The notes under the pieces are model-generated. The model was not told the origin of the DNA, ran no database searches, and saw nothing but the letters and a program-made list of their open reading frames with translations. Positions 1 through 64,000 of a DNA stretch of 64,000 bases are shown here, in pieces. The DNA comes from Oribacterium sp. oral taxon 078 str. F0262. GTDB taxonomy: Bacteria > Bacillota > Clostridia > Lachnospirales > Lachnospiraceae. The first letter of the stretch is position 1. The number at the start of each line of letters is the position of its first letter. Both the position numbers and the translations under genes were made by a program. The DNA lies in the NCBI RefSeq assembly GCF_000160135.1, contig NZ_GG729933.1:502816-566815 (forward strand), given 5' to 3'.

Positions 1-2
1 TC

Positions 3-503
3 CGCTCACCGACCTGTACGCCATTGGACGAAAAGGTGGGGAGAGAGCTCGCAAAGATCGCCGGAGTCGAGATCGAAAAATACGCGCTGGAGATGTTTTC
101 CGCGGGATCCGATCTGAAGGGGAAGACGGATAAGGAGATTTTCTATCAGGATTTCAAGCATTTCAGCGCGGGAAAGCTCAGCTTCGGTGTGAGCCAGGTC
201 ACTTCCCTGAATGAGCAGGAGCTGAAGGAGCTTGAGCCGAGACTTCTTCGCTTCATGCGGGAGGCGATGCAGCAGGAGGGGCTTGATATGAGCTTTGTCA
301 TGCTGACCAATATCCTGGACCAGGATACGAGGCTTCTCGCGGTTGGAAACGGCGCGGAGCAGCTTGTGGAGAATGCCTTCGGACTGAGCCCGGAAAAGGC
401 GGACAGCGGGACAGACGGCGCAAGCTCCGTCCTTCTCCGGGGCGTGGTCTCCCGGAAGAAGCAGCTGATTCCTCCTCTCACGCTCTTTGCGGAGCAGCTG
501 TAA
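3..503 (+). CDS. ppaC: Manganese-dependent inorganic pyrophosphatase, C-terminal half (5' end outside window)
   Basis: Hydrolyses pyrophosphate to phosphate in the cytoplasm, pulling biosynthetic reactions forward. Only the last 166 residues are present; family members are about 310 residues, so roughly the first half lies before the window. The reading frame is open from base 3 and begins RSPTCTPLDEKVGRELAK, the linker after the DHH domain. The rest is a DHHA2 domain, with the substrate-binding SRKKQ motif near the C-terminus (SRKKQLIPPL). The stop codon lies in the loop of an intrinsic terminator, so this gene ends its transcription unit. No internal start is proposed because the frame runs off the window edge. 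Confidence 0.92.
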   Translation, partial: RSPTCTPLDEKVGRELAKIAGVEIEKYALEMFSAGSDLKGKTDKEIFYQDFKHFSAGKLSFGVSQVTSLNEQELKELEPRLLRFMREAMQQEGLDMSFVMLTNILDQDTRLLAVGNGAEQLVENAFGLSPEKADSGTDGASSVLLRGVVSRKKQLIPPLTLFAEQL

Positions 504-519
504 AAGCTGCCGCTTTTTT
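489..519 (+). terminator. Intrinsic terminator of ppaC
   Basis: Stem GCAGCT (494-499) pairs with AGCTGC (505-510), extended by GCG/CGC past a two-base bulge, and is followed by six T (514-519). The TAA stop codon (501-503) sits in the loop, so coding sequence and terminator overlap. Confidence 0.75.
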
Positions 520-531
520 CCTGTTTTCCGG

Positions 532-841
532 CTGTGAACGGGAGCATCCCAAATCCCCTTTCTCTGAGCCGGAGGTGAGATCCCCTTGGCGGAGAAGCTT
601 GGCGGACGGGAGCATCCCGAGTCCTCTCTATCTGCGCTGGAAGTTGATTTTCCATCAGCGGGGAAGTTTGTGGGACAGGAGCAGCTCGAGTCCCCTTTCG
701 CCGAGCCGGAGGTGAGCTCCCTTCGGCGGAGAAGCTTGGCGGACGGGAGCATCCCAAGTCCTCCCTATCTGCACTGGAAGTTAATTTTCCATCAGCGGGG
801 GAGTTCGGCGGACGAAAGCGTCCCGAGTACCCCTTTTGCTG
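532..841. repeat. 137-bp tandem repeat (two full copies plus a partial one)
   Basis: Copy 1 spans 568-704 and copy 2 spans 705-841; they share for example GGCGGACGGGAGCATCCC at 601 and 738 and TTTTCCATCAGCGGGG. A partial copy precedes them (about 532-567), and each unit contains a weaker internal half-repeat. The units fill the 413-bp gap between ppaC and the kinase-like gene. Open frames through them (for example 586-909) are compositionally unlike the real genes and have no recognisable domain, so I treat the region as non-coding. Function unknown. Confidence 0.75.
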
Positions 842-916
842 AGGGCGGGAGTCCAGGCCCTCCGCCTGTGATTTTCCGGACGGCGGACAGCGCCGCAAAC
901 GGTCTGTGAGGTAAAG

Positions 917-1420
917 ATGAGAAATTTGACGATGATCGGGATGCCGTCCAGCGGGAAGAGCGTGATCGGAGTGCTCCTCGCCAAGCGGCTTGGGATGAGC
1001 TTCCTGGACCTGGACCTTTTGATCCAGGAGCGGAGCGGGAAGCTGCTCAGACAGCTCATAGAGGAACATGGAAGGGAGGGCTTTCTTCGGATTGAGGAGG
1101 GCTATGCCTCTGCGCTCTCCGTCCAAAACACCGTGATCTCCCCGGGGGGCTCGATCTGCTATGAGAGAGAGGCGATGCGGCATCTTCGGGAGATCTCCAC
1201 GATCATTTATCTGGATATCAGCTATCCGGAGATGGAGAGGCGGATCGGGGATGTCACGGCGCGCGGCGTTGCGATCCCCGAGGGATATACGCTTTTGGAT
1301 CTCTATCGGGAGAGAGCGGCGCTCTATGAGAAGGACGCGGATATCCGGATCGATGAGGAGGGGCTTAGTCCCGAGGAGACGGCGGAGAGGATCATAGAGC
1401 TCCTCGGTAAGAGAGGATAG
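917..1420 (+). CDS. Shikimate kinase-family small-molecule kinase
   Basis: A 167-residue P-loop kinase of the shikimate kinase fold, which would transfer ATP phosphate to a small hydroxyl substrate. Seen: Walker A GMPSSGKS at residues 8-15, the LDLDLLIQE segment in the place of the substrate-binding Asp, GFLRIEE resembling the GE..FR..E motif, SPGGS in place of the usual GGG loop, and the lid/LYEKDAD region near the C-terminus. Length fits the family. The motifs are looser than in canonical AroK, so it may be a paralogue with another substrate; I leave the symbol empty. It starts 13 bases upstream-coupled to the GTPase gene (12-nt gap) and is probably co-transcribed with it. ATG at 917 follows a GAGGTAA-type ribosome site. 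Confidence 0.7.
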   Translation: MRNLTMIGMPSSGKSVIGVLLAKRLGMSFLDLDLLIQERSGKLLRQLIEEHGREGFLRIEEGYASALSVQNTVISPGGSICYEREAMRHLREISTIIYLDISYPEMERRIGDVTARGVAIPEGYTLLDLYRERAALYEKDADIRIDEEGLSPEETAERIIELLGKRG

Positions 1421-1432
1421 GGAGGAGAAGAG

Positions 1433-4168
1433 ATGGAGCGCCTTGTGATCGGAATTCTGGCCCCGGTGGACGCCGGAAAGACCAGCCTCTCGGAGGCGTT
1501 TCTCTACCGGGGCGGCCTGCTGCGCTCTCCCGGAAGAGTGGATCACCGGGACAGTTACCTCGACACGGAGAGGCTTGAGAGGGAGCGGGGCATCACAATT
1601 TTTTCAAAGCAGGCGGTGTTTTCCATCGGGGAGAAGACAATCACGCTTCTCGATACGCCGGGGCACGCGGATTTCTCCGCGGAGATGGAGCGGGCGCTCT
1701 CCGTCCTGGACTATGCGATTCTCCTTATAAGCGGGACGGATGGTGTACAGGGCTACACAAAGACGCTCTTTCGACTTCTGGAGAGCCGGGGCATCCCCTG
1801 CTTTTTTTTCGTAAATAAAATGGACCGTCCCGGGACGGATAGGGCGAAGCTCCTCGCGGAGCTCCGGGAGAGCTTTGGCTCTGAGATTCTGGACTTCTCC
1901 TCCGCCCTTTCGGAAGGGGAAGGGGAGCTCATGCCGGAGCCTGCGGATTTTCCCTCCCTCCCGCCGGAGCTCCTCGAAAGCCTCTCTCTCACAGAGGAGA
2001 GCGCCATGGAGGAATACCTCTCCTCCGGGAAGCTTCCCCTGTCTCGCATACAGGAGCTCTTCCAAAGGAGGCGCTTCTTTCCGATTTTCTTTGGCTCTGC
2101 GCTTAAGCTGGAGGGAATCTCTCCTCTTCTCCTTGGGATTTTCTTTCTGATGAAGGAGCCCTCCTTCCCCGCTTCCCGCGGGCTTTCCGCCAGGGTCTTT
2201 AAGATCTCTCGGGATGAGAAGGGGAGGAGACTCAGCTTTCTGAAGCTTCGGAGCGGAAAAATTCAAAAAAGGCAGGAGCTTCTCCCGGGGGAGAAGATCA
2301 CCGGGATCCGGCTCTACAGCGGGGCGGGCTATGAGGAGCTCTCGGAGGCGGAGCCCGGCATGCTGGTTGCGCTCACCGGAATCCGGAGCCTTTATGCGGG
2401 GCAGAGCATCGGGGAGGAGGGGGAGGAGAGCAGGAGCTCCTCCGAAGCGGTCCTGGAGTACAGTCTTTACCCGGCGGAGGGAGGAGAGGAGGAGATTCGG
2501 GAGCTGTATCGAAGAATCCGGGAGCTCTCGGAGGAATTTCCGGAGCTTCACTTAAGCTATGACTCCGAGCTCCCCGAGATCCGCCTTCGCCTGATGGGGG
2601 AGGTCCAGACCGAGATCCTGGGGGAGCTGATCCGGGAGCGCTTCGGTACGGAGGTGTGCTTTGGGGAGGGCCGGATCCTCTATCGAGAGACGATCGGAAG
2701 GATCGCGGAGGGGGTCGGGCACTTCGAGCCGCTCCGCCATTATGCGGAGGTGCATCTTCTTTTGGAGCCCCTGCCCCGCGGCTCCGGGACCGAGCTCCGG
2801 ACGCTCTGCCCTTTGGATACTCTCTCCGGGGAGAAGCAGCGGCAGATTCTGGAGCTTCTCTCCTCGGAGGAGTTTCCCGGCGTGCTGGGGGGCTTTCCCA
2901 TCACAGACCTAAGGATCAGCCTGCTCAGCGGAAAGGCCAGCGAAAAGCATACGGATGGGGGAGATTTCCGGGAGGCGGCGATCCGGGCCCTCCGGCAGGG
3001 GCTTCGCAGGGCGGAATCTCTGCTTCTCGAACCCTGGTACCGATATAGGATGGAGCTCCCCCCGGAGTCCCTGGGGAGAGCGATGACAGAGCTTTCAAAG
3101 AGGGGACTTGAGCCGGCCTCTCCGGAGATCCGCGGGGAAAGCGCCTTTCTTTCCGGAGAGGGGCCGCTCTCCTCGCTTTTTTCCTATGAGCGGGAGTTTC
3201 GGGAGATGTCCCGAGGGAGGGGGAAGCTCTCTATGGACTTTCTCGGCTATCGCGGCTGTCCGGAAGAGAGGGAGCTTCTCTCCGAATGGGGTTATGATCC
3301 GGATTCGGATCTCCGTTACCCCTCCTCCTCCGTTTTCTGCCTGCACGGCAATAGCCGCATCATCCCCTGGGATCAGGTGGAGAAATATATGCATCTTCCG
3401 CCCTATCTCGAAAGGGAGAGGAGAGAGGAGGAGAGCGGAGAAGGAGAAGGGACGCGGAGAGATCCGGAAGAGGGCTTTCGGAAGGCGGGGCATTATATCG
3501 GGGATCAGGAGCTGGAGGAAATCTTCGTCCGGACCTACGGGCCGGTCCGGGACCGTGCTGCAGAGGCGGAGGCCGCGGGGAAGAGGACGAGCTTTGAGAA
3601 AACGCGGGCGGAGAATCTGAGAAGGGAGAGGGAGATACGGGAGGAGCGGGAAAAGAAGGGCGCCCCGGAGAGAGGAGAGGAAGCTCTCATCGTGGACGGC
3701 TATAACATGATCCATGCCTTTCCCGCTCTCCGGGAGATCGCGGAGGAGAATCTGGACAGCGCGAGGGAAAAGCTTCTGGAGCGGCTTTCCAACTATCGGG
3801 CCTACAGCGGAAAGAATGTGATCCTGGTCTTTGATGCCTACCGGCTGGAGCGCCATCCCGTAGAGACGGCGCTTCGCTCCGGGGTCCGCGTCGTATTTAC
3901 AAAGGAGGCGCAGACGGCGGATCAGTACATCGAGGAGCTCAGCCGCCGCCTTTCGGAGGAGGGAGGGAGAGTGGAGGTCGCGAGCGGGGACCGGCTTGTC
4001 CAGCTCATCGCCTGGTCCGGAAGAGGGGTCAGCATCCTCTCCGCCGCGGATCTTGAGAGAGAGCTTGAGAGGGTTGAGGAGGAGATCCGGAGGGAGCATC
4101 TCCGCTTTGACTCCGCGCCGAGAGGGAGCCTCAGCGGAAGAGGCATACTGCCGGATGAGAAATCATGA
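1433..4168 (+). CDS. TetM/EF-G-like translational GTPase fused to a Rae1/YacP-type NYN nuclease domain
   Basis: A 911-residue two-part protein. The N-terminal part is a ribosomal-protection-type GTPase: Walker A APVDAGKT (10-17), RERGITI switch I, DTPGHADF (G3), NKMD (G4), followed by EF-G-like domains to about residue 650. A charged, probably helical linker (about 670-745, rich in Glu, Arg and Lys) leads to a NYN/PIN-like domain from about 751, with acidic residues in IVDGYNMI, VFDAYR, TADQYIEEL and ASGDRLVQL, the pattern of YacP. B. subtilis YacP (Rae1) is a ribosome-associated endoribonuclease, so a GTPase that binds the ribosome joined to such a nuclease is functionally coherent. Tetracycline resistance should not be assumed. 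Preceded by GGAGGAG ribosome site; followed by a terminator. Confidence 0.85.
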   Translation: MERLVIGILAPVDAGKTSLSEAFLYRGGLLRSPGRVDHRDSYLDTERLERERGITIFSKQAVFSIGEKTITLLDTPGHADFSAEMERALSVLDYAILLISGTDGVQGYTKTLFRLLESRGIPCFFFVNKMDRPGTDRAKLLAELRESFGSEILDFSSALSEGEGELMPEPADFPSLPPELLESLSLTEESAMEEYLSSGKLPLSRIQELFQRRRFFPIFFGSALKLEGISPLLLGIFFLMKEPSFPASRGLSARVFKISRDEKGRRLSFLKLRSGKIQKRQELLPGEKITGIRLYSGAGYEELSEAEPGMLVALTGIRSLYAGQSIGEEGEESRSSSEAVLEYSLYPAEGGEEEIRELYRRIRELSEEFPELHLSYDSELPEIRLRLMGEVQTEILGELIRERFGTEVCFGEGRILYRETIGRIAEGVGHFEPLRHYAEVHLLLEPLPRGSGTELRTLCPLDTLSGEKQRQILELLSSEEFPGVLGGFPITDLRISLLSGKASEKHTDGGDFREAAIRALRQGLRRAESLLLEPWYRYRMELPPESLGRAMTELSKRGLEPASPEIRGESAFLSGEGPLSSLFSYEREFREMSRGRGKLSMDFLGYRGCPEERELLSEWGYDPDSDLRYPSSSVFCLHGNSRIIPWDQVEKYMHLPPYLERERREEESGEGEGTRRDPEEGFRKAGHYIGDQELEEIFVRTYGPVRDRAAEAEAAGKRTSFEKTRAENLRREREIREEREKKGAPERGEEALIVDGYNMIHAFPALREIAEENLDSAREKLLERLSNYRAYSGKNVILVFDAYRLERHPVETALRSGVRVVFTKEAQTADQYIEELSRRLSEEGGRVEVASGDRLVQLIAWSGRGVSILSAADLERELERVEEEIRREHLRFDSAPRGSLSGRGILPDEKS

Positions 4169-4194
4169 AAAGCGGGGCGCTGTCCCGCTTTTTT
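4169..4194 (+). terminator. Intrinsic terminator of the GTPase-NYN gene
   Basis: Stem AAAGCGGG (4169-4176), loop GCGCTGT, stem CCCGCTTT (4184-4191), then more T. It begins directly after the TGA at 4166-4168. Confidence 0.85.
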
Positions 4195-4472
4195 CAGCAA
4201 AGAAGTGCTTCAGCTCGCTCTGAGGCAGCCTGGCAGCGGGCTTCTTCACTCCCTGCATCCTGACAGCTATTCGGATTTCAGGTCCGCTGTCCTGCGGCTT
4301 TCCCCGCCTGCGTTTCAGCTTGTCTTTCGCCCGGCGATCGGCTTTTTCAAGATCGTTTCTCTGCCGCTTTCCAGCAGTTTAAGCGAGAGCTTTCCCCGCT
4401 CAGTCCGTCTCTCTGTTTTGATCGTTTATCTTTTTGAAAGTAAACGAATGTTTGTGAAAATTTTACCTATCG
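4195..4472. other. Intergenic region without a supported gene
   Basis: Between the terminator and the mobAB promoter. A reading frame that runs 4205-4615 overlaps the promoter and mobAB and resembles no family, so it is not called. The last part, from about 4420, turns AT-rich as it enters the promoter. Confidence 0.5.
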
Positions 4473-4500
4473 TTGATATTTTGGTAAAAGATGATATGAT
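4473..4500 (+). promoter_or_regulatory. Sigma-A promoter of the molybdenum cofactor/formate dehydrogenase operon
   Basis: TTGATA (4473-4478), 16-bp spacer, TATGAT (4495-4500), in an AT-rich stretch that contrasts with the GC-rich surroundings. It lies 70 bp before the mobAB start. Confidence 0.7.
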
Positions 4501-4569
4501 AAATTATGAGAATTATTTCAAAACAGAATATAGAGCGGAGAAAAATAGGCAATATATCATAAAAATGGG

Positions 4570-5679
4570 ATGGAAGACAGAGGAAAAGAAAAAATCAAAG
4601 AATCCAGCTGCGTGATCCTCGCGGGGGGAAAAAGCCGCCGCATGGGCTCTCCGAAGTCGGAGCTTCGCATCGGTTCTCTCAGCTTTTTGGACAAGCTGGT
4701 CTATGAACTCAGCAGCTTTCCGGAGCTTCTTATCTCGGTGGACAGGAGAGAGAGCCATCCGGACATAGCTTATCCCATGGTGGAGGATCTCTATCCGGAC
4801 TGCGGCCCGCTGGGAGGGCTCTGCAGCGCATTGAGGAGCTGCCGTTTTCCGCTCCTCTTCGTACTTCCCTGCGATGTCCCGCTTTTCTCCGAAGAGCTTG
4901 CGGCCTGTCTTCTTCGGGAGATGACGGAGGACGCGGACTGTGTGATCTCCGAGACGGAGGATGGGAGGCTGCATCCCTTCTGCGCTGTCTACCGGAGCTC
5001 CTGCCTCCCCGCGCTGGAGGAAGCGATCTCCCGAGGAGAGCTGAAGATGCTCCGCTGTCTCGAGAAGCTCAGGACGAAGATCTTCCGGGCCGGGAGGGAA
5101 TCCTGGCGCTATCGGAATATCAATACGCCGGCGGATTACGCCTCTCTCTCCGGCAGAAGGAGAAGTGTCCTCGCGGTCTCCGCTTACAAAAATTCCGGAA
5201 AAACCGCTTTGATCGAGCGCCTGATCCCGGAGCTTTCGAGGCGGGGAATCCGCGTGATGACGGTGAAGCACGACGGACATTGCTATGAGCCGGATATCCC
5301 GGGAAAGGACAGCTACCGCTTTTTTCAGGCGGGCGCGGAGGCCTCTTTGATCTTTGATTCTGAAAAATATTCTCTCAGCCGGAGAGGGGAGCTGAGCGCC
5401 GCGGAGCTCTTCCGGATCTCAGAGGGGGTGGACCTCATCCTCCTGGAGGGCTTTAAGTGGACGGATTACCCGAAGATCGAGGTGCTCCGTAGGGAGACGG
5501 GGAAGGGAGCGATCGAGGGGCTCAGCCGAAGGCTTGCCTATGTGACGGATTGGGAGAGAGAGGAGCTTCCTCTTCAGGGAGAGAAGGTATTTGGGATGAA
5601 TGAGATCTCCGCGATCGCCGATTTCATTGAGGCGGAGTATCGGAGTCATCATCTGGAAGAAAGTGAGCTTTATCTATGA
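4570..5679 (+). CDS. mobAB: MobA-MobB fusion: molybdenum cofactor guanylyltransferase plus GTP-binding partner
   Basis: The MobA half (about 12-195) attaches GMP to molybdopterin to make the guanine dinucleotide cofactor that formate dehydrogenase binds. It carries the signature LAGGKSRRMG (17-26) and a PCDVP metal-site segment. The MobB half (about 200-355) has a P-loop in SAYKNSGKT and the VKHDGH segment; MobB assists MobA. The two are separate genes in E. coli, so this 369-residue protein is a natural fusion. An ATG five bases earlier is in another frame. The stop overlaps the moeA start by 4 nt (ATGA), so translation is coupled. First gene of the cofactor/Fdh operon. Confidence 0.93.
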   Translation: MEDRGKEKIKESSCVILAGGKSRRMGSPKSELRIGSLSFLDKLVYELSSFPELLISVDRRESHPDIAYPMVEDLYPDCGPLGGLCSALRSCRFPLLFVLPCDVPLFSEELAACLLREMTEDADCVISETEDGRLHPFCAVYRSSCLPALEEAISRGELKMLRCLEKLRTKIFRAGRESWRYRNINTPADYASLSGRRRSVLAVSAYKNSGKTALIERLIPELSRRGIRVMTVKHDGHCYEPDIPGKDSYRFFQAGAEASLIFDSEKYSLSRRGELSAAELFRISEGVDLILLEGFKWTDYPKIEVLRRETGKGAIEGLSRRLAYVTDWEREELPLQGEKVFGMNEISAIADFIEAEYRSHHLEESELYL

Positions 5680-6887
5680 TACAAACGGTGCGGGAGGCAT
5701 GGGAGCTTTGGGAGAGGCTCGATGCCGCAGTGCAGAGTGAGGAGGTCCCTTTGGAGGAGGCCTTCGGGCGGGTGCTCGCGGAGGATGTCATCGCGGGGCG
5801 GGATGTGCCCGCCTTTCGGAGGAGCCCCTACGACGGCTATGCGCTTTCCTCGGCAGACAGCCGGGGAGCAAGCCGGGAAAGGCCCGCCGTATTTCACGTC
5901 AATGAAGAGGTCCCGGCGGGCAGTGTCCCGCGTCTCCCCATCCGGCCCGGTACAGCGACGAGAGTGATGACCGGCGCGATGCTTCCGGAGGGCGCGGACT
6001 GCGTCGTAAAGTATGAGCTTACGGAGTTTACGGAGAGGGAGCTTAGGATTTTTTCTCCGCTTTCCCCGGGGAATATCGTGGAAATCGGGGAGGATGTCCA
6101 AAGGGGAGAGAGGATTCTCGAAGCGGGAAAGCGGATCTTTGGCGGAGGGGCCGCCCTCGCCGCAGGGCAGGGACTCCGAAGTCTCCGGGTCTTCCGAAGA
6201 CCGGTCGTCGGGATTTTGGGCACGGGGGATGAGCTCTGCGAGAGGGAGGAGGAGCTCTGCGAGGGAAAGATCCTGAGCACAAACGGCTATCTTCTCTCCG
6301 ACTGCCTCCGCTTCTTCCCGATCCTCCCGAGGGATTTCGGTATAGTGCGGGACAGCGCGGAGAAGATCGCGGAAAGGATCGAGGAGGCCCTGAAGGACTG
6401 CGATCTCCTTCTCACAACGGGCGGGGTCTGTACGGGAGACTATGACTGCCTCCCGGAGGCCATGGAAAGACTCTCCGCGGAGATTTTCTTCCACGGGCTT
6501 CCCTTTAAGCCCGGGGGAGCGCTGCTCTGCGGCAGGGCTCTGGGAAAGCCGGTTTTCTGCCTCTCCGGAAATCCCGGCTCCGCGGCTACGGCTCTTCTCT
6601 ACGTCTGCGCGCCGTATCTTAGGAAGCTCTGCGGTCTTTCCGAGATTTCCTTCCGGGAGGGCTATGCCAGGATGAGTGAGGATTTTCCGAAGCCGAGCAG
6701 GAGAACCCGGATCCTGAAGGGAAGGCTTTCTCTCTCGGAGGAGCTTCGTTTTGAGCCCCTCTCAAATCAGAGAAACGGCGCCGTCTCTTCCATGGAGGGC
6801 TTCGATCTCCTGGCGGAGATTCCGGCCGGCACGCCTCCTCTCCGGGCGGGGGACAGGGTGAAGATCTATCAGATCCGAGGGGGATGA
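5676..6887 (+). CDS. moeA: Molybdopterin molybdenumtransferase MoeA
   Basis: Inserts molybdenum (molybdate) into adenylylated molybdopterin. 403 residues, the normal family length. Seen: the N-terminal PAFRRSPYDGYAL segment, TRVMTGAMLPEGADCVV, and the MoCF-binding core GILGTGDEL, LSTNGYLL and TTGGVCTGDYD, followed by PFKPGG and FCLSGNPGSA, then a C-terminal beta domain. Overlaps mobAB by four bases. Together with mobAB it supplies the finished cofactor to the formate dehydrogenase encoded downstream. No moaA, moaC or moaE genes are in the window, so molybdopterin synthesis itself must be elsewhere. Confidence 0.95.
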   Translation: MIQTVREAWELWERLDAAVQSEEVPLEEAFGRVLAEDVIAGRDVPAFRRSPYDGYALSSADSRGASRERPAVFHVNEEVPAGSVPRLPIRPGTATRVMTGAMLPEGADCVVKYELTEFTERELRIFSPLSPGNIVEIGEDVQRGERILEAGKRIFGGGAALAAGQGLRSLRVFRRPVVGILGTGDELCEREEELCEGKILSTNGYLLSDCLRFFPILPRDFGIVRDSAEKIAERIEEALKDCDLLLTTGGVCTGDYDCLPEAMERLSAEIFFHGLPFKPGGALLCGRALGKPVFCLSGNPGSAATALLYVCAPYLRKLCGLSEISFREGYARMSEDFPKPSRRTRILKGRLSLSEELRFEPLSNQRNGAVSSMEGFDLLAEIPAGTPPLRAGDRVKIYQIRGG

Positions 6888-6995
6888 GGAAGCTGAGCCC
6901 GTCACAGGGCCCGGGAGCGGAGCGGGGGAGCTTCAGGAGAGTTTTTCCCGCCCGGTATCCCGCGGAATGCACGAAGTTTCAGGAGGAAGAATGAG

Positions 6996-7106
6996 ATGAA
7001 TTTGTCAGGAAAAGGAGCAGGGAGTCATGCCTGCGCTCCGCAGCAGCGGGGGATGACAGGGGGAAAGGTCATGCCGCCGCGATTTAGAACAGGGAGGAGA
7101 GAATGA
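6996..7106 (+). CDS. Possible 36-residue small protein or translational leader before the Fdh electron-transfer gene
   Basis: ATG at 6996 follows AGGAGG (6981-6986) at good spacing, and the frame ends at TGA 7104-7106, overlapping the next ATG at 7103 (ATGA). It would start MNLSGKGAGSHACAPQQRGM and end in a basic tail. The arrangement suggests translational coupling within the 215-bp gap after moeA. There is no homology I recognise, and a chance open frame is possible. Confidence 0.3.
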   Translation: MNLSGKGAGSHACAPQQRGMTGGKVMPPRFRTGRRE

Positions 7107-8938
7107 GTAAGTTATATCTGGCGGACCCGAACAGTTATGATGTGAAAATCAGCAAGATCAAGCGGCATTTCTCTCACAAGGTGGAGGTTTATCCGCCGGG
7201 AAGCTGCCCGCTCACCGTGCAGCTTTCCTTCCTCCGGACTGCTGCGGGACAGACCTGCGGGAAGTGTGTGCCCTGTCGGGACGGTCTTCCGCTCGTCGCA
7301 AGACTTTTGCAGAAGGTGATAAACGGCGATGCCACCCAGCAGACGCTTGACAATATTAAGATGATGGCGATGATGATCCGGGAGTCCTCGGACTGCGCGA
7401 TCGGCTGGAATGCCGCGGATGAGGTACTGAAGGGGCTGGAGCTTTTCGCGGACGAATATCAGAGCCATATCCGCTTTCATAAGTGCGACGAATCGGTCGC
7501 GCAGAAGGTGCCCTGCATCGCGCTCTGCCCGGCGCACGTCGATATCCCGGCCTACATCGCGCTCATCGCGGAGGAGGACTACGCCGGCTGCATCAATATG
7601 ATCCGGAAGGACAATCCCTTCCCCACGGCCTGCGGCATGGTCTGTGAGCATCCCTGCGAGGAGAGTTGCCGGAGGAAGATGCTGGAGTCCCCGATCAATA
7701 TCCGCGGCTTAAAGAAGTACGCGGTGGATCAGATGCGGGTGGATCAGGTGAGGACGCCGAAGCCGAATCCCTCGACCGGAAAAAGGATCGCCATCATCGG
7801 GGGAGGGCCGGCCGGGATGACCTGTGCCTACTTCCTCGCGCTCATGGGACATAAGGCGGTGGTCTATGAGATCCACGACAAGCTCGGCGGGATGCTCCGC
7901 TACGGAATCCCGAATTACCGCTTTCCGAAGGACCGCCTAGACGAGGACCTGAACGCGATTCTCGGGGCGGGAGATATCGAGGTCATTTACGAGACGAATG
8001 TGGGAAAGGATATCCCCATCCAGAAGGTCCGGGACGAGTACGATGCGATGTTCGTCGCGATCGGTGCGCAGAGCGGAAAGACACTCCGCATTCCGGGCGT
8101 CGACGCGGCCAATGTCTACTCCGCCGTCGAGATGCTGGATGAGATCGGGAACGGTCGTCTCCCGGACTACACGGGGAAGAAGGTCATCGTGATCGGAGGA
8201 GGAAACGTCGCGATGGACGCCGCTCGCTCCGCGATCCGCTGCGGGGCGGCGGAGGTCAGCTGCATCTACCGGAGAAGGCAGAAGGATATGACCGCGCTGG
8301 AAAGCGAAGTGGAGTCTGCGATCATGGAGGGCGTCATGCTGGTGACGCTGCAGTCCCCGGTGGAGATCACGAAGCACGAGGACGGGAGCTGCAGCGGACT
8401 GAGCACGCAGCCGCAGATGGTATCCACCTATTCCGGAGATCGACCGGGAACCACCGCCGCGAACAAGGAGCAGCAGCATTTTGAGGCGGATGTGATCCTG
8501 ATCGCCGTGGGGCAGGACATCGTCTCCGGGCCCTTTGAGGACTTCGGCATGAAGGCGGACCGCAGGGTATTCCGCGCGGGGCTGGACACCTCTGTAGAGG
8601 GAATGCCCGGCGTTTACGTCGGCGGAGACTGCGCGACAGGGCCTTCGACGGTGATCCGCGCGATCGCGGCGGGAAAGGTGGCGGCTCACAATATCGATGA
8701 GTATCTCGGATACCATCATAAGCTCCATTGCGAGGCGGCGGCCCCGGAGCCCAGGGAAAATATCCGGACGCTTCTCGGAAGGACGGAGGTCGGAGAGAGA
8801 CCGGCTTTCCTCCGGAAAAAGGATTTTCTGCATGTGGAGGAGGAGATGACGCACGAGGAGGCCATGCAGGAATGCAGCCGCTGTCTCCGCTGCGATCATT
8901 TCGGCTGCGGCGCGATGGAAGGAGGAAGAGATCTATGA
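7103..8938 (+). CDS. NuoF/GltD-type flavin and Fe-S oxidoreductase, electron-transfer partner of formate dehydrogenase
   Basis: 611 residues. An N-terminal NuoF-type [4Fe-4S] site (C52, C55, C58 in TCGKCVPC, and C98) is followed by a GltD-like part: the Cys-rich segment LCPAHVDIPAYI...CGMVCEHPCEESC, an FAD-binding GGGPAGM near residue 230, a second nucleotide site VIVIGGGNVAMDAARS with the basic YRRRQKDM that favours NADPH, and the C-terminal FAD loop VYVGGDCATGPST. Two more Cys pairs end the protein (CSRCLRCDHFGCG). Such proteins shuttle electrons between NAD(P)H, flavin and Fe-S centres. Placed directly before fdhF with a 4-nt overlap, it most likely links formate to a pyridine nucleotide pool; whether it bifurcates electrons is unknown. 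Confidence 0.82.
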   Translation: MSKLYLADPNSYDVKISKIKRHFSHKVEVYPPGSCPLTVQLSFLRTAAGQTCGKCVPCRDGLPLVARLLQKVINGDATQQTLDNIKMMAMMIRESSDCAIGWNAADEVLKGLELFADEYQSHIRFHKCDESVAQKVPCIALCPAHVDIPAYIALIAEEDYAGCINMIRKDNPFPTACGMVCEHPCEESCRRKMLESPINIRGLKKYAVDQMRVDQVRTPKPNPSTGKRIAIIGGGPAGMTCAYFLALMGHKAVVYEIHDKLGGMLRYGIPNYRFPKDRLDEDLNAILGAGDIEVIYETNVGKDIPIQKVRDEYDAMFVAIGAQSGKTLRIPGVDAANVYSAVEMLDEIGNGRLPDYTGKKVIVIGGGNVAMDAARSAIRCGAAEVSCIYRRRQKDMTALESEVESAIMEGVMLVTLQSPVEITKHEDGSCSGLSTQPQMVSTYSGDRPGTTAANKEQQHFEADVILIAVGQDIVSGPFEDFGMKADRRVFRAGLDTSVEGMPGVYVGGDCATGPSTVIRAIAAGKVAAHNIDEYLGYHHKLHCEAAAPEPRENIRTLLGRTEVGERPAFLRKKDFLHVEEEMTHEEAMQECSRCLRCDHFGCGAMEGGRDL

Positions 8939-11673
8939 TAAAGCTGACGATTGATGGGAAGCAATTCGAGGCAGATGGAGATAAGACGATCCTGAATGTG
9001 TGCAGGGAGAACGGGATCGAGATCCCCACGCTCTGCTATCTGGAGAAGATCAATGAGATCGGCTCCTGCCGCCTCTGCGTCGTAGAGGTGGAGGGGCTGG
9101 AGAAGCTGGTGACGGCCTGCAACACCAAGGTGAAGGAGGGCATGGAGGTCCGCACGAATACCGAGCGGGTCCGGCGGGCCAGAGAGAATACGCTTCATCT
9201 TCTGATGGCGGAGCACAAGACAAACTGCTTTAAGTGTCTGAAAAACGGCGCCTGCGAGCTGCAGTACCAGGCCAGGATGCACGGCGTGGATGTCCCGAAC
9301 TTCCAGCCGTCTCACTACGATGTGCAGCACGCGCCCTTCGACGAGCATCCCTTCCTCTCCTACGATCCGGGGCTCTGCATCCAGTGCCAGCGCTGCATCA
9401 GCACCTGCGCGAAGGCGACGGGGAGGCACGCCCTCTCCCTGGAGAGAAATGCGGCGAGGGTCTATGTGAAGGTTCCCTTCGGGGACAACTGGAAGGACAC
9501 GGACTGTGAGGGCTGCGGCAACTGCGCCCAGGCCTGTCCGACGGGGGCGATCACGATCAAGCGGAGAAAGGACTACAGGGAGTGGGAGATCAAGAAGGTT
9601 CTCACCACCTGTCCGCACTGCGGAACGGGCTGCCAGATGGAGCTCTATGTCAAGAACGGAAAGATCGTGGACGTCATGGGGGCGAACGGGCCCTCCAACC
9701 AGGGGCTCCTCTGCGTTAAGGGGCGGAGCGGCTCCATTGACTTCGTGGACCATCCGGACAGAATCCGCTATCCTCTGATCAAGAATAAGGAGAGCGGAGA
9801 GTTTGAGAGGGCGAGCTGGGAGGAAGCTCTGGATCTCGTCGCCTCGAAGTTCAATGCAATCAAGGAAAATTACGGAGGGGAGGCGCTCGCGGGATTTGCC
9901 TGCTCCAGATCGACCAACGAGGACATTTATATGCTCCAGAAGATGGTTCGAGCTGCGTTTCAGAGCAATAATACCGACAACTGCGCCCGAGTGTGACATG
10001 CGCCTACTGTTGCCGGGTTGGCAACCACGTTAGGCTCTGGCGCAATGACCAATACCATTGCGGACATCACACAGGATTCCGAGGTGATCATGCTGGTGGG
10101 TTCGAACCCCGAGCATGCGCATCCGGTCATCGGCATGCAGATCCGTCAGGCTGTGCAGCGGGGAGCGAAGCTCATCGTCGTGGACCCCAGGGACATCGAT
10201 CTCAGCAGACAGGCGGACATCCATCTGAAGCTCCGCCCGGGCACAAACATCGCGTTTGCGAACGGCATGATGCACATTTTCATCGAAGAGGATCTGATCG
10301 ATCACGAGTTCATTGAAAAGAGAACGGAGCATTTTGAGGAGATCAAAAAGGTCGTCGCGGAATATACGCCGGAAAGGGTGGCGGAGATCTGCAGGATCGA
10401 CCCCGACAAGCTGAGAGAGGCCGCGAGACTCTACGCGAAGGCGAAGACCGCCCCGGTCATCTACTGCCTGGGCGTGACGGAGCACCACACAGGGACGCAC
10501 GGCGTCATCTCCCTCTCCAACATGGTCATGATGGTGGGGAAATTCGGAAAGAGGGGCTGCGGCCTGAATCCGCTCAGAGGACAGAACAATGTCCAGGGGG
10601 CCTGCGATATGGGCGCGGATCCGAAGCAGTTCCCGGGCTATCAGAATCTGGATATTCCCGAGGTCATGGATAAGTTCGAAAAGGCCTGGGGAACGAAGCT
10701 GAATCACGAGATCGGAACGAAGGCGACGGAGTGCTTCGGGAAGATGACGACGGGGGAGATCCGGGGACTCTTCATCTTCGGTGAGGACCCCATGCGGACC
10801 GACCCGAACACAAGACATGTCCTGCGGGCGCTCAGCTCTCTGGACTTCCTCGTAGTGGATGAGCTTTTCATGACGGAGACCGCAAAGCTCGCAGATGTCA
10901 TTCTTCCGGGCCGCTCCTACGCGGAGAAGGAGGGAACCTTCACCAATACAGAGCGCCGGGTGCAGCGGGTGAGAAAGGCGGTCGAGATTGAAGGAGAGAC
11001 CCGGGAGGATACCTGGATCTTCACAGAGATCATGAACCGCATGGGCTATCCGCAGCCGCATCTCACGGCCGCGGAGATCATGGATGAAATCGCATCGGTC
11101 ACGCCGAACTTCGCGGGGATCAGCCATGAGAGGCTGGACAGCACGGAGGTCGCGGGCAGAGGCCTGCAGTGGCCCTGCCGCTCGAAGGACCAGCCGGGCA
11201 CGGAGATCATGCATGTCGGAAAGTTCGCGCGGGGTCTCGGCTGCTTTATCCCGACGAGACATATCCCGTCCATGGAGCTGCCGGATGAGGATTATCCGAT
11301 CATCATGATGACCGGCCGTATCCTCTATCACTACAATGCCTGCGCGATGACGGATAAGGTGGAGGGTCTTAATGAGATGGCGCCGGATTCCTTTATCGAG
11401 CTCAACACGGAGGACGCGGAAAAGCTCGAGGTCCGGGATGGGGATATGGTAAATGTCTCCTCCCGAAGGGGAAAGATCCAGGCGAGAGCCGTGGTCTCGG
11501 AGAAGACCAATCCCGGCGAGTGCTGGATGCCCTTCCACTATATCGGAGGAGCCAACTGGCTCACAAGCGATGCGCTGGATTCCATCTCCAAGACACCGGA
11601 GTACAAGGTCTGCACCGTCAAGGTGGAGAAGATCCCGGAGAGCGATTATATGAGGGAGATGAGCTGTGTATGA
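8935..11673 (+). CDS. fdhF: Selenocysteine-containing formate dehydrogenase, NuoG-like catalytic subunit
   Basis: One gene interrupted by an in-frame UGA (9994-9996) read as selenocysteine 354; total 912 residues. Upstream frame: NuoG-like [2Fe-2S] ferredoxin (C34, C45, C48, C62), a His-Cys segment (HKTNCFKCLKNGACELQ), two [4Fe-4S] motifs (CIQCQRCISTC and CEGCGNCAQACP), then the molybdopterin oxidoreductase [4Fe-4S] motif CPHCGTGC. The UGA context is NCARV-U-HAPTVAGL, the FdhF active-site signature, and the frame continues without a break through the molybdopterin domain to the dinucleotide-binding domain and TGA at 11671-11673. The start ATG at 8935 overlaps the previous gene (ATGA) after GGAGG. 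Oxidises formate to CO2, or the reverse. Automated callers would split it into two genes. Confidence 0.93.
9997..10035 (+). promoter_or_regulatory. Bacterial SECIS element of fdhF
   Basis: Directly after the UGA, GCCTA (10002-10006) pairs with TAGGC (10031-10035), and inside it GTTGCC (10009-10014) pairs with GGCAAC (10020-10025) around a GGGTT loop. The 17-nt apical hairpin lies 12 nt behind the UGA, matching the size and distance of the E. coli fdhF element that recruits SelB. The stem is also coding sequence. Confidence 0.85.
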
Positions 11674-12421
11674 GGACGGCATAGGACGGGAGGCGCTCTG
11701 CTTTGACGGGGAGCGCTTCCAAAGACGGGAGAGGGAGCTTGCGGCGGAGCTCCCCTGCCGCCTCTACCTGGACGGGGAGCTCCTGTCGAGCTTCACCTGC
11801 TCCCCCTGGCAGCTTTCGGATCTGGCCCTGGGAGAGCTCCGTATCCGCGGCCTGATCCGAAGCGCCTCTGAGCTTTCGGAGCTTTTCGCGGACGAGGAGA
11901 AGATGGAAATCCATGCAAAGCTGCGCCCCCGGGATAGATGCCGGGGGGAGGAGCTCTCCGGAGAGGAGAGAATGCGCAGAACAGAGGAGCGCATCTTTGT
12001 TCCGATCCGGGCGGTGCAGAAGCTCTCCCGTATCTTCAACGAGGCCTCCCGGAAATTTCACAGGACGGGAGGGATTCACGCCGCTGCCCTCGCAGACTTT
12101 GAGAGGCTCCTCCTCTTCCGGGAGGATGTCGGGAGACGAAACGCGATGGAAAAGCTTCTCGGGGCCTGTCTCAAGGAGGAGCCGGATCTATCGGGGAAGC
12201 TGATCCTTTTCAGCGGGAGAATCGCCGCGGAGATCCTGGAGGGGGCATCCTTCATCGGCTCCCCGGTCCTGATCGCCGTCTCTGCCCCGAGCTCCATGGC
12301 GGTGGAGCTTGCGGAGAAGCGGGGGATGACCCTGATCGGCTTTGCGAGGGGAGAGGAATTCAATATCTATACCCATCCGGAGAGAATCGAGGGGACCATG
12401 CTCCCTTCCGGCCCGAGTTGA
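11666..12421 (+). CDS. fdhD: FdhD, sulfur carrier for formate dehydrogenase maturation
   Basis: FdhD passes sulfur from a cysteine desulfurase to the molybdenum cofactor of formate dehydrogenase. 251 residues; seen are FTCSPWQLSDLALGEL, TGGIHAAAL, REDVGRRNAMEKLLG, APSSMAVELAEKRGMTLIGF and NIYTHPERI. The start is GTG at 11666, overlapping fdhF by 8 bases with GGGAG upstream; an ATG at 11670 is out of frame. The loop that carries C-x-x-C in E. coli FdhD shows just one Cys here (RDRCRGEE, about residue 92). Last gene of the Fdh operon, followed by a terminator. Confidence 0.92.
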   Translation: MYEDGIGREALCFDGERFQRRERELAAELPCRLYLDGELLSSFTCSPWQLSDLALGELRIRGLIRSASELSELFADEEKMEIHAKLRPRDRCRGEELSGEERMRRTEERIFVPIRAVQKLSRIFNEASRKFHRTGGIHAAALADFERLLLFREDVGRRNAMEKLLGACLKEEPDLSGKLILFSGRIAAEILEGASFIGSPVLIAVSAPSSMAVELAEKRGMTLIGFARGEEFNIYTHPERIEGTMLPSGPS

Positions 12422-12490
12422 GGGAGAAGCATTGGATGGGAAAAACAGGGACCATGCTCCTCCCGGCTTGGGCTGAGGGGGAGAGAAAAG

Positions 12491-12524
12491 GGGGAGGGGA
12501 ATCCGATGCATTCCCCTCCCCTTT
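12491..12524 (+). terminator. Intrinsic terminator after fdhD
   Basis: Perfect 12-bp stem GGGGAGGGGAAT (12491-12502) with ATTCCCCTCCCC (12510-12521), 7-nt loop, then TTT; a further TTTT lies a few bases on. Confidence 0.75.
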
Positions 12525-12573
12525 CCGGCCTTTTGCCAGAAAATCCTATCCCTTTTCTGTGAAAGTTTTCCGA

Positions 12574-12602
12574 TTTCCAAAAGCTTTTTTCTGCTTTATA
12601 AT
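12574..12602 (+). promoter_or_regulatory. Promoter of the TRAP transporter operon
   Basis: TTTCCA (12574-12579), 17-bp spacer, perfect TATAAT (12597-12602), 52 bp before the dctP start. Confidence 0.7.
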
Positions 12603-12653
12603 GATTTGAGTTCATACCGGAATGGGATTTTGACGAAAAAGGGAGGAAAATCT

Positions 12654-13805
12654 ATGAAAAAAAGAGTGCTGAACGCGGCACTTGCGGCGCTGCTTGCCTT
12701 GTCACTGACCGCCTGCGGAGGATCCGCAAAGCAGGAGACGAAGGCGGGAGGAGAGAAGCAGGAGACAAAGGCCGCGTCCGAAAAGGGAGAAAGCGCGGAA
12801 TCAAAGGCGGAGGATGCCTCTTCGCAGGGCGCTGAAAGCGCTTCCAGTACGGATTACCAGGTCAACGAGAAGGCCGCCGCGGACCCGAAGGTCAAGCTTG
12901 TGATGGCAGAGGTCAATCCGCTGGACACCATCGTCGGGAAGACGGATCTTAAGTTCAAGGAAGCTGTGGAGAGCATCTCCGGCGGCTCCATCTCGATAGA
13001 CCTCCAGGCCTCCGGCGTACTCGGCTCCGAGAATGATGTCCTGGATTCCGTCCTCGCGGGAGGGGATAGTATCGACATTTCGAGGATCTCCGCCTTTGCG
13101 CTCACAAGCTATGGCGGGGAGAAGTCGAAGCTCCTCTCCGTGCCCTTTACCTTTGAATCGAGGGAGCACTTCTGGAAGTTTGCGCAGTCCGATCTCGCGA
13201 AGGAGTTCCTGGAGGAGCCGAAGGAGAAGGGACTCCCGATCCGCGGACTTTTCTACGGGGAGGAGGGCTTCCGTCACTTCTTCACGAAGGAGCCCGCCGT
13301 CGAGGTGAAGGATTTAAAGGGCAGAAAGCTCCGCGTCTCCAATGATCCGATCATGACCGGAATGGTACAGGGCTTCGGCGCGAATCCGACTGTCGTGCCC
13401 TTTAACGAGCTCTACTCCGCCCTCCAGACCGGCGTCGTGGACGGTGCGGAGCAGCCGATGGCGAACTACCTTTCGAATGCCTTCCCGGAGGTCGCCCCGA
13501 ACCTGGTCCTGGACGGCCACACCCTCGGCGTCATAGAGATCGTGATCTCCGATAAGGGCTGGGCCAAGCTCACGGAGAATCAGCAGAAGGTCCTGGAGGA
13601 GGCCGGAAGGATCGCCGGCGACTACGACAGGGAGATCGCGGAGCAGGCGGAGAAGGAGGTCCTCACAAAGATTAAGTCCTCCGGCGTCAATGTGGTCGAG
13701 GTGACGGACAAGGCGCCCTGGAAGGACGCCTGCAAGAAGGTCATCGAGGACAGCACGAAGTCTCAGGCGGAGCTCTACCAGAAGATTCTGGATTACGCAT
13801 CCTGA
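12654..13805 (+). CDS. dctP: TRAP transporter solute-binding lipoprotein (DctP family)
   Basis: Captures an organic acid (C4-dicarboxylate, sialic acid or similar) outside the membrane and hands it to the DctQM permease. 383 residues: signal peptide with lipobox LSLTAC (Cys21), a Glu/Lys/Ser-rich linker to about residue 75, then the DctP fold with KGRKLRVSNDPIMTGMVQGFGANPTVVPFNELYSALQTGVVDGAEQP (shown here only as landmarks KGRKLRVS, VPFNELYSALQTG and VDGAEQP). ATG at 12654 follows GGGAGGAAAA; an upstream in-frame TTG at 12606 lies on the promoter -10 and is not used. A strong hairpin separates it from the permease genes. The ligand cannot be read from sequence. Confidence 0.9.
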   Translation: MKKRVLNAALAALLALSLTACGGSAKQETKAGGEKQETKAASEKGESAESKAEDASSQGAESASSTDYQVNEKAAADPKVKLVMAEVNPLDTIVGKTDLKFKEAVESISGGSISIDLQASGVLGSENDVLDSVLAGGDSIDISRISAFALTSYGGEKSKLLSVPFTFESREHFWKFAQSDLAKEFLEEPKEKGLPIRGLFYGEEGFRHFFTKEPAVEVKDLKGRKLRVSNDPIMTGMVQGFGANPTVVPFNELYSALQTGVVDGAEQPMANYLSNAFPEVAPNLVLDGHTLGVIEIVISDKGWAKLTENQQKVLEEAGRIAGDYDREIAEQAEKEVLTKIKSSGVNVVEVTDKAPWKDACKKVIEDSTKSQAELYQKILDYAS

Positions 13806-13819
13806 TTTCGGAAAGACCG

Positions 13820-13855
13820 ATTTAAGGCTGCCGCTTAAGCGGCAGCCTTAAATCA
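13820..13855 (+). promoter_or_regulatory. 36-bp perfect palindrome between dctP and dctQ
   Basis: GATTTAAGGCTGCCGCTT (13820-13837) is followed at once by its exact reverse complement (13838-13855). No T-tract follows, so it is not a full terminator. It probably protects the dctP message 3' end or partly stops transcription, giving more binding protein than permease. Confidence 0.7.
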
Positions 13856-13959
13856 CCGAAAGTCGTCCGTATCCCCGCGCCGCTCGCCCGGCGGAGGACG
13901 CCGCGCCCTTTCCCGGGAGGCTGTCCCCTCTGCGGCGGTGCCCCTTTTTGGAGGTCGCT

Positions 13960-14481
13960 ATGCCTGTGATATTTTCCAGACTTGAGAAGATCAAGCCGCT
14001 CTATGACCTGATGGATAAGGTCATTCTCTTTCTCTGCAAGCTTCTCCTGATAGCGGACATTGCGATCACGACGATGTCTGTCATCGGGCGGCAGATCCCC
14101 TTCATTCCGGATCCGGCCTGGTCGGAGGAGCTTGTGCTCACATTGATGTCCTATATGGCGGTTCTCTCCGCGGCGCTCGCGATCCGGAGAAAGAGCCATA
14201 TCCGGATGACGACCTTCGACCGCTTTCTCCCGAAGACCTTTGTGAAGATACTGGATCTTCTTTCGGATATCGCGGTCCTTGTGCTCGCCGTCATTATGAT
14301 CGTCGTGGGATGGAAATATGCGGCCGGGCTCGGCGCGGTCGGAAGCTATATCAGCATGCCCTGGCTCTCGAAGTTCTGGATGTATTTCCCGATCCCGATC
14401 GCGGGACTTGCGATGCTGATCTTTGAGCTTGAGAGGATCTTTTTGGATCTCGAGGCCTTTTATCGGAAGGAGGGAGAGTAA
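13960..14481 (+). CDS. dctQ: TRAP transporter small permease (DctQ family)
   Basis: 173-residue integral membrane protein with four hydrophobic segments (about residues 22-45, 58-78, 95-118, 135-158). It carries the family features WSEELVLTLMSYMAVLSAALAIRRKSHIRM (landmarks WSEE and RRKSHIRM). It forms the complex with DctM that uses an ion gradient to import the DctP ligand. ATG at 13960 is chosen because GGAGG (13950-13954) precedes it at 5 nt; a TTG at 13948 would put the ribosome site inside the gene. The stop shares one base with the dctM start. Confidence 0.9.
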   Translation: MPVIFSRLEKIKPLYDLMDKVILFLCKLLLIADIAITTMSVIGRQIPFIPDPAWSEELVLTLMSYMAVLSAALAIRRKSHIRMTTFDRFLPKTFVKILDLLSDIAVLVLAVIMIVVGWKYAAGLGAVGSYISMPWLSKFWMYFPIPIAGLAMLIFELERIFLDLEAFYRKEGE

Positions 14482-15812
14482 TGGATGCCAATTCCGCCGC
14501 GATCATGGTGCTTCTTCTCAGCTTTTTCATCATGATCCTTCTTCGCTTTCCGATCGCCTATTCCGTCGCACTCTCCGCAATCTTCTGCCTCGCCTATCAG
14601 GGGAAGGATCTGGCCGCGGTCTGTCAGCAGATGGTCAAGGGAATTTCCTCCTTCTCCCTCATGGCGGTGCCCTTTTTCATCACCATGGGAGTTTTGATGG
14701 GGACCGGAGGGATCTCCGAGAAGCTCCTTAATCTGGCGGACGCCTGTGTGGGCTGGATGACCGGCGGGCTTGCGATGGTAAACATCGTCGCCTCCTACTT
14801 CTTCGGAGGGATCTCCGGCTCCGCGGCGGCGGACACGGCCTCCCTCGGTTCTCTCGAGATTCCCATGATGGTGAACCGCGGCTACGATGTGGACTTTTCG
14901 ACCGCGGTGACGATCTCCTCCTCTGTCGAGGGGATGCTGGTGCCGCCCTCCCACAATATGGTGATCTATGCGACGACCGCCGGCGGGCTCTCTGTGGGCT
15001 CGCTCTTTCTCGCGGGCTATCTTCCGGGTGCGGTCCTTGCGGGCTGCCTCATGGTCGGCTCCTACATCATCTCGAAGAAGCGGCATTATCCGAAGGGGAA
15101 GGCCTTCTCCCTCCGCTTTTTCCTAAAGGAGCTCGGGGTCTCGATCTGGGCGCTCGCTTCGATCCTGATCGTCGTGGTCGGTGTCGTGAGCGGCCTCGTC
15201 ACCGCGACGGAATCCGCTGCCATTGCCGTCATCTACTCCCTGATCGTTTCGGTCTATATCTATAAGGGCCTGAACTGGAAGGGTGTGTGGAAATGCCTCG
15301 ACGACTGCGTGAATACCCTCGCGATCGTCCTGATTCTGATCGCGACCTCCAGCGCCTTCGGCTACTGCCTTACGACGCTCCATGTGCCGGATCTCGCAGC
15401 GCAGCTGATCCGCGGGGTATCGGACAATCCGGTCGTGATCGCGATCCTTCTGAATATCATCCTCCTGCTCTTAGGCTGCATCATGGATATGGCGCCGATC
15501 ATCCTGATCTCCACGCCGATCCTTCTCCCGATTGCGCGCTCCATCGGGCTGGACCCGGTGCAGTACGGCATCATCGTGGTCTTAAACTGCGGGATCGGAC
15601 TCCTGACCCCTCCGGTCGGCGCGGTCCTTTTCATCGGCTCCGCGATCGCGAAGCGCCCCATGGAGAAGGTGGTTGTCGCGACACTTCCCTTCTATGTAAT
15701 GATGGTCCTCGCGCTTCTGATTATCACCTTTGTGCCGGGGGTTGCTCTCTTTATCCCGAAGCTTTTTGGCTATGTGCCGCAGGGCGCAGGGGTACTGGCA
15801 GGGCTTAGCTGA
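14481..15812 (+). CDS. dctM: TRAP transporter large permease (DctM family)
   Basis: 443 residues and about 12 membrane segments; the ion-coupled transport subunit of the TRAP system. Family landmarks include the FGGISGSAAADTASLG segment, EGMLVPPSHNMVIYA, VTATESAAIAVIY and the GIGLLTPPVGAVLFIGSAIA stretch. Normal family length (about 430). It starts in the TAATG junction with dctQ, so the two permease genes are translationally coupled. Part of the dctPQM operon, with the next gene (YcxB-like) starting two bases after its stop. Confidence 0.93.
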   Translation: MDANSAAIMVLLLSFFIMILLRFPIAYSVALSAIFCLAYQGKDLAAVCQQMVKGISSFSLMAVPFFITMGVLMGTGGISEKLLNLADACVGWMTGGLAMVNIVASYFFGGISGSAAADTASLGSLEIPMMVNRGYDVDFSTAVTISSSVEGMLVPPSHNMVIYATTAGGLSVGSLFLAGYLPGAVLAGCLMVGSYIISKKRHYPKGKAFSLRFFLKELGVSIWALASILIVVVGVVSGLVTATESAAIAVIYSLIVSVYIYKGLNWKGVWKCLDDCVNTLAIVLILIATSSAFGYCLTTLHVPDLAAQLIRGVSDNPVVIAILLNIILLLLGCIMDMAPIILISTPILLPIARSIGLDPVQYGIIVVLNCGIGLLTPPVGAVLFIGSAIAKRPMEKVVVATLPFYVMMVLALLIITFVPGVALFIPKLFGYVPQGAGVLAGLS

Positions 15813-15813
15813 T

Positions 15814-16302
15814 ATGAGGTATCGCTTTCTTTTCCGAAATACGGTGCGAAATCTCCTGGCTCTCACGCTCTACAAGACCTATCATTCCTATCTGGGGATC
15901 ATCAATATGACCTTCGCGGCCGCGACGGGAGCGCTCGCCCTTTCCTCTCCCGCGGGGCGTCATCCCCTGATCCGCGCTCTGGCAGTCCTTGCGGCTCTTT
16001 ATTTCCCTCTCTTTCAGCCGATAATCCTCGCGATCCGCTTAAAACTCCAGCTGAGGAAGCTCTGGGGAGAGGTCGAGCTCCTTGTGAGCGAGAGAAATCT
16101 CTACCTGAAGCACAGGGGGGAAAAGCAGGAGTATAACTGGTCTCAGATCAAAGGAGTCGAGAAGGGGCCGTGGCAGCTCATCCTCTACCTCGATGCAAAG
16201 CGGGGGATCGTGATTCCGGACCGCGCCCTGAAGGGAAAGAAGGAGGAGTTCTACCGCTTCTCCCTTCAGGCGATGCAGTATGCGAGAAAGAGGAGACGCT
16301 GA
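15814..16302 (+). CDS. YcxB-like small membrane protein
   Basis: 162 residues: two hydrophobic segments (about 30-50 and 55-75) and a C-terminal soluble domain with YNWSQIKGVEKG, LILYLDAKRGIVIPDRAL and a basic tail, the layout of the YcxB-like C-terminal domain family. Function of the family is not established. ATG at 15814 is two bases behind the dctM stop, so it is expressed with the TRAP operon; an earlier in-frame TTG lies inside dctM and is not chosen. Confidence 0.7.
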   Translation: MRYRFLFRNTVRNLLALTLYKTYHSYLGIINMTFAAATGALALSSPAGRHPLIRALAVLAALYFPLFQPIILAIRLKLQLRKLWGEVELLVSERNLYLKHRGEKQEYNWSQIKGVEKGPWQLILYLDAKRGIVIPDRALKGKKEEFYRFSLQAMQYARKRRR

Positions 16303-16355
16303 GTGCTCGGGTTTTGAGGCTGCGGACGCTCTTACCCTTTATAAGAGGCTTGATA

Positions 16356-16384
16356 TGGACAGATCGGCCCGGCGGCAGTACAAT
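16356..16384 (+). promoter_or_regulatory. Promoter of the RelB/RelE-type toxin-antitoxin pair
   Basis: TGGACA (16356-16361), 17-bp spacer, TACAAT (16379-16384). The -10 hexamer lies inside a palindrome, so repressor binding would block RNA polymerase. Confidence 0.75.
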
Positions 16385-16391
16385 GTACTGC
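16375..16391. promoter_or_regulatory. Palindromic operator of the toxin-antitoxin operon
   Basis: Perfect 8-bp arms GCAGTACA and TGTACTGC around one A, 21 bp before the antitoxin start and overlapping the -10 box. Typical placement for autoregulation by the antitoxin or toxin-antitoxin complex; the binding itself is inferred. Confidence 0.7.
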
Positions 16392-16411
16392 AAAAGGGAG
16401 GGGATGATAAT

Positions 16412-16639
16412 ATGGCATTTTCCATCAGATTGACAGACGAAGAAAAAGCACTTGCGGAGAGCTATGCAAAACTTCATGCAGTCTCCTTGGGGGAAGCTTT
16501 TAAGAGAGCTTTATTTGAGCGTATAGAGGATGAATATGATCTCACAGCAGCTGAGGAGGCCTACAAAGACTATATAGACAGCGGATGCAAAGCTACCCCC
16601 GCGGCCGATTTTTGGAGGGAGTTGGATGCAGAAGTATAA
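16412..16639 (+). CDS. RelB-like antitoxin (ribbon-helix-helix type)
   Basis: 75 residues. The N-terminus MAFSIRLTDEEKALAESYAK followed by VSLGEAFKRALFERIEDEYD is the DNA-binding ribbon-helix-helix plus helical tail seen in antitoxins of RelE-family toxins. The C-terminus would wrap and neutralise the toxin. ATG at 16412 is preceded by GGGAGGGG; the longer frame from 16280 overlaps the operator and is rejected. The stop overlaps the toxin start by 14 bases. Confidence 0.82.
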   Translation: MAFSIRLTDEEKALAESYAKLHAVSLGEAFKRALFERIEDEYDLTAAEEAYKDYIDSGCKATPAADFWRELDAEV

Positions 16640-16898
16640 AGTCCTGCTGTCGGAACGTTTCAAGAAGGAATTCAGGAAGCTAGATAAGTACACGCAGAAA
16701 ATGATACGAGGATGGATTGATAAAAATCTTGCGGACACGACAGATCCCCGTATCCACGGAAGAGGACTGACGGGAAATAAAAGCGGTCAATGGAGATACA
16801 GAATAGGAGATTATCGCCTTATATGCATCATAAAAGAGGATGAGCTCATTATACTTGCTCTCACTGTCGGGCACCGCAGAGAGATCTATGAGAACTAA
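16626..16898 (+). CDS. RelE/ParE-family toxin
   Basis: 90 residues with the compact RelE fold: FKKEFRKLDKYTQKMIRGWI helix, then GQWRYRIGDYRLICII and ILALTVGHRREIYEN at the C-terminus. RelE-type toxins cut mRNA in the ribosomal A site; ParE-type relatives act on gyrase, and the distinction is not certain here, though the WRYRIGDYR and GHRREIY motifs fit RelE-type. It starts inside the antitoxin gene, as usual for such modules, and ends before a long hairpin. Confidence 0.85.
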   Translation: MQKYKVLLSERFKKEFRKLDKYTQKMIRGWIDKNLADTTDPRIHGRGLTGNKSGQWRYRIGDYRLICIIKEDELIILALTVGHRREIYEN

Positions 16899-16930
16899 GA
16901 TTTTTTGGAACGAGCGATCGGCATTATGAC

Positions 16931-16973
16931 AGATAAGGAAACAGCCGCCTTACAGGCGGCTGTTTCCTTATCT
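16931..16973. terminator. Bidirectional hairpin between the convergent toxin and permease genes
   Basis: Perfect 19-bp stem (16931-16949 with 16955-16973) around TTACA. There is no clear T-run on either side, but its position between convergent genes suggests a two-way transcription stop. Confidence 0.6.
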
Positions 16974-17013
16974 GAGAGAGACTGATACGGAAAATATAGT
17001 CAATTCCTTCTTT

Positions 17014-18405
17014 CTATGACGCTTTCTTTTTGCTGCTTCGATAGAGGTAGACGAGGATCGGCAGCACGATATAGCCGAGGATCATGGCGAAAATCGCATA
17101 GAGGTTCGGCTTTGTCACTCCGTCCACTGTGACGGAGAACTGCGCGGCCCACTTGAATTTTGCGAGGAGCAGCAGGGTGAGCACGAGGGAGAGAAGGGAG
17201 ACGGGGACATCCAGAATGAAGTTTTTCTTCGGATTATCGATGATCGGCTTTCGGTTCTTTCCGTAGTAGAAGGTAATGACCGCGAGCGGCACCAGCACGA
17301 ACTGCACAAAGCGGGAGATCGAGCTTATGATCATAATGCCTCTCATATCGTAATTAAAAGCCATCGGAATCACGATGGCGAGAAGCACCGTCAGAAGGAA
17401 GGCCGGGAGCGGGAGATCGCGCCCGGTCCGTTTTGCAAAGAGCTTCGGGACCTGGCCGTCATTCGCCATCGCCTCGATGACACGCGGCGTCAGGAAGGAG
17501 GCCGCGACATTGATGCCGAACATGGAGACCAGAGCGCCCAGGATGATGATGTTTTTGATCAGGGGATTCTGGAAGACCGCAGCGAGCACGACGACATCCT
17601 TTGAGCTCACCATTGCCACGGGATCGATCATCATGGAGACGAAGACGATGCCGAAGTAGATGAGGGCGATGATGCTGATCGCAAGAGGAAGGGCCTTCGG
17701 AAGATTCTTCTCCGGCTCCTCCATATCGCTCGCCCCGCTCGCCACACTCTCAAAGCCTGTGAAGGCGTAGAAGGCGGCGATGACGGCTGTCACGAATCCG
17801 CCGCTCGTGAGCGGAGGCACCAGCTTTTCTCCCGCGTCATTCAGGAGCTGATCGACCTCCAGGATGCGGTTGACATGGGTCGTGAACAGGATATAGAAGC
17901 CCGCGAGGATCGTGATGGCGAGGGCGGAGAGCTTTCCGATCGTGGAGAGATTGGAGACGAAGGTGAGGACCCTCGTCCCGACCAGATTGATCACGAGGAG
18001 AATCGTCATCAGGAGGAGGAAGCCGAGGGTGATTTTTCCCTTGTCCGAGCTGTCCTGTCCGAGAATCTGGAGGGCGGTCTTCACGACACCGGTCGCCATG
18101 ACGCCCCAGGCGATGCTCGCCGCGACGAATCTCGTGATTCCGACATAGAGTCCCGCATTTTCGCCGAAGGCCGCCTCACAGTAGGCGTAGGCCGCTCCGT
18201 TTTTTACGACGTAGCGGGAGGCGGAGGCAAAGCTTAGGGCCAGGACGGCGGCAAAGACCGCCGCGCAGATGTAGATGAAGGGCGCGAGGCTTCCCGAGAG
18301 CTTTGCGACGCCGCCCGGGGAGAGGAAGATGCCTGTCCCGATGATCGCATTGATCGTGAGAAGGACGATGGACCAAAATCCGATTTTCTTTTTTTCTTCA
18401 GCCAT
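17014..18405 (-). CDS. APC-superfamily amino-acid permease
   Basis: 463 residues and 12 hydrophobic segments. The N-terminal LLTINAIIGTGIFLSPGG is the substrate-binding first helix of the amino acid-polyamine-organocation family; FYAFTGFESVASGASDMEEPEKNLPKAL spans the helix 6 region (landmark FTGFE, and MEEPEKN after it). Imports or exchanges an amino acid or amine. It lies six bases behind a PuuD-like hydrolase gene on the same strand, so the pair probably handles a gamma-glutamyl compound or amine. The substrate is not decided by sequence. Confidence 0.88.
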   Translation of the reverse strand: MAEEKKKIGFWSIVLLTINAIIGTGIFLSPGGVAKLSGSLAPFIYICAAVFAAVLALSFASASRYVVKNGAAYAYCEAAFGENAGLYVGITRFVAASIAWGVMATGVVKTALQILGQDSSDKGKITLGFLLLMTILLVINLVGTRVLTFVSNLSTIGKLSALAITILAGFYILFTTHVNRILEVDQLLNDAGEKLVPPLTSGGFVTAVIAAFYAFTGFESVASGASDMEEPEKNLPKALPLAISIIALIYFGIVFVSMMIDPVAMVSSKDVVVLAAVFQNPLIKNIIILGALVSMFGINVAASFLTPRVIEAMANDGQVPKLFAKRTGRDLPLPAFLLTVLLAIVIPMAFNYDMRGIMIISSISRFVQFVLVPLAVITFYYGKNRKPIIDNPKKNFILDVPVSLLSLVLTLLLLAKFKWAAQFSVTVDGVTKPNLYAIFAMILGYIVLPILVYLYRSSKKKAS

Positions 18406-18411
18406 GATATC

Positions 18412-19143
18412 TTACCTCCCCGCTTCCGTGACCAGAGCCTGAAAGAGCTTCTTCATATCGGGGTCGACCATGGAGCGCATTTCCGGGTGCCACTGCACGC
18501 CGATGATGAAGTCTGCGCTTCTATGCTCGATCGCTTCGACGACACCGTCCTTTGCTCTTGCGCTCACATCGAAGTCTGCCGCGATATCCTTTAAGATCTG
18601 GTGGTGGAAGGAGTTCACGCGGAGCTCTTCCTTTCCAAGGATCTTTTGCAGCCGGGAATCCTTGGCGATTCCCACGGAGTGGGTCGCTGTCTTCGGACTG
18701 TGCCCCTGCATATGCTTGTAGACATCCCCCGACTTCTCGGAGAGATCCTGATAGAGAGTCCCTCCCTCACAGGTATTGATCACCTGGATGCCGCGGCAGA
18801 TGCCGAGGATGGGGATTCCCCTTTCCTTTGCCTTTCGATAGAGGAAATAGTCATAGCGGTCCCTCTCCGGACAGATCTCCCCGAGCTTTTGATGCGGCTC
18901 CTCCCCGTAGTTTATCGGGGAGACATCGTGGCCTCCGGAGAGGATCAGTCCGTCTATAAGGGACAGGGCCTTCTCGAGAGCCTCCTGATCATCGCTCATC
19001 GGAAGCATCAAGGGGACGCCCCCGGATGCCAGCACGGAGTCGACATAATCCCGGTTCACATAGATCCTGTGATAGCCGGGAAAGATCCCCCCGCTGTCCA
19101 CAAGGAGTCCTGTGGAAATTCCAATCACTGCTCTTTTTTTCAT
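18412..19143 (-). CDS. Class I glutamine amidotransferase-like gamma-glutamyl hydrolase (peptidase C26, PuuD type)
   Basis: 243 residues. The nucleophile elbow GICRGIQ holds the catalytic Cys (about 115), and GVQWHPEM holds the His and Glu of the triad; LSGGHDVSP is the oxyanion region. This family removes glutamate from gamma-glutamyl amines such as gamma-glutamyl-GABA, or acts on related amides. ATG at 19143 follows AGGAAGGGG on the minus strand. It is upstream of the permease in a two-gene operon, which suggests uptake and cleavage of the same class of compound. Confidence 0.85.
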   Translation of the reverse strand: MKKRAVIGISTGLLVDSGGIFPGYHRIYVNRDYVDSVLASGGVPLMLPMSDDQEALEKALSLIDGLILSGGHDVSPINYGEEPHQKLGEICPERDRYDYFLYRKAKERGIPILGICRGIQVINTCEGGTLYQDLSEKSGDVYKHMQGHSPKTATHSVGIAKDSRLQKILGKEELRVNSFHHQILKDIAADFDVSARAKDGVVEAIEHRSADFIIGVQWHPEMRSMVDPDMKKLFQALVTEAGR

Positions 19144-19278
19144 AAATTCCCCTTCCTGATTTCTTCTTCCGTCTTCTCTCAGCTGCCTTCCGACAGCTAT
19201 CCATAGAGAAGAATATAAAGTTAAAAGTTAGGATAACACGGATTCAATCGAAAAAATTACGTGCCAATGGGCATGATG

Positions 19279-19325
19279 CCGAAAAAGCGTGCGGAACGCC
19301 GGAGTCCCCACCGGCGGGACCTTAT
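19279..19325 (-). terminator. Probable terminator of the cysteine desulfidase-like gene
   Basis: On the minus strand after the stop, CGCCGG pairs with CCGGCG around an 8-nt loop, and a second short GCG/CGC hairpin ends in TTTTT. Structure is moderate. Confidence 0.45.
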
Positions 19326-19332
19326 ACGGTAT

Positions 19333-20631
19333 TTACAGGCAGCTTTTCACATCGACCTGATCCGTCATGACGTTCAGAATCTCCCGATCTGTGGGGCGCA
19401 TGCCGACCTTTCCGATATAACCCATGTTGCGGATGGTCTCCTCCACGTCGTCCTCCACGATCCCCTCACCGGCGGCAAAGGATTTATCGTTCATGCTCAT
19501 GTGATGCGCGAGGATCGCCGCGTGGAGGGAGGACGCGACCTTTGCCGCGCAGCTCGGCTTTGCGCCGTCGCAGACGATACCGCCCACATTTGCGAGAGTA
19601 TTGGTGATCGTCTTCGAGATCCTCGGGTAGTCTCCGCCGGAGAGATAGGTGATGCCGGCCCCGGCCCCGCAGGAGGCGCTAACCGCTCCGCAGAAGGCGG
19701 AGAGCGCCCCGATGAAGTGCTTGATATAGATGGAAACCAGGTTGCTGATGATGAGCGCGCGGAAGCGCTTTTGCTCCGAGACCTCGAGGGCCTTCGCGTA
19801 TTCGACGATCGGCATGCTCACCGTGATGCCCTGATTGCCGCTTCCGGAATTGATGACGACCGGCAGAGGGCAGCCGCTCATCCTGGCATCGGAGCCCGCC
19901 GCTGCCCTTGCACAGGCGCAGCTTTTCACATCGTGCCCGAAGGCCTCGAGGATTGTCTTTCCGACGCAGGCGCCCCATACATTGTCCAGTCCCTCCTGGG
20001 AGATCGCATAGTTCATGTCGATCTGCCGCTGTAAAAGCTCCCTGACCTCGGAGAGATCGACGCTGTCCGCATATTCGAGGATGCCCTGGAGATCCATGAG
20101 GCTTTTATCCCCGATGGGGATCGGAGTGTCGTCCTTTGGCTGTTCCCCTTCCTGAAAGAGGACTTCTCCGTCCCTCTCCATGAGGCTGATATTTGTGTGG
20201 CTGTTCTCGATCCGGATCTCCGCGCTGTGCTCTTTTCCCCGGACGATGGCGGAGATGTAGAGGTTCGGGACATTCTCCGCGAATTTTACCTCGCAAAATC
20301 CCTCTTTCGCGAGCCTTCTCGTCCTTTCCCGCGCTTCCTCCGTGACCTCGGTGATGACCTCGAGCTTCTTGTCCGGATCCCCGCCGATCAGACCGAGAAT
20401 TGCCGCGGCCGGGATCCCCTTCTGCCCTCCGGAATTTGGCACCGTGACCGCCTTTACATTCTTGATCATGTTGCCGGAGCAGCTGATCACCATGTGCTCG
20501 GCCTCCTCGCCGAGGAGCTTTCCCGCGGCCGCAGCGGCGAAGGCGATCGCGATCGGTTCTGTGCAGCCCATCGCGGGGATCAGCTCGCCCCGAAGAATCT
20601 CCGTATAGTTGTCCATTAAAGCTTTGTCCAT
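19333..20631 (-). CDS. L-cysteine desulfidase-family enzyme (UPF0597/YhaM, Fe-S dehydratase-like)
   Basis: 432 residues. Members of this family (CyuA/CdsB) break L-cysteine into pyruvate, ammonia and sulfide using an Fe-S cluster; they share the fold of the iron-sulfur serine dehydratase alpha chain. Seen: MGCTEPIAIAFAAAAAGKLL, SCSGNMIKNVKAVTVPNSGG (landmarks), SGSGNQGITVSMPI, CGAVSASCGAGAGITYLSGG and GGIVCDGAKPSCAAKVASSL, with conserved Cys that can bind the cluster. ATG at 20631 is preceded by AAGGAG on the minus strand; a longer frame upstream lacks a ribosome site. It is divergent from the FMN lipoprotein gene. Substrate is assigned by family only. Confidence 0.82.
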   Translation of the reverse strand: MDKALMDNYTEILRGELIPAMGCTEPIAIAFAAAAAGKLLGEEAEHMVISCSGNMIKNVKAVTVPNSGGQKGIPAAAILGLIGGDPDKKLEVITEVTEEARERTRRLAKEGFCEVKFAENVPNLYISAIVRGKEHSAEIRIENSHTNISLMERDGEVLFQEGEQPKDDTPIPIGDKSLMDLQGILEYADSVDLSEVRELLQRQIDMNYAISQEGLDNVWGACVGKTILEAFGHDVKSCACARAAAGSDARMSGCPLPVVINSGSGNQGITVSMPIVEYAKALEVSEQKRFRALIISNLVSIYIKHFIGALSAFCGAVSASCGAGAGITYLSGGDYPRISKTITNTLANVGGIVCDGAKPSCAAKVASSLHAAILAHHMSMNDKSFAAGEGIVEDDVEETIRNMGYIGKVGMRPTDREILNVMTDQVDVKSCL

Positions 20632-20861
20632 TGAAATCTCCTTCTTTATTACTTTGAAACGTATCGAAAAAAGCAAAAGCGGACCCAAAGGCACACACGC
20701 CTCCTCCGGAGAAGACAGGGAAGCGGAGCTTTGTCGATACCTTTCTAGAATACCACAGAGAGAGAAAAATCTGCATAGACTTTTATGGATTTTTCGTATT
20801 TTTTTGTCAGCGGAGAAAGTTAGCTGTGACTTATAAAACGATAATAAATCCTTCTTTTTTA

Positions 20862-20890
20862 TTGACAGCGAGTTGGCCCCTGTATATGAT
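20862..20890 (+). promoter_or_regulatory. Consensus promoter of the FMN-binding lipoprotein gene
   Basis: Perfect TTGACA (20862-20867), 17-bp spacer, TATGAT (20885-20890). It leaves a leader of about 125 nt before the ATG at 21022. GCGCC near its start can pair with GGCGC near 20980, and CATA/TATG arms lie between, but I recognise no known riboswitch. The rest of the 390-bp divergent gap shows no gene. Confidence 0.8.
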
Positions 20891-21021
20891 TAGCTTGCGC
20901 CGTAAGTTCTCGCCCAGCGGCAGAAGACAAGGCGGCAAGGCGGGGCCGAGTCATACAAATATGTGGGGCTTATCATCGTGGCGCCGGTCATTTCGGCATA
21001 GAAGTTCAGGGAGGATTTTTT

Positions 21022-22353
21022 ATGAAGAGAGTTTTGACAGGACTTATACTGGGGGCGATGGGATTTTCACTCGCTGCCTGCGGCGGCGGAAAGACGGAGA
21101 GCAAAGCGGCGGGAGATTCCGCGAGCCTTAGCGGGAGCGCGAAGGGCTTCGGAGGAGATGTGACGGTGACGCTCACGAAGAAGGACGGGAAGATCATCGA
21201 GGCGAAGATAGAGGGAGCGAACGAGACGGATAATGTCGGAAAGGCGGCGATCCCGACGCTGCAGGAGCAGATCGTAAAGGCAAACGGCGCAGATATTGAC
21301 GGCGTGAGCGGCGCCACTGTGACGAGCAATGCGGTAAAGGAGGCAGTGAAACAGGCGCTCGGAGAAGCTTCGCCTGAGAGCTCTCCCGCTGAGACAAAGG
21401 CGGAGGAGAAAAAGGAATCCTCCGCTTCCTCCGAGAGCAAGGCGGAGGAGGCGGGAGGAGAGCTCCGGATCGGTGAGGCCTACGCGTCAGCGCACGGGGA
21501 GAAGAGCTTCGCCCAGGCCGTCGCTGTTGTAAAGGGCGATACCGTTCTGGCAGCTTATATTGATGAGTACCAGTTCCTTCCGAAGGAGAGCGCGAAGGGC
21601 GTGCCGAATGCGGACGGCGGCCTCGCGGAGGGCTATACCGGAGATGTCGTGCTCGCCTCAAAGCGGGAGAACAGCGATTATTACAGCGGTCTCATGAAGG
21701 AGAAGGCGCAGGCCACCGGGACGATCTCCGGAGGCTACGATGCGATCCAGAGCTTTGCGGCGGGAAAGACGATCGAAGAGCTGGAGAAGCTCTCTTCGGA
21801 GGACAATGCGGTGGACGCTGTGAGCGGAGCGACACTGAAGGACACGGCGAAGTACCTCGCCGCGATCGTTGAGGCGGCGAAGAATGCGAAAGGAAACCCG
21901 GGCGTGAGCTTCGAAGGGGATCCGAGCGGACTTAAGCTGAAATTTATGCTCGGAGCGGCCCACGGCGATAAGTGCTTCTCCACAGCGGCCGTGCTGACGG
22001 ACGGGGATAAGGTTGTCCTGAGCTACCTGGACGAATTGCAGTTCATGCCGAAGGATTCGGCGAGCGGCGTGCCGAACAGTGACAAGAAGCTGGGAGAAAA
22101 CTACGCGGAGGGACAGGTTCTCGCCTCGAAGAGAGTGAATGCGGAGTATTACAGCGGCCTGATGAAGGAAAAGGCCCAGGCCACGAAGAGGATCGACGAG
22201 GGCTATGATGCGATCCAGAAGGCGGCGGACGGAAAGACGGTCATAGAGATCGACAGTATGGCCGGAGAGGAGAAGGCGGATGCCGTGAGCGGAGCGACGC
22301 TGAAGGACAGCGCGAATTATCTCAAGCTCATCGAAGAGGCGGCAGAGTCCTGA
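21022..22353 (+). CDS. Secreted FMN-binding lipoprotein with three candidate flavinylation sites
   Basis: 443 residues. Lipobox FSLAAC (Cys20), then an FMN-binding domain (about 40-115) with DGVSGATVTS, a Glu/Ser/Lys-rich linker, and two mutually similar modules (about 150-290 and 305-443), each ending in DAVSGATLKD and sharing YYSGLMKEKAQAT. In FMN-binding domains the Thr of the SGAT motif receives FMN through a phosphoester bond made by ApbE; here it would be about residues 99, 271 and 426. The lipid anchor puts it on the outer face of the membrane, as for PplA-type proteins of extracellular electron transfer. No apbE, ndh2 or eet genes are in the window, so the role is inferred. AT-rich consensus promoter upstream. 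Confidence 0.82.
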   Translation: MKRVLTGLILGAMGFSLAACGGGKTESKAAGDSASLSGSAKGFGGDVTVTLTKKDGKIIEAKIEGANETDNVGKAAIPTLQEQIVKANGADIDGVSGATVTSNAVKEAVKQALGEASPESSPAETKAEEKKESSASSESKAEEAGGELRIGEAYASAHGEKSFAQAVAVVKGDTVLAAYIDEYQFLPKESAKGVPNADGGLAEGYTGDVVLASKRENSDYYSGLMKEKAQATGTISGGYDAIQSFAAGKTIEELEKLSSEDNAVDAVSGATLKDTAKYLAAIVEAAKNAKGNPGVSFEGDPSGLKLKFMLGAAHGDKCFSTAAVLTDGDKVVLSYLDELQFMPKDSASGVPNSDKKLGENYAEGQVLASKRVNAEYYSGLMKEKAQATKRIDEGYDAIQKAADGKTVIEIDSMAGEEKADAVSGATLKDSANYLKLIEEAAES

Positions 22354-22472
22354 GAATCCGATATCCGAAGGCATCTTCCGGAGAGCCCGGTCCGAAGGGA
22401 TTCGGATTCATATAAAGGACAGGGCAGCCGAGGGAAGAGCGTCCCGCGCCGGGAAAACTGCGGCACGGGAAA

Positions 22473-23504
22473 ATGGATGTAGAAAAGAGGCAAGAGGGGA
22501 TGGAAGAGGAAACGAGGCAGAAAGACGCTGAGGGAGAAGGGAAGGATGCGAAAAGCCGCGCCGAAGGGCTGGGAATCGTGGTCTTCGGTGCGGTCTTTGT
22601 GGATGTGAAGGGCTATCCGCTTTCGCAGTACATCCCCGGAGGCAAAAATGCGGGCCGCGTCATACAGGTGCACGGGGGCGTGAGCCGGAACGTGGCGGAG
22701 GACATCGCGAATGTGGAGCTTCGGCCGACCTTTATCAGCATTGTGGATGAGGGAGGCATGGGGACGGATGTGATCCGGAAGCTCCAGCGCCATCGGGTGA
22801 ACACCGACTACATCCGGAGAGTCGAGGGCGGGCTCGGGACCTGGCTTGCGGTCTTCAACAACGAGGGGGATGTCGTGGCCTCGATCTCCGGGAGACCGGA
22901 TCTTTCTGAAATCTCCGATATTCTGAAAGAGCATGGGGAGGAGATCATCTCCCGGGCGGACAGTGTCGTCCTGGAGATCGATATGGACTCCGCGATTCTG
23001 AAGCAGATCTTTTCGCTTTCCGAGAAGTATCGGAAGAAGATCTATGCGGTGGTCTCCAATATGTCCATCGCGATGGAGAGGCGGGATCTTCTGAAGCGGA
23101 CCGACTGCATCGTCTGCAATGAGCAGGAGGCGGGGCTTCTCTTTTCCGAGAACTATGAAGGCCGCTCTCCGGAGGAGCTGGAGAAGGAGCTTTTGGAAAA
23201 GGTGCAGCTTGCGAAGATTCCGAGGATGATCGTCACCATGGGGGAGAGGGGCGCCGTCTATGCGGAGCAGAGCGGAGCCTCCGGCCGCTGTCCGTCGAAA
23301 AGGGTGCATGTCATCGATACGACGGGGGCGGGGGATGCTTTCTTTGCCGGGGTCGCCATCGGACTGACCTATGGGAAGGGGCTCTGCGGGGCCTGTGAGA
23401 TCGGGAGCCGCCTCGCGGCCTCTGTCATCTGCACGAAGGAGAACGTATCTCCGCGCTTTCTGCCGGAGGAGCTGGGGCTTCCCGCCGGATTGCGGAGTTC
23501 CTGA
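22473..23504 (+). CDS. PfkB-family carbohydrate or nucleoside kinase
   Basis: 343 residues with a long polar N-terminal extension (about 30 residues) before GIVVFGAVFVDV. The family signatures are the GGVSRNVAEDIANV segment near the N-terminus and DTTGAGDAFFAG with the catalytic Asp near residue 290. It would phosphorylate a sugar or nucleoside with ATP; the substrate cannot be told. The start is uncertain: ATG at 22473 lacks a clear ribosome site, and ATG at 22500 has AGAGGGG too close to it. A GAATCCGA/TCGGATTC inverted repeat lies between this gene and the lipoprotein gene. A hairpin and the tRNA gene follow. Confidence 0.82.
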   Translation: MDVEKRQEGMEEETRQKDAEGEGKDAKSRAEGLGIVVFGAVFVDVKGYPLSQYIPGGKNAGRVIQVHGGVSRNVAEDIANVELRPTFISIVDEGGMGTDVIRKLQRHRVNTDYIRRVEGGLGTWLAVFNNEGDVVASISGRPDLSEISDILKEHGEEIISRADSVVLEIDMDSAILKQIFSLSEKYRKKIYAVVSNMSIAMERRDLLKRTDCIVCNEQEAGLLFSENYEGRSPEELEKELLEKVQLAKIPRMIVTMGERGAVYAEQSGASGRCPSKRVHVIDTTGAGDAFFAGVAIGLTYGKGLCGACEIGSRLAASVICTKENVSPRFLPEELGLPAGLRSS

Positions 23505-23655
23505 AATTTTTCGCTGCCCTTTGGGATCTTCCGCAAAGGAAAGCCCTGCGGCAGCCAAATGGCATGTTCCTGCGCTTTCCCTCCGTCTTTTGGAGGCGAA
23601 GGCTCCCCTTTCCTCTTGGCCCGGGAAATAGCCGGGAGGACGGAAAGAGTAAGAA

Positions 23656-23692
23656 GAAAAGAAGCCCGGAGCAGCTGCTCCGGGCTTCTTTT
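23656..23692. terminator. Bidirectional terminator of the tRNA-Gly and kinase genes
   Basis: AAGCCCGGAGCAGCTGCTCCGGGCTT palindrome region with a T-run on the plus side (TTCTTTT) and on the minus side (TTCTTTTCTT), so it can stop transcription both ways. Confidence 0.75.
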
Positions 23693-23698
23693 AACGAG

Positions 23699-23769
23699 AG
23701 CGGATAACGGGAGTCGAACCCGCCTCACTAGCTTGGGAAGCTAGGGTACTACCGATGTACTATATCCGC
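23699..23769 (-). tRNA. tRNA-Gly, anticodon CCC
   Basis: Minus-strand cloverleaf of 71 nt: acceptor GCGGATA/TATCCGC, D arm GTAC/GTAC, anticodon stem CTAGC/GCTAG with loop TTCCCAA (anticodon CCC, reading GGG), 4-nt variable loop, T arm GCGGG/CCCGT with loop TTCGACT. CCA is not encoded. No selenocysteine tRNA was seen in the window. Confidence 0.93.
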
Positions 23770-23830
23770 AGGACCCCTCTATCCTAGCATTTCGATCGGA
23801 GTTTTGCAAGCGCTTTCTGCTTTGAATCAT

Positions 23831-23859
23831 TTTATTTATAGGGGGATTCGTGTTATGAT
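23831..23859 (+). promoter_or_regulatory. Possible promoter of the first glycan operon
   Basis: TATGAT at 23854-23859 with a weak TTTATT at 23831-23836 (17-bp spacer), in the AT-rich gap before 23954. Of the 449 bp between 23505 and 23953, the tRNA and its terminator take the middle; nothing else is recognised. Confidence 0.45.
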
Positions 23860-23953
23860 AGAAAAGCAGTGAGAAGATCGCGGGAGGCGTCGGGAAAAGC
23901 GGCGCTTCCTTTTTCGGGAAACAGGATTTTTCAGGAGAGGAAGGGAAGAGGAG

Positions 23954-24760
23954 ATGAAAAAGCTGTCCTTTGTCGTCATGGATCTGTCCGGAATCTATGA
24001 AAGGGAGAGCTTCTGGAGGGAGAGGGAGGGCGCTCTCCTTCTTTCCCTCCGGGACCGCTTCCAAAGGGGCGGGCTCCGCGCCCCGGAGGAGGAAGCCCTT
24101 TTAAGAGCCGAGCTTTTGCGGCCGGAGCTTTTAGGTGCTCCTCTTCATTTTCTGGATCTTTCGGATTATCATTATATGAGTCGTTTCTGGCTGGAGCAGC
24201 GGGAGGAGGATTTCCTCCTCGTCATCTATGACTATGACGCGGATCTTCGGCGGACGGAGCAAAGGGGGATAAGCCACGCCTCCTGGATTCGGGAGATCAT
24301 GCTGAGGATGCCGCATTGCCGGGGGATACTTCTAATCGGACCGAGTGCGGAGAAGCGGGCGAGGATCAATGATGAGCTTATGAGCCTCGGGAGAGAGTAC
24401 CGGCCCTCTCCGGAGCTCCGGGATCCGATTCTCTCCACAAGCCTCTATTGCTTTACGGATGAGGATCTGAGAAATGGAAGGGCGGAGAGCCATATCCCCT
24501 CGCTTCTTCAGCTGCTGTCGCTTCCCCTCTGTCTCTCGATCGACAAGAGGCTTTTTCAGGACGAGGGGAGAGAGGGGAGCGGCATCGGCTTGGAGGAGTA
24601 CGCGCGGAGCCTCTCCTGGATTCTTGCCTCTGCTCTTCCGATCCTCTCTGTGGACCTCTGCGGTGAGCCGGAGCCGGAGGCCCCGGAGGAGCTCGTCCTT
24701 CGGGAAAATGAGAGAAACAGGAAATTTTTGGATGACTGGGCGGAATTTTTCGGGAGATAG
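23954..24760 (+). CDS. Arginase-fold-like protein with degenerate metal site, role unknown
   Basis: 268 residues. The string LHFLDLSDYHYMSRFWLEQ, then LLVIYDYDAD, SWIREIMLRMPHCRGILLIGP and LSIDKRLF resembles an arginase/ureohydrolase-like family common in Clostridia, where I recall the second segment as a DHHxD metal motif. Here that motif reads DYDAD and the usual later Cys/Gly segment is SHASW, so hydrolase activity is doubtful. This assignment rests on pattern memory and is tentative. ATG at 23954 follows GAGGAAGGGAAGAGGAG. The ThDP enzyme gene begins six bases after its stop, so it is the first gene of the branched-sugar operon. Confidence 0.5.
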   Translation: MKKLSFVVMDLSGIYERESFWREREGALLLSLRDRFQRGGLRAPEEEALLRAELLRPELLGAPLHFLDLSDYHYMSRFWLEQREEDFLLVIYDYDADLRRTEQRGISHASWIREIMLRMPHCRGILLIGPSAEKRARINDELMSLGREYRPSPELRDPILSTSLYCFTDEDLRNGRAESHIPSLLQLLSLPLCLSIDKRLFQDEGREGSGIGLEEYARSLSWILASALPILSVDLCGEPEPEAPEELVLRENERNRKFLDDWAEFFGR

Positions 24761-24766
24761 GAGAGC

Positions 24767-26968
24767 ATGAGACAGAGATTGGCGGATTACATTTCGGAGA
24801 CACTCGTCGCAAACGGAATCACGCAGAACTTCAGCGTGACCGGCGGCGGCGCGATGCACTTAAATGATGCCTTCGGGCATCAGAGGGGGATGCATACGCT
24901 CTATCAGCACCATGAACAGGCCTGCGCCATGGCGGCGGAGAGCTATGCGAGGATCTACAATCGTCCGGCGCTCGTGTGTGTGACCTCCGGCCCCGGAGGG
25001 ACGAATGCGATCACCGGCGTGCTCGGCGCGTGGCTGGACTCCATCCCGATGCTCGTCATCAGCGGACAGGTCCGAAGGGACAATACGGCGCATTGGAGCG
25101 GACGCAGGCTCCGCGCGATGGGGGACCAGGAGTTTGAGATCACAAGGGCGGTCTCCTGCATGACGAAGTATGCGGAGCTTTTGCTGGATCCCTACCGGGT
25201 GCGGTATGCCCTGGAAAAGTGCATCTATCTCTCGCAGACCGGACGGCCCGGCCCCTGCTGGCTGGATATTCCGGTGGATGTACAGGGCTGCTATATCGAG
25301 ACGGAGGAGCTCCGGGGCTTTTTCCGGGAGAGCTATGAGCGCGGAGAGGACGGCTGGGGGAATGCGGAAGGGAAGCGGCATTCTCACCCGGAGACGGCGT
25401 CCTCGATGCAGAGATACTTTACGTCGGAGGAGGAGAGGGAAGAAGTTCTCCGCGGCCTCTCTGCCCTCGAAAATCCGCAGCGCCTTCCGGAGGACCGGGG
25501 GGCAGCGCGGGAGGAGCTTCCGATCCCTCCCGGGGAGGAGCTGAGAGAAGCGGCGTCCCATATCCTGGATAAGCTGAAGGAGAGCAGGAGACCGGTCTTC
25601 TATACAGGAAACGGCATCCGGATCGCCGGGGCGGAGGCCGATTTCCTGAAGCTGAAGGATCGCCTGCAGATTCCCGTCGTCGTCGGCTGGAATGCGCCGG
25701 ATATCATCCCGACGGAGGACCCGCTCTATGCGGGCCGACCCGGGGGGAGGGGAGACCGTCCGGGGAATCTCTGCGTGCAGAATGCGGACTGTATCCTGAG
25801 CATCGGCTCCCGCCTGAATATCCGGCAGGTCGGCTATCGTTTTCAAAGCTGGGCGAGAGAGGCCTATGTGATGCTCTGCGATATCGACGGGGAGGAGCTC
25901 TGGAAGCCCTCGCTCCACGTCGATTTCCGGGTCCGCTCCGACGCGGGAGATCTGATCCGTGCTCTTTTATCGGAGCTTGACAGGCGGAAGCTGAGGAGGC
26001 TCTTTTCGGGGGGAGAGGGGATTTTGCGAAGGGACGCGCTCATGCTCTCCCACACAGAAAGCGCGGAGAGGATCGCCTCGGGGGGAGAGAGTGAAAGGCT
26101 CGACTGGCTGGAGACCACGGCCTTTTACCGGGAGAACTATCCGACTGTCCTTCCGGAATACTTGAGGATAGAGGGAGAGGACGGGGAGGGCGCGAATGTC
26201 TATGCGCTTGTGAAGATCCTGTCAGAGCTCAGCGAGGATGGACAGATCACGGTCGTCGGAAACGGCAGCCCCTGCGTCGCGGGGGGGCAGGCCTGGCTTG
26301 TGAAAAAGGACGGGAGGTTCATCAGCCAGGACGGAGTTGCGTCCATGGGCTACGACCTCCCGGCGGCGATCGGGGCCTGCGCAGCCAGCCACGGGGAGGA
26401 TGCGGAGAAGTGGCGGGAGAACGCCTTGAAAAACCCCTATTGGAAGGGGAGGAAGGAGCAGTATCCGGACTACGGGAAACGGGATATCCTGCTTCTCACC
26501 GGGGACGGCTCCCTTCAGATGAATCTCCAGGAGCTTCAGACCATCATCCACCACCGTCTTCCGATCAAGATTTTTGTGATCAATAACGGCGGCTATCACT
26601 CGATCCGACAGACGCAGAGGAGCTTCTTCGGGGAGCCTCTCGTCGGGATCGGCGTGGATTCCGGACTCGGCGGGAAAAGCGATCTGAGCTTTCCGGACCT
26701 GGAGAAGCTCGCTAAGGCCTACGGCTATCCCTTCCTCCGGATATCGGATAATTCCGGGCTCAAGGAGGGCCTTCGGGAGCTTCTCTCGATGGAGGGGCCG
26801 GCTCTTTGCGAGATCATCGTGAGCAGGAGCCAGCAGTTCCTCCCGAAATCCTCCGCGAAAAAGCTACCGGACGGCTCACTCCTCAGTCCGCCGCTTGAGG
26901 ACATGGCCCCCTTCCTGCCGGAAGAGGAGCTTTCGAAGCTGATGCTTATAAAAACGGCGGATTCCTGA
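24767..26968 (+). CDS. Thiamine diphosphate-dependent enzyme of the acetolactate synthase superfamily
   Basis: 733 residues, longer than the usual 550-600 because of insertions near 190-260 and 420-480. Seen: GGGAMHLND and the catalytic Glu in YQHHEQACAMAAESYAR, the SGPGGTNAITGVLGAW segment, and the ThDP-magnesium motif GDGSLQMNLQE...INNGGY near residue 585-610. Such enzymes form or break bonds next to a ketone through a carbanion of pyruvate-like donors. Placed between an epimerase and a sugar C-methyltransferase gene, it may add a two-carbon branch to a nucleotide sugar, as YerE does in yersiniose synthesis; this is inferred. Simple branched-chain amino-acid synthesis is less likely in this setting. 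Confidence 0.82.
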   Translation: MRQRLADYISETLVANGITQNFSVTGGGAMHLNDAFGHQRGMHTLYQHHEQACAMAAESYARIYNRPALVCVTSGPGGTNAITGVLGAWLDSIPMLVISGQVRRDNTAHWSGRRLRAMGDQEFEITRAVSCMTKYAELLLDPYRVRYALEKCIYLSQTGRPGPCWLDIPVDVQGCYIETEELRGFFRESYERGEDGWGNAEGKRHSHPETASSMQRYFTSEEEREEVLRGLSALENPQRLPEDRGAAREELPIPPGEELREAASHILDKLKESRRPVFYTGNGIRIAGAEADFLKLKDRLQIPVVVGWNAPDIIPTEDPLYAGRPGGRGDRPGNLCVQNADCILSIGSRLNIRQVGYRFQSWAREAYVMLCDIDGEELWKPSLHVDFRVRSDAGDLIRALLSELDRRKLRRLFSGGEGILRRDALMLSHTESAERIASGGESERLDWLETTAFYRENYPTVLPEYLRIEGEDGEGANVYALVKILSELSEDGQITVVGNGSPCVAGGQAWLVKKDGRFISQDGVASMGYDLPAAIGACAASHGEDAEKWRENALKNPYWKGRKEQYPDYGKRDILLLTGDGSLQMNLQELQTIIHHRLPIKIFVINNGGYHSIRQTQRSFFGEPLVGIGVDSGLGGKSDLSFPDLEKLAKAYGYPFLRISDNSGLKEGLRELLSMEGPALCEIIVSRSQQFLPKSSAKKLPDGSLLSPPLEDMAPFLPEEELSKLMLIKTADS

Positions 26969-26983
26969 GGGAGGAGAGAGGGA

Positions 26984-27955
26984 ATGCTCTTTATGATCAG
27001 CGGGGTCACAAGCTTTCTGGGGAGAAGTGCGGCGAAGCTTCTGCTCGAGAGAAAGCACAGGGTGGTGGGACTGGTCCGCCCCGGAAGCAAAAACAGGGAG
27101 AAGCTAAAGACCCCCGCCCTGTCCGGGCTCTTGGTTCAGGAGCTGGACTTCGACTCCATCCCGGAGGCGGAATCCTGCCGGAGGATCTTCGGCTTCTCCC
27201 TTCGCGGAGAGGGGAAGGAGGGGCTCTGCCTGCCGGGGGAGCTTGTCTTTTTGCACTTCAGCTGGGACGGCGTGGGCTCTGCCGGAAGATCCGATCCGGA
27301 GCTTCAGGAGCGGAATATCCGGAATGCGAAGAAGGCCTTTCGGATCGCGGAGGGCCTTCACGCCTCCCGCTTTCTCTTTGCAGGCTCTCAGGCGGAATAC
27401 GGAGGAGGGGGACACGAAAGGCCCGAGCCGAGGAGCGAATACGGAAAGGCGAAGCTTGCCTTCGGGCGCTGGGGGATGGAGCAAAGCTCCGAGACGGCCT
27501 TCTATCACCTTCGGATTCACTCGGTCTATGGGAGCGGGGATCACGAGGGAAGTCTCGTGAATGCCCTGATTCACGCTCATTTAAGGAGGGAAGCCATCCG
27601 CCTTTCCCCCTGCACACAGGACTGGAATTATCTGGAGGTCCGGGATCTCTCCTCCGCTCTTTTGCTTCTCTCAGAGTCAGAGAGGGCGGAGGCCGGGATC
27701 TACGATATCGCGTCCCGGGACACTCGCCCGCTCCGAAGCTATGTCGAGGAGATCTGGCGGATTCTGAATGAAGGATCTGGCGGAGAAAGGCTTCCGGAGA
27801 GAGACTATCTTCTCTTTGGAGTGAGGGGGAACAATGCGGAGGGGGATATCGGCATGGCGCCGGACACCGCGGCGCTCCGCGCCCTGGGATTTTCGGAGAG
27901 GATCAGTCTTCGGCAGGGCATCGAGGAGCTTCTATCAGAGGAGGAACGGAAATGA
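26984..27955 (+). CDS. NAD-dependent epimerase/dehydratase (extended SDR)
   Basis: 323 residues. N-terminal Rossmann motif GVTSFLG (variant of GxxGxxG), then SQAEYG with the active-site Ser and the YGKAK (YxxxK) pair, and the substrate-side segment HSVYGSGDHEGSLV. Members change or dehydrate nucleotide sugars. It starts 15 bases after the ThDP enzyme gene and overlaps the methyltransferase gene by four bases (ATGA). Together they look like steps on one nucleotide sugar. Which sugar is not visible. Confidence 0.85.
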   Translation: MLFMISGVTSFLGRSAAKLLLERKHRVVGLVRPGSKNREKLKTPALSGLLVQELDFDSIPEAESCRRIFGFSLRGEGKEGLCLPGELVFLHFSWDGVGSAGRSDPELQERNIRNAKKAFRIAEGLHASRFLFAGSQAEYGGGGHERPEPRSEYGKAKLAFGRWGMEQSSETAFYHLRIHSVYGSGDHEGSLVNALIHAHLRREAIRLSPCTQDWNYLEVRDLSSALLLLSESERAEAGIYDIASRDTRPLRSYVEEIWRILNEGSGGERLPERDYLLFGVRGNNAEGDIGMAPDTAALRALGFSERISLRQGIEELLSEEERK

Positions 27956-29205
27956 GGGAGGGGGAGACGAAAAGGCGTTGCCTCGCCTGCGGCGGGGCAC
28001 TGAGGAAGCTTGCGGACTTTCAGGATATGCCCGCGAGTGCGCAGGATCTTCCGGGGGAGGAGGAGCTCTCCAGGGAGAAGGCCATCACACTCCGGCTCTG
28101 CCAGTGCGGGCGCTGCGGGCTGGTGCAGTTTGATACAGAGCCGGTCCCCTATTACAGGGATGTGATCCGCGCCGGGGGAGGGAGCAGTACGATGCGCCGT
28201 CTCCGCTTTGAGGAGTACCGCCGCCTCCTTCTGGAGCTCAAAAAGACGGGGCTCAGGGAGCCGAAGCTCCTCGAGGTCGGCTGCGGGAGAGGAGAGTTTC
28301 TCTCCCTGTGGAGAGAGCTTCCCCTCGAAGAGGAGGGAGAGGAGACGGGAGCGCTCCGTTCTCTCCTTACTTCCCTGAAGCTCTATGGGATTGAGCATAG
28401 CGAGAGGCTTTCGGAGGAGGCGAGGGAGCAGGGGCTCTCTGTCCGAAGGGGCTTTCTGGAAGGGGATGTTCTCCTGCCGGAGGCTCCCTTTGACGCCTTC
28501 ACCCAGTTTAATTTCTTAGAGCATCAGCCGGATCCTCTCTCTATGCTCCGGGCGGTCCGGAGGAATCTCACAGCTTCGGGGCTTGGGCTTGTCACGGTCC
28601 CAAGCTTTGAATATATCCTGGAAAATGACGGTTACTATGAGCTTCTCCGGGATCATATCGCATATTATACAAAGGAAAGCCTGCAAAGGCTCTTCCGGGA
28701 TGCGGGCTTTGAGACGCTCTCCGAAAGGATCGTAAACCGGGACACGATAGAGATCATTGTGCGTTCTTCCGATACAGCCTATCCCGGAGGAGAGCCCGCA
28801 GCGATATCTCCCGTCGATATCACGGGCTTAAAGGAGAATCAGAGTCTTTTGAAGGAGACGATACAGCGGCATATCTCGGAGCTTTCCCGGGAGGGAAAGA
28901 CTATGGCGCTCTGGGGCGCAAGTCACCAGGGCTTCACGCTTTCCTCCAGCACAGAGCTTTGCGGAAGGATCCGCTATATCATAGACTCCGCTCCCTTTAA
29001 GCAGGGGAGATACGCCCCCGGCTCCCATATCCGGATCGTTCCTCCGTCCCACTTCCTCTCCGAGCCGGTGGATGAGATCCTGATCGCCGCCCCCGGCTAT
29101 ACCGATGAGATCGCGGCACTGATCCGGCGGGACTTCGGGGAGAATGTGAAGATCCTCGCGCTCCGCTCGAAAACGATCACGGAATACCCGGGAGGAAAAG
29201 TATGA
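27952..29205 (+). CDS. Sugar C-methyltransferase-type SAM enzyme
   Basis: 417 residues in three parts: an N-terminal zinc-ribbon-like module (C10, C13, then CQCGRCG near 50-56), a class I methyltransferase domain with LLEVGCGRGEF near 103-113, and a C-terminal domain with LWGASHQGFTLSSST, IDSAPFKQGRYAPG and IRIVPPSHF. This order is that of nucleotide-sugar C-methyltransferases such as TylC3 and NovU, which add a methyl branch at a carbon next to a keto group. Both ends overlap neighbours by four bases. With the ThDP enzyme and epimerase it points to a branched sugar for the surface glycan. Confidence 0.85.
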   Translation: MREGETKRRCLACGGALRKLADFQDMPASAQDLPGEEELSREKAITLRLCQCGRCGLVQFDTEPVPYYRDVIRAGGGSSTMRRLRFEEYRRLLLELKKTGLREPKLLEVGCGRGEFLSLWRELPLEEEGEETGALRSLLTSLKLYGIEHSERLSEEAREQGLSVRRGFLEGDVLLPEAPFDAFTQFNFLEHQPDPLSMLRAVRRNLTASGLGLVTVPSFEYILENDGYYELLRDHIAYYTKESLQRLFRDAGFETLSERIVNRDTIEIIVRSSDTAYPGGEPAAISPVDITGLKENQSLLKETIQRHISELSREGKTMALWGASHQGFTLSSSTELCGRIRYIIDSAPFKQGRYAPGSHIRIVPPSHFLSEPVDEILIAAPGYTDEIAALIRRDFGENVKILALRSKTITEYPGGKV

Positions 29206-30353
29206 GGGCGCTCGTTCTCAGGGGGAGAGGGGAGATCGCCTATGTGGAGAAGCCGGAGCCAAAGCTTCTATCTACCCACGGCGCGCTGCTTCGCCCGAAG
29301 CTCATCTCCCCCTGCACCTCTGATGTGCATACGATCTGGCAGGGCTCCCCGAAGAAGCCGGAGCTCACTCTGGGGCATGAATGTCTCGCGGAGATCGCAG
29401 AGGTCGGAGGAGCGGTCCGGGACTTCCGCCCGGGAGAGCTGGTCGCGGTCTCCGCGGTTACACCGGACTGGTCTCAGCCGGATGTCTTGGAAAATTATGC
29501 CCACGCCGGATATAATTTCTCTGCCCATATGCTCGGAAAGTCCATCGACGGGGCCTTTCAGGAGCTCTTCTATCTCCCCTATGCGGACCGGAATCTCGCG
29601 AGAATCCCCGAGGGGATGGATCTCTTGGACGCGCTCATGGCGGTGGATGTCTGTCAGACCGGCTTCACCGCCGCGGAGGAGGGAGAGGTCCGGAAGGGGC
29701 AGGAGATCGCGGTCCTCGGAATCGGAGCGATCGGACTTTCCGCGATCCTCGCCGCAAGGCATTACGGAGCGAAAAGGATCTTCGCGGTCGGCTCCCGAAG
29801 AGAGAATGCGGAGATCGCAAAGAGCTTCTCGGACGAGCACTGCCAGGTGGAGCTCATCGACTATAAAAGCTGCGTCAGTGCTCTCCCGGAGGGACTCCAT
29901 CCGCTCGCCAATTCCACGGGCTCTCCGGTCGTAAACGAGATCCTGAAGAGGACGGCTCTCAAGGGAGTGGACAGCGTGCTTCTCTGCGGGGGAGACGAGA
30001 AATCTCTTCCGATGGCAGTGGACATGGTGAAGTACGGGACCGGAATCGTCTCCAATGTCATGTACTTTGGGGCAGAGCCCGGGAAGGAGAAATTACAGGA
30101 GGAGCACCGGGGGATCGATGCTCTGGAGATCCCGAAATTCTCCATCGGGCGGGGCATGGCGGGAAAGACGCTCCGCTTCTCGCTCTCAAAGGGCGGGAGG
30201 GAGAATCTGGAGAGGATACTCCATATCCTTACAACGGAGCGGCTTCATCCGGGCTGCTTTGTCACAAAGCGGTATCGGGGTCTCGACAAGACTGCGGAGG
30301 CCATTTATGATATGAAGGAGCGGCGCGCCATAAAGATTGCGATCTCGGTCTAG
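29202..30353 (+). CDS. Zinc-type medium-chain alcohol dehydrogenase
   Basis: 383 residues. The catalytic zinc ligands correspond to C38, H59 and D149, the Cys-His-Asp set of Thermoanaerobacter secondary alcohol dehydrogenases, with GHE at 58-60. The nucleotide motif is LGIGAIGLSA, followed by VGSRREN; the residue after the beta-strand fits NADP rather than NAD, but this is uncertain. Lacks the structural zinc Cys cluster. Overlaps the methyltransferase gene by four bases, so it probably reduces or oxidises the sugar intermediate of this operon rather than acting in fermentation. Confidence 0.85.
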   Translation: MRALVLRGRGEIAYVEKPEPKLLSTHGALLRPKLISPCTSDVHTIWQGSPKKPELTLGHECLAEIAEVGGAVRDFRPGELVAVSAVTPDWSQPDVLENYAHAGYNFSAHMLGKSIDGAFQELFYLPYADRNLARIPEGMDLLDALMAVDVCQTGFTAAEEGEVRKGQEIAVLGIGAIGLSAILAARHYGAKRIFAVGSRRENAEIAKSFSDEHCQVELIDYKSCVSALPEGLHPLANSTGSPVVNEILKRTALKGVDSVLLCGGDEKSLPMAVDMVKYGTGIVSNVMYFGAEPGKEKLQEEHRGIDALEIPKFSIGRGMAGKTLRFSLSKGGRENLERILHILTTERLHPGCFVTKRYRGLDKTAEAIYDMKERRAIKIAISV

Positions 30354-30401
30354 GCAGCAAGGCGCGGCGCATCTTCGGAGGCTGTCAGAAACGAGGCGAA
30401 T

Positions 30402-31364
30402 TTGAAAAAGATCAGTATTGTTATCCCCTGCTACAACGAGGAGGAAAATGTGCTTCCGCTCGCAAAGGCCCTCAGAGACTGCTTTTCGGCAGAGCTTTCG
30501 GACTATTGCTACGAGCTCCTCTTTATCGACAACGACTCCCATGACAGGACGAGAGACAGAATCCGGGAGCTTTGCAGGGAGGATCCGAAGATCAAGGCGA
30601 TCTTCAACGCGAAGAATTTCGGCCAGTTCAACAGCCCCTACTATGCGATGCTGCAGTCCGACGGGGATGCCACCATCTTGATGGCGGCGGACTTTCAAGA
30701 CCCGGTGGAGATGATCCCCCGTTTTGTCCATGCCTGGGAGGAGGGGAGCCGCATCGTAATCGGCGTGAAGATCCGCTCCCGGGAGTCCAGACTCATGTAC
30801 TGGCTCCGCGGCATCTACTACCGCGCCATAAAGCGGATGTCCTCTGTGGATCAGATCAGCCAGTTCACGGGCTTCGGACTCTATGACCAAAGCTTCATCA
30901 GGGTGATGCGCTCTTTGGATGATCCCACGCCCTTTCTCCGCGGCATCGTCGCAGAGCTCGGCTACCGGAGGACGGAGATCCCCTATACGCAGCCAAAGCG
31001 CCGGGCGGGGACGACGCACAATAATTTCTACACACTTTACGACGCCGCCATGCTGAGCTTCACAAGCTACACGAAGGTCGGACTCCGCATCGCCGTATTC
31101 TTTGGCGGAGTCTGCAGCGCGCTCTCCATGCTGATCGGCATGCTCTACCTCGTCATGAAGCTGATCTGGTGGGACCGCTTTCCGGCAGGCATGGCCCCCA
31201 TGCTGATCGGCATGCTCTTTCTCGGCTCGGTCCAGATCTTCTTTATCGGCCTTCTCGGAGAGTACATCCTCTCCATCAATCAAAGGGTCATGAAGCGCCC
31301 ATTGGTGGTGGAGGAGGAGAGAATCAATTTTCCCGACGCCCCGAAGTATTCGGGTGTCGACTGA
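30402..31364 (+). CDS. Polyprenyl-phosphate glycosyltransferase (GT2, DPM1/GtrB type) with membrane anchor
   Basis: 320 residues. The GT-A domain starts SIVIPCYNEEENV and has FIDNDSHDRT and the AADFQDP metal site; two to three C-terminal membrane segments (about 225-300) anchor it. This type loads a sugar from a nucleotide onto undecaprenyl phosphate for later use outside the cell. Start is TTG at 30402 with a weak GAGGCGA ribosome site; other starts are less supported. The gap to the dehydrogenase gene is 48 bases. Confidence 0.85.
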   Translation: MKKISIVIPCYNEEENVLPLAKALRDCFSAELSDYCYELLFIDNDSHDRTRDRIRELCREDPKIKAIFNAKNFGQFNSPYYAMLQSDGDATILMAADFQDPVEMIPRFVHAWEEGSRIVIGVKIRSRESRLMYWLRGIYYRAIKRMSSVDQISQFTGFGLYDQSFIRVMRSLDDPTPFLRGIVAELGYRRTEIPYTQPKRRAGTTHNNFYTLYDAAMLSFTSYTKVGLRIAVFFGGVCSALSMLIGMLYLVMKLIWWDRFPAGMAPMLIGMLFLGSVQIFFIGLLGEYILSINQRVMKRPLVVEEERINFPDAPKYSGVD

Positions 31365-31459
31365 AGCCCCATTTCGGGAAGATCCCATGATCCGGCAAAG
31401 AGCGGGGGACAGAGAGGGTATCGCGGAGGGGGGATGGCTTCGCGGGGAGAGGGAAGGAT

Positions 31460-33883
31460 ATGAGAACAAAGCTTGATATCGCGCTGGTCCGGGAGGGAAA
31501 GCTCAATTTGCAGGGCTGGGCCTTCGGGAGAGACCCGGAGACAAGGGTGCATTATGAGGTCCTGGGAAAGGACGGGAAGGCCGCGGAGGGCGTTCTCATC
31601 TCCTCGGTGCGGAGGGATTCCGTGGCGGAGGCCTTTTTCCCGGATTATGAAAAGGAGACGGGGCATCCGATCCGCCGGGAGCTCGGCTTCGATATCGAAC
31701 TTCCCTATACCTTTGGCAGCGGGGATTCCTGCACCCTCCTGATCGAGGTGGACGGCAGGAGGCGCCGCTTTTTTCTCGATGATAAACGCCTGGAGGCCTT
31801 TAATTCCCATGCGCACAGGAAACGGGAGAAATTCCTCGCCCTCTTAAATCCGGAGACGCTCGAGGCGGTCCGGGAGACGTTTCGAAAGGACGGATTCTTT
31901 GCCCTCTTTAAAAAGACGGTCCATAAGCTGAAGGGGATTGAAGAGGACTATGACTACAACGAGTGGTATCGAAGCTGCCGCGTGAGCGAGGAGGAGCTCG
32001 AGAGGCAGAGAGGACTGCATTTTCCGCATGAGCCGAAGTTCTCCATCGCGGTGCCGGTCTACCGGACACCGGAGAAATTTCTGAGGAGGATGCTGGAATC
32101 CGTCCGAAGACAAAGCTATGGGAATTTTGAGCTCCTCGCCGCGGATGCCTCGGCCTATGAGGGACTGATCTGGGGAAAGGAGGGAGGAAAAACTCCGAAA
32201 GAGGTCCTTCAGGAGTTTTCGGAGAAGGACCCGCGCTTTCGCTATGAGATTCTTCCGAAGAACCGCGGCATTGCGGAGAACACGAATGCCGCGCTCCGCA
32301 TGGGGGCGGAGGGGGAATTTATCATTCTCATGGATCATGATGATGAGCTCTCGCCGGACGCTCTCTATGAATGCGCAAAGGCGATCAACGAGCATCCGGG
32401 CTTAAAGCTTCTCTACAGCGATGAGGACAAGATCGACTTCGAGTCCGCCTATCTCTTCGAGCCGCATTTCAAGTCCGACTATAATCCGGAGCTCCTCCGC
32501 TCGGTGAACTATATCTGTCATCTCCTGGTGGTGGAGAGAGGGCTTTTGGAGAGCGTCGCAGAGCAAAACGAGAGAGGGGAGAAGGTCTATGAGAGGAAGG
32601 AATACGACGGCGCGCAGGATTACGATCTCATCCTGAGGCTCTGCGAGAGGGCAGATGCGATCGCGGAGCGGGAGGAGGAGAGGCGGGGCCTTCTGCCGGA
32701 GGACAGAAAGCGGCTGTCGGAGGCCCTTTTCACCTCGGAGAACATCTTTCACATAAAAAAGGCGCTCTACCACTGGCGCTCCCACCAGCTCTCCACCGCG
32801 GCGAATCCGGAGGCGAAGCTCTATGCCTTTGAGGCCGGGAGACGGGCGATCGAGGCCCACTGCGCGAGAGTCGGCCTGCCGCTCCTAAGCGCTGAGAAGG
32901 GGATCACCTACGGCTTTTATCATCTGAAATATCGGATCGAGAGGACGGAAAAGGGAGCGGAGCCGCTGATCTCCGTCATCATCCCGAACAAGGACCACCG
33001 GGAGGATCTCGACAAGGCGATCCGCTCCCTCATCCGGGGGAGCTATTCGAATCTTGAATTCATCGTCGTGGAGAATAATTCGGAGCGGGAGGATACCTTC
33101 TCTTATTATGAAGAAATCACGCGCGAATTTCCGGACTGCTTTGTCTCGAAGGAGGAGGCGCTCCAAAGACCTGTCGTCCGTGTCGTCCGCTGGGAGCGGG
33201 AATTCAATTATTCCGCGATCAACAATTTCGGAGCCCGGGAGGCGAGAGGGGACTATTTTCTTCTTCTGAACAACGATATCGAGCTCATCGAGCCGGATTC
33301 TCTGCGGGAGCTCCTGCAGTTCGTTCAGCTCCCCGGAATCGGAGCCTGCGGGGCCAGGCTTCTCTACCCGGACCATGTCATCCAGCACGCCGGCGTCGTC
33401 ATGGGCTTTGGGGGCATCGCCGGCGCGGCCTTCATCGGCATTCACGATAAGGAAAATACCTATATGCATAGGGCGAAGTGCGTCCAGGATTATTCCGCGG
33501 TGACGGCGGCGGTCCTCCTCACAAAGCGAAGCCTCTTCGAACAGGTCGGGGGACTCACGGAGGAGCTCGCCGTGGCCTTCAACGACGTTGATTTCTGTTT
33601 AAAGCTCCGTGCTCTGAAGCAGCGGATCGTCTATAATCCCTACGCGCTCTTCTACCACTATGAGTCGAAGTCCCGCGGCATGGAGGACACGCCGGAGAAG
33701 GTGAAGCGCTTTAACTCTGAAATCGTGAAGCTCGCGAAGCGCTGGCCGGAGATCCTGCGGCAGGGGGACCCCTATTATAACCCGGCCCTCACACTCCGGA
33801 AGTCGAACTTCGTCCTGAGGGACCTTAAGAAGGAAGCGCCCGGAGAGCCCTTTCCCCTCCCGATCTTGAAGGATATTATATAG
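31460..33883 (+). CDS. Large two-domain GT2 glycosyltransferase
   Basis: 807 residues. An N-terminal beta-rich module (about 1-110, KLNLQGWAFGRDPETRVHYE) is followed by two GT-A domains: the first near 197-440 (SIAVPVYRTPEKFLRRMLES, ILMDHDDELSPDALYE) and the second near 510-760 (ISVIIPNKDHREDLDKAI, LLLNNDIELIEPDSL). This layout is common in rhamnan and surface-polysaccharide synthases that add two linkages or extend a repeating chain. The acceptor is unknown. Start ATG at 31460 follows AGAGGGAAGGAT. Last gene of the first glycan block. Confidence 0.87.
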   Translation: MRTKLDIALVREGKLNLQGWAFGRDPETRVHYEVLGKDGKAAEGVLISSVRRDSVAEAFFPDYEKETGHPIRRELGFDIELPYTFGSGDSCTLLIEVDGRRRRFFLDDKRLEAFNSHAHRKREKFLALLNPETLEAVRETFRKDGFFALFKKTVHKLKGIEEDYDYNEWYRSCRVSEEELERQRGLHFPHEPKFSIAVPVYRTPEKFLRRMLESVRRQSYGNFELLAADASAYEGLIWGKEGGKTPKEVLQEFSEKDPRFRYEILPKNRGIAENTNAALRMGAEGEFIILMDHDDELSPDALYECAKAINEHPGLKLLYSDEDKIDFESAYLFEPHFKSDYNPELLRSVNYICHLLVVERGLLESVAEQNERGEKVYERKEYDGAQDYDLILRLCERADAIAEREEERRGLLPEDRKRLSEALFTSENIFHIKKALYHWRSHQLSTAANPEAKLYAFEAGRRAIEAHCARVGLPLLSAEKGITYGFYHLKYRIERTEKGAEPLISVIIPNKDHREDLDKAIRSLIRGSYSNLEFIVVENNSEREDTFSYYEEITREFPDCFVSKEEALQRPVVRVVRWEREFNYSAINNFGAREARGDYFLLLNNDIELIEPDSLRELLQFVQLPGIGACGARLLYPDHVIQHAGVVMGFGGIAGAAFIGIHDKENTYMHRAKCVQDYSAVTAAVLLTKRSLFEQVGGLTEELAVAFNDVDFCLKLRALKQRIVYNPYALFYHYESKSRGMEDTPEKVKRFNSEIVKLAKRWPEILRQGDPYYNPALTLRKSNFVLRDLKKEAPGEPFPLPILKDII

Positions 33884-33982
33884 AGAGCATGCGAAATCTT
33901 TCAGCATTGGAAGGAAGATCGGCATATGGCTCGCCGTTGCTGTCGAAAGAAATACGATAATCCGACATTTTTCTTACAGGCC

Positions 33983-34011
33983 TTGACAAGTGCGAAAAGA
34001 TTCGCTACAAT
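33983..34011 (+). promoter_or_regulatory. Consensus promoter of the sortase-anchored protein gene
   Basis: Perfect TTGACA (33983-33988), 17-bp spacer, TACAAT (34006-34011). Together with the leader below it accounts for most of the 359-bp gap between 33884 and 34242. Confidence 0.8.
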
Positions 34012-34242
34012 CGCAGTGTTTTAAGAAACGATTAAGAAAAAGCACTTTTTGGCATAATATTCTGCTTCAGGGAATCTGTGAGAACGGTTTTTGCGGCTGG
34101 CCCGCAGAGATCATGGTTCGCACGGTACCCGGGGAGCCGGGAGGGCGGAAGCCCGAACGACATATCCCAGGCCACTTTATGAGAGGGAATACTTGTCCGC
34201 GCTTTTTCCGAGGTCTTCCAGACAGAGTATGAGGTGAGCATC
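34012..34242 (+). promoter_or_regulatory. Structured 225-nt leader with a predicted three-way junction
   Basis: Seen on the plus strand: hairpin TGCGG/CCGCA (34092-34106); a closing stem GTTCG (34116-34120) with CGAAC (34154-34158), flanked by ATG/CAT; inside it two adjacent hairpins with GNRA-type or similar tetraloops, CCCGG-GGAG-CCGGG (34128-34141) and GGGC-GGAA-GCCC (34143-34154). The transcript from the promoter at 33983 would carry this before the gene at 34243. I recognise no known riboswitch class with confidence. Confidence 0.5.
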
Positions 34243-34809
34243 ATGAAGAGAGAGAAGAATACGAATACAAAGAAGCTTTTGAATCGGAAGAACGCCATCG
34301 CTGCTACGCTGACGGCATCCCTCCTCGGCATCGGAGCAATCGGCACAATATATACCGTTTCGTCCACCGCGACGCCGGTGGCCACGACACTCCGCTATAT
34401 CGCGACCTCGAATGTGGTTCCCGCACCTGCCACAGGGTCCAATATCGCAACGGATTCGGAGATCGGCGGCAGATCCTCCTCCGGGACCAAGGGTCACGCC
34501 TGGGTAGATACCGCCGCAAGGCAGAACACGGAGAACAGCCAGAATATGAGCCCGGAGAACCCGGCGCAGTATCAGCAGGCCCCTGTGGGCGCTGGAGCGG
34601 ATCCTGCGAAGAAGGGAGATCCCGCGTCCGCGAAGTCCGCTGGCGCAAAGGCGGCAGTGGATGCGGCGTCCAAGGGAAAGGGGAAGGGCGGCCGTGGTGT
34701 GAAGACGGGCGATGAGTCCAATATCTTCCTCTATCTGGGAGGCCTTGCCGCTTCCATGAGCGCTCTCGCCGGAGCCTTTGTCTTCCGGAAAAAGAGAGAG
34801 AACGCCTAA
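34243..34809 (+). CDS. Short cell-wall-anchored protein with sortase-type tail
   Basis: 188 residues: a basic N-terminus and long hydrophobic signal (about 17-40), a Pro/Ala/Ser-rich middle without recognisable domain, a Gly/Lys stretch (GKGKGGRG), then VKTGDESN (about 153-160), a hydrophobic segment and RKKRENA. The tail has the order of a sortase signal, with VKTGD in place of LPxTG as in many Clostridia proteins. No sortase gene is in the window. ATG at 34243 has GAGGTG upstream. It stands alone between glycan blocks, and its long leader suggests regulated expression. Confidence 0.75.
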   Translation: MKREKNTNTKKLLNRKNAIAATLTASLLGIGAIGTIYTVSSTATPVATTLRYIATSNVVPAPATGSNIATDSEIGGRSSSGTKGHAWVDTAARQNTENSQNMSPENPAQYQQAPVGAGADPAKKGDPASAKSAGAKAAVDAASKGKGKGGRGVKTGDESNIFLYLGGLAASMSALAGAFVFRKKRENA

Positions 34810-35000
34810 ACATCGCTATCCTTCGGGAGCAGGCATGCAGCTGCTCTTGAGGAAGAAGACCCGCGCACTCCCGTCCCATGCTGTGCCTGTTTGTACTAGC
34901 GGCGGATCGGTCTTCCCTTCAGAGTCAGCTGTATGCAATCCATAAAGTAAATGCCTATGCCGCGCTTTGCGGCGCAGTATGAATATAGGCCTGATAACGC

Positions 35001-35053
35001 GAGGCCCCGTCCTCCTTTTCGTGTGAGCGCGAAGGAGGGCGGGGTCTTTGCTT
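35001..35053 (+). terminator. Intrinsic terminator after the sortase-anchored gene region
   Basis: CCCCG-T-CCTCCTT-TT-CG pairs with CG-AAGGAGG-G-CGGGG (about 35003-35045) and is followed by TCTTTGCTTT. It lies about 190 bp after the stop at 34809; the DNA between holds no gene I recognise. Confidence 0.7.
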
Positions 35054-35203
35054 TGTTGCGGTATCTTATAATTTCGAAGTGCCTTGCTTCGGAAGGCGGC
35101 TCTCTTCGAGAAAACTCGGAGACGCTCCGAGCATGCCTGATGGCAGACCTTGCGTTTAGGGCTCGGCTTCGGATGAGAGTGGATCGATCTGCCGTTTGCC
35201 CGC

Positions 35204-35300
35204 CCAACGCAGGACGCTCTCGCTCCGACTGCCGCGGCCAGCGGCGCATAAGCGATTTTAAGAAACCAAATCGCTAAGCGCCGGGGCGTCAGACGGCCTG
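35204..35300 (+). repeat. 97-bp direct repeat, left copy
   Basis: Matches 51696-51791 almost base for base with the same orientation: both run from CCAAC-CAGGACGCTCTCGCT to GGGGCG-CAGACGGCCTG (a few mismatches and a one-base gap). It contains an AGCGATTT/AAATCGCT hairpin (8-bp stem). Confidence 0.88.
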
Positions 35301-35344
35301 CTTTTCGGCGTACAAAACGTCAGATCGGCTACAGGAATCGGAAG

Positions 35345-35916
35345 TGCTCCGAGTTTGCCATCAGGCAGACTTCTACGCTTATGCTTCGCTTCTTCGCAGC
35401 TCAGCGACTCGGCTTCGCCCGGGAGGCATCAGCCGACCTCCCTTCGGGAGGCACTTCTCTCCGAGAAGTGGTCAAGAACGCTCCGAGTCTGCCTGATGGC
35501 AGACTTCTGCGCTTATGCTTCGCTTCTTCGCAGCTCAGCGACTCGGCTTCGCCCGGGAGGCATCAGCCGACCTCCCTCCGGGAGGCACTTCTCTCCGAGA
35601 AGTGGTCAAGGACGCTCCGAGTCTGCCTGATGGCAGACTTCTGCGCTTATGCTTCGCTTCTTCGCAGCTCAGCGACTCGGCTTCGCCCGGGAGGCATCAG
35701 CCGACCTCCCTCCGGGAGGCACTTCTCTCCGAGAAGTGGTCAAGGACGCTCCGAGTCTGCCTGATGGCAGACTTCTGCGCTTATGCTTCGCTTCTTCGCA
35801 GCTCAGCGACTCGGCTTCGCCCGGGAGGCATCAGCCGACCTCCCTCCGGGAGGCACTTCTCTCCGAGAAGTGGTCAAGAACGCTCCGAGTCTGCCTGATG
35901 GCAGACTTCTGCGCTT
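35345..35916 (-). repeat. 134-bp hairpin-rich tandem repeat array, family A (left array)
   Basis: Landmark AGTCTGCC...GGCAGACT recurs at 35352, 35486, 35620, 35754 and 35888, a period of exactly 134. A degenerate copy lies at about 35078-35155. On the minus strand each unit reads as the family described at 50817-51662: hairpins AGTCTGCC-ATCA-GGCAGACT, CACTTCTC-GGA-GAGAAGTG and CCTCCC-GRA-GGGAGG, in that order. The orientation is opposite to the two other arrays. 134 is not a multiple of three, so open frames through it are incidental. Confidence 0.93.
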
Positions 35917-35944
35917 GCGGGGTATGGGCGGATTATTGTATAAT
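35915..35944 (+). promoter_or_regulatory. Promoter of the phosphoglycosyl transferase gene
   Basis: TTGCGG (35915-35920), 18-bp spacer, TATAAT (35939-35944). The -35 box lies at the very edge of the repeat array. Transcription would start about at the ATG (35952), so the mRNA may have almost no leader. Confidence 0.5.
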
Positions 35945-35951
35945 TCCGGAT

Positions 35952-37367
35952 ATGATCAGGGATAAGCAAAGACAGCTGAATCAGCTCCATGTCCTCCTGG
36001 ACGCACTGGTGCTGGCGGGGTCCTACGGTTTGGCATGGTACTTCGCGATCGAGTCGCCGATATTCCCGGAGGGGCATGGTGTGCTTCCGCCGCGGGTTTA
36101 TTTCAGCGCGCTTTTTTTCCTGATCCCGGCCTTTCTCTTCCTCTACTGGATCTTCGGGCTCTACCGCCCGAAGCGGACGATGGGACGAAAGGCGGCTTTT
36201 ATCCGGATCCTCCAGGCGAACGGCGTGGGAGTGCTGCTTTCTGCCTCACTGCTCTTCGCTTTTCGAAAGACGCTCTATCTGGATCACTTCAGCGCGAGGA
36301 TGATCGCCCTCTTCTTCGCGATCAATGTCTTTTTCACTACGCTGGAGCGCTTTGGAATCCGCAGGATCCTGTCGGGGCTTCGGAAGCGCGGCTTTAATCA
36401 AAAGCATATCCTGCTGGTCGGCTTCTCGGAGGTCTCGGACCGTTTCATCGACGCCTGTCGGAGAAATCCCGACTGGGGCTACCATATCTATGGAATTGTC
36501 GATGATCTGGCTGAGACGGGGAGCTCCTACCGCGATGTCAAAGTGATCGGAAAGATCACTGCACTGTCGGAGCTTCTCTCGAAAAATACGATCGATGAGA
36601 TTGCGATCACCCTTCCCCTTGCGGCCTATGAGAAGCTCGCCGGGATCGTCTCCGTCTGCGAGAAATCCGGTGTTCACACAAAATTCATTCCGGATTATCA
36701 GAATGTGATTCACTCAAAGCCGATGACAGAGGATATGGACGGGCTGCCCGTCATCAATATCCGAAATGTCCCGCTGACGGATCCCCTCAATGCCGCTATG
36801 AAGCGGGCGATGGATATCGCGGGATCTCTTGCCGCGCTCCTCATCTTCAGCCCTATTATGCTGACGGTGGCTCTGCTCATCAAGCTCGGATCTCCGGGAC
36901 CTGTGATCTTCCGGCAGGAGAGGGTCGGTCGCCACAATCGCCCCTTTATGATGTATAAGTTCCGTTCCATGGTCCAGCAAAAACCGGAGGAGGAGAAAAA
37001 CGGCTGGACGACACCGGGGGACCCCAGAGTTACGGGCATCGGGAAATTTATCCGGCGCACCTCCATCGACGAGTTCCCCCAGCTTTTCAACGTCCTGATG
37101 GGACAGATGTCCCTCGTGGGACCGAGGCCGGAGAGAACCCAGTTTGTGGAAATGTTCCGGGAGGAGATCCCCCGCTATATGGTAAAGCATCAGGTAAGGC
37201 CCGGCATGACCGGCTGGGCGCAGGTGAACGGCCTCCGCGGGGATACCTCCATACCGGAACGCATCCGTTATGACCTTTGGTATATCGAAAACTGGACTCT
37301 GGGGCTGGACATCCGCATCCTCTTCCTCACGATCTTTCGAGGCTTCGTAAATAAGAACGCATACTGA
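35952..37367 (+). CDS. Undecaprenyl-phosphate sugar phosphotransferase (WbaP/CpsE-type polyprenyl glycosylphosphotransferase)
   Basis: Starts a surface glycan by moving sugar-1-phosphate from a nucleotide sugar to undecaprenyl phosphate. 471 residues: four N-terminal membrane segments, a central nucleotide-fold module (about 135-260, KHILLVGFSEVSD), then the catalytic domain from about 280 with MKRAMDIAGSLAALLIFSP, PVIFRQERVGRHNRPF, KFRSMV and SIDEFPQLFNVLMGQMSLVGPRP. The frame is open far upstream through the tandem repeats, but ATG at 35952 (MIRDKQRQLNQLHVLLDAL) gives the usual family start and length. Ribosome site is weak. It is one of two such enzymes here. Confidence 0.93.
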   Translation: MIRDKQRQLNQLHVLLDALVLAGSYGLAWYFAIESPIFPEGHGVLPPRVYFSALFFLIPAFLFLYWIFGLYRPKRTMGRKAAFIRILQANGVGVLLSASLLFAFRKTLYLDHFSARMIALFFAINVFFTTLERFGIRRILSGLRKRGFNQKHILLVGFSEVSDRFIDACRRNPDWGYHIYGIVDDLAETGSSYRDVKVIGKITALSELLSKNTIDEIAITLPLAAYEKLAGIVSVCEKSGVHTKFIPDYQNVIHSKPMTEDMDGLPVINIRNVPLTDPLNAAMKRAMDIAGSLAALLIFSPIMLTVALLIKLGSPGPVIFRQERVGRHNRPFMMYKFRSMVQQKPEEEKNGWTTPGDPRVTGIGKFIRRTSIDEFPQLFNVLMGQMSLVGPRPERTQFVEMFREEIPRYMVKHQVRPGMTGWAQVNGLRGDTSIPERIRYDLWYIENWTLGLDIRILFLTIFRGFVNKNAY

Positions 37368-37395
37368 GAAAAGACTTTCCCAAGCCGCGCCCGAA

Positions 37396-37424
37396 TTGAC
37401 AATTCCGCCCGTCGACATTATGAT
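37396..37424 (+). promoter_or_regulatory. Consensus promoter reading into the 159-bp repeat array and the LCP gene
   Basis: Perfect TTGACA (37396-37401), 17-bp spacer, TATGAT (37419-37424). The first repeat unit starts 30 bp behind the -10 box, so the array would be transcribed as an approximately 740-nt leader. Confidence 0.8.
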
Positions 37425-37454
37425 ATGATTCCAGTGTCGAAAGTCTGCTTCCAC

Positions 37455-38021
37455 GACATGCTTGCATGAGAGAGGAAGCGAGACTTTAGGACACGCCCCC
37501 GCATGAGCAAGGAGCGGGCCGAAGGGCCGCGGGAATGCGAATGAGGGGGGTAGCATGGCGAGAGCAGCGAAGCGGCGAAGCCATGCGGAATCATAGCAAG
37601 CTTAAGCCGAAGAGACATGCTTGCATGGGAGAGGAAGCGAGACTTTAGGACACGCCCCCGCATGAGCAAGGAGCGGGGCGAAGGGCCGCGGGAATGCGAA
37701 TGAGGGGGGGAGCATGGCGAGAGCAGCGAAGCGGCGAAGCCATGCGGAATCATAGCAAGCTTAAGCCGAAGAGACATGCTTGCATGAGAGTGGAAGCGAG
37801 ACTTTAGGACACGCCCCCGCATGAGCAAGGAGCGGGCCGAAGGGCCGCGGGAATGCGAATGAGGGGGGTAGCATGGCGAGAGCAGCGAAGCGGCGGAGCC
37901 ATGCGGAATCATAGCAAGCCCGGGAAGAGCCATGCTTGCATGAGAGAGGAAGCGAGACTTTAAGACACGCCCCCGCATGAGCAAGGAGCGGGCCGAAGGG
38001 CCGCGGGAATGCGAATGAGGG
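37455..38021 (+). repeat. 159-bp tandem repeat array, family B
   Basis: The CATGCTTGCATG start of the unit recurs at 37455, 37614, 37773 and 37929 (periods 159, 159, 156): three full copies and part of a fourth. Each unit holds CATGC-TT-GCATG, a GCGGGCC-GAAG-GGCCGC type hairpin and a long GCATGGC...GCCATGC stem. Because 159 is 53 codons, the minus strand has an open 215-codon frame repeating SHSRGPSARSLLMRGRVLKS, with no ribosome site or signal I can support; I take it as incidental. The 805-bp gap holds only the promoter and this array. Confidence 0.92.
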
Positions 38022-38172
38022 AGCTGGCGGTGCGTGCAAATCGCCGGACGCCGGGGAAGCTGCACAGATTAGCGGAAATGACAGCGCGGCGGGGAAGGAC
38101 AGCGTCCCCCTTGGAATGGGAATAGAAGCAGTACAAAAAGAGCAGTAAAGCAGAGCTACATGGAGAGGACCT

Positions 38173-40464
38173 ATGGCCTTAGAGAAGAATAAGAGTGCGA
38201 GAAGACCCTACACGGAGCGAGAGACGGAGCTGGAGAAGACGTCTTCTGAGAAGGCCGGGTCCGGGGGGGAACCGGAGCGGCAGGATTCGGAGAAGAAGAG
38301 CAAGGAGGCAGGAAAGTCCGGCCCGGAGGAAACGGGGGCCGGACGGGATCCTTCCGCAGGGAATGCTTCCGGGAAAAGCGCTTCAGAGGGAAAGGCTTCG
38401 GAAAAGAAATCTTCCGGCGAAAATACTTCCGAAAAGAGCAAGGAGGCAGGGAAGTCCTCTCCGGATTCTCTGAGCGGACGGGGCAGCGCTGAAAAGCGAA
38501 GAGAGGAAAAGCCGGAGCCGGAAAAGGGAGAGGGAGAAAAGGCCCCGAATTCGAAGAAGCGCTATCGGAAGAGCCATTCCCTTCCCGCCTCGGAAGAGAG
38601 CGGAAAGCGCGCGGAGAAGGGAGCCGCTTCCTCCGGGAGCGATGCGGAGAAGAAGTCCGGGAAAGAGAAGGAAGCGGAGAGCGGAAAGGAAGCGGAGAAC
38701 AAGAAAAAGCCGGAGAACGGGAAGAAGCCGGGGAATGGCAGGGACCATATCGATGTTCTCCGCATTCATTCCGGTGGGGAAGAGGAGATCGAGGCGGAGC
38801 GGCTCCGCCGGAAAAAAAAGAAAAAAGCGCTGATCCGGAGGATTATAGGAATCGCTGTCCTTGAGATTCTGACGCTGGGGGCGGTCTTCTGCGTCTGGGC
38901 GGTGCAGTACCGCCTGAGCAGCGTGCAGGAGGTCGAGTTCAATACGGAGAAGGTGAAGAACACCAATATTGACGTCACAAAGCAGCAGCAGATGCAGGGC
39001 TACTGGACGGTGGCGGTCTTTGGCGTGGACTCCCGGGACGGGAGCGTCGGAAAGGGCGCGAACGCGGATGTACAGATCGTCGTAAACATCGACATGGGGA
39101 CCGGGGATGTGAAGCTTCTCTTCGTTTACCGGGATACCTACCTGAATCTCGGAGCGGGCAGCCGCTTCGCGAAGATCAACGAGGCCTATGCGGACGGCGG
39201 GCCGGAGCAGGCTGTCGCCGCCCTGAATAAAAACCTGGACCTGAATATCGAACATTACGCGACCTTTAACTGGAAGGCTGTCGCGGACGCGATCAGCATG
39301 ATCGGCGGCGTGGATGTGGATCTCACGGAGAAAGAGGCATTTTATATGAATGCCTATATTACCGAGACCGGCGTGAAGGGAAAGATCACCGATAATCCCG
39401 CGGCGGAATACATCAAGGGACCGGGGAAGCAGCATCTGGACGGACTGCAGGCCGTGGCCTATGCCAGACTCCGCTATATGGACGATGACTTCAGCAGGAC
39501 GAAGAGACAGAGAGAGGTGATCTCTCAGGTGCTGGAAAAGGCGAAGAAGGCGGATCTTGTGACATTGACCTCCATTATCGACACCGTCCTTCCGCAGCTC
39601 GCCTTCAATGTCAATGCCGGAGATCTCGTGCAGCTGGCAAAGGGGATTTCCCGCTACAATATCGTCGGCTCCGAGGGCTTCCCGAAGGATTTAAAGACGC
39701 AGATGATGGGGAAGAAGGGAGACTGTGTCATACCGACGAGCCTCGCCTCCAATGTCACCTGGGCGCACTCTTTCCTCTTCGGAGACAATGATTATAATCC
39801 CTCCGATGCGGTCTGGACCTACAGCAAGCGAATCGGGGAGGACAGCGGAACCTATCGGAGCGGCGGCACGCCGAAGGAGGATCGCAGGAAATCCGGCGCC
39901 GGAAGGGACGAGGAGGAGACGGAGCAGGTCTACCGGAAGAACAAAAAGAAGCAAAGCACGGAGGACAGCGGGGAGACAAAGAGCCGGAGCAGCGGGGAAA
40001 GCACCTCCGAGACCGATAAAAACGATAAAAACGGAAGCCGCAGCCGAAAGGGAAGCGGAGAGTCAGAGAGCCGGAAGACGGATGCTGCGAAGGACTCCGG
40101 AGGAAAGAGCTCGGAGAAGAACGGCTCTTCCGAGAGCTCCGCAAAGAGCAGCAGTTCTTCACAGGATACGGAGAGCAAGGGCTCAGGCAAGAACCGATCG
40201 GAGAGCAGTACGCAGGACGGAAATGCGGGCCCGAGCCAGACCGAGGGCAGGACGCAGGAGAGCAGCCGTTCCTCCGAGGGGCAGAAGTCCCGTGAGACGA
40301 CGACGGAGCAGGACGACTCCCCCGGAAAGGAAACAAAGAGCACAAAGGCGCAGGAGAGCACGAAGAAGGATGATTCCCCTGTGCAGACGGACAGCCCCGT
40401 AAAACCGGGGAATGATGCCTCCGTGAGTCCGGAGCCGGGCCCCGGCGGGGATTCGGGAAACTAG
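38173..40464 (+). CDS. LytR-CpsA-Psr family glycan ligase with long disordered tails
   Basis: LCP proteins move lipid-linked glycans onto peptidoglycan or surface proteins outside the cell. 763 residues, against 300-500 usual. About 215 N-terminal residues are Ser/Glu/Lys-rich and lack order; a membrane segment follows (about 220-243, RIIGIAVLEILTLGAVFCVW), then the LCP domain (about 270-520) with FGVDSRDG, VYRDTYL, KINEAYADGG and RLRYMDDDFSRTKRQREVI, where the Arg and Asp bind the pyrophosphate. The last 200 residues are again Ser/Lys/Glu-rich. The cytoplasmic N-tail is unusually long. It follows the repeat leader and is probably the attachment step of this locus. Confidence 0.9.
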   Translation: MALEKNKSARRPYTERETELEKTSSEKAGSGGEPERQDSEKKSKEAGKSGPEETGAGRDPSAGNASGKSASEGKASEKKSSGENTSEKSKEAGKSSPDSLSGRGSAEKRREEKPEPEKGEGEKAPNSKKRYRKSHSLPASEESGKRAEKGAASSGSDAEKKSGKEKEAESGKEAENKKKPENGKKPGNGRDHIDVLRIHSGGEEEIEAERLRRKKKKKALIRRIIGIAVLEILTLGAVFCVWAVQYRLSSVQEVEFNTEKVKNTNIDVTKQQQMQGYWTVAVFGVDSRDGSVGKGANADVQIVVNIDMGTGDVKLLFVYRDTYLNLGAGSRFAKINEAYADGGPEQAVAALNKNLDLNIEHYATFNWKAVADAISMIGGVDVDLTEKEAFYMNAYITETGVKGKITDNPAAEYIKGPGKQHLDGLQAVAYARLRYMDDDFSRTKRQREVISQVLEKAKKADLVTLTSIIDTVLPQLAFNVNAGDLVQLAKGISRYNIVGSEGFPKDLKTQMMGKKGDCVIPTSLASNVTWAHSFLFGDNDYNPSDAVWTYSKRIGEDSGTYRSGGTPKEDRRKSGAGRDEEETEQVYRKNKKKQSTEDSGETKSRSSGESTSETDKNDKNGSRSRKGSGESESRKTDAAKDSGGKSSEKNGSSESSAKSSSSSQDTESKGSGKNRSESSTQDGNAGPSQTEGRTQESSRSSEGQKSRETTTEQDDSPGKETKSTKAQESTKKDDSPVQTDSPVKPGNDASVSPEPGPGGDSGN

Positions 40465-40511
40465 AGAAAGTCGGATTCCACCGAGAATAAATCAGCAGGA
40501 AAGAGATTGAA

Positions 40512-40545
40512 TTTTGCACCGGCGTTTTCCTCTGCCGGTGCAAAT
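40512..40545 (+). promoter_or_regulatory. Hairpin between the LCP and polymerase genes
   Basis: TTGCACCGGC pairs exactly with GCCGGTGCAA around a 10-nt loop (40514-40543), with no T-run after it. It may limit transcription or protect the LCP message; the next gene starts at 40580. Confidence 0.5.
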
Positions 40546-40579
40546 ACATGTATGCGCGAAGAGAAAGGCAGGCTCATCG

Positions 40580-42382
40580 ATGAATACAAAAGACCGATAT
40601 GCAGAGCGGATCATGGACGCCTATGTCCTTTTGATGCTGTGTTTTTTTCCGCTCTTCACTCTCAGGGGCTACCGGGATATTCTCAAGGACCGCTTTAAGG
40701 CCTTTTGTATCTTGACAGGCGGGGCGGCTGTCTTCCTCCTTCTCGTTTTTTTATATCGCTTCTTCTTTGAGGGGGATTTCCTATATCGCCGCCGCGCAGC
40801 GAAAAGGGGAGCGAAGAAGGAGGAGAAAAAACCCTCTCCCGGGCCGCACGGTCTGAGAGAAAGAATAAGCGCCTTTTTCCCGGCATGCAGGCTCTTTTTT
40901 GAGGACCTGGAAAAAGCGCTTCGGGAGACCGGCATCGTAAAAAAGCCTCTTTCGACAGACCTCCCCATGCTCCTTCTGATCGTGGTTTACCTGGTCTCCA
41001 TGCTCCGCTCCGGCTATCTCTATGAGACCTTCTGGGGCATCTGGGGCGCCCAGGAGGGGAAAAGCGGAGGCGGGAGATGCATGGGCTTTCTCACGTGGTT
41101 TATGATCTTTCTCGCCTATTTCATGCTGAGCCGGATCTACCGGGCCAAGCTCTGGCATATCCTCCTGGGGCTTTTCACGGGGATACTCGTCTGCCTCTGG
41201 GGGATTACGGACTTTTTCAAGATGAATCTCTTCCACTTTTTTGACGGCGTGGCTCCGGTCTACTGGGAGACCTTCGCCTCGAGCGTGGGGAATATCAACA
41301 GCTACACCAGCCTGACCGCGGTCTATATGGCTCTCTTCACGGTCCTTCATCTGAGGGAGGAGAAGACCTGGCTCCGCCTTTTTTATTTCGCGGGCATGCT
41401 GATCTCCTATATGGCCTGCTTCATGGGAAAGTCCGACAACGTGGCCCTTTCCTTCGCGGTGCTTTTTGCCCTCCTCCCCCTCTACGCCTGGAGGTGGAAG
41501 GGGAGCTTCCTCCGCTACTGGGAGTCGATCCTCGTTTTCCTCTCCTGTATGTGGATGCTGGGCTTTCTCACAAAGAGCGAGACGATCCCTCATATCGGAA
41601 ATATCTATGAGAATGGAATTTTGCTCCGCATCGCGCTGGACAGCAAGATGCTCCCGATCGCCATTTTCCTTCTTCTCTTTCTCATCGGTCTCATGTACTA
41701 TCTTTTCCTCAGGCAGGGGATCCGGAAAACGGGAGGGAGCATGGGGGAGAAGGAATATCTCGCCTGCTTTAAGCAGGCGCTTCCGGGCGGGAAGCTTCTC
41801 GTTCGGATCTGGGGCATCCTACTCCTTCTCTCCATCCTCTCCTTTTTGATCCTCCTCTATATCGCAAACAGCGGAAGACCGCTCGGTGTGCTGGAGCCGT
41901 ACCGGAATGTCCTGGTACTCAGCGACACCTGGGGAACCGGAAGAGGGATGAACTGGAAGTTCGGGATGCAGTATTTTATCAAGAAGATGGACCTTCTTCA
42001 AAAGCTCATCGGGATGGGGCCGGAGAGCTATTATGCAGTCACGATGGACAATTTCTTCCAGCAGATGGTAGAGGCGGAGTACGGCGTCTTCGACGCGGCG
42101 CACAACGAATATCTGAACTATCTCGTCACGATCGGGATCCTCGGGCTTCTCTTTTATCTCATATTCTGCGTCCGCTCGCTCCGCATCCTCTTCGGAGAGC
42201 TCGGGAAGAAGCTGGAGGACAGATCCTTCCCATCGGACTGGTGCGCCGCCGTCGGCTTCTCCTTCCTCGTCTACCTCGTGCAGGCGAGCGTCAACATCGC
42301 GGTGCCGATCGTCCTGCCGCTGGTTCTCGTCATCCTCTTCACCGGGCTTTCCGCCGCGCGCGGACTCCGGGAAGCGTCCTGA
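40580..42382 (+). CDS. O-antigen ligase/polymerase-like membrane protein
   Basis: 600 residues, about 12-14 hydrophobic segments, with a charged cytoplasmic loop near 60-100. The C-terminal part GMGPESYYAV...DAAHNEYLNYLVTIGILGLLFYL is the large outer loop and following helix typical of Wzy/WaaL proteins, where Arg and His residues take part in glycan transfer; HNEYL is the conserved segment. It would join lipid-linked repeat units or transfer them. ATG at 40580 has only AGGCAGG upstream; an earlier TTG at 40514 lies in a hairpin and is not chosen. Confidence 0.78.
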   Translation: MNTKDRYAERIMDAYVLLMLCFFPLFTLRGYRDILKDRFKAFCILTGGAAVFLLLVFLYRFFFEGDFLYRRRAAKRGAKKEEKKPSPGPHGLRERISAFFPACRLFFEDLEKALRETGIVKKPLSTDLPMLLLIVVYLVSMLRSGYLYETFWGIWGAQEGKSGGGRCMGFLTWFMIFLAYFMLSRIYRAKLWHILLGLFTGILVCLWGITDFFKMNLFHFFDGVAPVYWETFASSVGNINSYTSLTAVYMALFTVLHLREEKTWLRLFYFAGMLISYMACFMGKSDNVALSFAVLFALLPLYAWRWKGSFLRYWESILVFLSCMWMLGFLTKSETIPHIGNIYENGILLRIALDSKMLPIAIFLLLFLIGLMYYLFLRQGIRKTGGSMGEKEYLACFKQALPGGKLLVRIWGILLLLSILSFLILLYIANSGRPLGVLEPYRNVLVLSDTWGTGRGMNWKFGMQYFIKKMDLLQKLIGMGPESYYAVTMDNFFQQMVEAEYGVFDAAHNEYLNYLVTIGILGLLFYLIFCVRSLRILFGELGKKLEDRSFPSDWCAAVGFSFLVYLVQASVNIAVPIVLPLVLVILFTGLSAARGLREAS

Positions 42383-42419
42383 TCTGCCGCCTGGAGAGCC
42401 CCGGGAATCAAAAAAAGAC

Positions 42420-42447
42420 TTGACATTTTCCGGAGAGTCGATATAAT
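42420..42447 (+). promoter_or_regulatory. Distal consensus promoter upstream of the choline-binding-like gene
   Basis: TTGACA (42420-42425), 16-bp spacer, TATAAT (42442-42447). It precedes an AT-rich 320-bp gap (42383-42702) without a recognised gene; its transcript would begin about 245 nt before the next start codon. Confidence 0.7.
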
Positions 42448-42618
42448 ACGAACAATCCTTATGGATTCCTTAATTCTTAGGTTCAGCTTTTTGTAATAAT
42501 TCGTTGAATCTTTGTTATGTACTTTGAGGGATTTATGAGGTAGTATAAGGAAGGCAGCGGGCATTATATCTCTTAATTCATACATTTACCGCAGCTAAGC
42601 GTTATTTAAGAAAAGGAC

Positions 42619-42647
42619 TTGAATAATTTAAGCTCGGAAGGTATAAT
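42619..42647 (+). promoter_or_regulatory. Proximal promoter of the choline-binding-like gene
   Basis: TTGAAT (42619-42624), 17-bp spacer, TATAAT (42642-42647), about 55 bp before the ATG at 42703. Two good promoters in series fit a highly expressed gene. Confidence 0.75.
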
Positions 42648-42702
42648 AGTCCCGTAACTTTGGATATTGAATCCATCAATCAAAAAGGAGAGTGCATTTA
42701 TT

Positions 42703-44286
42703 ATGAGAAAGCAGACGAAAATCGTTGCAGCTCTTTCTGCAACCGCTTTACTCGCTCTTGGTGCCTCCGCTGTGACCTTCGCAGCTGGCTGGGACAACTC
42801 CACCGGAGCTTGGCAGTATCTCGATAACAACGGCAGCGCTGTTACCGATGCATGGAGAAAGTCCGGAGATTACTGGTTCTATCTCGATTCCGACGGAAGC
42901 ATGGCTACCGATAAGCTGATCCAGGACGGCGATGACTACTACTATGTCAACGGGGACGGCGCGATGGTCAGCAACCAGTGGGTTGCCCTTGCTACCGACG
43001 ACGACAGCAGCGCGGAGTACAGATGGTTCTACTTCGGCTCTGACGGAAAGGCCTACAGAGATCACAACGAGCAGGTGACTGTCTCCGATCTCAAGACCAT
43101 CAACGGCAAGAAGTATGCCTTCGATCAGGACGGCAAGATGCTCTACGGCTGGATCGACAAGGACAGCAACACCATCAAGACCGGCGACGATGCCTGGGTT
43201 GATGCTGACTACTACTTCGGCGGCTGGAACGATGGTTCCGCTCAGAACGGCTGGGTTCAGCTGACGGTCAACACCGACTCCGTGAGAAGCGGCGACGGCG
43301 ACGGCAGCGATACCTTCTGGTTCTACTTCGACAACAACGGAAAGAAGCAGAGCAACAAGAAGAAGAATATCAACGGCTACACCTTCTACTTCGATAAGTA
43401 TGGCCGTATGATCGAGGATTGGTCCACCGCTACCAAGAACGGCGCGGACGGCTTCGATACTCCGGCGAACGCGACGGACAGCATTGTCTACACCAACGCG
43501 GACGGAGCTGCCAGAAAGAATCAGTGGGTCTGGGCTGTTCCGAGCGAGGACTACGACAAGGACGACTACGACGACGACTCCTACAGCTGGTGGTGGGCGC
43601 AGGGCAACGGCAAGATCTTCAAGGACGGCATCCGGAAGATCAAGGGCAAGAGCTATGCCTTCGACGAGAAGGGCCGTATGCTCTCCGGCATTGTCGGCGT
43701 TGTCGACGGACACTACACCAACAAATACAACGGCAAGGACAAGTGGCTTGATCTCTCCAAGGATGCTTACCTTGACCAGGCTGCCAGCCTTGGCGCGGAT
43801 CAGAAGCTCTACTACTTCTCCAGCGACGAGAAGAAGGACGGCTCCAGGAAGTCCGGCTACCAGAACGTCGAGTTCGACGACGATAGCTATCAGATGTACT
43901 TCAAGACCAACGGTGAGGCGGAGAACAACTATGTCTCCAAGATCAAGAAGTATGTTGCTTACGGTGTGGTCCTGAAGGCTGACAACGAGGAGTCCAACCT
44001 CGCCGGTGTCCAGGTAGACAGCGCTAACCGCAAGAAGCTCGTCGGAAGGAACGTCGAGTACTATGGCACTGCGAACATCGCGGACGGCAACCATGTCCTC
44101 GTGAACGCTGCCGGTGCTGTGCAGGAGAAGAAGACCAATGTGAAGGACAGCAACGATGTCTACTATCTGACCGATAAGGACGGCGTCATCCTTTACGCTG
44201 GCGACAAGAAGACCTACAACAGCAAGAGCAAGGATCACGAGAATGAGATCACGCTTCCGAACGGCAAGAAGGTCTACACGGAGTAA
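42703..44286 (+). CDS. Secreted protein made of choline-binding-like cell-wall repeats
   Basis: 527 residues: a signal peptide ending near VTFAAG, then aromatic/Gly repeats of about 20 residues such as DYWFYLDSDGSMATDKLIQ and YYYVNGDGAMVSNQWV, the pattern of CW_binding_1 modules that bind choline or wall glycans. Some repeats are longer and very Asp-rich (DDDSYSWWWAQGNGKIFKDG). There is no catalytic domain. Codon choice (GGC, AAC, CTC, GCT) differs from the GAG/CGG-rich neighbours, as in highly expressed genes. AAAGGAG precedes the ATG at 12 nt. It is probably an abundant surface protein that attaches to the glycan made here. Confidence 0.82.
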   Translation: MRKQTKIVAALSATALLALGASAVTFAAGWDNSTGAWQYLDNNGSAVTDAWRKSGDYWFYLDSDGSMATDKLIQDGDDYYYVNGDGAMVSNQWVALATDDDSSAEYRWFYFGSDGKAYRDHNEQVTVSDLKTINGKKYAFDQDGKMLYGWIDKDSNTIKTGDDAWVDADYYFGGWNDGSAQNGWVQLTVNTDSVRSGDGDGSDTFWFYFDNNGKKQSNKKKNINGYTFYFDKYGRMIEDWSTATKNGADGFDTPANATDSIVYTNADGAARKNQWVWAVPSEDYDKDDYDDDSYSWWWAQGNGKIFKDGIRKIKGKSYAFDEKGRMLSGIVGVVDGHYTNKYNGKDKWLDLSKDAYLDQAASLGADQKLYYFSSDEKKDGSRKSGYQNVEFDDDSYQMYFKTNGEAENNYVSKIKKYVAYGVVLKADNEESNLAGVQVDSANRKKLVGRNVEYYGTANIADGNHVLVNAAGAVQEKKTNVKDSNDVYYLTDKDGVILYAGDKKTYNSKSKDHENEITLPNGKKVYTE

Positions 44287-44312
44287 TTTCGGATTCTGCG
44301 GAATTACTTCTC

Positions 44313-44342
44313 GGGGCGCCGGGTTTACACCCGGCGCTCTTT
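44313..44342 (+). terminator. Intrinsic terminator of the choline-binding-like gene
   Basis: GGCGCCGGG pairs with CCCGGCGCT around TTTACA, followed by CTTT. Confidence 0.75.
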
Positions 44343-44402
44343 GCGTGCGGACGGCGAGGGACTGAGATGGACTCGGGGCTGCCCGCCGGAGGATTTTATA
44401 GT

Positions 44403-44897
44403 ATGAGAGTCAGAGGAATTCGTTTGGCGGGGCTCTGCGTTCTTGCGGGAGCCCTGTCTCTTTCGGCGTGCAAACCGACTTATCAGACGAAGCTGGAGTC
44501 CCCCGCCCTGACGACGGCTCCGGAGTCGAAGGAGATTCGCCTCGACTTCGATCAGATTCACAGCGATGTGGTGGATGCCCTGAATGATGAGGGCTACGAT
44601 TTCGTGAAGGATCTGGATCTCAGCGGGGACAATGAGAAGAAGGAGTTTCTCATCCGGATCGAGATCATGGAGAATGTCTCGGAGGAGGCTCTGGATCTCT
44701 TCCTGTCGGAGCTGATGAAGGCAGTGGGAAATGCGGCGAGAACACAGGATTTTCGCTACAGTGAGCCGGATAACGAGAGCTTCGGCGGCGTATTTAAGAA
44801 ATACGGCGTCCGCATCGTGATCCGTCAAAGCGGGAGCGCGGATCGCGAGATCGAGGTGAAGGCCGGGGAGAGCTTTCCTTTTTCGCCCTCAAACTGA
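44403..44897 (+). CDS. Small lipoprotein of unknown function
   Basis: 164 residues: MRVRGIRLAGLCVLAGALSL followed by the lipobox SLSAC, so it is tethered to the membrane outer face. The mature part alternates acidic stretches and ends in ...RIVIRQSGSADREIEVKAGE. No domain recognised. ATG at 44403 follows GGAGG. It stands alone between two terminated units. Confidence 0.7.
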   Translation: MRVRGIRLAGLCVLAGALSLSACKPTYQTKLESPALTTAPESKEIRLDFDQIHSDVVDALNDEGYDFVKDLDLSGDNEKKEFLIRIEIMENVSEEALDLFLSELMKAVGNAARTQDFRYSEPDNESFGGVFKKYGVRIVIRQSGSADREIEVKAGESFPFSPSN

Positions 44898-44976
44898 GCT
44901 CCCGTTTTTCGCTTTGCCTTTGAATGGGGCGGGGCTCCTATTCCCTGCTCCGCGATGAAAGCCTTGCTCCCTTGAT

Positions 44977-45005
44977 TTGACAAGAGCTTTCCCATTCGAT
45001 ATGAT
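44977..45005 (+). promoter_or_regulatory. Consensus promoter of the second phosphoglycosyl transferase operon
   Basis: TTGACA (44977-44982), 17-bp spacer, TATGAT (45000-45005), 70 bp before the start at 45075. Confidence 0.8.
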
Positions 45006-45074
45006 GATACGGTGCGGTGAAGTGAAGGAAGGGAAGCGGGGCGGCAGCTGTCCGCCCGGAGGGCAGGAGCTTAG

Positions 45075-46424
45075 ATGAGAGAGAGAGAGCAGTATCAAAA
45101 GGTGATCCGTGCGGCCTTCTGTGCTGTTCTCCTTTTTTTGGATGGAAGGCTCTTTCGCTATGTCTGGATGCATTACTACAGTCCCCTGATGGAGACTGTC
45201 TTTTTTCGGAGGGGACACTGGCTGGTGCTCTCCCTCTATCTGATCTTCCTCTTTGCTTTTATCGGGATCTACGGCGGATGGAAGGCGGGCTATCACAGGA
45301 TTGTGAACCTGATTTCCTCCCATGCGCTGGGGCTTCTGATCGCGAATGTGCTGAGCTATATCGAGATCGTGGCGCTGACCAAGAAGATGGTCTCCGTCCT
45401 TCCCCTCTCCTGCCTTTTCGTGCTGGAGATGCTGATCTCCCTGGTCTGGTCCATCGTCTGCACGAGGCTCTACCGGATGGCCTATCCCCCGCACCGGGTT
45501 CTTCTGATCTATGAGGAGAAGCCGGACCGATACCTCCTCGATAAGCTGAAAAGCCGGGGGGACCGGATCAGCCTGGCAGCGGAAATCAGCCTGAGGGAAG
45601 GGATGGAGGCCGTGCTGCGGGAGATGGAGCAGTACAGCTGTGTCCTCATCTATGATATCCCCTCCCGGGAGAGAAATTATATTCTAAAGCAATGCTACCG
45701 CAGGGGAATCCGCTGTTATCTCACACCGAAGCTTTCGGATATCCTGATCCGAAGTGCGGAGAATCAGCATCTCTTCGATACTCCTCTTTATCTTTGCAGA
45801 AACTCAAGCCTCACCATCGAGAGGGCGTTCTTTAAGAGGCTGACGGATATCCTGATCTCCGCGCTCGGGCTGCTTTTCTTCTCGCCCATAATGCTTTTGA
45901 TCGCGCTTTTCATCCGCTTCGAGGACCGGGGGCCCGTGATCTATCAGCAGGAGAGGCTCACGAAGGACGGCAGGCATTTTCACATCTATAAGTTTCGGAG
46001 CATGCGGGAGGATGCGGAGCGGGACGGGAAGGCGCGCCTCGCCGAAAAGGATGATGAGAGGATTACCGCCGTCGGCCGCTTCATCCGGCCGTTTCGCCTG
46101 GATGAGCTCCCCCAGCTATGGAACATTCTCCTCGGGGAGATGAGCCTCGTCGGGCCCCGGCCGGAGAGGCCGGACATCGCGGCGGCCTATGAGAAGGAGA
46201 TCCCGGAGTTTTCTTATCGCCTGAAGGTGAAGGCGGGACTCACGGGCTACGCCCAGGTCTACGGAAAGTACAATACGACGGCCTATGACAAGCTGAAGCT
46301 GGACCTCATGTATATCCAGAACGGAAGTCTGATGATGGATATGGAGATTCTCCTTAAGACGGTCCAGATTCTTTTTCAGAGAGAGAGTGCAGAGGGAGTC
46401 CGGACAGAGGACAGGCAGGAATGA
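45075..46424 (+). CDS. Second undecaprenyl-phosphate sugar phosphotransferase
   Basis: 449 residues of the same family as the gene at 35952, but with different N-terminal membrane segments. Four membrane segments in the first 145 residues, a short middle module, and a catalytic domain from about 250: FFKRLTDILISALGLLFFSP, GPVIYQQERLTKDGRHFHIY, KFRSMREDA, RLDELPQLWNILLGEMSLVGPRPERP and AGLTGYAQVYGKYNTTAYDK. Two initiating enzymes in one locus imply two lipid-linked glycans or two alternative first sugars. Overlaps the radical SAM gene by four bases. Confidence 0.93.
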   Translation: MREREQYQKVIRAAFCAVLLFLDGRLFRYVWMHYYSPLMETVFFRRGHWLVLSLYLIFLFAFIGIYGGWKAGYHRIVNLISSHALGLLIANVLSYIEIVALTKKMVSVLPLSCLFVLEMLISLVWSIVCTRLYRMAYPPHRVLLIYEEKPDRYLLDKLKSRGDRISLAAEISLREGMEAVLREMEQYSCVLIYDIPSRERNYILKQCYRRGIRCYLTPKLSDILIRSAENQHLFDTPLYLCRNSSLTIERAFFKRLTDILISALGLLFFSPIMLLIALFIRFEDRGPVIYQQERLTKDGRHFHIYKFRSMREDAERDGKARLAEKDDERITAVGRFIRPFRLDELPQLWNILLGEMSLVGPRPERPDIAAAYEKEIPEFSYRLKVKAGLTGYAQVYGKYNTTAYDKLKLDLMYIQNGSLMMDMEILLKTVQILFQRESAEGVRTEDRQE

Positions 46425-47926
46425 AGATCTATTTTATCAATCCGCCCTTTCGGGCGGAATACGGAAAGTTTTCCAGGGAGTCGAGGAGTCCTGCCGTGAC
46501 GAAGAGCGGTGCGCTCTATTACCCGCTCTGGCTGATCTATGCGGCGGTCTGGGCGGAAAAGCAGGGGCACAGCGTGGAATTTCTGGATGCGCCCGCGAAG
46601 CCTCTCAACGAGGCGGAGTCCCTCTCTCTCATCCGAGAGAGGGCGGAGGGCTGCCGCCTCTTTGTCCTGGATACCAGCACGCCCTCCATTTATCGGGATA
46701 TCGCCTTTGGAGAGGCGCTGAAGGCCCGCTATCCGGAGGCCTTTATCGCCCTGGTGGGGACGCATCCGACGGCTGTGCCGGAGGAGACACTTCGGCTTGG
46801 GCCCGGGATCGATCTCATCGCGAGGAGGGAGTACGACTTTACGATCAGCCGACTCGCCTCTCTTATCGAGGGGAGTGCCTCCCGGGAGGAGGCGCTCTCC
46901 GGGCTCTCCGGGATTTTGGGGATAAGCTTTCGGGACGGGGCGGGGCTGATCCATCATAATCCGGACGCGCCCTATATCGAGAAGCTGGACGAGATCCCGA
47001 TGGCCGCGGAGTTTATCCGACGGCGCTTAAACTACCGGGATTATTTCTTCCCGGCCTCGGAGTATCCGGAGATTCAGATCTTCACGGGGCGGGGCTGCCC
47101 CTGTCACTGTACCTTTTGCGTCTATCCGCAGACCATGCACGGGCACCGCTACCGCCTTCGCTCTCCGGAGAATGTCGTCTCGGAGTTTTCCTATATTGCG
47201 GAAAATTTCCCGGATGTGCGGGAAATTGTACTGGAGGACGACACCTTTACGATCGACAGGAGGAGGGTGGAAGCGATTTGCAGGCTCCTCATCGAGCGGG
47301 GGCTTCAGAAGCGCTTCCGCTGGCTTTGCAATGCGAGAGTCAATACCCTGGACCTTGATACCATGAAGCTTATGAAAAAAGCGGGCTGCCGTCTGCTGAT
47401 CCCCGGGATCGAGAGCGGAAACCAGGGGATTTTGGATGCCATCAAGAAGGGGACGACACTCAGCCAGGTGGAGCGCTACATCGAGGACAGCAGAAAGGCG
47501 GGGCTCTTGGTTCACGCCTGCTATATGGTGGGAAATCCCGGGGAAAATCGGGAGACGATAGAGGAGACCCTTCGCCTTGCGCTCCGTCTGAATACGGATA
47601 CGGCGCAGTTCTTTCCTCTGATCCCTTATCCGGGGACAGAGGTCTATCGGCTTGCGAAGAAAAACGGCTGGCTCAGGGCATCGAGCTATGAGGATTACTG
47701 CAAGCGGGACGGCACACACAATACCGTGCTGGATCTCCCGGAGCTGAGTGCCGAGGAAATGGTGAACTTCTGCGACAGGGCGAGAAGGCGCTATTATCTG
47801 AGACCGCGCTACATCCTGCACCGCCTGTGGATGGGGCTAAAGGACCCGGCGGACCTCGTGCGCTCTCTGAAGGCCTTCGGGAAGCTCTGGCGCTATCTTC
47901 TGAAGAGAGGAAACGGAAAGGGATGA
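46421..47926 (+). CDS. B12-binding-domain radical SAM protein
   Basis: 501 residues. The N-terminal B12-binding-like fold (about 1-150; landmarks NPPFRAEYGK, VGTHPTAVPEE) is followed by the radical SAM core with CPCHCTFC near residue 226-233 (C-x3-C-x2-C), and a C-terminal region with the YMVGNPGENRETIEETLRLA pattern. Enzymes of this type do methylations, rearrangements or other radical steps on unactivated carbons. Placed directly behind a phosphoglycosyl transferase and before glycosyltransferases, it may modify a sugar or lipid of this glycan; the reaction is unknown. The cobalamin is not proven by sequence. Confidence 0.85.
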   Translation: MKIYFINPPFRAEYGKFSRESRSPAVTKSGALYYPLWLIYAAVWAEKQGHSVEFLDAPAKPLNEAESLSLIRERAEGCRLFVLDTSTPSIYRDIAFGEALKARYPEAFIALVGTHPTAVPEETLRLGPGIDLIARREYDFTISRLASLIEGSASREEALSGLSGILGISFRDGAGLIHHNPDAPYIEKLDEIPMAAEFIRRRLNYRDYFFPASEYPEIQIFTGRGCPCHCTFCVYPQTMHGHRYRLRSPENVVSEFSYIAENFPDVREIVLEDDTFTIDRRRVEAICRLLIERGLQKRFRWLCNARVNTLDLDTMKLMKKAGCRLLIPGIESGNQGILDAIKKGTTLSQVERYIEDSRKAGLLVHACYMVGNPGENRETIEETLRLALRLNTDTAQFFPLIPYPGTEVYRLAKKNGWLRASSYEDYCKRDGTHNTVLDLPELSAEEMVNFCDRARRRYYLRPRYILHRLWMGLKDPADLVRSLKAFGKLWRYLLKRGNGKG

Positions 47927-47989
47927 ACGGTTCTGCCGCTTCCGAACGCTTCTTTCTGCCGGATGCTCTCAGTGGGCGGGGAGCAAGGC

Positions 47990-48195
47990 CCGGCAGAGGC
48001 AGGAGGCCTGCAGCCTTCACGCCGGGGGTATCCGTCTTTCCATGAACAGGGGAAGAGCCGGACGGAAATCGGCGGCCTGCAGCTATGCGTGATGGCTTAT
48101 TCGTCTTTCCGCGGGCGGGGGAAGAGCTGAGCTAAGAGCGGCAGCCTGCAGCTATGCGCACTGATTTATTGGTCTTTCTGCGGGCAGGGGAAGCG
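47990..48195 (+). repeat. About 70-bp imperfect tandem repeat, family F
   Basis: The GGCCTGCAGC core recurs at about 48004, 48074 and 48143, followed by TATGCG(T/C), a TTATT(C/G)GTCTTTC(C/T)GCGGGC tract and AGGGGAAG. Units are less alike than in the other arrays. The 300-bp gap 47927-48226 holds no gene. Confidence 0.6.
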
Positions 48196-48226
48196 TCGGA
48201 CGAGGAAAGAGGAGGATGGAGTCATA

Positions 48227-49180
48227 ATGGAGCGGGTGCTGGTCCTGCTGTCGACCTATAACGGAGAGCGTTATCTCAGGGAGCAGCTTGCAAGTCTCTT
48301 TTCCCAGGAGCTCCCCGAGGGGACAGAGCTTCGCATCCTTGTGCGGGACGATGGCTCTTCGGACGGCACGACAGCGATACTTCGGGAATACGAGGAGGAG
48401 GGGAGACTTTCTTTTTACCGCGGGGAGAGAAATCTGGGTCCGGCCGGGAGCTTTCTCTCTCTCATGAAGAGGGCGGAGCACTATGATTGGGGGGAGGAGA
48501 GAGCGGAGGCACGTACTTATTATGCGCTCTGCGATCAGGATGATGTCTGGCTCCCGGACAAGCTCTCGAGGGCTCTCTCCCTCCTCTTTGGGACGGGAAA
48601 GGAGGAAGCCGCGCTCTATTATGGGCTTCCCCGCCTGGTGGATGCGGAGCTTCGTCCCCTGCCGCTTCGGAGGGACGCGAAGGAGAGGATGCTCGATTTC
48701 GCATCGGCCCTCATAAAGAGCAATTCTACGGGCTGCACAATGCTCTTTACACGGGCGCTTCTTCTTAAGATCAACCGCTCGGAGCCGGATACGGAGAAGA
48801 TTACGATGCATGATGAGTGGATCCACAAGGGCTGTCTTGCGATCGGAGGGAGGCTTATCTTTGATGAAGATACGCCGATTCTCTACCGGCAGCATGGGAA
48901 CAACGCGGTGGGCTGCCAGAGCTCCGGGGGAGCGGTGCTTAAGCGCTATCTCCATTCCCTGCTCCATCCCGATCGGATTCACAGTGAGATGGCAGGGGAG
49001 CTTCTCCGCGCTTTTTCCCGTGATATGAGTCCGCTCAAGAGGGAGCTTTCGGAGGAGGTTGCCTTTTATCGGAGGAGTCCCGGCGCGTCGCTCCGGCTTT
49101 TCTTCGATAGGAGGATCCGGACCGCCTACCGAAAGAGGAATGTTCTCTTTCGCCTCGCTGTGCTGCTTCGGATCTTTTGA
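48227..49180 (+). CDS. GT2 glycosyltransferase, rhamnosyltransferase-like
   Basis: 317 residues. GT-A fold: VLVLLSTYNGERYLREQLAS, VRDDGSSDGT and the DQDDVWLPDKL metal-binding site. The pattern is that of rhamnosyltransferases of Lachnospiraceae and streptococcal cell-wall polysaccharides. Extends the lipid-linked glycan in the cytoplasm. ATG at 48227 follows GAGGAGGATGG. The next gene begins 12 bases after its stop. Confidence 0.87.
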   Translation: MERVLVLLSTYNGERYLREQLASLFSQELPEGTELRILVRDDGSSDGTTAILREYEEEGRLSFYRGERNLGPAGSFLSLMKRAEHYDWGEERAEARTYYALCDQDDVWLPDKLSRALSLLFGTGKEEAALYYGLPRLVDAELRPLPLRRDAKERMLDFASALIKSNSTGCTMLFTRALLLKINRSEPDTEKITMHDEWIHKGCLAIGGRLIFDEDTPILYRQHGNNAVGCQSSGGAVLKRYLHSLLHPDRIHSEMAGELLRAFSRDMSPLKRELSEEVAFYRRSPGASLRLFFDRRIRTAYRKRNVLFRLAVLLRIF

Positions 49181-49192
49181 GCGGGGGGAAGG

Positions 49193-50089
49193 ATGGAGAG
49201 CTTTTATCTTATTTCTGTGCTCTATCAAAAAAAGCTCCGGGCGCTTCGCTCCCTCCCGCAGTTTATCAGGCTCTGCGGAGAGTATCCGGAGACGGAGATC
49301 CTGATTTTTGATAATTCCGAGGACGCCGCGCTCCTAACGGAAAACCGGGAGGAGGCTAAGAGATGTGGAATATCCTATCTCTCAGAGGGGAGGAATCTCG
49401 GTCTCTCCGCGGCCTACAACCGCTGCCTTCTGGAGCTTGACCAAAGAGAAAAGGACAGGGCATCTTCCGGCGGGGCTCCTTCTGAAAAAGGGGAGAATGC
49501 GGAGGGGAATTATTGGATTTTTCTATCGGATGACGACAGTCTTTTCTCGATGAAATATCTGAGAAATGTCCGGGAGAGCTGCCTTGAGGGAAGAGAAGCG
49601 GAGAAAGCTTCGGGAGGGGAGAAATTTCCGGAGCTTCGCGCGGGGATGGTCCGCTCCCTGCGCGGCCCCCTCTCCCCGAAGAAGTCTTATCGGCTTTTTG
49701 AGAGGGCAGGGGACTTCGTGAGAGCGCCGGGGCATTACCGGGGGCTCTACTGCATCAACAGCGGGCTCTGCATCTGCCGAAGCCTTCTCAGAGAGCTCGG
49801 AGACTTCGAGGAGAGGATCTTTCTCGATATGCTGGACTACTGGCTTATGGACCGGCTTCGGGAGAAGGGACTCGACCGCTTCTGGATCCTTCCGGGGGAG
49901 ATCCGGCAGGATTTTTCCGGCGCCTCCTTTCCCGGGAGGGAGAGAGCGGAGAGAAGATACCGGATTTATCGGAGGGACTTTCAGCTTTACTGCCGCATCA
50001 CGGGGAGGAGCAGATTGTTTTCCTTTCTTATGCTTTTTAAGAGGAGGCTTCGTCTGAGCTATGACGAAATTCTACATCGTGTGCCATAA
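49193..50089 (+). CDS. Glycosyltransferase of GT2 type
   Basis: 298 residues. Shortened GT-A layout: SVLYQKKLRALRSLPQF, FDNSEDAALL, EGRNLGLSAAYNRCL and the DDDS metal site in FLSDDDSLFS. A long charged insert (about 95-120) interrupts it. It overlaps the DUF4422 gene by 29 bases, so the two are translated together. Donor and acceptor sugars unknown. Confidence 0.8.
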   Translation: MESFYLISVLYQKKLRALRSLPQFIRLCGEYPETEILIFDNSEDAALLTENREEAKRCGISYLSEGRNLGLSAAYNRCLLELDQREKDRASSGGAPSEKGENAEGNYWIFLSDDDSLFSMKYLRNVRESCLEGREAEKASGGEKFPELRAGMVRSLRGPLSPKKSYRLFERAGDFVRAPGHYRGLYCINSGLCICRSLLRELGDFEERIFLDMLDYWLMDRLREKGLDRFWILPGEIRQDFSGASFPGRERAERRYRIYRRDFQLYCRITGRSRLFSFLMLFKRRLRLSYDEILHRVP

Positions 50090-50858
50090 GCTCTCAGAGC
50101 TCCCCGCGCTTCCGGGCTATGTGCCGATCCTCGTCGGGGCGAAGGACTTTTCGATCCCCGGTTCCCTCCGGGACGACAGCGGGGAGGAGATCTCACGGAA
50201 GAATCCGAACTTCAACGAGCTCACCGCGCTCTACTGGATCTGGAAGAATGACCGCTCGGATTTCGTCGGCCTCTGCCACTACCGGAGATATTTTATGAGG
50301 GGGCTGTCCTCCCGGCGCTATCTGACGATTTCGGAGGCGGAGCGGGATCTTCGGAGACATGACATCATCCTTCCGGAGCCGATCACGGGCCTTCGGACCA
50401 CGGTGCGGGAGCTCTATCTTCGGACAGGGGGAAGAGAGAAGGATCTGGAGACGCTGGAGAGCCTGATCGAGGAGCGCCTTCCGGATGATTACCCGGCCTA
50501 CCGGGAGCTGATGGGCGGGTATTCCGCCTCCTATTACAACATGGCTGTCATGCCGAGAGCTCTTCTTGAGCGCTACTGCGGCTGGCTCTTTCCGCTCCTC
50601 TTTGAACTGGAACGGCGGATCGACCTCTCGGGACGAAGCGAGCGGGAGGGGAGAGTCTTCGGCTTTCTCGCGGAGCGTCTTCTGAATGTCTTTGCGAGGA
50701 CGGAGCGTCTCCGTGTCCGCCGCCGCCCGGTTTATGTCCTGGGAGAGAAAAACTACAGCCTTCGTATCCTCTCGGAGAGAGCGAGACAGGGACTTTGCTC
50801 CCTCCTCCGTGAAGAAAGCGCAGAAGTCTGCCATCAGGCAGACTCGGAGCGTCGTTGA
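50061..50858 (+). CDS. DUF4422-family glycosyltransferase
   Basis: 265 residues with the family signature NPNFNELTALYWIWKN followed by DFVGLCHYRRYF near residues 50-80. DUF4422 proteins are single-domain glycosyltransferases of capsule and rhamnan loci. The last 13 residues (SAEVCHQADSERR) are encoded by the beginning of the tandem repeat array, so the C-terminus probably arose when the repeat inserted or expanded over the original end. Overlaps the preceding gene by 29 bases. Confidence 0.87.
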   Translation: MTKFYIVCHKLSELPALPGYVPILVGAKDFSIPGSLRDDSGEEISRKNPNFNELTALYWIWKNDRSDFVGLCHYRRYFMRGLSSRRYLTISEAERDLRRHDIILPEPITGLRTTVRELYLRTGGREKDLETLESLIEERLPDDYPAYRELMGGYSASYYNMAVMPRALLERYCGWLFPLLFELERRIDLSGRSEREGRVFGFLAERLLNVFARTERLRVRRRPVYVLGEKNYSLRILSERARQGLCSLLREESAEVCHQADSERR

Positions 50859-51662
50859 CCACTTCTCGAAGAGAAGTGTCTCCCGAAGGGAGATCGGCTG
50901 AAGCCACCCGGGCGAAGCCGAGTCCTTCGCTTCAAAGAAGCGAAGAAAAAGCGCAGAAGTCTGCCATCAGGCAGACTCGGAGCGTCGTTGACCACTTCTC
51001 GAAGAGAAGTGTCTCCCGAAGGGAGATCGGCTGAAGCCACCCGGGCGAAGCCGAGTCCTTCGCTTCAAAGAAGCGAAGAAAAAGCGCAGAAGTCTGCCAT
51101 CAGGCAGACTCGGAGCGTCGTTGACCACTTCTCGAAGAGAAGTGCCTCCCGAAGGGAGGTCGGCTGAAGCCACCCGGGCGAAGCCGAGTCCTTCGCGAAG
51201 CGAAGTCGAGCGTAGAAGTCTGCCATCAGGCAGACTCGGAGCGATCTTGACCACTTCTCGAAGAGAAGTGCCTCCCGGCGGGAGGTCGGCTGAAGCCACC
51301 CGGGCGAAGCCGAGTCCTTCGCGAAGCGAAGTCGAGCGTAGAAGTCTGCCATCAGGCAGACTCGGAGCGTCCTTGACCACTTCTCGAAGAGAAGTGTCTC
51401 CCGAAGGGAGATCGGCTGAAGCCACCCGGGCGAAGCCGAGTCCTTCGCTTCAAAGAAGCGAAGAAAAAGCGCAGAAGTCTGCCATCAGGCAGACTCGGAG
51501 CGTCGTTGACCACTTCTCGAAGAGAAGTGCCTCCCGGAGGGAGGTCGGCTGAAGCCACCCGGGCGAAGCCGAGTCCTTCGCTTCGGAGAAGCGAAGAAAA
51601 AGCGCAGAAGTCTGCCATCAGGCAGACTCGGAGCGTCATTGACCACTTCTCGAAGAGAAGTG
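50817..51662 (+). repeat. 133/126-bp hairpin-rich tandem repeat array, family A (right array, 7 copies)
   Basis: The landmark AGTCTGCC...GGCAGACT recurs at 50825, 50958, 51091, 51217, 51343, 51476 and 51609 (periods 133, 133, 126, 126, 133, 133). Each unit holds four near-perfect hairpins: H1 AGTCTGCC-ATCA-GGCAGACT, H2 CACTTCTC-GAA-GAGAAGTG (50860-50878), H3 TCTCCC-GAA-GGGAGA (50879-50893) directly abutting H2, and H4 CTTCGCTTC-AAA-GAAGCGAAG (50925-50945). GACTCGG and CCGAGTC (50841-50847, 50918-50924) can close the unit. The first unit forms the end of the DUF4422 gene. Confidence 0.94.
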
Positions 51663-51695
51663 GGGTTTTGGCGCCGTATCTGACGATCGGTCGAT

Positions 51696-51791
51696 CCAAC
51701 ACAGGACGCTCTCGCTTCGACTGCCGCGGCCAGCGGCGCATAAGCGATTTACAGAACCAAATCGCTAAGCGCCGGGGCGGCAGACGGCCTG
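51696..51791 (+). repeat. 97-bp direct repeat, right copy
   Basis: Same orientation as 35204-35300 and almost identical; here it separates the family A array from the 109-bp family C array. The two copies are 16.49 kb apart. Confidence 0.88.
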
Positions 51792-52240
51792 TTTATGAAT
51801 CGGTCGATCGTCAGGGCGGCGGGAGGCAGTTTCCGGCCGAGAGCTGCGCGGGGGACTTCTCATTATGGCGCTGCCAGTCGCCGGGGGAAAAGACGGCCTG
51901 TTTATGAATCGACCGATCGTCAGGGCGGCAGGAGGCAGTTTCCGGCCGGGAGCTGCGCGGGAGATTTCTCTTTATGGCGTTGCCAGTCGCCGGGGCGGCA
52001 GACGGCCTGTTTATGAATCGGTCGATCGTCATGGCGGCGGGAGGCAGTTTCCGGCCGAGAGCTGCGCGGGAGATTTCTCTCTATGGCGCTGTCAGTCGCC
52101 GGGGCGGCAGACGGCCTGCTTATGAATCGGCCGATCGTCATGGCGGCGGGAGTCAGTTTCCAGCCGGGAGCTGCGCGGGAGATTTCCCTTTATAGCGCTG
52201 CTAAGCGCCGGGGGAAAAGACGGCCTGCCTGTGGATCGTC
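51783..52240 (+). repeat. 109-bp tandem repeat array, family C
   Basis: GACGGCCTG starts at 51783, 51892, 52001, 52110 and 52219, a period of exactly 109. Units contain GATCGTCATGGCGGCGGGAG-like tracts, CAGTTTCCGGCC and AGTCGCCGGGG. One unit start also occurs beside the left 97-bp repeat (35292). With the arrays at 50817-51791 it fills the 1.4-kb gap to the next gene; open frames through it on both strands show no recognisable domain. Confidence 0.92.
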
Positions 52241-52305
52241 ATGGCGGAATGGCCGCGGTATAGTTGTCTTCTGAGGGTATTTGGGACTATGTTCCGGGAG
52301 GGTTC

Positions 52306-53361
52306 ATGGGATTTTCAGAGCTTCGGGAATGGGCCAGGACTTCGGCGCTGATGGGGAAGGGCTATCGGCTTTTGAAGGAGGGGATTCGGAGAGAGCGGAG
52401 TAGGAGGCTGAGCTCCGGCCCGCATCGCTTTCTGAATCGTCAGAGGGGGGAGAGGATCCTTCTCCTTGTGATCGCCGGCTATAAGCCCTGGCTGTACCGA
52501 CTGGTCTTTCCCAGGCTCAAGAGCTTTCTCCCCGATTTCCCGATGGATCTATGTCTTCTATCTTCCGGCCGATTCGATCCGGAGCTTTCGGAGCTTGCCA
52601 AGGACTGGGGCTGCTCCTATCTTTCAACGAAGAGAAACTGTGTGACGCTGGCACAGAATATGGCGATCGAACTTCATCCGGAGGCGGAATTCATCTTCAA
52701 GATGGATGAGGATATCTTTGTGACGAAAGGCTGCTTCGAGGCGCTCCTTTCTCTCTACCGGAGAGTGGAGGAGGAGGGGCCCTATCGTCCGGGCTTTACG
52801 GCTCCACTGATCCCGGTCAACGGCTACGGCTATCGGAGGCTGCTCACGGAGCTCTCGCTTCTTGAGCGCTATGAGGAGAAATTCGAGCGGCCGCTCACCG
52901 CGGCCGGCAGGGAATACCGGATTGAGTCAGATCCCGCTGCGGCCCGCTTCTTCTGGGGAGAGGGCGGGGAGGTTCCGCCGCTCGATGCGCTGAACCGGCG
53001 TTTTTCCGGAGAGGGACTTCGCTACGAGGCCTGTCCGGTGCGCTTTAGTATCGGTTTCATCCTTTTCCGAAGGAGTCTCTGGGAGGAGATGGGGAGATTT
53101 CCAGTCCGGGGCGGAAGCTGCATGGGCCTGGACGAGGATCGGCTCTGCAGCTTTTGTATGACACATTCCCGCGCGATTCTCGTCTCTGAAAATACCGTTG
53201 TCGGTCATTTCTCCTTCGGAAAGCAGACGGAGGGGATGAGAAGATTTCTCGAAGAGCATCCGGAGCGCTTCCTGAGCTCGGGGGAGGAAGCGGAGAGGGA
53301 TAGGAAGGAGAACGAGAAAGGGCTGAAAGAAGACGAGGGGAAGAGGGAGGAAACGCGATGA
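52306..53361 (+). CDS. GT-A fold glycosyltransferase of unknown linkage
   Basis: 351 residues. LLLVIAGYKPWLYRLVFPRL is followed by a DxD-type metal motif in FKMDEDIFVTKGCFE, as in GT-A enzymes; FSIGFILFRRSLWEEMG and the acidic C-terminus follow. Only general family assignment is possible. ATG at 52306 follows GGGAGGG; a TTG in frame farther upstream lies next to the repeat array and is not used. It overlaps the next gene by four bases. Confidence 0.7.
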   Translation: MGFSELREWARTSALMGKGYRLLKEGIRRERSRRLSSGPHRFLNRQRGERILLLVIAGYKPWLYRLVFPRLKSFLPDFPMDLCLLSSGRFDPELSELAKDWGCSYLSTKRNCVTLAQNMAIELHPEAEFIFKMDEDIFVTKGCFEALLSLYRRVEEEGPYRPGFTAPLIPVNGYGYRRLLTELSLLERYEEKFERPLTAAGREYRIESDPAAARFFWGEGGEVPPLDALNRRFSGEGLRYEACPVRFSIGFILFRRSLWEEMGRFPVRGGSCMGLDEDRLCSFCMTHSRAILVSENTVVGHFSFGKQTEGMRRFLEEHPERFLSSGEEAERDRKENEKGLKEDEGKREETR

Positions 53362-54662
53362 AGCCAATCATGAAAAAATGCAATTTGGAGGAGGCAGCGG
53401 GCCTGCTCTATCGTTTGGGCTTTTCTTTCTCCTTGCTTTTTCTGCTGTTTTCCAGCTCTTTTGTGAAGAAGCTTCTTCTGGACGGTCCCGCCTATCGGCT
53501 TCTCTTCCTGCTCCCGCTCTTTCTCCTTCTTCTTTCCGAGGCGCTTCGCTTTCTCTTTCTCCGGGAGTACCGGCTCTCGGATCTTTTGTCCTGGGCATTG
53601 ATCCTCTTTTCCTCCTATCTTTCGATTCGAAATGACCAGCGTGCCCTGATCCACGGCTTCCTTTTGATCTACGGGGCGAGAAAGCAGGATATCCGCCGTC
53701 TCTTCCGGATCGCGGCGATCCTCCTCTCTGCGGGAGCATTCTCTATTGTTCTTCTCTCCTTCTCCGGAATCATCCTCTACCAGATCGGGGAGAAGGACGG
53801 CATCCTTCGGCACAGTATGGGATTTTCCTATCCTCTCGTACTCCCGGCCTACCTTCTCACGATCACGATGCTTTCGCTTTTGCTCCTTTCTCCGCAGGAA
53901 GAAGCGGGAGGGACAGCAGTGCCCGCCGGGAAGGCTGGGGAGTCCGGTTCGGGGCAGCCTCTGGGAGGATGGGGAAAGTTGCTTCTCTCTTTTCTCCTTT
54001 TCTTTAATCTGACAGTCTATCGTTGGTGCATCGGGGATCTCTCCCGAGGCATAAGTCTTCTCTTCCTCCTCCTTTTCCTCTATTTGAGCACAGGATTTTC
54101 AGAGAAGACGGAGAAGCTGCTCTCCATTTTGGACCGTCTCAGCCTCCTCTCCTATCCATTCTGCTTCCTCTTAAGCCTCGCCGCGGCCTTTTTCTATCGC
54201 CCCGGGGCGGGAGGCTGGCTTGGCAGGCTGAACAGTCTCTTAAACCGACGGATCGAGTATTCGCAGCTCTCTCTCTTTCGCTATGGCTTCGGTCTTTTCT
54301 CCCGGAGGATCAGCTGGGTCGGGGCCGGGACGGATTTAAACGGCACAGCGGTCCCGGGGCAGTATGATTATGTGGACAATGTCTATCTCTCCGTTTTGCA
54401 GCGCTACGGGCTTCTCTTTACCCTGCTCTCGCTTTTCCTTCTCTTTCTTGCGATGCGGTACTGCTGCCGAAGGAGATGGAGGCTTGCACTTTACTTTTTC
54501 GCCCTCCTCTCCTTTCACGGACTGCTGGAGGACAAGATCTACCTCATTGAGTACAATACGCTTCTTCTTCTGATCGGACCGGCCTTCTCGGAATTTCTCG
54601 AGGAGCTGAGAATCTCTGTGGGGAAGAAGCGGCAGAAACAGGGATACCGTATCAGACCCTGA
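53358..54662 (+). CDS. Wzy-like glycan polymerase (membrane protein)
   Basis: 434 residues, about 10-12 hydrophobic segments. FYRPGAGGWLGRLNSLLNRRIEYSQLS followed by YGFGLFSRRISWVG and YVDNVYLSVLQRYGLLF resembles the large loop of Wzy-type polymerases of gut Firmicutes (VDN-YL motif). It would link lipid-linked repeat units on the outer face. ATG at 53358 overlaps the preceding gene (ATGA). The start codon of the next plus-strand gene is far away (55865) because the next gene is reversed. Confidence 0.75.
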   Translation: MKPIMKKCNLEEAAGLLYRLGFSFSLLFLLFSSSFVKKLLLDGPAYRLLFLLPLFLLLLSEALRFLFLREYRLSDLLSWALILFSSYLSIRNDQRALIHGFLLIYGARKQDIRRLFRIAAILLSAGAFSIVLLSFSGIILYQIGEKDGILRHSMGFSYPLVLPAYLLTITMLSLLLLSPQEEAGGTAVPAGKAGESGSGQPLGGWGKLLLSFLLFFNLTVYRWCIGDLSRGISLLFLLLFLYLSTGFSEKTEKLLSILDRLSLLSYPFCFLLSLAAAFFYRPGAGGWLGRLNSLLNRRIEYSQLSLFRYGFGLFSRRISWVGAGTDLNGTAVPGQYDYVDNVYLSVLQRYGLLFTLLSLFLLFLAMRYCCRRRWRLALYFFALLSFHGLLEDKIYLIEYNTLLLLIGPAFSEFLEELRISVGKKRQKQGYRIRP

Positions 54663-54748
54663 TCAATCTCTATCTGCTCGACTGTGTCAGGGAGAAGAAA
54701 AAGTTGAATATCAGCTGGAAGTCAGAGCAGGTATCCGAGTAGGCAGGC

Positions 54749-55624
54749 TTATGCGGGACTGTTCCCGGAGGCAGTGAGGTCCGCCTTTTTCCCGGCGCGG
54801 CGGATGGTCCTCCATTTCTTCAGGTTTCGGAAGCTGTAGTGCGCCATCAGGAGGAGAGAGCGAAGCGGGGATAGGCCCAGGTAGCGATAGGTTCTCCAGT
54901 TCATTTTCGCCGCATTGAGCTTATTTCCGGATTTTGAGGAAGAGGAGACCCGGTAGAGAAGGAGCGGCTCGTTGAGACCGAGTGCAAAGGGGGTTTCCGA
55001 GAGGATTTGCAGCCAGACTGCAAAATCCTCGTGGATCCCCGGCTGCTCCGGCATGGGAAAGCGGAGCAGCCAGTCCCTTTTGCATAGGACGGAGGAGCAG
55101 GAGATCAGATTTTGCTTCAGGAGCTCCTCTCGCCGGATTTTTTCCGGGACTTCCAGGATATAGGGGATACGCTCCCCATTCTCTTTCAAAAAGCCGGAAG
55201 CGGTAAAGAGGAGGGGAGAGGAGAGAGAGGAAGCGGGAAACGGGGAAGAGACGGGAACTTCGTTTTCGCTGTGGGAGCTTGTGAGAAGAGAAAGCTGCCG
55301 CTCCAGCTTTCTCGCTTCCCAGAGGTCATCGGCATCCAAAAAGGCGATCCACTCTCCCCGTGCCTCCCTTACACCGCGGTTTCGGCTGAAGGCCACACCG
55401 CGGTTTTTTTCGTTTCGGAGGATGCGAAGGCGTTCCCCGGGGAGGGAGGATTCCGTTTGAAAGCGCTTGAGTATCTCCGGAGATGAGTCCGTCGAGGCAT
55501 CGTCCACGGCGAGAATTTCCCAGTCGGAAAAGCTCTGCATAAGCACGGAGGACAGAGCCTCCCGGAGGAAGCGGGAGGCGTTGTAGACTGGGATTACGAC
55601 GGAGATGAGGGGGGATTCGCTCAT
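54749..55624 (-). CDS. GT2 glycosyltransferase, opposite strand
   Basis: 291 residues. GT-A start SVVIPVYNASRFLREALSSV, VDDASTDSSPE and the FLDADDLWEARKLE metal site, then a Ser-rich loop and a C-terminal amphipathic part (HYSFRNLKKWRTIRRAGKK). Classical capsule-type GT2. It is the only minus-strand gene of the second glycan block, with a weak TATAAT (55693-55698, minus) upstream of its start. Adds a sugar to the growing chain; specificity unknown. Confidence 0.88.
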   Translation of the reverse strand: MSESPLISVVIPVYNASRFLREALSSVLMQSFSDWEILAVDDASTDSSPEILKRFQTESSLPGERLRILRNEKNRGVAFSRNRGVREARGEWIAFLDADDLWEARKLERQLSLLTSSHSENEVPVSSPFPASSLSSPLLFTASGFLKENGERIPYILEVPEKIRREELLKQNLISCSSVLCKRDWLLRFPMPEQPGIHEDFAVWLQILSETPFALGLNEPLLLYRVSSSSKSGNKLNAAKMNWRTYRYLGLSPLRSLLLMAHYSFRNLKKWRTIRRAGKKADLTASGNSPA

Positions 55625-55864
55625 GGAGAGGACCTTTCTTTCCGGAGATGTTTTTTCGGGGCTTCTGTAAGCGAGGAAGCCCTGGCAGGAACATTATACC
55701 GCGCTTTGAGATAGAACTGTGATTTTTTTCGGGAATATGGTATCATGTCATAGGCATAGAGCGGCGCTTTGCATTTTTGAGAAGCCTGCGGAAGTCAGAG
55801 CGGGAGCATTTTGCATTGGAGCGGCCGGTAGGCGGAAAAGGCGGCAGGGACAGGGAAGAAGAGA

Positions 55865-56989
55865 ATGAAGATCCTCCATATTTCAAAATATTATATGCCC
55901 TTTATCGGGGGGATCGAGCAGACGGCGCGCGATCTGGTGCTCTCTCTTCGGGGAGTCGCGGAGCAGAAGCTGATCTGCTTCGATCACCGCCCGCATTCCG
56001 GGGATTCTGTAGATCACATCGATTCCGTCGAGGTCATCCGCTGCGGGCAGCAGCTTCTCGTCGCTTCCCAGGCGCTCTCTCTGAGCTATGGGAGGAAATT
56101 GCGGAGTCTGATGCGGGAGTTTCGACCGGATGTCGTGCTCTTTCATTATCCGAATCCCTTCGTCGCACATTATCTCCTCCGGGAGCTTCCCCCGGAGACG
56201 AAGCTTCTCGTCTATTGGCATCTTGATATCACAAAGCAAAAGCTCCTCCGCCGCTTTTTCTCCGGGCAGAATCGGAGACTTCTCGAGAGGGCGGATCGAG
56301 TGATCGCCACAAGCCCGAATTATATCGAGGGGAGCGTCTGGCTCCGCGCCTTCCGGGAGAAGTGCACGGTGATCGAGAGCTGCATCAACGAGGAGCGGCT
56401 CCGCGTGAGCGAGGGCGAGAGGGAGCGGGCGGCGGAGCTTCGGAAGAAAAATACGGGGAAGATTCTCTGTCTCGCCGTGGGGCGCCACGTCCCCTACAAG
56501 GGCTATGAGTATCTGATCCGGGCCTTCCGCCTTCTCGACGATCGCTTTTTGCTCCGGATCGCGGGAAAGGGACCGCTCACGGAGGAACTGAAAAAAGAGG
56601 CGGAGGGAGACGAAAAAGTCCGCTTCCTCGGGGCAGTCCCCGATGAGGAGCTCCGGGAGAACCTCCTGGCCTGCGACATCTATTGTTTTCCATCCGTCAC
56701 GAAAAATGAGGCCTTCGGGCTTTCTCTCGCGGAGGGGATGTACTTTGCTCATCCCGCTGTCACCTTTACGATCGAGGGCTCCGGCGTGAATTATGTCTGC
56801 CCGGACGGGCTCTGCGGGCTGGAGGTCCCAAACCGGGACGTATCGGCCTATGCGGAGGCTCTCCAAAAGCTTGCGGAGGATCCGAAGCTAAGAGAGGAGC
56901 TCGGGGAGAATGCAAGGGTGCGCGTGACGGAGCGTTTTCTCTACCGAAGCTTTTCGGAGAAGATCAGGGCACTGCTTTCGGAGCTTTGA
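55865..56989 (+). CDS. GT4 glycosyltransferase (GT-B fold)
   Basis: 374 residues. HISKYYMPFIGGIEQTARDL is the N-terminal GT-B start; AVGRHVPYKGYEYLIRAF and the nucleotide-sugar site KNEAFGLSLAEGMYF (E-x7-E type) are in the C-terminal half. Mannosyl/glucosyl transfer is typical for the family. ATG at 55865 follows GAAGAAGAG. It begins a plus-strand run that continues to the window end. The 216-bp gap after it (56990-57206) shows no gene. Confidence 0.88.
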   Translation: MKILHISKYYMPFIGGIEQTARDLVLSLRGVAEQKLICFDHRPHSGDSVDHIDSVEVIRCGQQLLVASQALSLSYGRKLRSLMREFRPDVVLFHYPNPFVAHYLLRELPPETKLLVYWHLDITKQKLLRRFFSGQNRRLLERADRVIATSPNYIEGSVWLRAFREKCTVIESCINEERLRVSEGERERAAELRKKNTGKILCLAVGRHVPYKGYEYLIRAFRLLDDRFLLRIAGKGPLTEELKKEAEGDEKVRFLGAVPDEELRENLLACDIYCFPSVTKNEAFGLSLAEGMYFAHPAVTFTIEGSGVNYVCPDGLCGLEVPNRDVSAYAEALQKLAEDPKLREELGENARVRVTERFLYRSFSEKIRALLSEL

Positions 56990-57206
56990 GGGGGGGAGGA
57001 TGCTGCGCTTTCAGAGAGTTTGAGTTTTACACTGTGAAGGAATATCCCGAGAGCCTTTGAGATGATCGAGGAAGGGCCTGAGAGGGAGAGGGATCCGCGC
57101 GCTTGCCAGAGAGGCGCGGGAGCAGAGAGGAGCAAGCTGCCGCTCATGGAGCGGCGGAGACAGAGGGAAGCGGTATGCTTGCGGGAGGGTAAGGAAGAGG
57201 GACGCT

Positions 57207-58199
57207 ATGGAAGAAAGACGGATAGAAGCAGTCTATGCGAGTGACGAGAGATTTCTCCCGGTTCTTCTTGCGTCCGCGGAGAGTCTTTTCACAGAAAATA
57301 CGGAAAACCCGGTGCGGCTGCATATTCTCTCAGACGGAATTTCGGAGGGGGGGAAGGAAAAGCTTTCAAGGCTTGCGGAGCGCTTTCATCAGGAGCTTTG
57401 CTTCTATCCTCTCACAGAGGAAAGCTTCCGGGGGGATGCCTTTCATCTCACAAAGGACTGGCCGAGAGCTGCTGTCGCAAGGCTCCGGATCGAGAAGATT
57501 CTGCCGGAGAGCCTGGAGCGGGTGCTCTATCTGGACTGCGATACGATGGTGCGGGGAGATCTCTCTCCCCTTTTTTCCATGGATATGAAGGGGATGTGGG
57601 CCGGAGGAGTCTGTGAATGCATGGACGAAAATTATCTCCGCTCTCTCGGGCTCTCCGGCGGCTGCTGTTATATCAACTCCGGCGTGATCCTCTATGAGCT
57701 CTCGGCCTGCCGGAGGGAGAAGCTCAGCGAGCGGCTCGGCGCCCTCATGGAGGGGCCTGCGAAGCGCTATAAGTATCCGGATCAGGATGCCCTCAATGTT
57801 TCGATGCAGGGGCATATCCTCTCTCTTCCCTTCCGCACAAACCTCCTCTCCCAGCCCCTCGCCTTTTCCTTTCGGGACTATGAGCGCTATCGGGACGGGA
57901 GGCTTCCCTATTCGGAGAGGGAGTATGAGGAGGCAAAGAAGGATCCTTTGATCGTTCACTTTGCGGGGGGCTTCGCCTATGCGAGGCCATGGTACCAAAA
58001 CTGCCGCCACCCCTACCGAGAGGAGTTTTTGCAATATTACAGGAGAAACGGCGGGGAGTATTTCGGAAGGGACAATCGAAATAAAAAGCAGCGGCTTGTC
58101 GCCCTGCTCTTTGCCCTTCCCCTTCCCTTTTTGAAGCTCCCGCTCCTTCGGCTTCTCCGAAGGAGGAACAACCGGCAGCATGGAAAGAGGAGAGCATGA
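57207..58199 (+). CDS. GT8-family glycosyltransferase
   Basis: 330 residues. VYASDERFLPVLLASAESLF start, DxD motif in RVLYLDCDTMVRGDLSPLF (near 108-118), INSGVILYEL, KYPDQDALNVSM and IVHFAGG near 255: all GT8 features. Members transfer galactose, glucose or similar with retention. C-terminal basic helix (RLLRRRNNRQHGKRRA) may bind membrane. Overlaps the next gene by four bases. Confidence 0.9.
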   Translation: MEERRIEAVYASDERFLPVLLASAESLFTENTENPVRLHILSDGISEGGKEKLSRLAERFHQELCFYPLTEESFRGDAFHLTKDWPRAAVARLRIEKILPESLERVLYLDCDTMVRGDLSPLFSMDMKGMWAGGVCECMDENYLRSLGLSGGCCYINSGVILYELSACRREKLSERLGALMEGPAKRYKYPDQDALNVSMQGHILSLPFRTNLLSQPLAFSFRDYERYRDGRLPYSEREYEEAKKDPLIVHFAGGFAYARPWYQNCRHPYREEFLQYYRRNGGEYFGRDNRNKKQRLVALLFALPLPFLKLPLLRLLRRRNNRQHGKRRA

Positions 58200-59251
58200 T
58201 CGTCATCAACGGAGATTTTTACGACCACAACATCACCGGCGTACAGCGCTATGCCTATGAGGTCATAGAGAAGCTCGATGAGCTTATCACAGAGGGGGAG
58301 CTTTCCTCCTCGGATTTTGTGCTCCTCGTCCCGAAGGATCTGAGGAAGCTTCCGGAGTACCGGAGTCTCCGGGTCGTCCGCTTCGGAAAAAACAGGAGGC
58401 TTTTCTGGCAGCAGTGGGAGCTTTTCCGCTACTGCAAAAAGCATAAGGCGATCTGTCTCTGCCTCTGCACTGCGGTCCCTTTCCTTTACCCGGAGCGATC
58501 GGCGATCGTGCTCCATGACGCCGCGACGAAGGCGCATCCGGAATTCTACTCCAGGCGCTTTCTCCTCCAGAATCAGCTTCTTCTGTGGAAGCACGCGAAG
58601 CGCTACCGAAAGATTTTTACCGTATCGCAGTTTTCCAGAGGGGAGATTTCCCGTTACAGCGGCGTGGCGGAGGAGAAGATTACGGTCGTTCCCTCCTCCG
58701 CAGAGCATATGGAGAGGATCGAGGCGGATGAGGGCATCTTCCGGAAGCTTCCGCCCCTTGGGGAGGAGTGGTACTTCACTCTGTCCAGCCTCTCTCCGAA
58801 CAAGAATTACCGCTGGATCATCCGGGAGGCGGACAGAAATCCGGGCGCGCGCTTTGTGATCTCCGGGATGAAGCTCCGCCCCTTTTCCGAGGAGAAGATG
58901 GGAGAGATCCCGGAAAATGTGATTTTCACGGGCTACCTCTCCGACGGGGAGGTGAAGGCGCTGATGCAAAAGTGCACGGCCTTCCTCTTTCCAACCTTCT
59001 ATGAGGGCTTTGGACTCACGCCGCTGGAGGCAATGAGCTGCGGCGCGAGGATCATCCTCTCGGATACGCCCTGTATGAGGGAGGTCTACGGGGAATCGGC
59101 GATCTACATCGATCCCCTCCGGACGGACTATGTCTTATCGGAGCTTCTGAAGGAGGAAAAGCCCGCGGCGCTTCGGGAGGAGACGCTCCGGAAGTACTCC
59201 TGGAAGAGGGATGCGAGGAGGATCGCGGAGGAGCTTCTCTCCTTGCACTAA
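58196..59251 (+). CDS. GT4 glycosyltransferase (GT-B fold)
   Basis: 351 residues. FYDHNITGVQRYAYEVIEKL start, AIVLHDAATKAHPEFYSRRF, FTVSQFSRGEISRY, and the donor site FPTFYEGFGLTPLEAMSCG (E-x7-E). Resembles mannosyl- and rhamnosyltransferases (WbpZ/MtfB type). Directly coupled to the GT8 gene by ATGA. Sugar not identified. Confidence 0.88.
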   Translation: MIVINGDFYDHNITGVQRYAYEVIEKLDELITEGELSSSDFVLLVPKDLRKLPEYRSLRVVRFGKNRRLFWQQWELFRYCKKHKAICLCLCTAVPFLYPERSAIVLHDAATKAHPEFYSRRFLLQNQLLLWKHAKRYRKIFTVSQFSRGEISRYSGVAEEKITVVPSSAEHMERIEADEGIFRKLPPLGEEWYFTLSSLSPNKNYRWIIREADRNPGARFVISGMKLRPFSEEKMGEIPENVIFTGYLSDGEVKALMQKCTAFLFPTFYEGFGLTPLEAMSCGARIILSDTPCMREVYGESAIYIDPLRTDYVLSELLKEEKPAALREETLRKYSWKRDARRIAEELLSLH

Positions 59252-59314
59252 GTGACGGCCGGATGTCGAATGGGAAGAAATCAGAGGGAAGGAGTCAGAG
59301 AGGAGGTGAAGCAG

Positions 59315-60484
59315 GTGCCAAAGCAGGAGGGCCTGAAGCATAGGGACAGCAGATTTGAGCTCTTGCGGATTGCCGCGATGCTGATGATCGTCCTCGGTCA
59401 TTTTGCGACGCAGTCCGGGATCTTTTCGGAGCTAAGGGGAGCGTCCTATCATGCTTTTTATTATTTTATCAGCCTGGGTCCCAGAATCGGGGTGGATCTC
59501 TTCGTGATGATCGGAGCCTGGTTTCTTTCGGATTCGGATTTCCGTGCGCGCAGACTGCTGGACCTTTATCTTCGCCTCTTTCTTTACTGTGTGCCGATCA
59601 CGATCCTCGGAAAGCTTTTTCTGCCGGACGTCGGCGCGGAAGCGCTGGTCCGCGGAATTCTACCATTTTCCGGCTCGCCTCTTTGGTTTGTGAGCTGCTA
59701 TATCATGCTTTTAATGGCGGGGCCTCTCCTGAATTACGCCCTTTCCTTTCGTCTTCTCACAGAGAGGCTGATTCTCACAGGACTTGTTTTAATCTGTCTG
59801 ATCCCGACCTTTACGCTTCGAAATGACTATTTCTTCCTCGGGGAGGAGATCTGGTTCATGCTGCTTTATCTTCTGACAGGATATCTGAAGAGAAGTCTTC
59901 GCGGCGATTATCCGGGAGAGAGGACATGGGAGGGACGCTTTCTCTCCCGCCTTATCATAAGACGGGCGGGGATCGCTTACCTGCTCTCCGCTGCCTGCTA
60001 CCTTTCCCTTTTTTTCTTCGGTCTCTTTGTGAGCGATGTTTTGCTGCCCGCCTTTCCCGCTCTGAGCGCGGGACTGAAGGACGGTCTCAATCTGGCATTT
60101 TATTTTGTCAATATGAATATGCTGCCCGCCTTTCTCTGTGCTCTTTTTCTCTTTGAGGGAGTGCTGGGAAGCCGCGTCCATTACAGCCGCTTCATCAATT
60201 TTCTCGGGAGAAAAACCTTTACGGTTTATATTTTACATCAGATTCCCGCTTTGCTTCCGTCGATCTGGCTTTTACTGTTCCGGACGGGGAGCTGGGGAGC
60301 GTCCCCATTTTCGCCATTCTTTACAGCTCTTATCCCTGCCGCGCTCTTTGCGGCGGCGATCGTTCTGGACCTTGTCTACGCGGAACCCCTGCTTTCCGTC
60401 CTGGCGAGGAGCGGGTTTTATCGGAGGGCAGAACGATGGATGCAGAGCTTTTTCGGAAAGCCGGATGAGAGGAGTGCTTCGTGA
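59315..60484 (+). CDS. Membrane acyltransferase (acyltransferase family 3)
   Basis: 389 residues, about 10 hydrophobic segments. RFELLRIAAMLMIVLGHF carries the catalytic His, and GVDLFVMIGAWFLS with SPLWFVSCYIMLLMAGPLL complete the family pattern. It would transfer acetyl or another acyl group to a surface sugar in the membrane. GTG at 59315 is chosen because AGGAGG (59301-59306) precedes it by 8 nt; the longer frame from 59252 (GTG) puts that site inside the gene. It ends in GTGA shared with the next gene. Confidence 0.85.
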   Translation: MPKQEGLKHRDSRFELLRIAAMLMIVLGHFATQSGIFSELRGASYHAFYYFISLGPRIGVDLFVMIGAWFLSDSDFRARRLLDLYLRLFLYCVPITILGKLFLPDVGAEALVRGILPFSGSPLWFVSCYIMLLMAGPLLNYALSFRLLTERLILTGLVLICLIPTFTLRNDYFFLGEEIWFMLLYLLTGYLKRSLRGDYPGERTWEGRFLSRLIIRRAGIAYLLSAACYLSLFFFGLFVSDVLLPAFPALSAGLKDGLNLAFYFVNMNMLPAFLCALFLFEGVLGSRVHYSRFINFLGRKTFTVYILHQIPALLPSIWLLLFRTGSWGASPFSPFFTALIPAALFAAAIVLDLVYAEPLLSVLARSGFYRRAERWMQSFFGKPDERSAS

Positions 60485-61875
60485 TTCACCCATTTTCGCT
60501 GATCCTTTTGGCATATACGGGATATACCCTTTTTCAGAGCGGGACTTTGAAGGAGAAGTTCATCGCTCTTCTTGCAATGCATGTCTTCGTATATATGAAT
60601 GTCGAGGCCGGGGCCTTCCTCAGCATCGGAAGCGGGATCAAATATAATTTTTATACGGAATTCATCTGCCTGATCCTGGCCCTCTTTTTTATCATAAAAA
60701 AATCCGGGGAAATCGATGCGGGAAGCACGATCAAGCTTTTTCTTGCGCTGAGCGCCCTCTTTGTCGGTCTGCTCGGCCTAAAGCTCTGGCCTCTTCAGAA
60801 ATATATGGTGACGGGGGATATGCTGATCGATGACTACTGGTTCGGAAATACCGAGCTGCAGCTTCCGGCTCTCCGCTCCTATGTCACGAAAACGCTGATT
60901 CAGTATCTGATCTTTCTCACGATTCTCTATGGGATTTATCTCAGCTTTCGAAGGGAGGATTATGAGGCTCTGCTGGATAAATGCGCAAAATGGTGCAAGG
61001 CCGCGGTGATTTTCGGCTGGGTCGAATTTCTGATTAAAAATCTCACGCATTCCAACGTCCTTTTCAGCCTGAACAATCTGTTTTTCGGCTATAACGAAGC
61101 GGTGTTTCCGATGATGGAGAAGAGGGGAATCCTTTTTCGTTTGAGCGGCTTTACGACGGAGGCGGCGCATTTTTCCTATGCCATGCTTCTCGTCGCATTT
61201 CTCTTCCTGGCGAACTATCAGCTCGGGAAGATGTCGCTTCACTGGGCCATTCAGGCCTTCCTCCTCATGCTTCTCAGCATGTCCTTTTCCTCCGTGGTCT
61301 TCGCTCTGGCCTTTCTCGCGATTTTTTTCATCAGTCGCTACCGGAAAAATATCCGGGGAGAGAAGATATTTCAGATCTTTTTGTGGTGTCTTCTGGCTTT
61401 CTCCATCCTCTACATCATTTATCGGAGCGGGATCCTGGACAGCAGCTATTTCGGAAAGAGAATGAAGGCGGTCTTTGACGACTGGGGGCTCCTCTTCATC
61501 GATGTAGAGAGGGTCAGAGATATTCCCTACCAGTCGAGCCGGGTGCGGCTGATCAGCAGTTTTTCCACGCTGGCGCTCCTTCGCTTCCGCCCTTTTTTCG
61601 GGATCGGGATCGGGACGACCTCTTCGCACGGCTCCTTCTCCAGCATCCTCTCGGGGATGGGGATTCTGGGGACTCTGTCCTGGCTTCTGATGCTCTTTTA
61701 CGGGAAGGCGGCGAAGCTTATCCGGCATTACGGAAGCGCATATTTTCTGATGATTCTGCTCTGGTGCATCACCGGAATCTTTAACGGCCATTTCTGGGGG
61801 ATGTTTTATAACGCGGAGAACTATGCGCTTATGATAAGCTTTCTCGTACTGTCCAGAAGGGAGGAGAGAGCATGA
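60481..61875 (+). CDS. Second Wzy/O-antigen ligase-like membrane protein
   Basis: 464 residues with about 11 hydrophobic segments. GFTTEAAHFSYAMLLVAFL and the outer-loop region RVRDIPYQSSRVRLISSFS...FFGIGIGTTSSHGSFSSILSGMGILGTLSWL match the general Wzy layout, where Arg and His of the loop matter. GTG start in GTGA overlap with the acyltransferase gene, and the last four bases are shared with the next gene. With the genes at 40580 and 53358 this is the third such protein. Confidence 0.78.
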   Translation: MIHPFSLILLAYTGYTLFQSGTLKEKFIALLAMHVFVYMNVEAGAFLSIGSGIKYNFYTEFICLILALFFIIKKSGEIDAGSTIKLFLALSALFVGLLGLKLWPLQKYMVTGDMLIDDYWFGNTELQLPALRSYVTKTLIQYLIFLTILYGIYLSFRREDYEALLDKCAKWCKAAVIFGWVEFLIKNLTHSNVLFSLNNLFFGYNEAVFPMMEKRGILFRLSGFTTEAAHFSYAMLLVAFLFLANYQLGKMSLHWAIQAFLLMLLSMSFSSVVFALAFLAIFFISRYRKNIRGEKIFQIFLWCLLAFSILYIIYRSGILDSSYFGKRMKAVFDDWGLLFIDVERVRDIPYQSSRVRLISSFSTLALLRFRPFFGIGIGTTSSHGSFSSILSGMGILGTLSWLLMLFYGKAAKLIRHYGSAYFLMILLWCITGIFNGHFWGMFYNAENYALMISFLVLSRREERA

Positions 61876-62969
61876 GGCTGGGAGTTGATGCGCGTCCTCT
61901 GATGGAAAAGAAGTCCGGGATCGGAACCTATCTGGACGCGATGCTCTCGGAGCTTTTGGAGCTTTCCCGGGAGCTTGAGCTCTATCTCATATCGGACGGG
62001 GAGATCTGTTTTCCGGAGCATCCGAGAGTCCGTAAGATTCGCTATAAGGGCTTTCGCTTTCTGCCGAATACCTTGTATTTTGAGTTCCTTCTCCCCCGCT
62101 TTCTCCGGAGAGAGGGAATTGTTCTGGATGCCTTCTGGGGGACGCAGCAGTTTATGCCTCTGGGACTTCCGAAGGGATGCCGGAGGATTCTCACGGTGCA
62201 TGATCTCACCTACCGGGTCTATCCGAGTCTCATGGATCGAAAGCTTCTTTTCATGCTGCGGCTTTTCGGCGGGAGCTCCCTTCGGGAGGCGGACCGGATC
62301 GTCACGGTCTCCCGTTATACGAGGAAAACCTTGCTCTCATACTATGAGAGGGAGTGCAGCGGGAAAGAAATTCAGGTGATCTATCCCTCCGCGACGACGC
62401 ATCCCCTTTCTGAGGAGCAGCTCCCGGAGGGGCTCTCCGAAAAGAAATACATCCTTTTTATCGGGATTTTGGAGCCGAGAAAGAATCTCGATGTCCTGAT
62501 CGATGCCTTTCAGGGGCTGAAGGAAGGCGGACTGAAGCTTGTCGTCTGCGGAAAATGCGGCTGGAACTATGAGGAGACCCTGCGTCGGATCGAGGCGGAC
62601 CCGGATATCCTCTATCCCGGCTTCGTCTCAAATGAGAGGAAGCAGCTCCTTCTCGCAGAGAGTCTCTGCCTTGTGATGCCCTCTCTCTACGAGGGCTTCG
62701 GCACGCCCGCGGTGGAGGCCATGAAGAGCGGCGCGACAGTCGTGGCGGCGGACAATTCCTCTCTCTCGGAGGTCGTGGGAATTCCGGAGCTCCTGTTTCC
62801 GACGGGGGATGCGGGAGCCTTACGAGAGATCCTCCGAAGGCTCCTCGGGGATCCCTCCTTTCGAAAGGAGATGGAGGAGAAAAGCAGGAGAAGGGGAGAG
62901 GATTTTTCGTGGAAGAAGGCGGCGGAGGAATTTCTGGAGCTGATCGGAGGGGAGTATGAAGAAGCGTGA
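61872..62969 (+). CDS. GT4 glycosyltransferase (GT-B fold)
   Basis: 365 residues. GVDARPLMEKKSGIGTYLDAML (start of the GT-B N-half), LTVHDLTYRVYPSLMDRK, FIGILEPRKNLDVLIDAF and the donor site MPSLYEGFGTPAVEAMKSG. Close in layout to WbpZ/MtfB mannosyltransferases. It overlaps the hypothetical gene by 14 bases. Confidence 0.9.
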   Translation: MRLGVDARPLMEKKSGIGTYLDAMLSELLELSRELELYLISDGEICFPEHPRVRKIRYKGFRFLPNTLYFEFLLPRFLRREGIVLDAFWGTQQFMPLGLPKGCRRILTVHDLTYRVYPSLMDRKLLFMLRLFGGSSLREADRIVTVSRYTRKTLLSYYERECSGKEIQVIYPSATTHPLSEEQLPEGLSEKKYILFIGILEPRKNLDVLIDAFQGLKEGGLKLVVCGKCGWNYEETLRRIEADPDILYPGFVSNERKQLLLAESLCLVMPSLYEGFGTPAVEAMKSGATVVAADNSSLSEVVGIPELLFPTGDAGALREILRRLLGDPSFRKEMEEKSRRRGEDFSWKKAAEEFLELIGGEYEEA

Positions 62970-63834
62970 GCTGATCTTTTTTCTTCCTGCTGTGCTTTTG
63001 ATCCTGGCTCTCTTTTTCGGGGAGAGGCTTGACCGAATGATTCTCCCGGAGTATCGCTTGCCGCACTATGAGAAGCTCCTTTCCCAGAGAGCCTTGAGCC
63101 AGTATTTCCTCTCGGATCCGGGGGCGTCCTCAGAGAATCTCTTCATCGTCGATACGCAGTCTCGCTCCTTTGGGGATCTCCATATGCAGATAGAGGGGGA
63201 TGGGACGATCCTCCTCTTTGGAAAAAACGGGGAGCAGGATCTCACGATTCCGCTTTCCGTTCGGACAGATCTTCCGGATGGGGAGTACCGCTTCACAGAC
63301 GGAGGAGCGACGGTGCCCGGCCTTGTGACGGTTTACGGTACGGCGGGGGGGACGGCCGGGACGGAGCCGGGACTTATGGCCATGCCGGACTATCCGGATT
63401 TCTCGGTGAATCGGTCGAAGTATCAGGAGTATTGGTTCGGCTTTTGGGTGAAGGCCGGGGCGGAGCTTCCGCCCACCCGCTTTCTGCCGCTCCTTAAGCG
63501 GGCCGATCAGGATATGGGGAGCTACAGTCCTGCGAGGATCTCGCAGCCCGGGAAATTCCGGGCCTATCCCTATCTGATCCGGGAACTCACAGAGGAGGAG
63601 CTTGGGAGCCTAAGCCCCGCGGACTGGGAGCTTTTCTATCGGAATCTTCGCTTCCAGTACAAAAACCATTATCTCTGGGTCTCTCTGAGGCTTCCAAACG
63701 GGAGGGGAGTTCAGTTTCTGAGAGGAGATCCCGAGCTTTCGAGGATCGGGGAGATGGACGACTGGGGGAGAGTCAGAGAGCCGGAGCAGAGCTTTCGTTT
63801 TACGGGGAAAGAAACTCCGCTTCAGGTGGAATGA
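62956..63834 (+). CDS. Membrane-anchored or secreted protein of unknown function
   Basis: 292 residues with one N-terminal hydrophobic segment (about 7-23, IFFLPAVLLILALFFG) and no lipobox, so it is anchored or released outside. The rest is Gly- and Asp-rich, beta-like (DGTILLFGKNGEQDLTIPLS, PDGEYRFTDGGATVPG, YWFGFWVKAG), without a domain I recognise. It is the last gene before a family A array, whose first unit begins eight bases after the stop. Confidence 0.6.
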   Translation: MKKRELIFFLPAVLLILALFFGERLDRMILPEYRLPHYEKLLSQRALSQYFLSDPGASSENLFIVDTQSRSFGDLHMQIEGDGTILLFGKNGEQDLTIPLSVRTDLPDGEYRFTDGGATVPGLVTVYGTAGGTAGTEPGLMAMPDYPDFSVNRSKYQEYWFGFWVKAGAELPPTRFLPLLKRADQDMGSYSPARISQPGKFRAYPYLIRELTEEELGSLSPADWELFYRNLRFQYKNHYLWVSLRLPNGRGVQFLRGDPELSRIGEMDDWGRVREPEQSFRFTGKETPLQVE

Positions 63835-63837
63835 GCG

Positions 63838-64000
63838 TAGAAGTCTGCCATCAGGCAGACTCGGAGCGTACTTGACCACTTCTCGAAGAGAAGTGTCTCC
63901 CGAAGGGAGATCGGCTGAAGCCACCCGGGCGAAGCCGAGTCCTTCGCTTCGAAGAAGCGAAGCAGAGCGTAGAAGTCTGCCATCAGGCAGACTCGGAGCG
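63838..64000 (+). repeat. Family A hairpin repeat, third array (runs off the window)
   Basis: AGTCTGCC...GGCAGACT occurs at 63842 and 63974 (period 132), with CACTTCTC-GAA-GAGAAGTG, TCTCCC-GAA-GGGAGA and CTTCGCTTC-GAA-GAAGCGAAG between. Same orientation as the right array and opposite to the left one. Copy number cannot be counted because the sequence ends. Confidence 0.93.

Follow-up and report, generated by a model that had tools for sequence, protein, structure and literature searches.

A structured interspersed repeat of Oribacterium whose diverged copies mostly begin at stop codons, and its possible origin as a 3'-untranslated element

The tandem array and its neighbours

The window, i.e., the whole stretch of DNA that was analysed, covers 64,000 nucleotides of the genome of Oribacterium sp. 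oral taxon 078 str. F0262 (G000 in the following). At the 3' end of a DUF4422 gene it carries a tandem array (50815-51662) of a unit here named U, with a period of 133 bp (126 in two short units) and about 6.5 copies, amounting to six full units and a partial one made of the hairpins H1 and H2. Further U copies, and palindromic modules of a second kind (R2), lie elsewhere in the window:

50061..50858, + strand: gene upstream of the array, DUF4422 (PF14393); its frame enters unit 1 and its stop TGA lies at 50856-50858
50817..50949, + strand: U unit 1 (133 bp), with H1 50825-50844, H2 50860-50878, H3 50879-50893, H5 50894-50921 and H4 50925-50945
50950..51082, + strand: U unit 2, core identical to unit 1
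51083..51208, + strand: U unit 3, H3 outer pair C-G, short H4 (6-bp deletion)
51209..51334, + strand: U unit 4, H3 C-G with loop GGC, short H4
51335..51467, + strand: U unit 5, H3 T-A
51468..51600, + strand: U unit 6, H3 C-G with loop GGA
51601..51662, + strand: U unit 7, partial, H1 and H2 only; R2 sequence begins shortly downstream
51695..51821, + strand: R2 palindromic module after the array, its apical slot holding a small hairpin AGCGATTT..AAATCGCT
35082..35150, − strand: decayed partial U copy
35204..35329, + strand: R2 palindromic module adjoining the inverted U array
35346..35916, − strand: second U array, inverted, about 4.3 copies, linker GCTGAGCTGCGAAGAAGCGAAGCATA
63834..64000, + strand: third U array, running past the window end (locus L028, 3 copies)

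Each full unit contains five hairpins in the order H1, H2, H3, H5, H4. H1 reads AGTCTGCC ATCA GGCAGACT and H2 CACTTCTC GAA GAGAAGTG; H3 pairs CCTCCC or TCTCCC with GGGAGG or GGGAGA, H5 is formed by TCGGCT..AGCCGA with an inner GCC/GGC, and H4 is a linker hairpin that varies among copies, leaving a common U core of about 108 bp. A previous sequence-only reading of this DNA had assigned four hairpins to all seven units: it missed TCGGCT...AGCCGA in the six full units, and the seventh stops after H2. Its account of H3 was accurate, the outer pair being T-A in the units with TCTCCC/GGGAGA at 50879, 51012 and 51397 and C-G in those with CCTCCC/GGGAGG at 51145, 51271 and 51530, with no mixed unit and with the loop variants GAA, GGC and GGA all seen in the array; the H3 pairing (here C-G) and the GGA loops of H2 that it described in the inverted array near 35345 were also recovered. 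The four-base stretch after H1 varies as stated, and ACTT, one of the variants listed, is absent from 50815-51662 and present in the copy at 63834. The paired loss of three bases from each arm of H4 in two units proved instead to be a contiguous six-base deletion (TTCAAA) across the loop of CTTCGC-TTCAAA-GAAGCGAAG, hence one event rather than a paired change. Within the array a two-sided change occurs in one pair only, that of H3.

The fold of the unit beat all of 200 dinucleotide shuffles, with z scores of −6.87 as DNA, −6.44 as sense RNA and −4.84 as antisense RNA. An explanation of the array as an ordinary tandem repeat, kept uniform by gene conversion and unequal crossing-over, its paired changes linked by descent with no structure selected, agrees with the single two-sided pair and the single deletion in H4, and gene conversion between units, already raised as an alternative by the sequence-only reading, stays likely for the H3 pattern. 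As an explanation of the whole family it is very improbable, since differing stems pair fully in other species and genera and the arm-swap control given below speaks against it, though it can hold for H3 in this array.

Other repeats were observed in the window. A tandem repeat of 109 bp (51770-52227, + strand, 4.2 copies) takes in the right half of the R2 module after the array, a second one has a period of 137 (543-843, 2.2 copies), and a third, diverged, a period of 69 (48029-48203). The Clostridiales-1 RNA (RF01699) forms a tandem array at 37426-38021 (+ strand), beginning directly after TTGACA-17-TATGAT; elsewhere, several copies of this RNA follow promoter-like boxes and two (L254, L260) stand shortly before an ATG (by eye). 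With 65 matches in G000, 41 in G016, 37 in G005 and 36 in G014, the RNA of this Rfam entry amounts to a high-copy repeat in the genus.

The U family and the pairing of its stems

U is an interspersed element in the window's genome, where BLAST with the 133-bp unit gave at least 80 matches, whole or partial (40 of 63 candidates scored). The same search returned 21 matches in G005, the other genome of the genus rich in U, and none in 39 other relatives. Named relatives of serS are closest in Oribacterium sp., at 83% identity, so the genus of these genomes is probably Oribacterium. A covariance model of U (R1) had matches in 13 of the 17 genus genomes, 11 of them besides G000 and G005, and none in G008. 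Across 299 sampled genomes of the family Lachnospiraceae, with at most 13 candidates per genome scored under strict filters, R1 matched in G000 only and a broader model (R2) in at least four genomes, namely G000, G008, G267 and G325, the last two representing two other genera and G325 carrying three copies in tandem; these models are distinct from the palindromic module that shares the name R2. Exact-pattern scans gave no match in named genomes and none in viral contigs.

The collected loci contained 57 full-length copies, 12 of which, being identical, were left out of alignment A1 to give 45 distinct ones; the window copy at 63834 is the same as L028 and was not counted again. The diverged set of the genus comprised all 17 R1 matches of the 11 other genomes and four more from G005, and one of the seven model matches in G325 was left out of the locus set. 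By eye, U stands downstream of serS only in G000 among 16 loci compared, and downstream of glpK only in G005 among 17; the protein neighbours of 10 G005 loci gave no match above 42% identity with those of the G000 loci (26 vs. 124 proteins). The amplified U appears to behave as a mobile repeat in the window's species.

Among the 45 distinct copies, which were found by sequence, 97.9% of the cells pair and two-sided change affects 7 of 31 pairs (26 cells), a level reached by none of 500 shuffles. In 27 matches from diverged loci (L273, L274, L246:638 and L268:597 left out before alignment A4) 98.5% of the cells were paired and two-sided change extended to 29 of 31 pairs, figures that lean towards pairing because the matches were picked by a structure model and the alignment was fitted to it. 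An arm-swap test that needs no fitted alignment agrees with them: over 26 copies, stem 1 formed 7.92 of 8 pairs with its own arms vs. 5.89 with arms exchanged between copies, the longest stem 2 formed 7.50 vs. 3.50, and the longest stem 4 formed 7.77 vs. 3.91. Hairpin pairs per element averaged 27.6 (least 14) in 34 elements, compared with 7.7 (most 21) in shuffles. Stems 1, 2 and 4 of the diverged copies differ in sequence yet pair, and most of these copies keep AGYGNAG, the ATCA loop, connectors of the CGACCGATATGGC or CGGAGCG type and the hairpin CCCGAAGGG or a similar one; across species the connectors stay, and the stems are replaced and pair again. The earlier claim that structure is kept thus stands on other copies and other genomes, the window by itself offering the single H3 pair, and relatives in the sets examined did not break the pairing as often as they kept it.

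The selected form may be RNA or DNA. It is quite possible that U is a mobile palindromic repeat at the DNA level with no RNA role, whose hairpins form in single-stranded DNA during replication and whose stems owe their perfect pairing to template switching from one arm to the other (quasipalindrome correction). The near absence of G-T intermediates favours this explanation. The hairpin finder, which tolerates few mismatches, counted 938 Watson-Crick pairs, 2 G-T, 0 A-C and 7 other mismatches, where a G-T to A-C ratio of 2 to 0 is too small to decide, and the fitted alignment gave 12 to 2 under a structure model that itself favours G-U. A near absence of wobble pairs is unusual for RNA under structural selection. 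Recent copies point the same way, since the 99 distinct ones of G000 and G005 show no strand preference of one-sided G-T over A-C (37 vs. 29 cells, p 0.39), with 84 other mismatched cells vs. 65 compensated. Also in keeping with structure in DNA are the GNA loops found in H2 of 72 of 80 copies and in H3 of 50 of the 62 copies with a readable loop, GNA being a class of stable DNA triloops.

The same explanation holds that copies enter or adjoin other palindromes, and two kinds of nesting are indeed observed. The R2 palindrome has 58 matches, in G000 only among the 17 genus genomes. As read by eye in loci chosen for U, the apical slot of its 34 left arms is occupied by U in 15 and by a small hairpin in 18, one arm being truncated; in nine of the 34, a co-directional stop lies 25-52 bases before the start of the match, and the composite of R2 and U folds as one long branched hairpin in which the outer arms of R2 pair. 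In at least six loci of G005 the H3 loop of U encloses a further module, V. This module consists of a variable-stem hairpin, a fixed hairpin AGCC-RCGC-GGCT and another variable hairpin (L198-L227, L228-L230), and its connector, with two mismatches at most, was found in 9 of the 17 genus genomes, the pattern read backwards in none of them. Of 34 modules read for alignment A2, L203:1546 was left out; in the remaining 33, 96.2% of the cells pair and 72 change on both sides vs. 20.1 in shuffles, none of 500 being as high, while for further pair types 30 of 500 shuffles were as high as observed.

The Y1/RAYT transposase (PF01797) has no match in either G000 or G005, which counts against a DNA-level repeat. 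Among the nine V-bearing genomes it occurs in four and not in five, and the V connector was seen in none of 10 Y1 loci examined. Mobilisation of the RAYT/IS200 type was rejected on these grounds, the enzyme being absent from the two U-rich genomes and its presence not following V. As a separate observation, G004 has 30 Y1-transposase matches, many of which are fragmentary and close to the ends of contigs, and these may represent an amplified IS200-type family; no link to U or V was seen. No close empty site was found from which a target-site duplication of U could be read, and the V insertion at glpK in G014, compared by eye with G010 and G015, showed no clear one.

Most diverged copies begin at a stop codon

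Stop-codon position was assessed in 32 diverged copies, i.e., the 21 genus loci and 11 from the search with model R2, taking copies first or alone at their place (as read by eye), open reading frames of at least 80 codons and a range of −10 to +20; the close copies of G005 (L054-L063) were left out, and stop-codon position had played no part in finding the 32. In 25 of them a sense reading frame stops between −8 and +15 bases relative to the 5' end of the element, and in the antisense control a frame ends at the 3' end in one of 32. Of the seven copies that fail, four are among the six of G008. The first letters of the element often supply the stop themselves, as TAG in AGCGTAG or TGA in AGTGA. 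A DNA-level repeat could be found there because insertion after stop codons harms least and the 5' end of U supplies a stop, but such an excess of sense over antisense placement is not readily explained by it.

U also recurs at the same genes. A fabG-like gene (short-chain reductase) is followed by it in seven genomes (G004, G010, G011, G013, G014, G015, G016), the gene of a DALR-domain protein with an argS-like C-terminus in G002, G004 and G014, that of a TPM-domain protein in G004, G009 and G015, and that of a protein ending in WDE, with no Pfam hit, in G003, G004, G008 and G013; Pfam was run on one representative of each group, and the other members were grouped by their C-termini, by eye. 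That U is kept at the same genes in as many as seven species, its connectors fixed, likewise fits poorly with a purely DNA-level repeat. When three intergenic gaps were set side by side for G010, G014, G015 and G016, no alignment could be seen by eye in two, and that of glpK is nearly identical in G010 and G015, so part of the recurrence may reflect recent descent; the U-bearing G002, G003 and G008 share genes with other genomes of the set. At glpK itself, the stop is followed by U in G005, by tandem V in G014 and by neither in G010 and G015.

In the amplified sets the tie to stop codons is a weak one. By codon-score gene calls, the start falls between −42 and +5 relative to a sense stop in 9 of the 44 U clusters of G000. 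These include the window array, whose unit 1 contains the stop of the DUF4422 gene, the cluster after serS and the array at 63834, which opens on the final stop-codon base of the gene at 62956-63834; the upstream neighbour is co-directional in 26 of the 44. Among the 10 close-copy loci of G005, glpK (L058) and L059 start at most 7 bases from a stop and L056 lies 8 bases from a weakly called gene, U being away from a stop codon in the rest. That most G000 copies do not abut a stop is again in favour of a DNA-level repeat.

A family of transcription terminators is an improbable explanation, despite two features that suggest it: after serS, U stands where a hairpin is found in several relatives (by eye), and many V modules have a terminator-like look, T-rich DNA often following their last hairpin. 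In a scan of 47900-53400, however, no sense-strand U hairpin of the array was followed by a T tract, the terminator-like sites in the array lay on the minus strand only, all six with the tail CACTTCTCTT, and downstream of U in L268 and L280 no sequence qualified as a terminator by the rule of the scan. U as a terminator was rejected, the array having no terminator-like site on the plus strand.

Affinities of U and its possible role at mRNA 3' ends

Against Rfam 15, U, R2 and V in the window and 20 loci gave no match at gathering score; with E values up to 1, the only hit over a U copy in 15 diverged-U loci was freshwater-2, at 30 bits vs. a gathering score of 49.9. Nor did U match the Clostridiales-1 model. 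The GTAG tag that REP sequences carry unpaired at one end is not constant in U, column 5 reading GTAG in 26 of 45 rows and GCAG in 19, with AGTGGAG, AGCGGAG and others in relatives, and the ends AGCG.. and ..GAGTC do not pair as the terminal inverted repeats of a MITE would. Since no Rfam entry matches and these defining features of REPs and MITEs are lacking, U is placed as a structured interspersed repeat, nearest in its behaviour to GTAG REPs, BOX and bcr elements.

GTAG REPs and their BIMEs are, like U, palindromic and present in high copy number, mostly 3' of genes (PMC3733652). In some cases they lie within larger palindromes, and they often supply the TAG stop of the flanking open reading frame (PMC3733652); these two features lend weight to a DNA-level repeat. 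U differs from them in its length of about 108 bp, several hairpins, conserved connectors, inconstant tag and wholesale replacement of stems between species, as well as in lacking a RAYT in the two genomes richest in U. BOX of Streptococcus pneumoniae, compared by description, is similarly modular, with a variable number of tandem modules, is presumed mobile and likely affects co-transcribed genes; a stop-codon lock was not found described for it in the text available (PMC3049150). The bcr1-bcr18 repeats of Bacillus cereus are, like U, interspersed in UTRs, and bcr10 and bcr18 are predicted to be functional as RNA; in two strains mRNAs include 84 of 165 and 62 of 155 copies; as far as that source goes, U is set apart by its stop-codon anchor in most diverged copies and by its presence at the same genes in several species (PMC3446304). 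The Clostridiales-1 RNA (PMC2864571) resembles U as a structured element of high copy number in the same genomes that also forms tandem arrays, yet has another sequence and fold and, in the copies examined, starts just after promoter-like boxes, not at stops. The STAXI motif, treated in the same source, shares with U a structure repeated in tandem and the question of RNA or single-stranded DNA; its units are pseudoknots near DNA-processing genes, and its UUCG loops argue for RNA (PMC2864571). Among the open-licence papers searched none was recognised as being about U, and, the TAG stops of GTAG REPs apart, the available portions of this literature were not found to describe the stop-codon position for such a repeat (PMC3733652).

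Tentatively, we rank first the reading in which U is a structured element of 3' UTRs, with a probable action on the 3' ends of mRNAs, and has turned into a mobile repeat in the window's species, and second a DNA repeat with template switching, itself a serious possibility. The sense position of the diverged copies at stop codons, the conserved connectors and the recurrence at the same genes argue for an RNA, without carrying it beyond a provisional preference; the weak lock in the amplified sets and the near absence of wobble pairs speak against it. According to the 3'-UTR reading, the home of U would be the 3' untranslated region, beginning in sense at the stop codon of the upstream gene, where its fixed parts would be the short connectors, the ATCA loop of H1 and the hairpin CCCGAAGGG or similar, and its stems would be free to change as long as the arms pair. 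U may then be transcribed with the upstream gene and, folded as RNA, work at the 3' end of the mRNA, where it would most likely hinder 3'-to-5' decay or form a structure opened and closed by the terminating ribosome. Its amplification in the window's species, with the many BLAST matches, tandem arrays and sites in the loops of other palindromes, could have proceeded by some enzyme or by replication slippage and template switching, and many newer copies would have moved off the stop-codon position. The two readings are compatible, in that template switching may supply the paired changes which selection then keeps.

A bolder version is possible, though we hold it more doubtful: U would represent a new Lachnospiraceae class of stop-codon-anchored 3'-UTR RNA, its connectors fixed and its stems interchangeable, adjusted to mRNA decay and to the ribosome at termination; in one lineage it would have become a selfish repeat, forming arrays and lodging within other palindromes. 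Small interspersed hairpin repeats occur widely in bacteria, and it is usually hard to say which are parasites and which belong to mRNAs. The U family shows both faces, standing at the stop codons of the same few genes in several species and being amplified in one, and its stem turnover between fixed connectors offers a direct test of RNA selection vs. DNA template switching as the source of compensatory change, with a bearing on covariation-based prediction of RNAs in repeats. If the bolder version is true, a regulatory RNA and a mobile element would here be the same thing.
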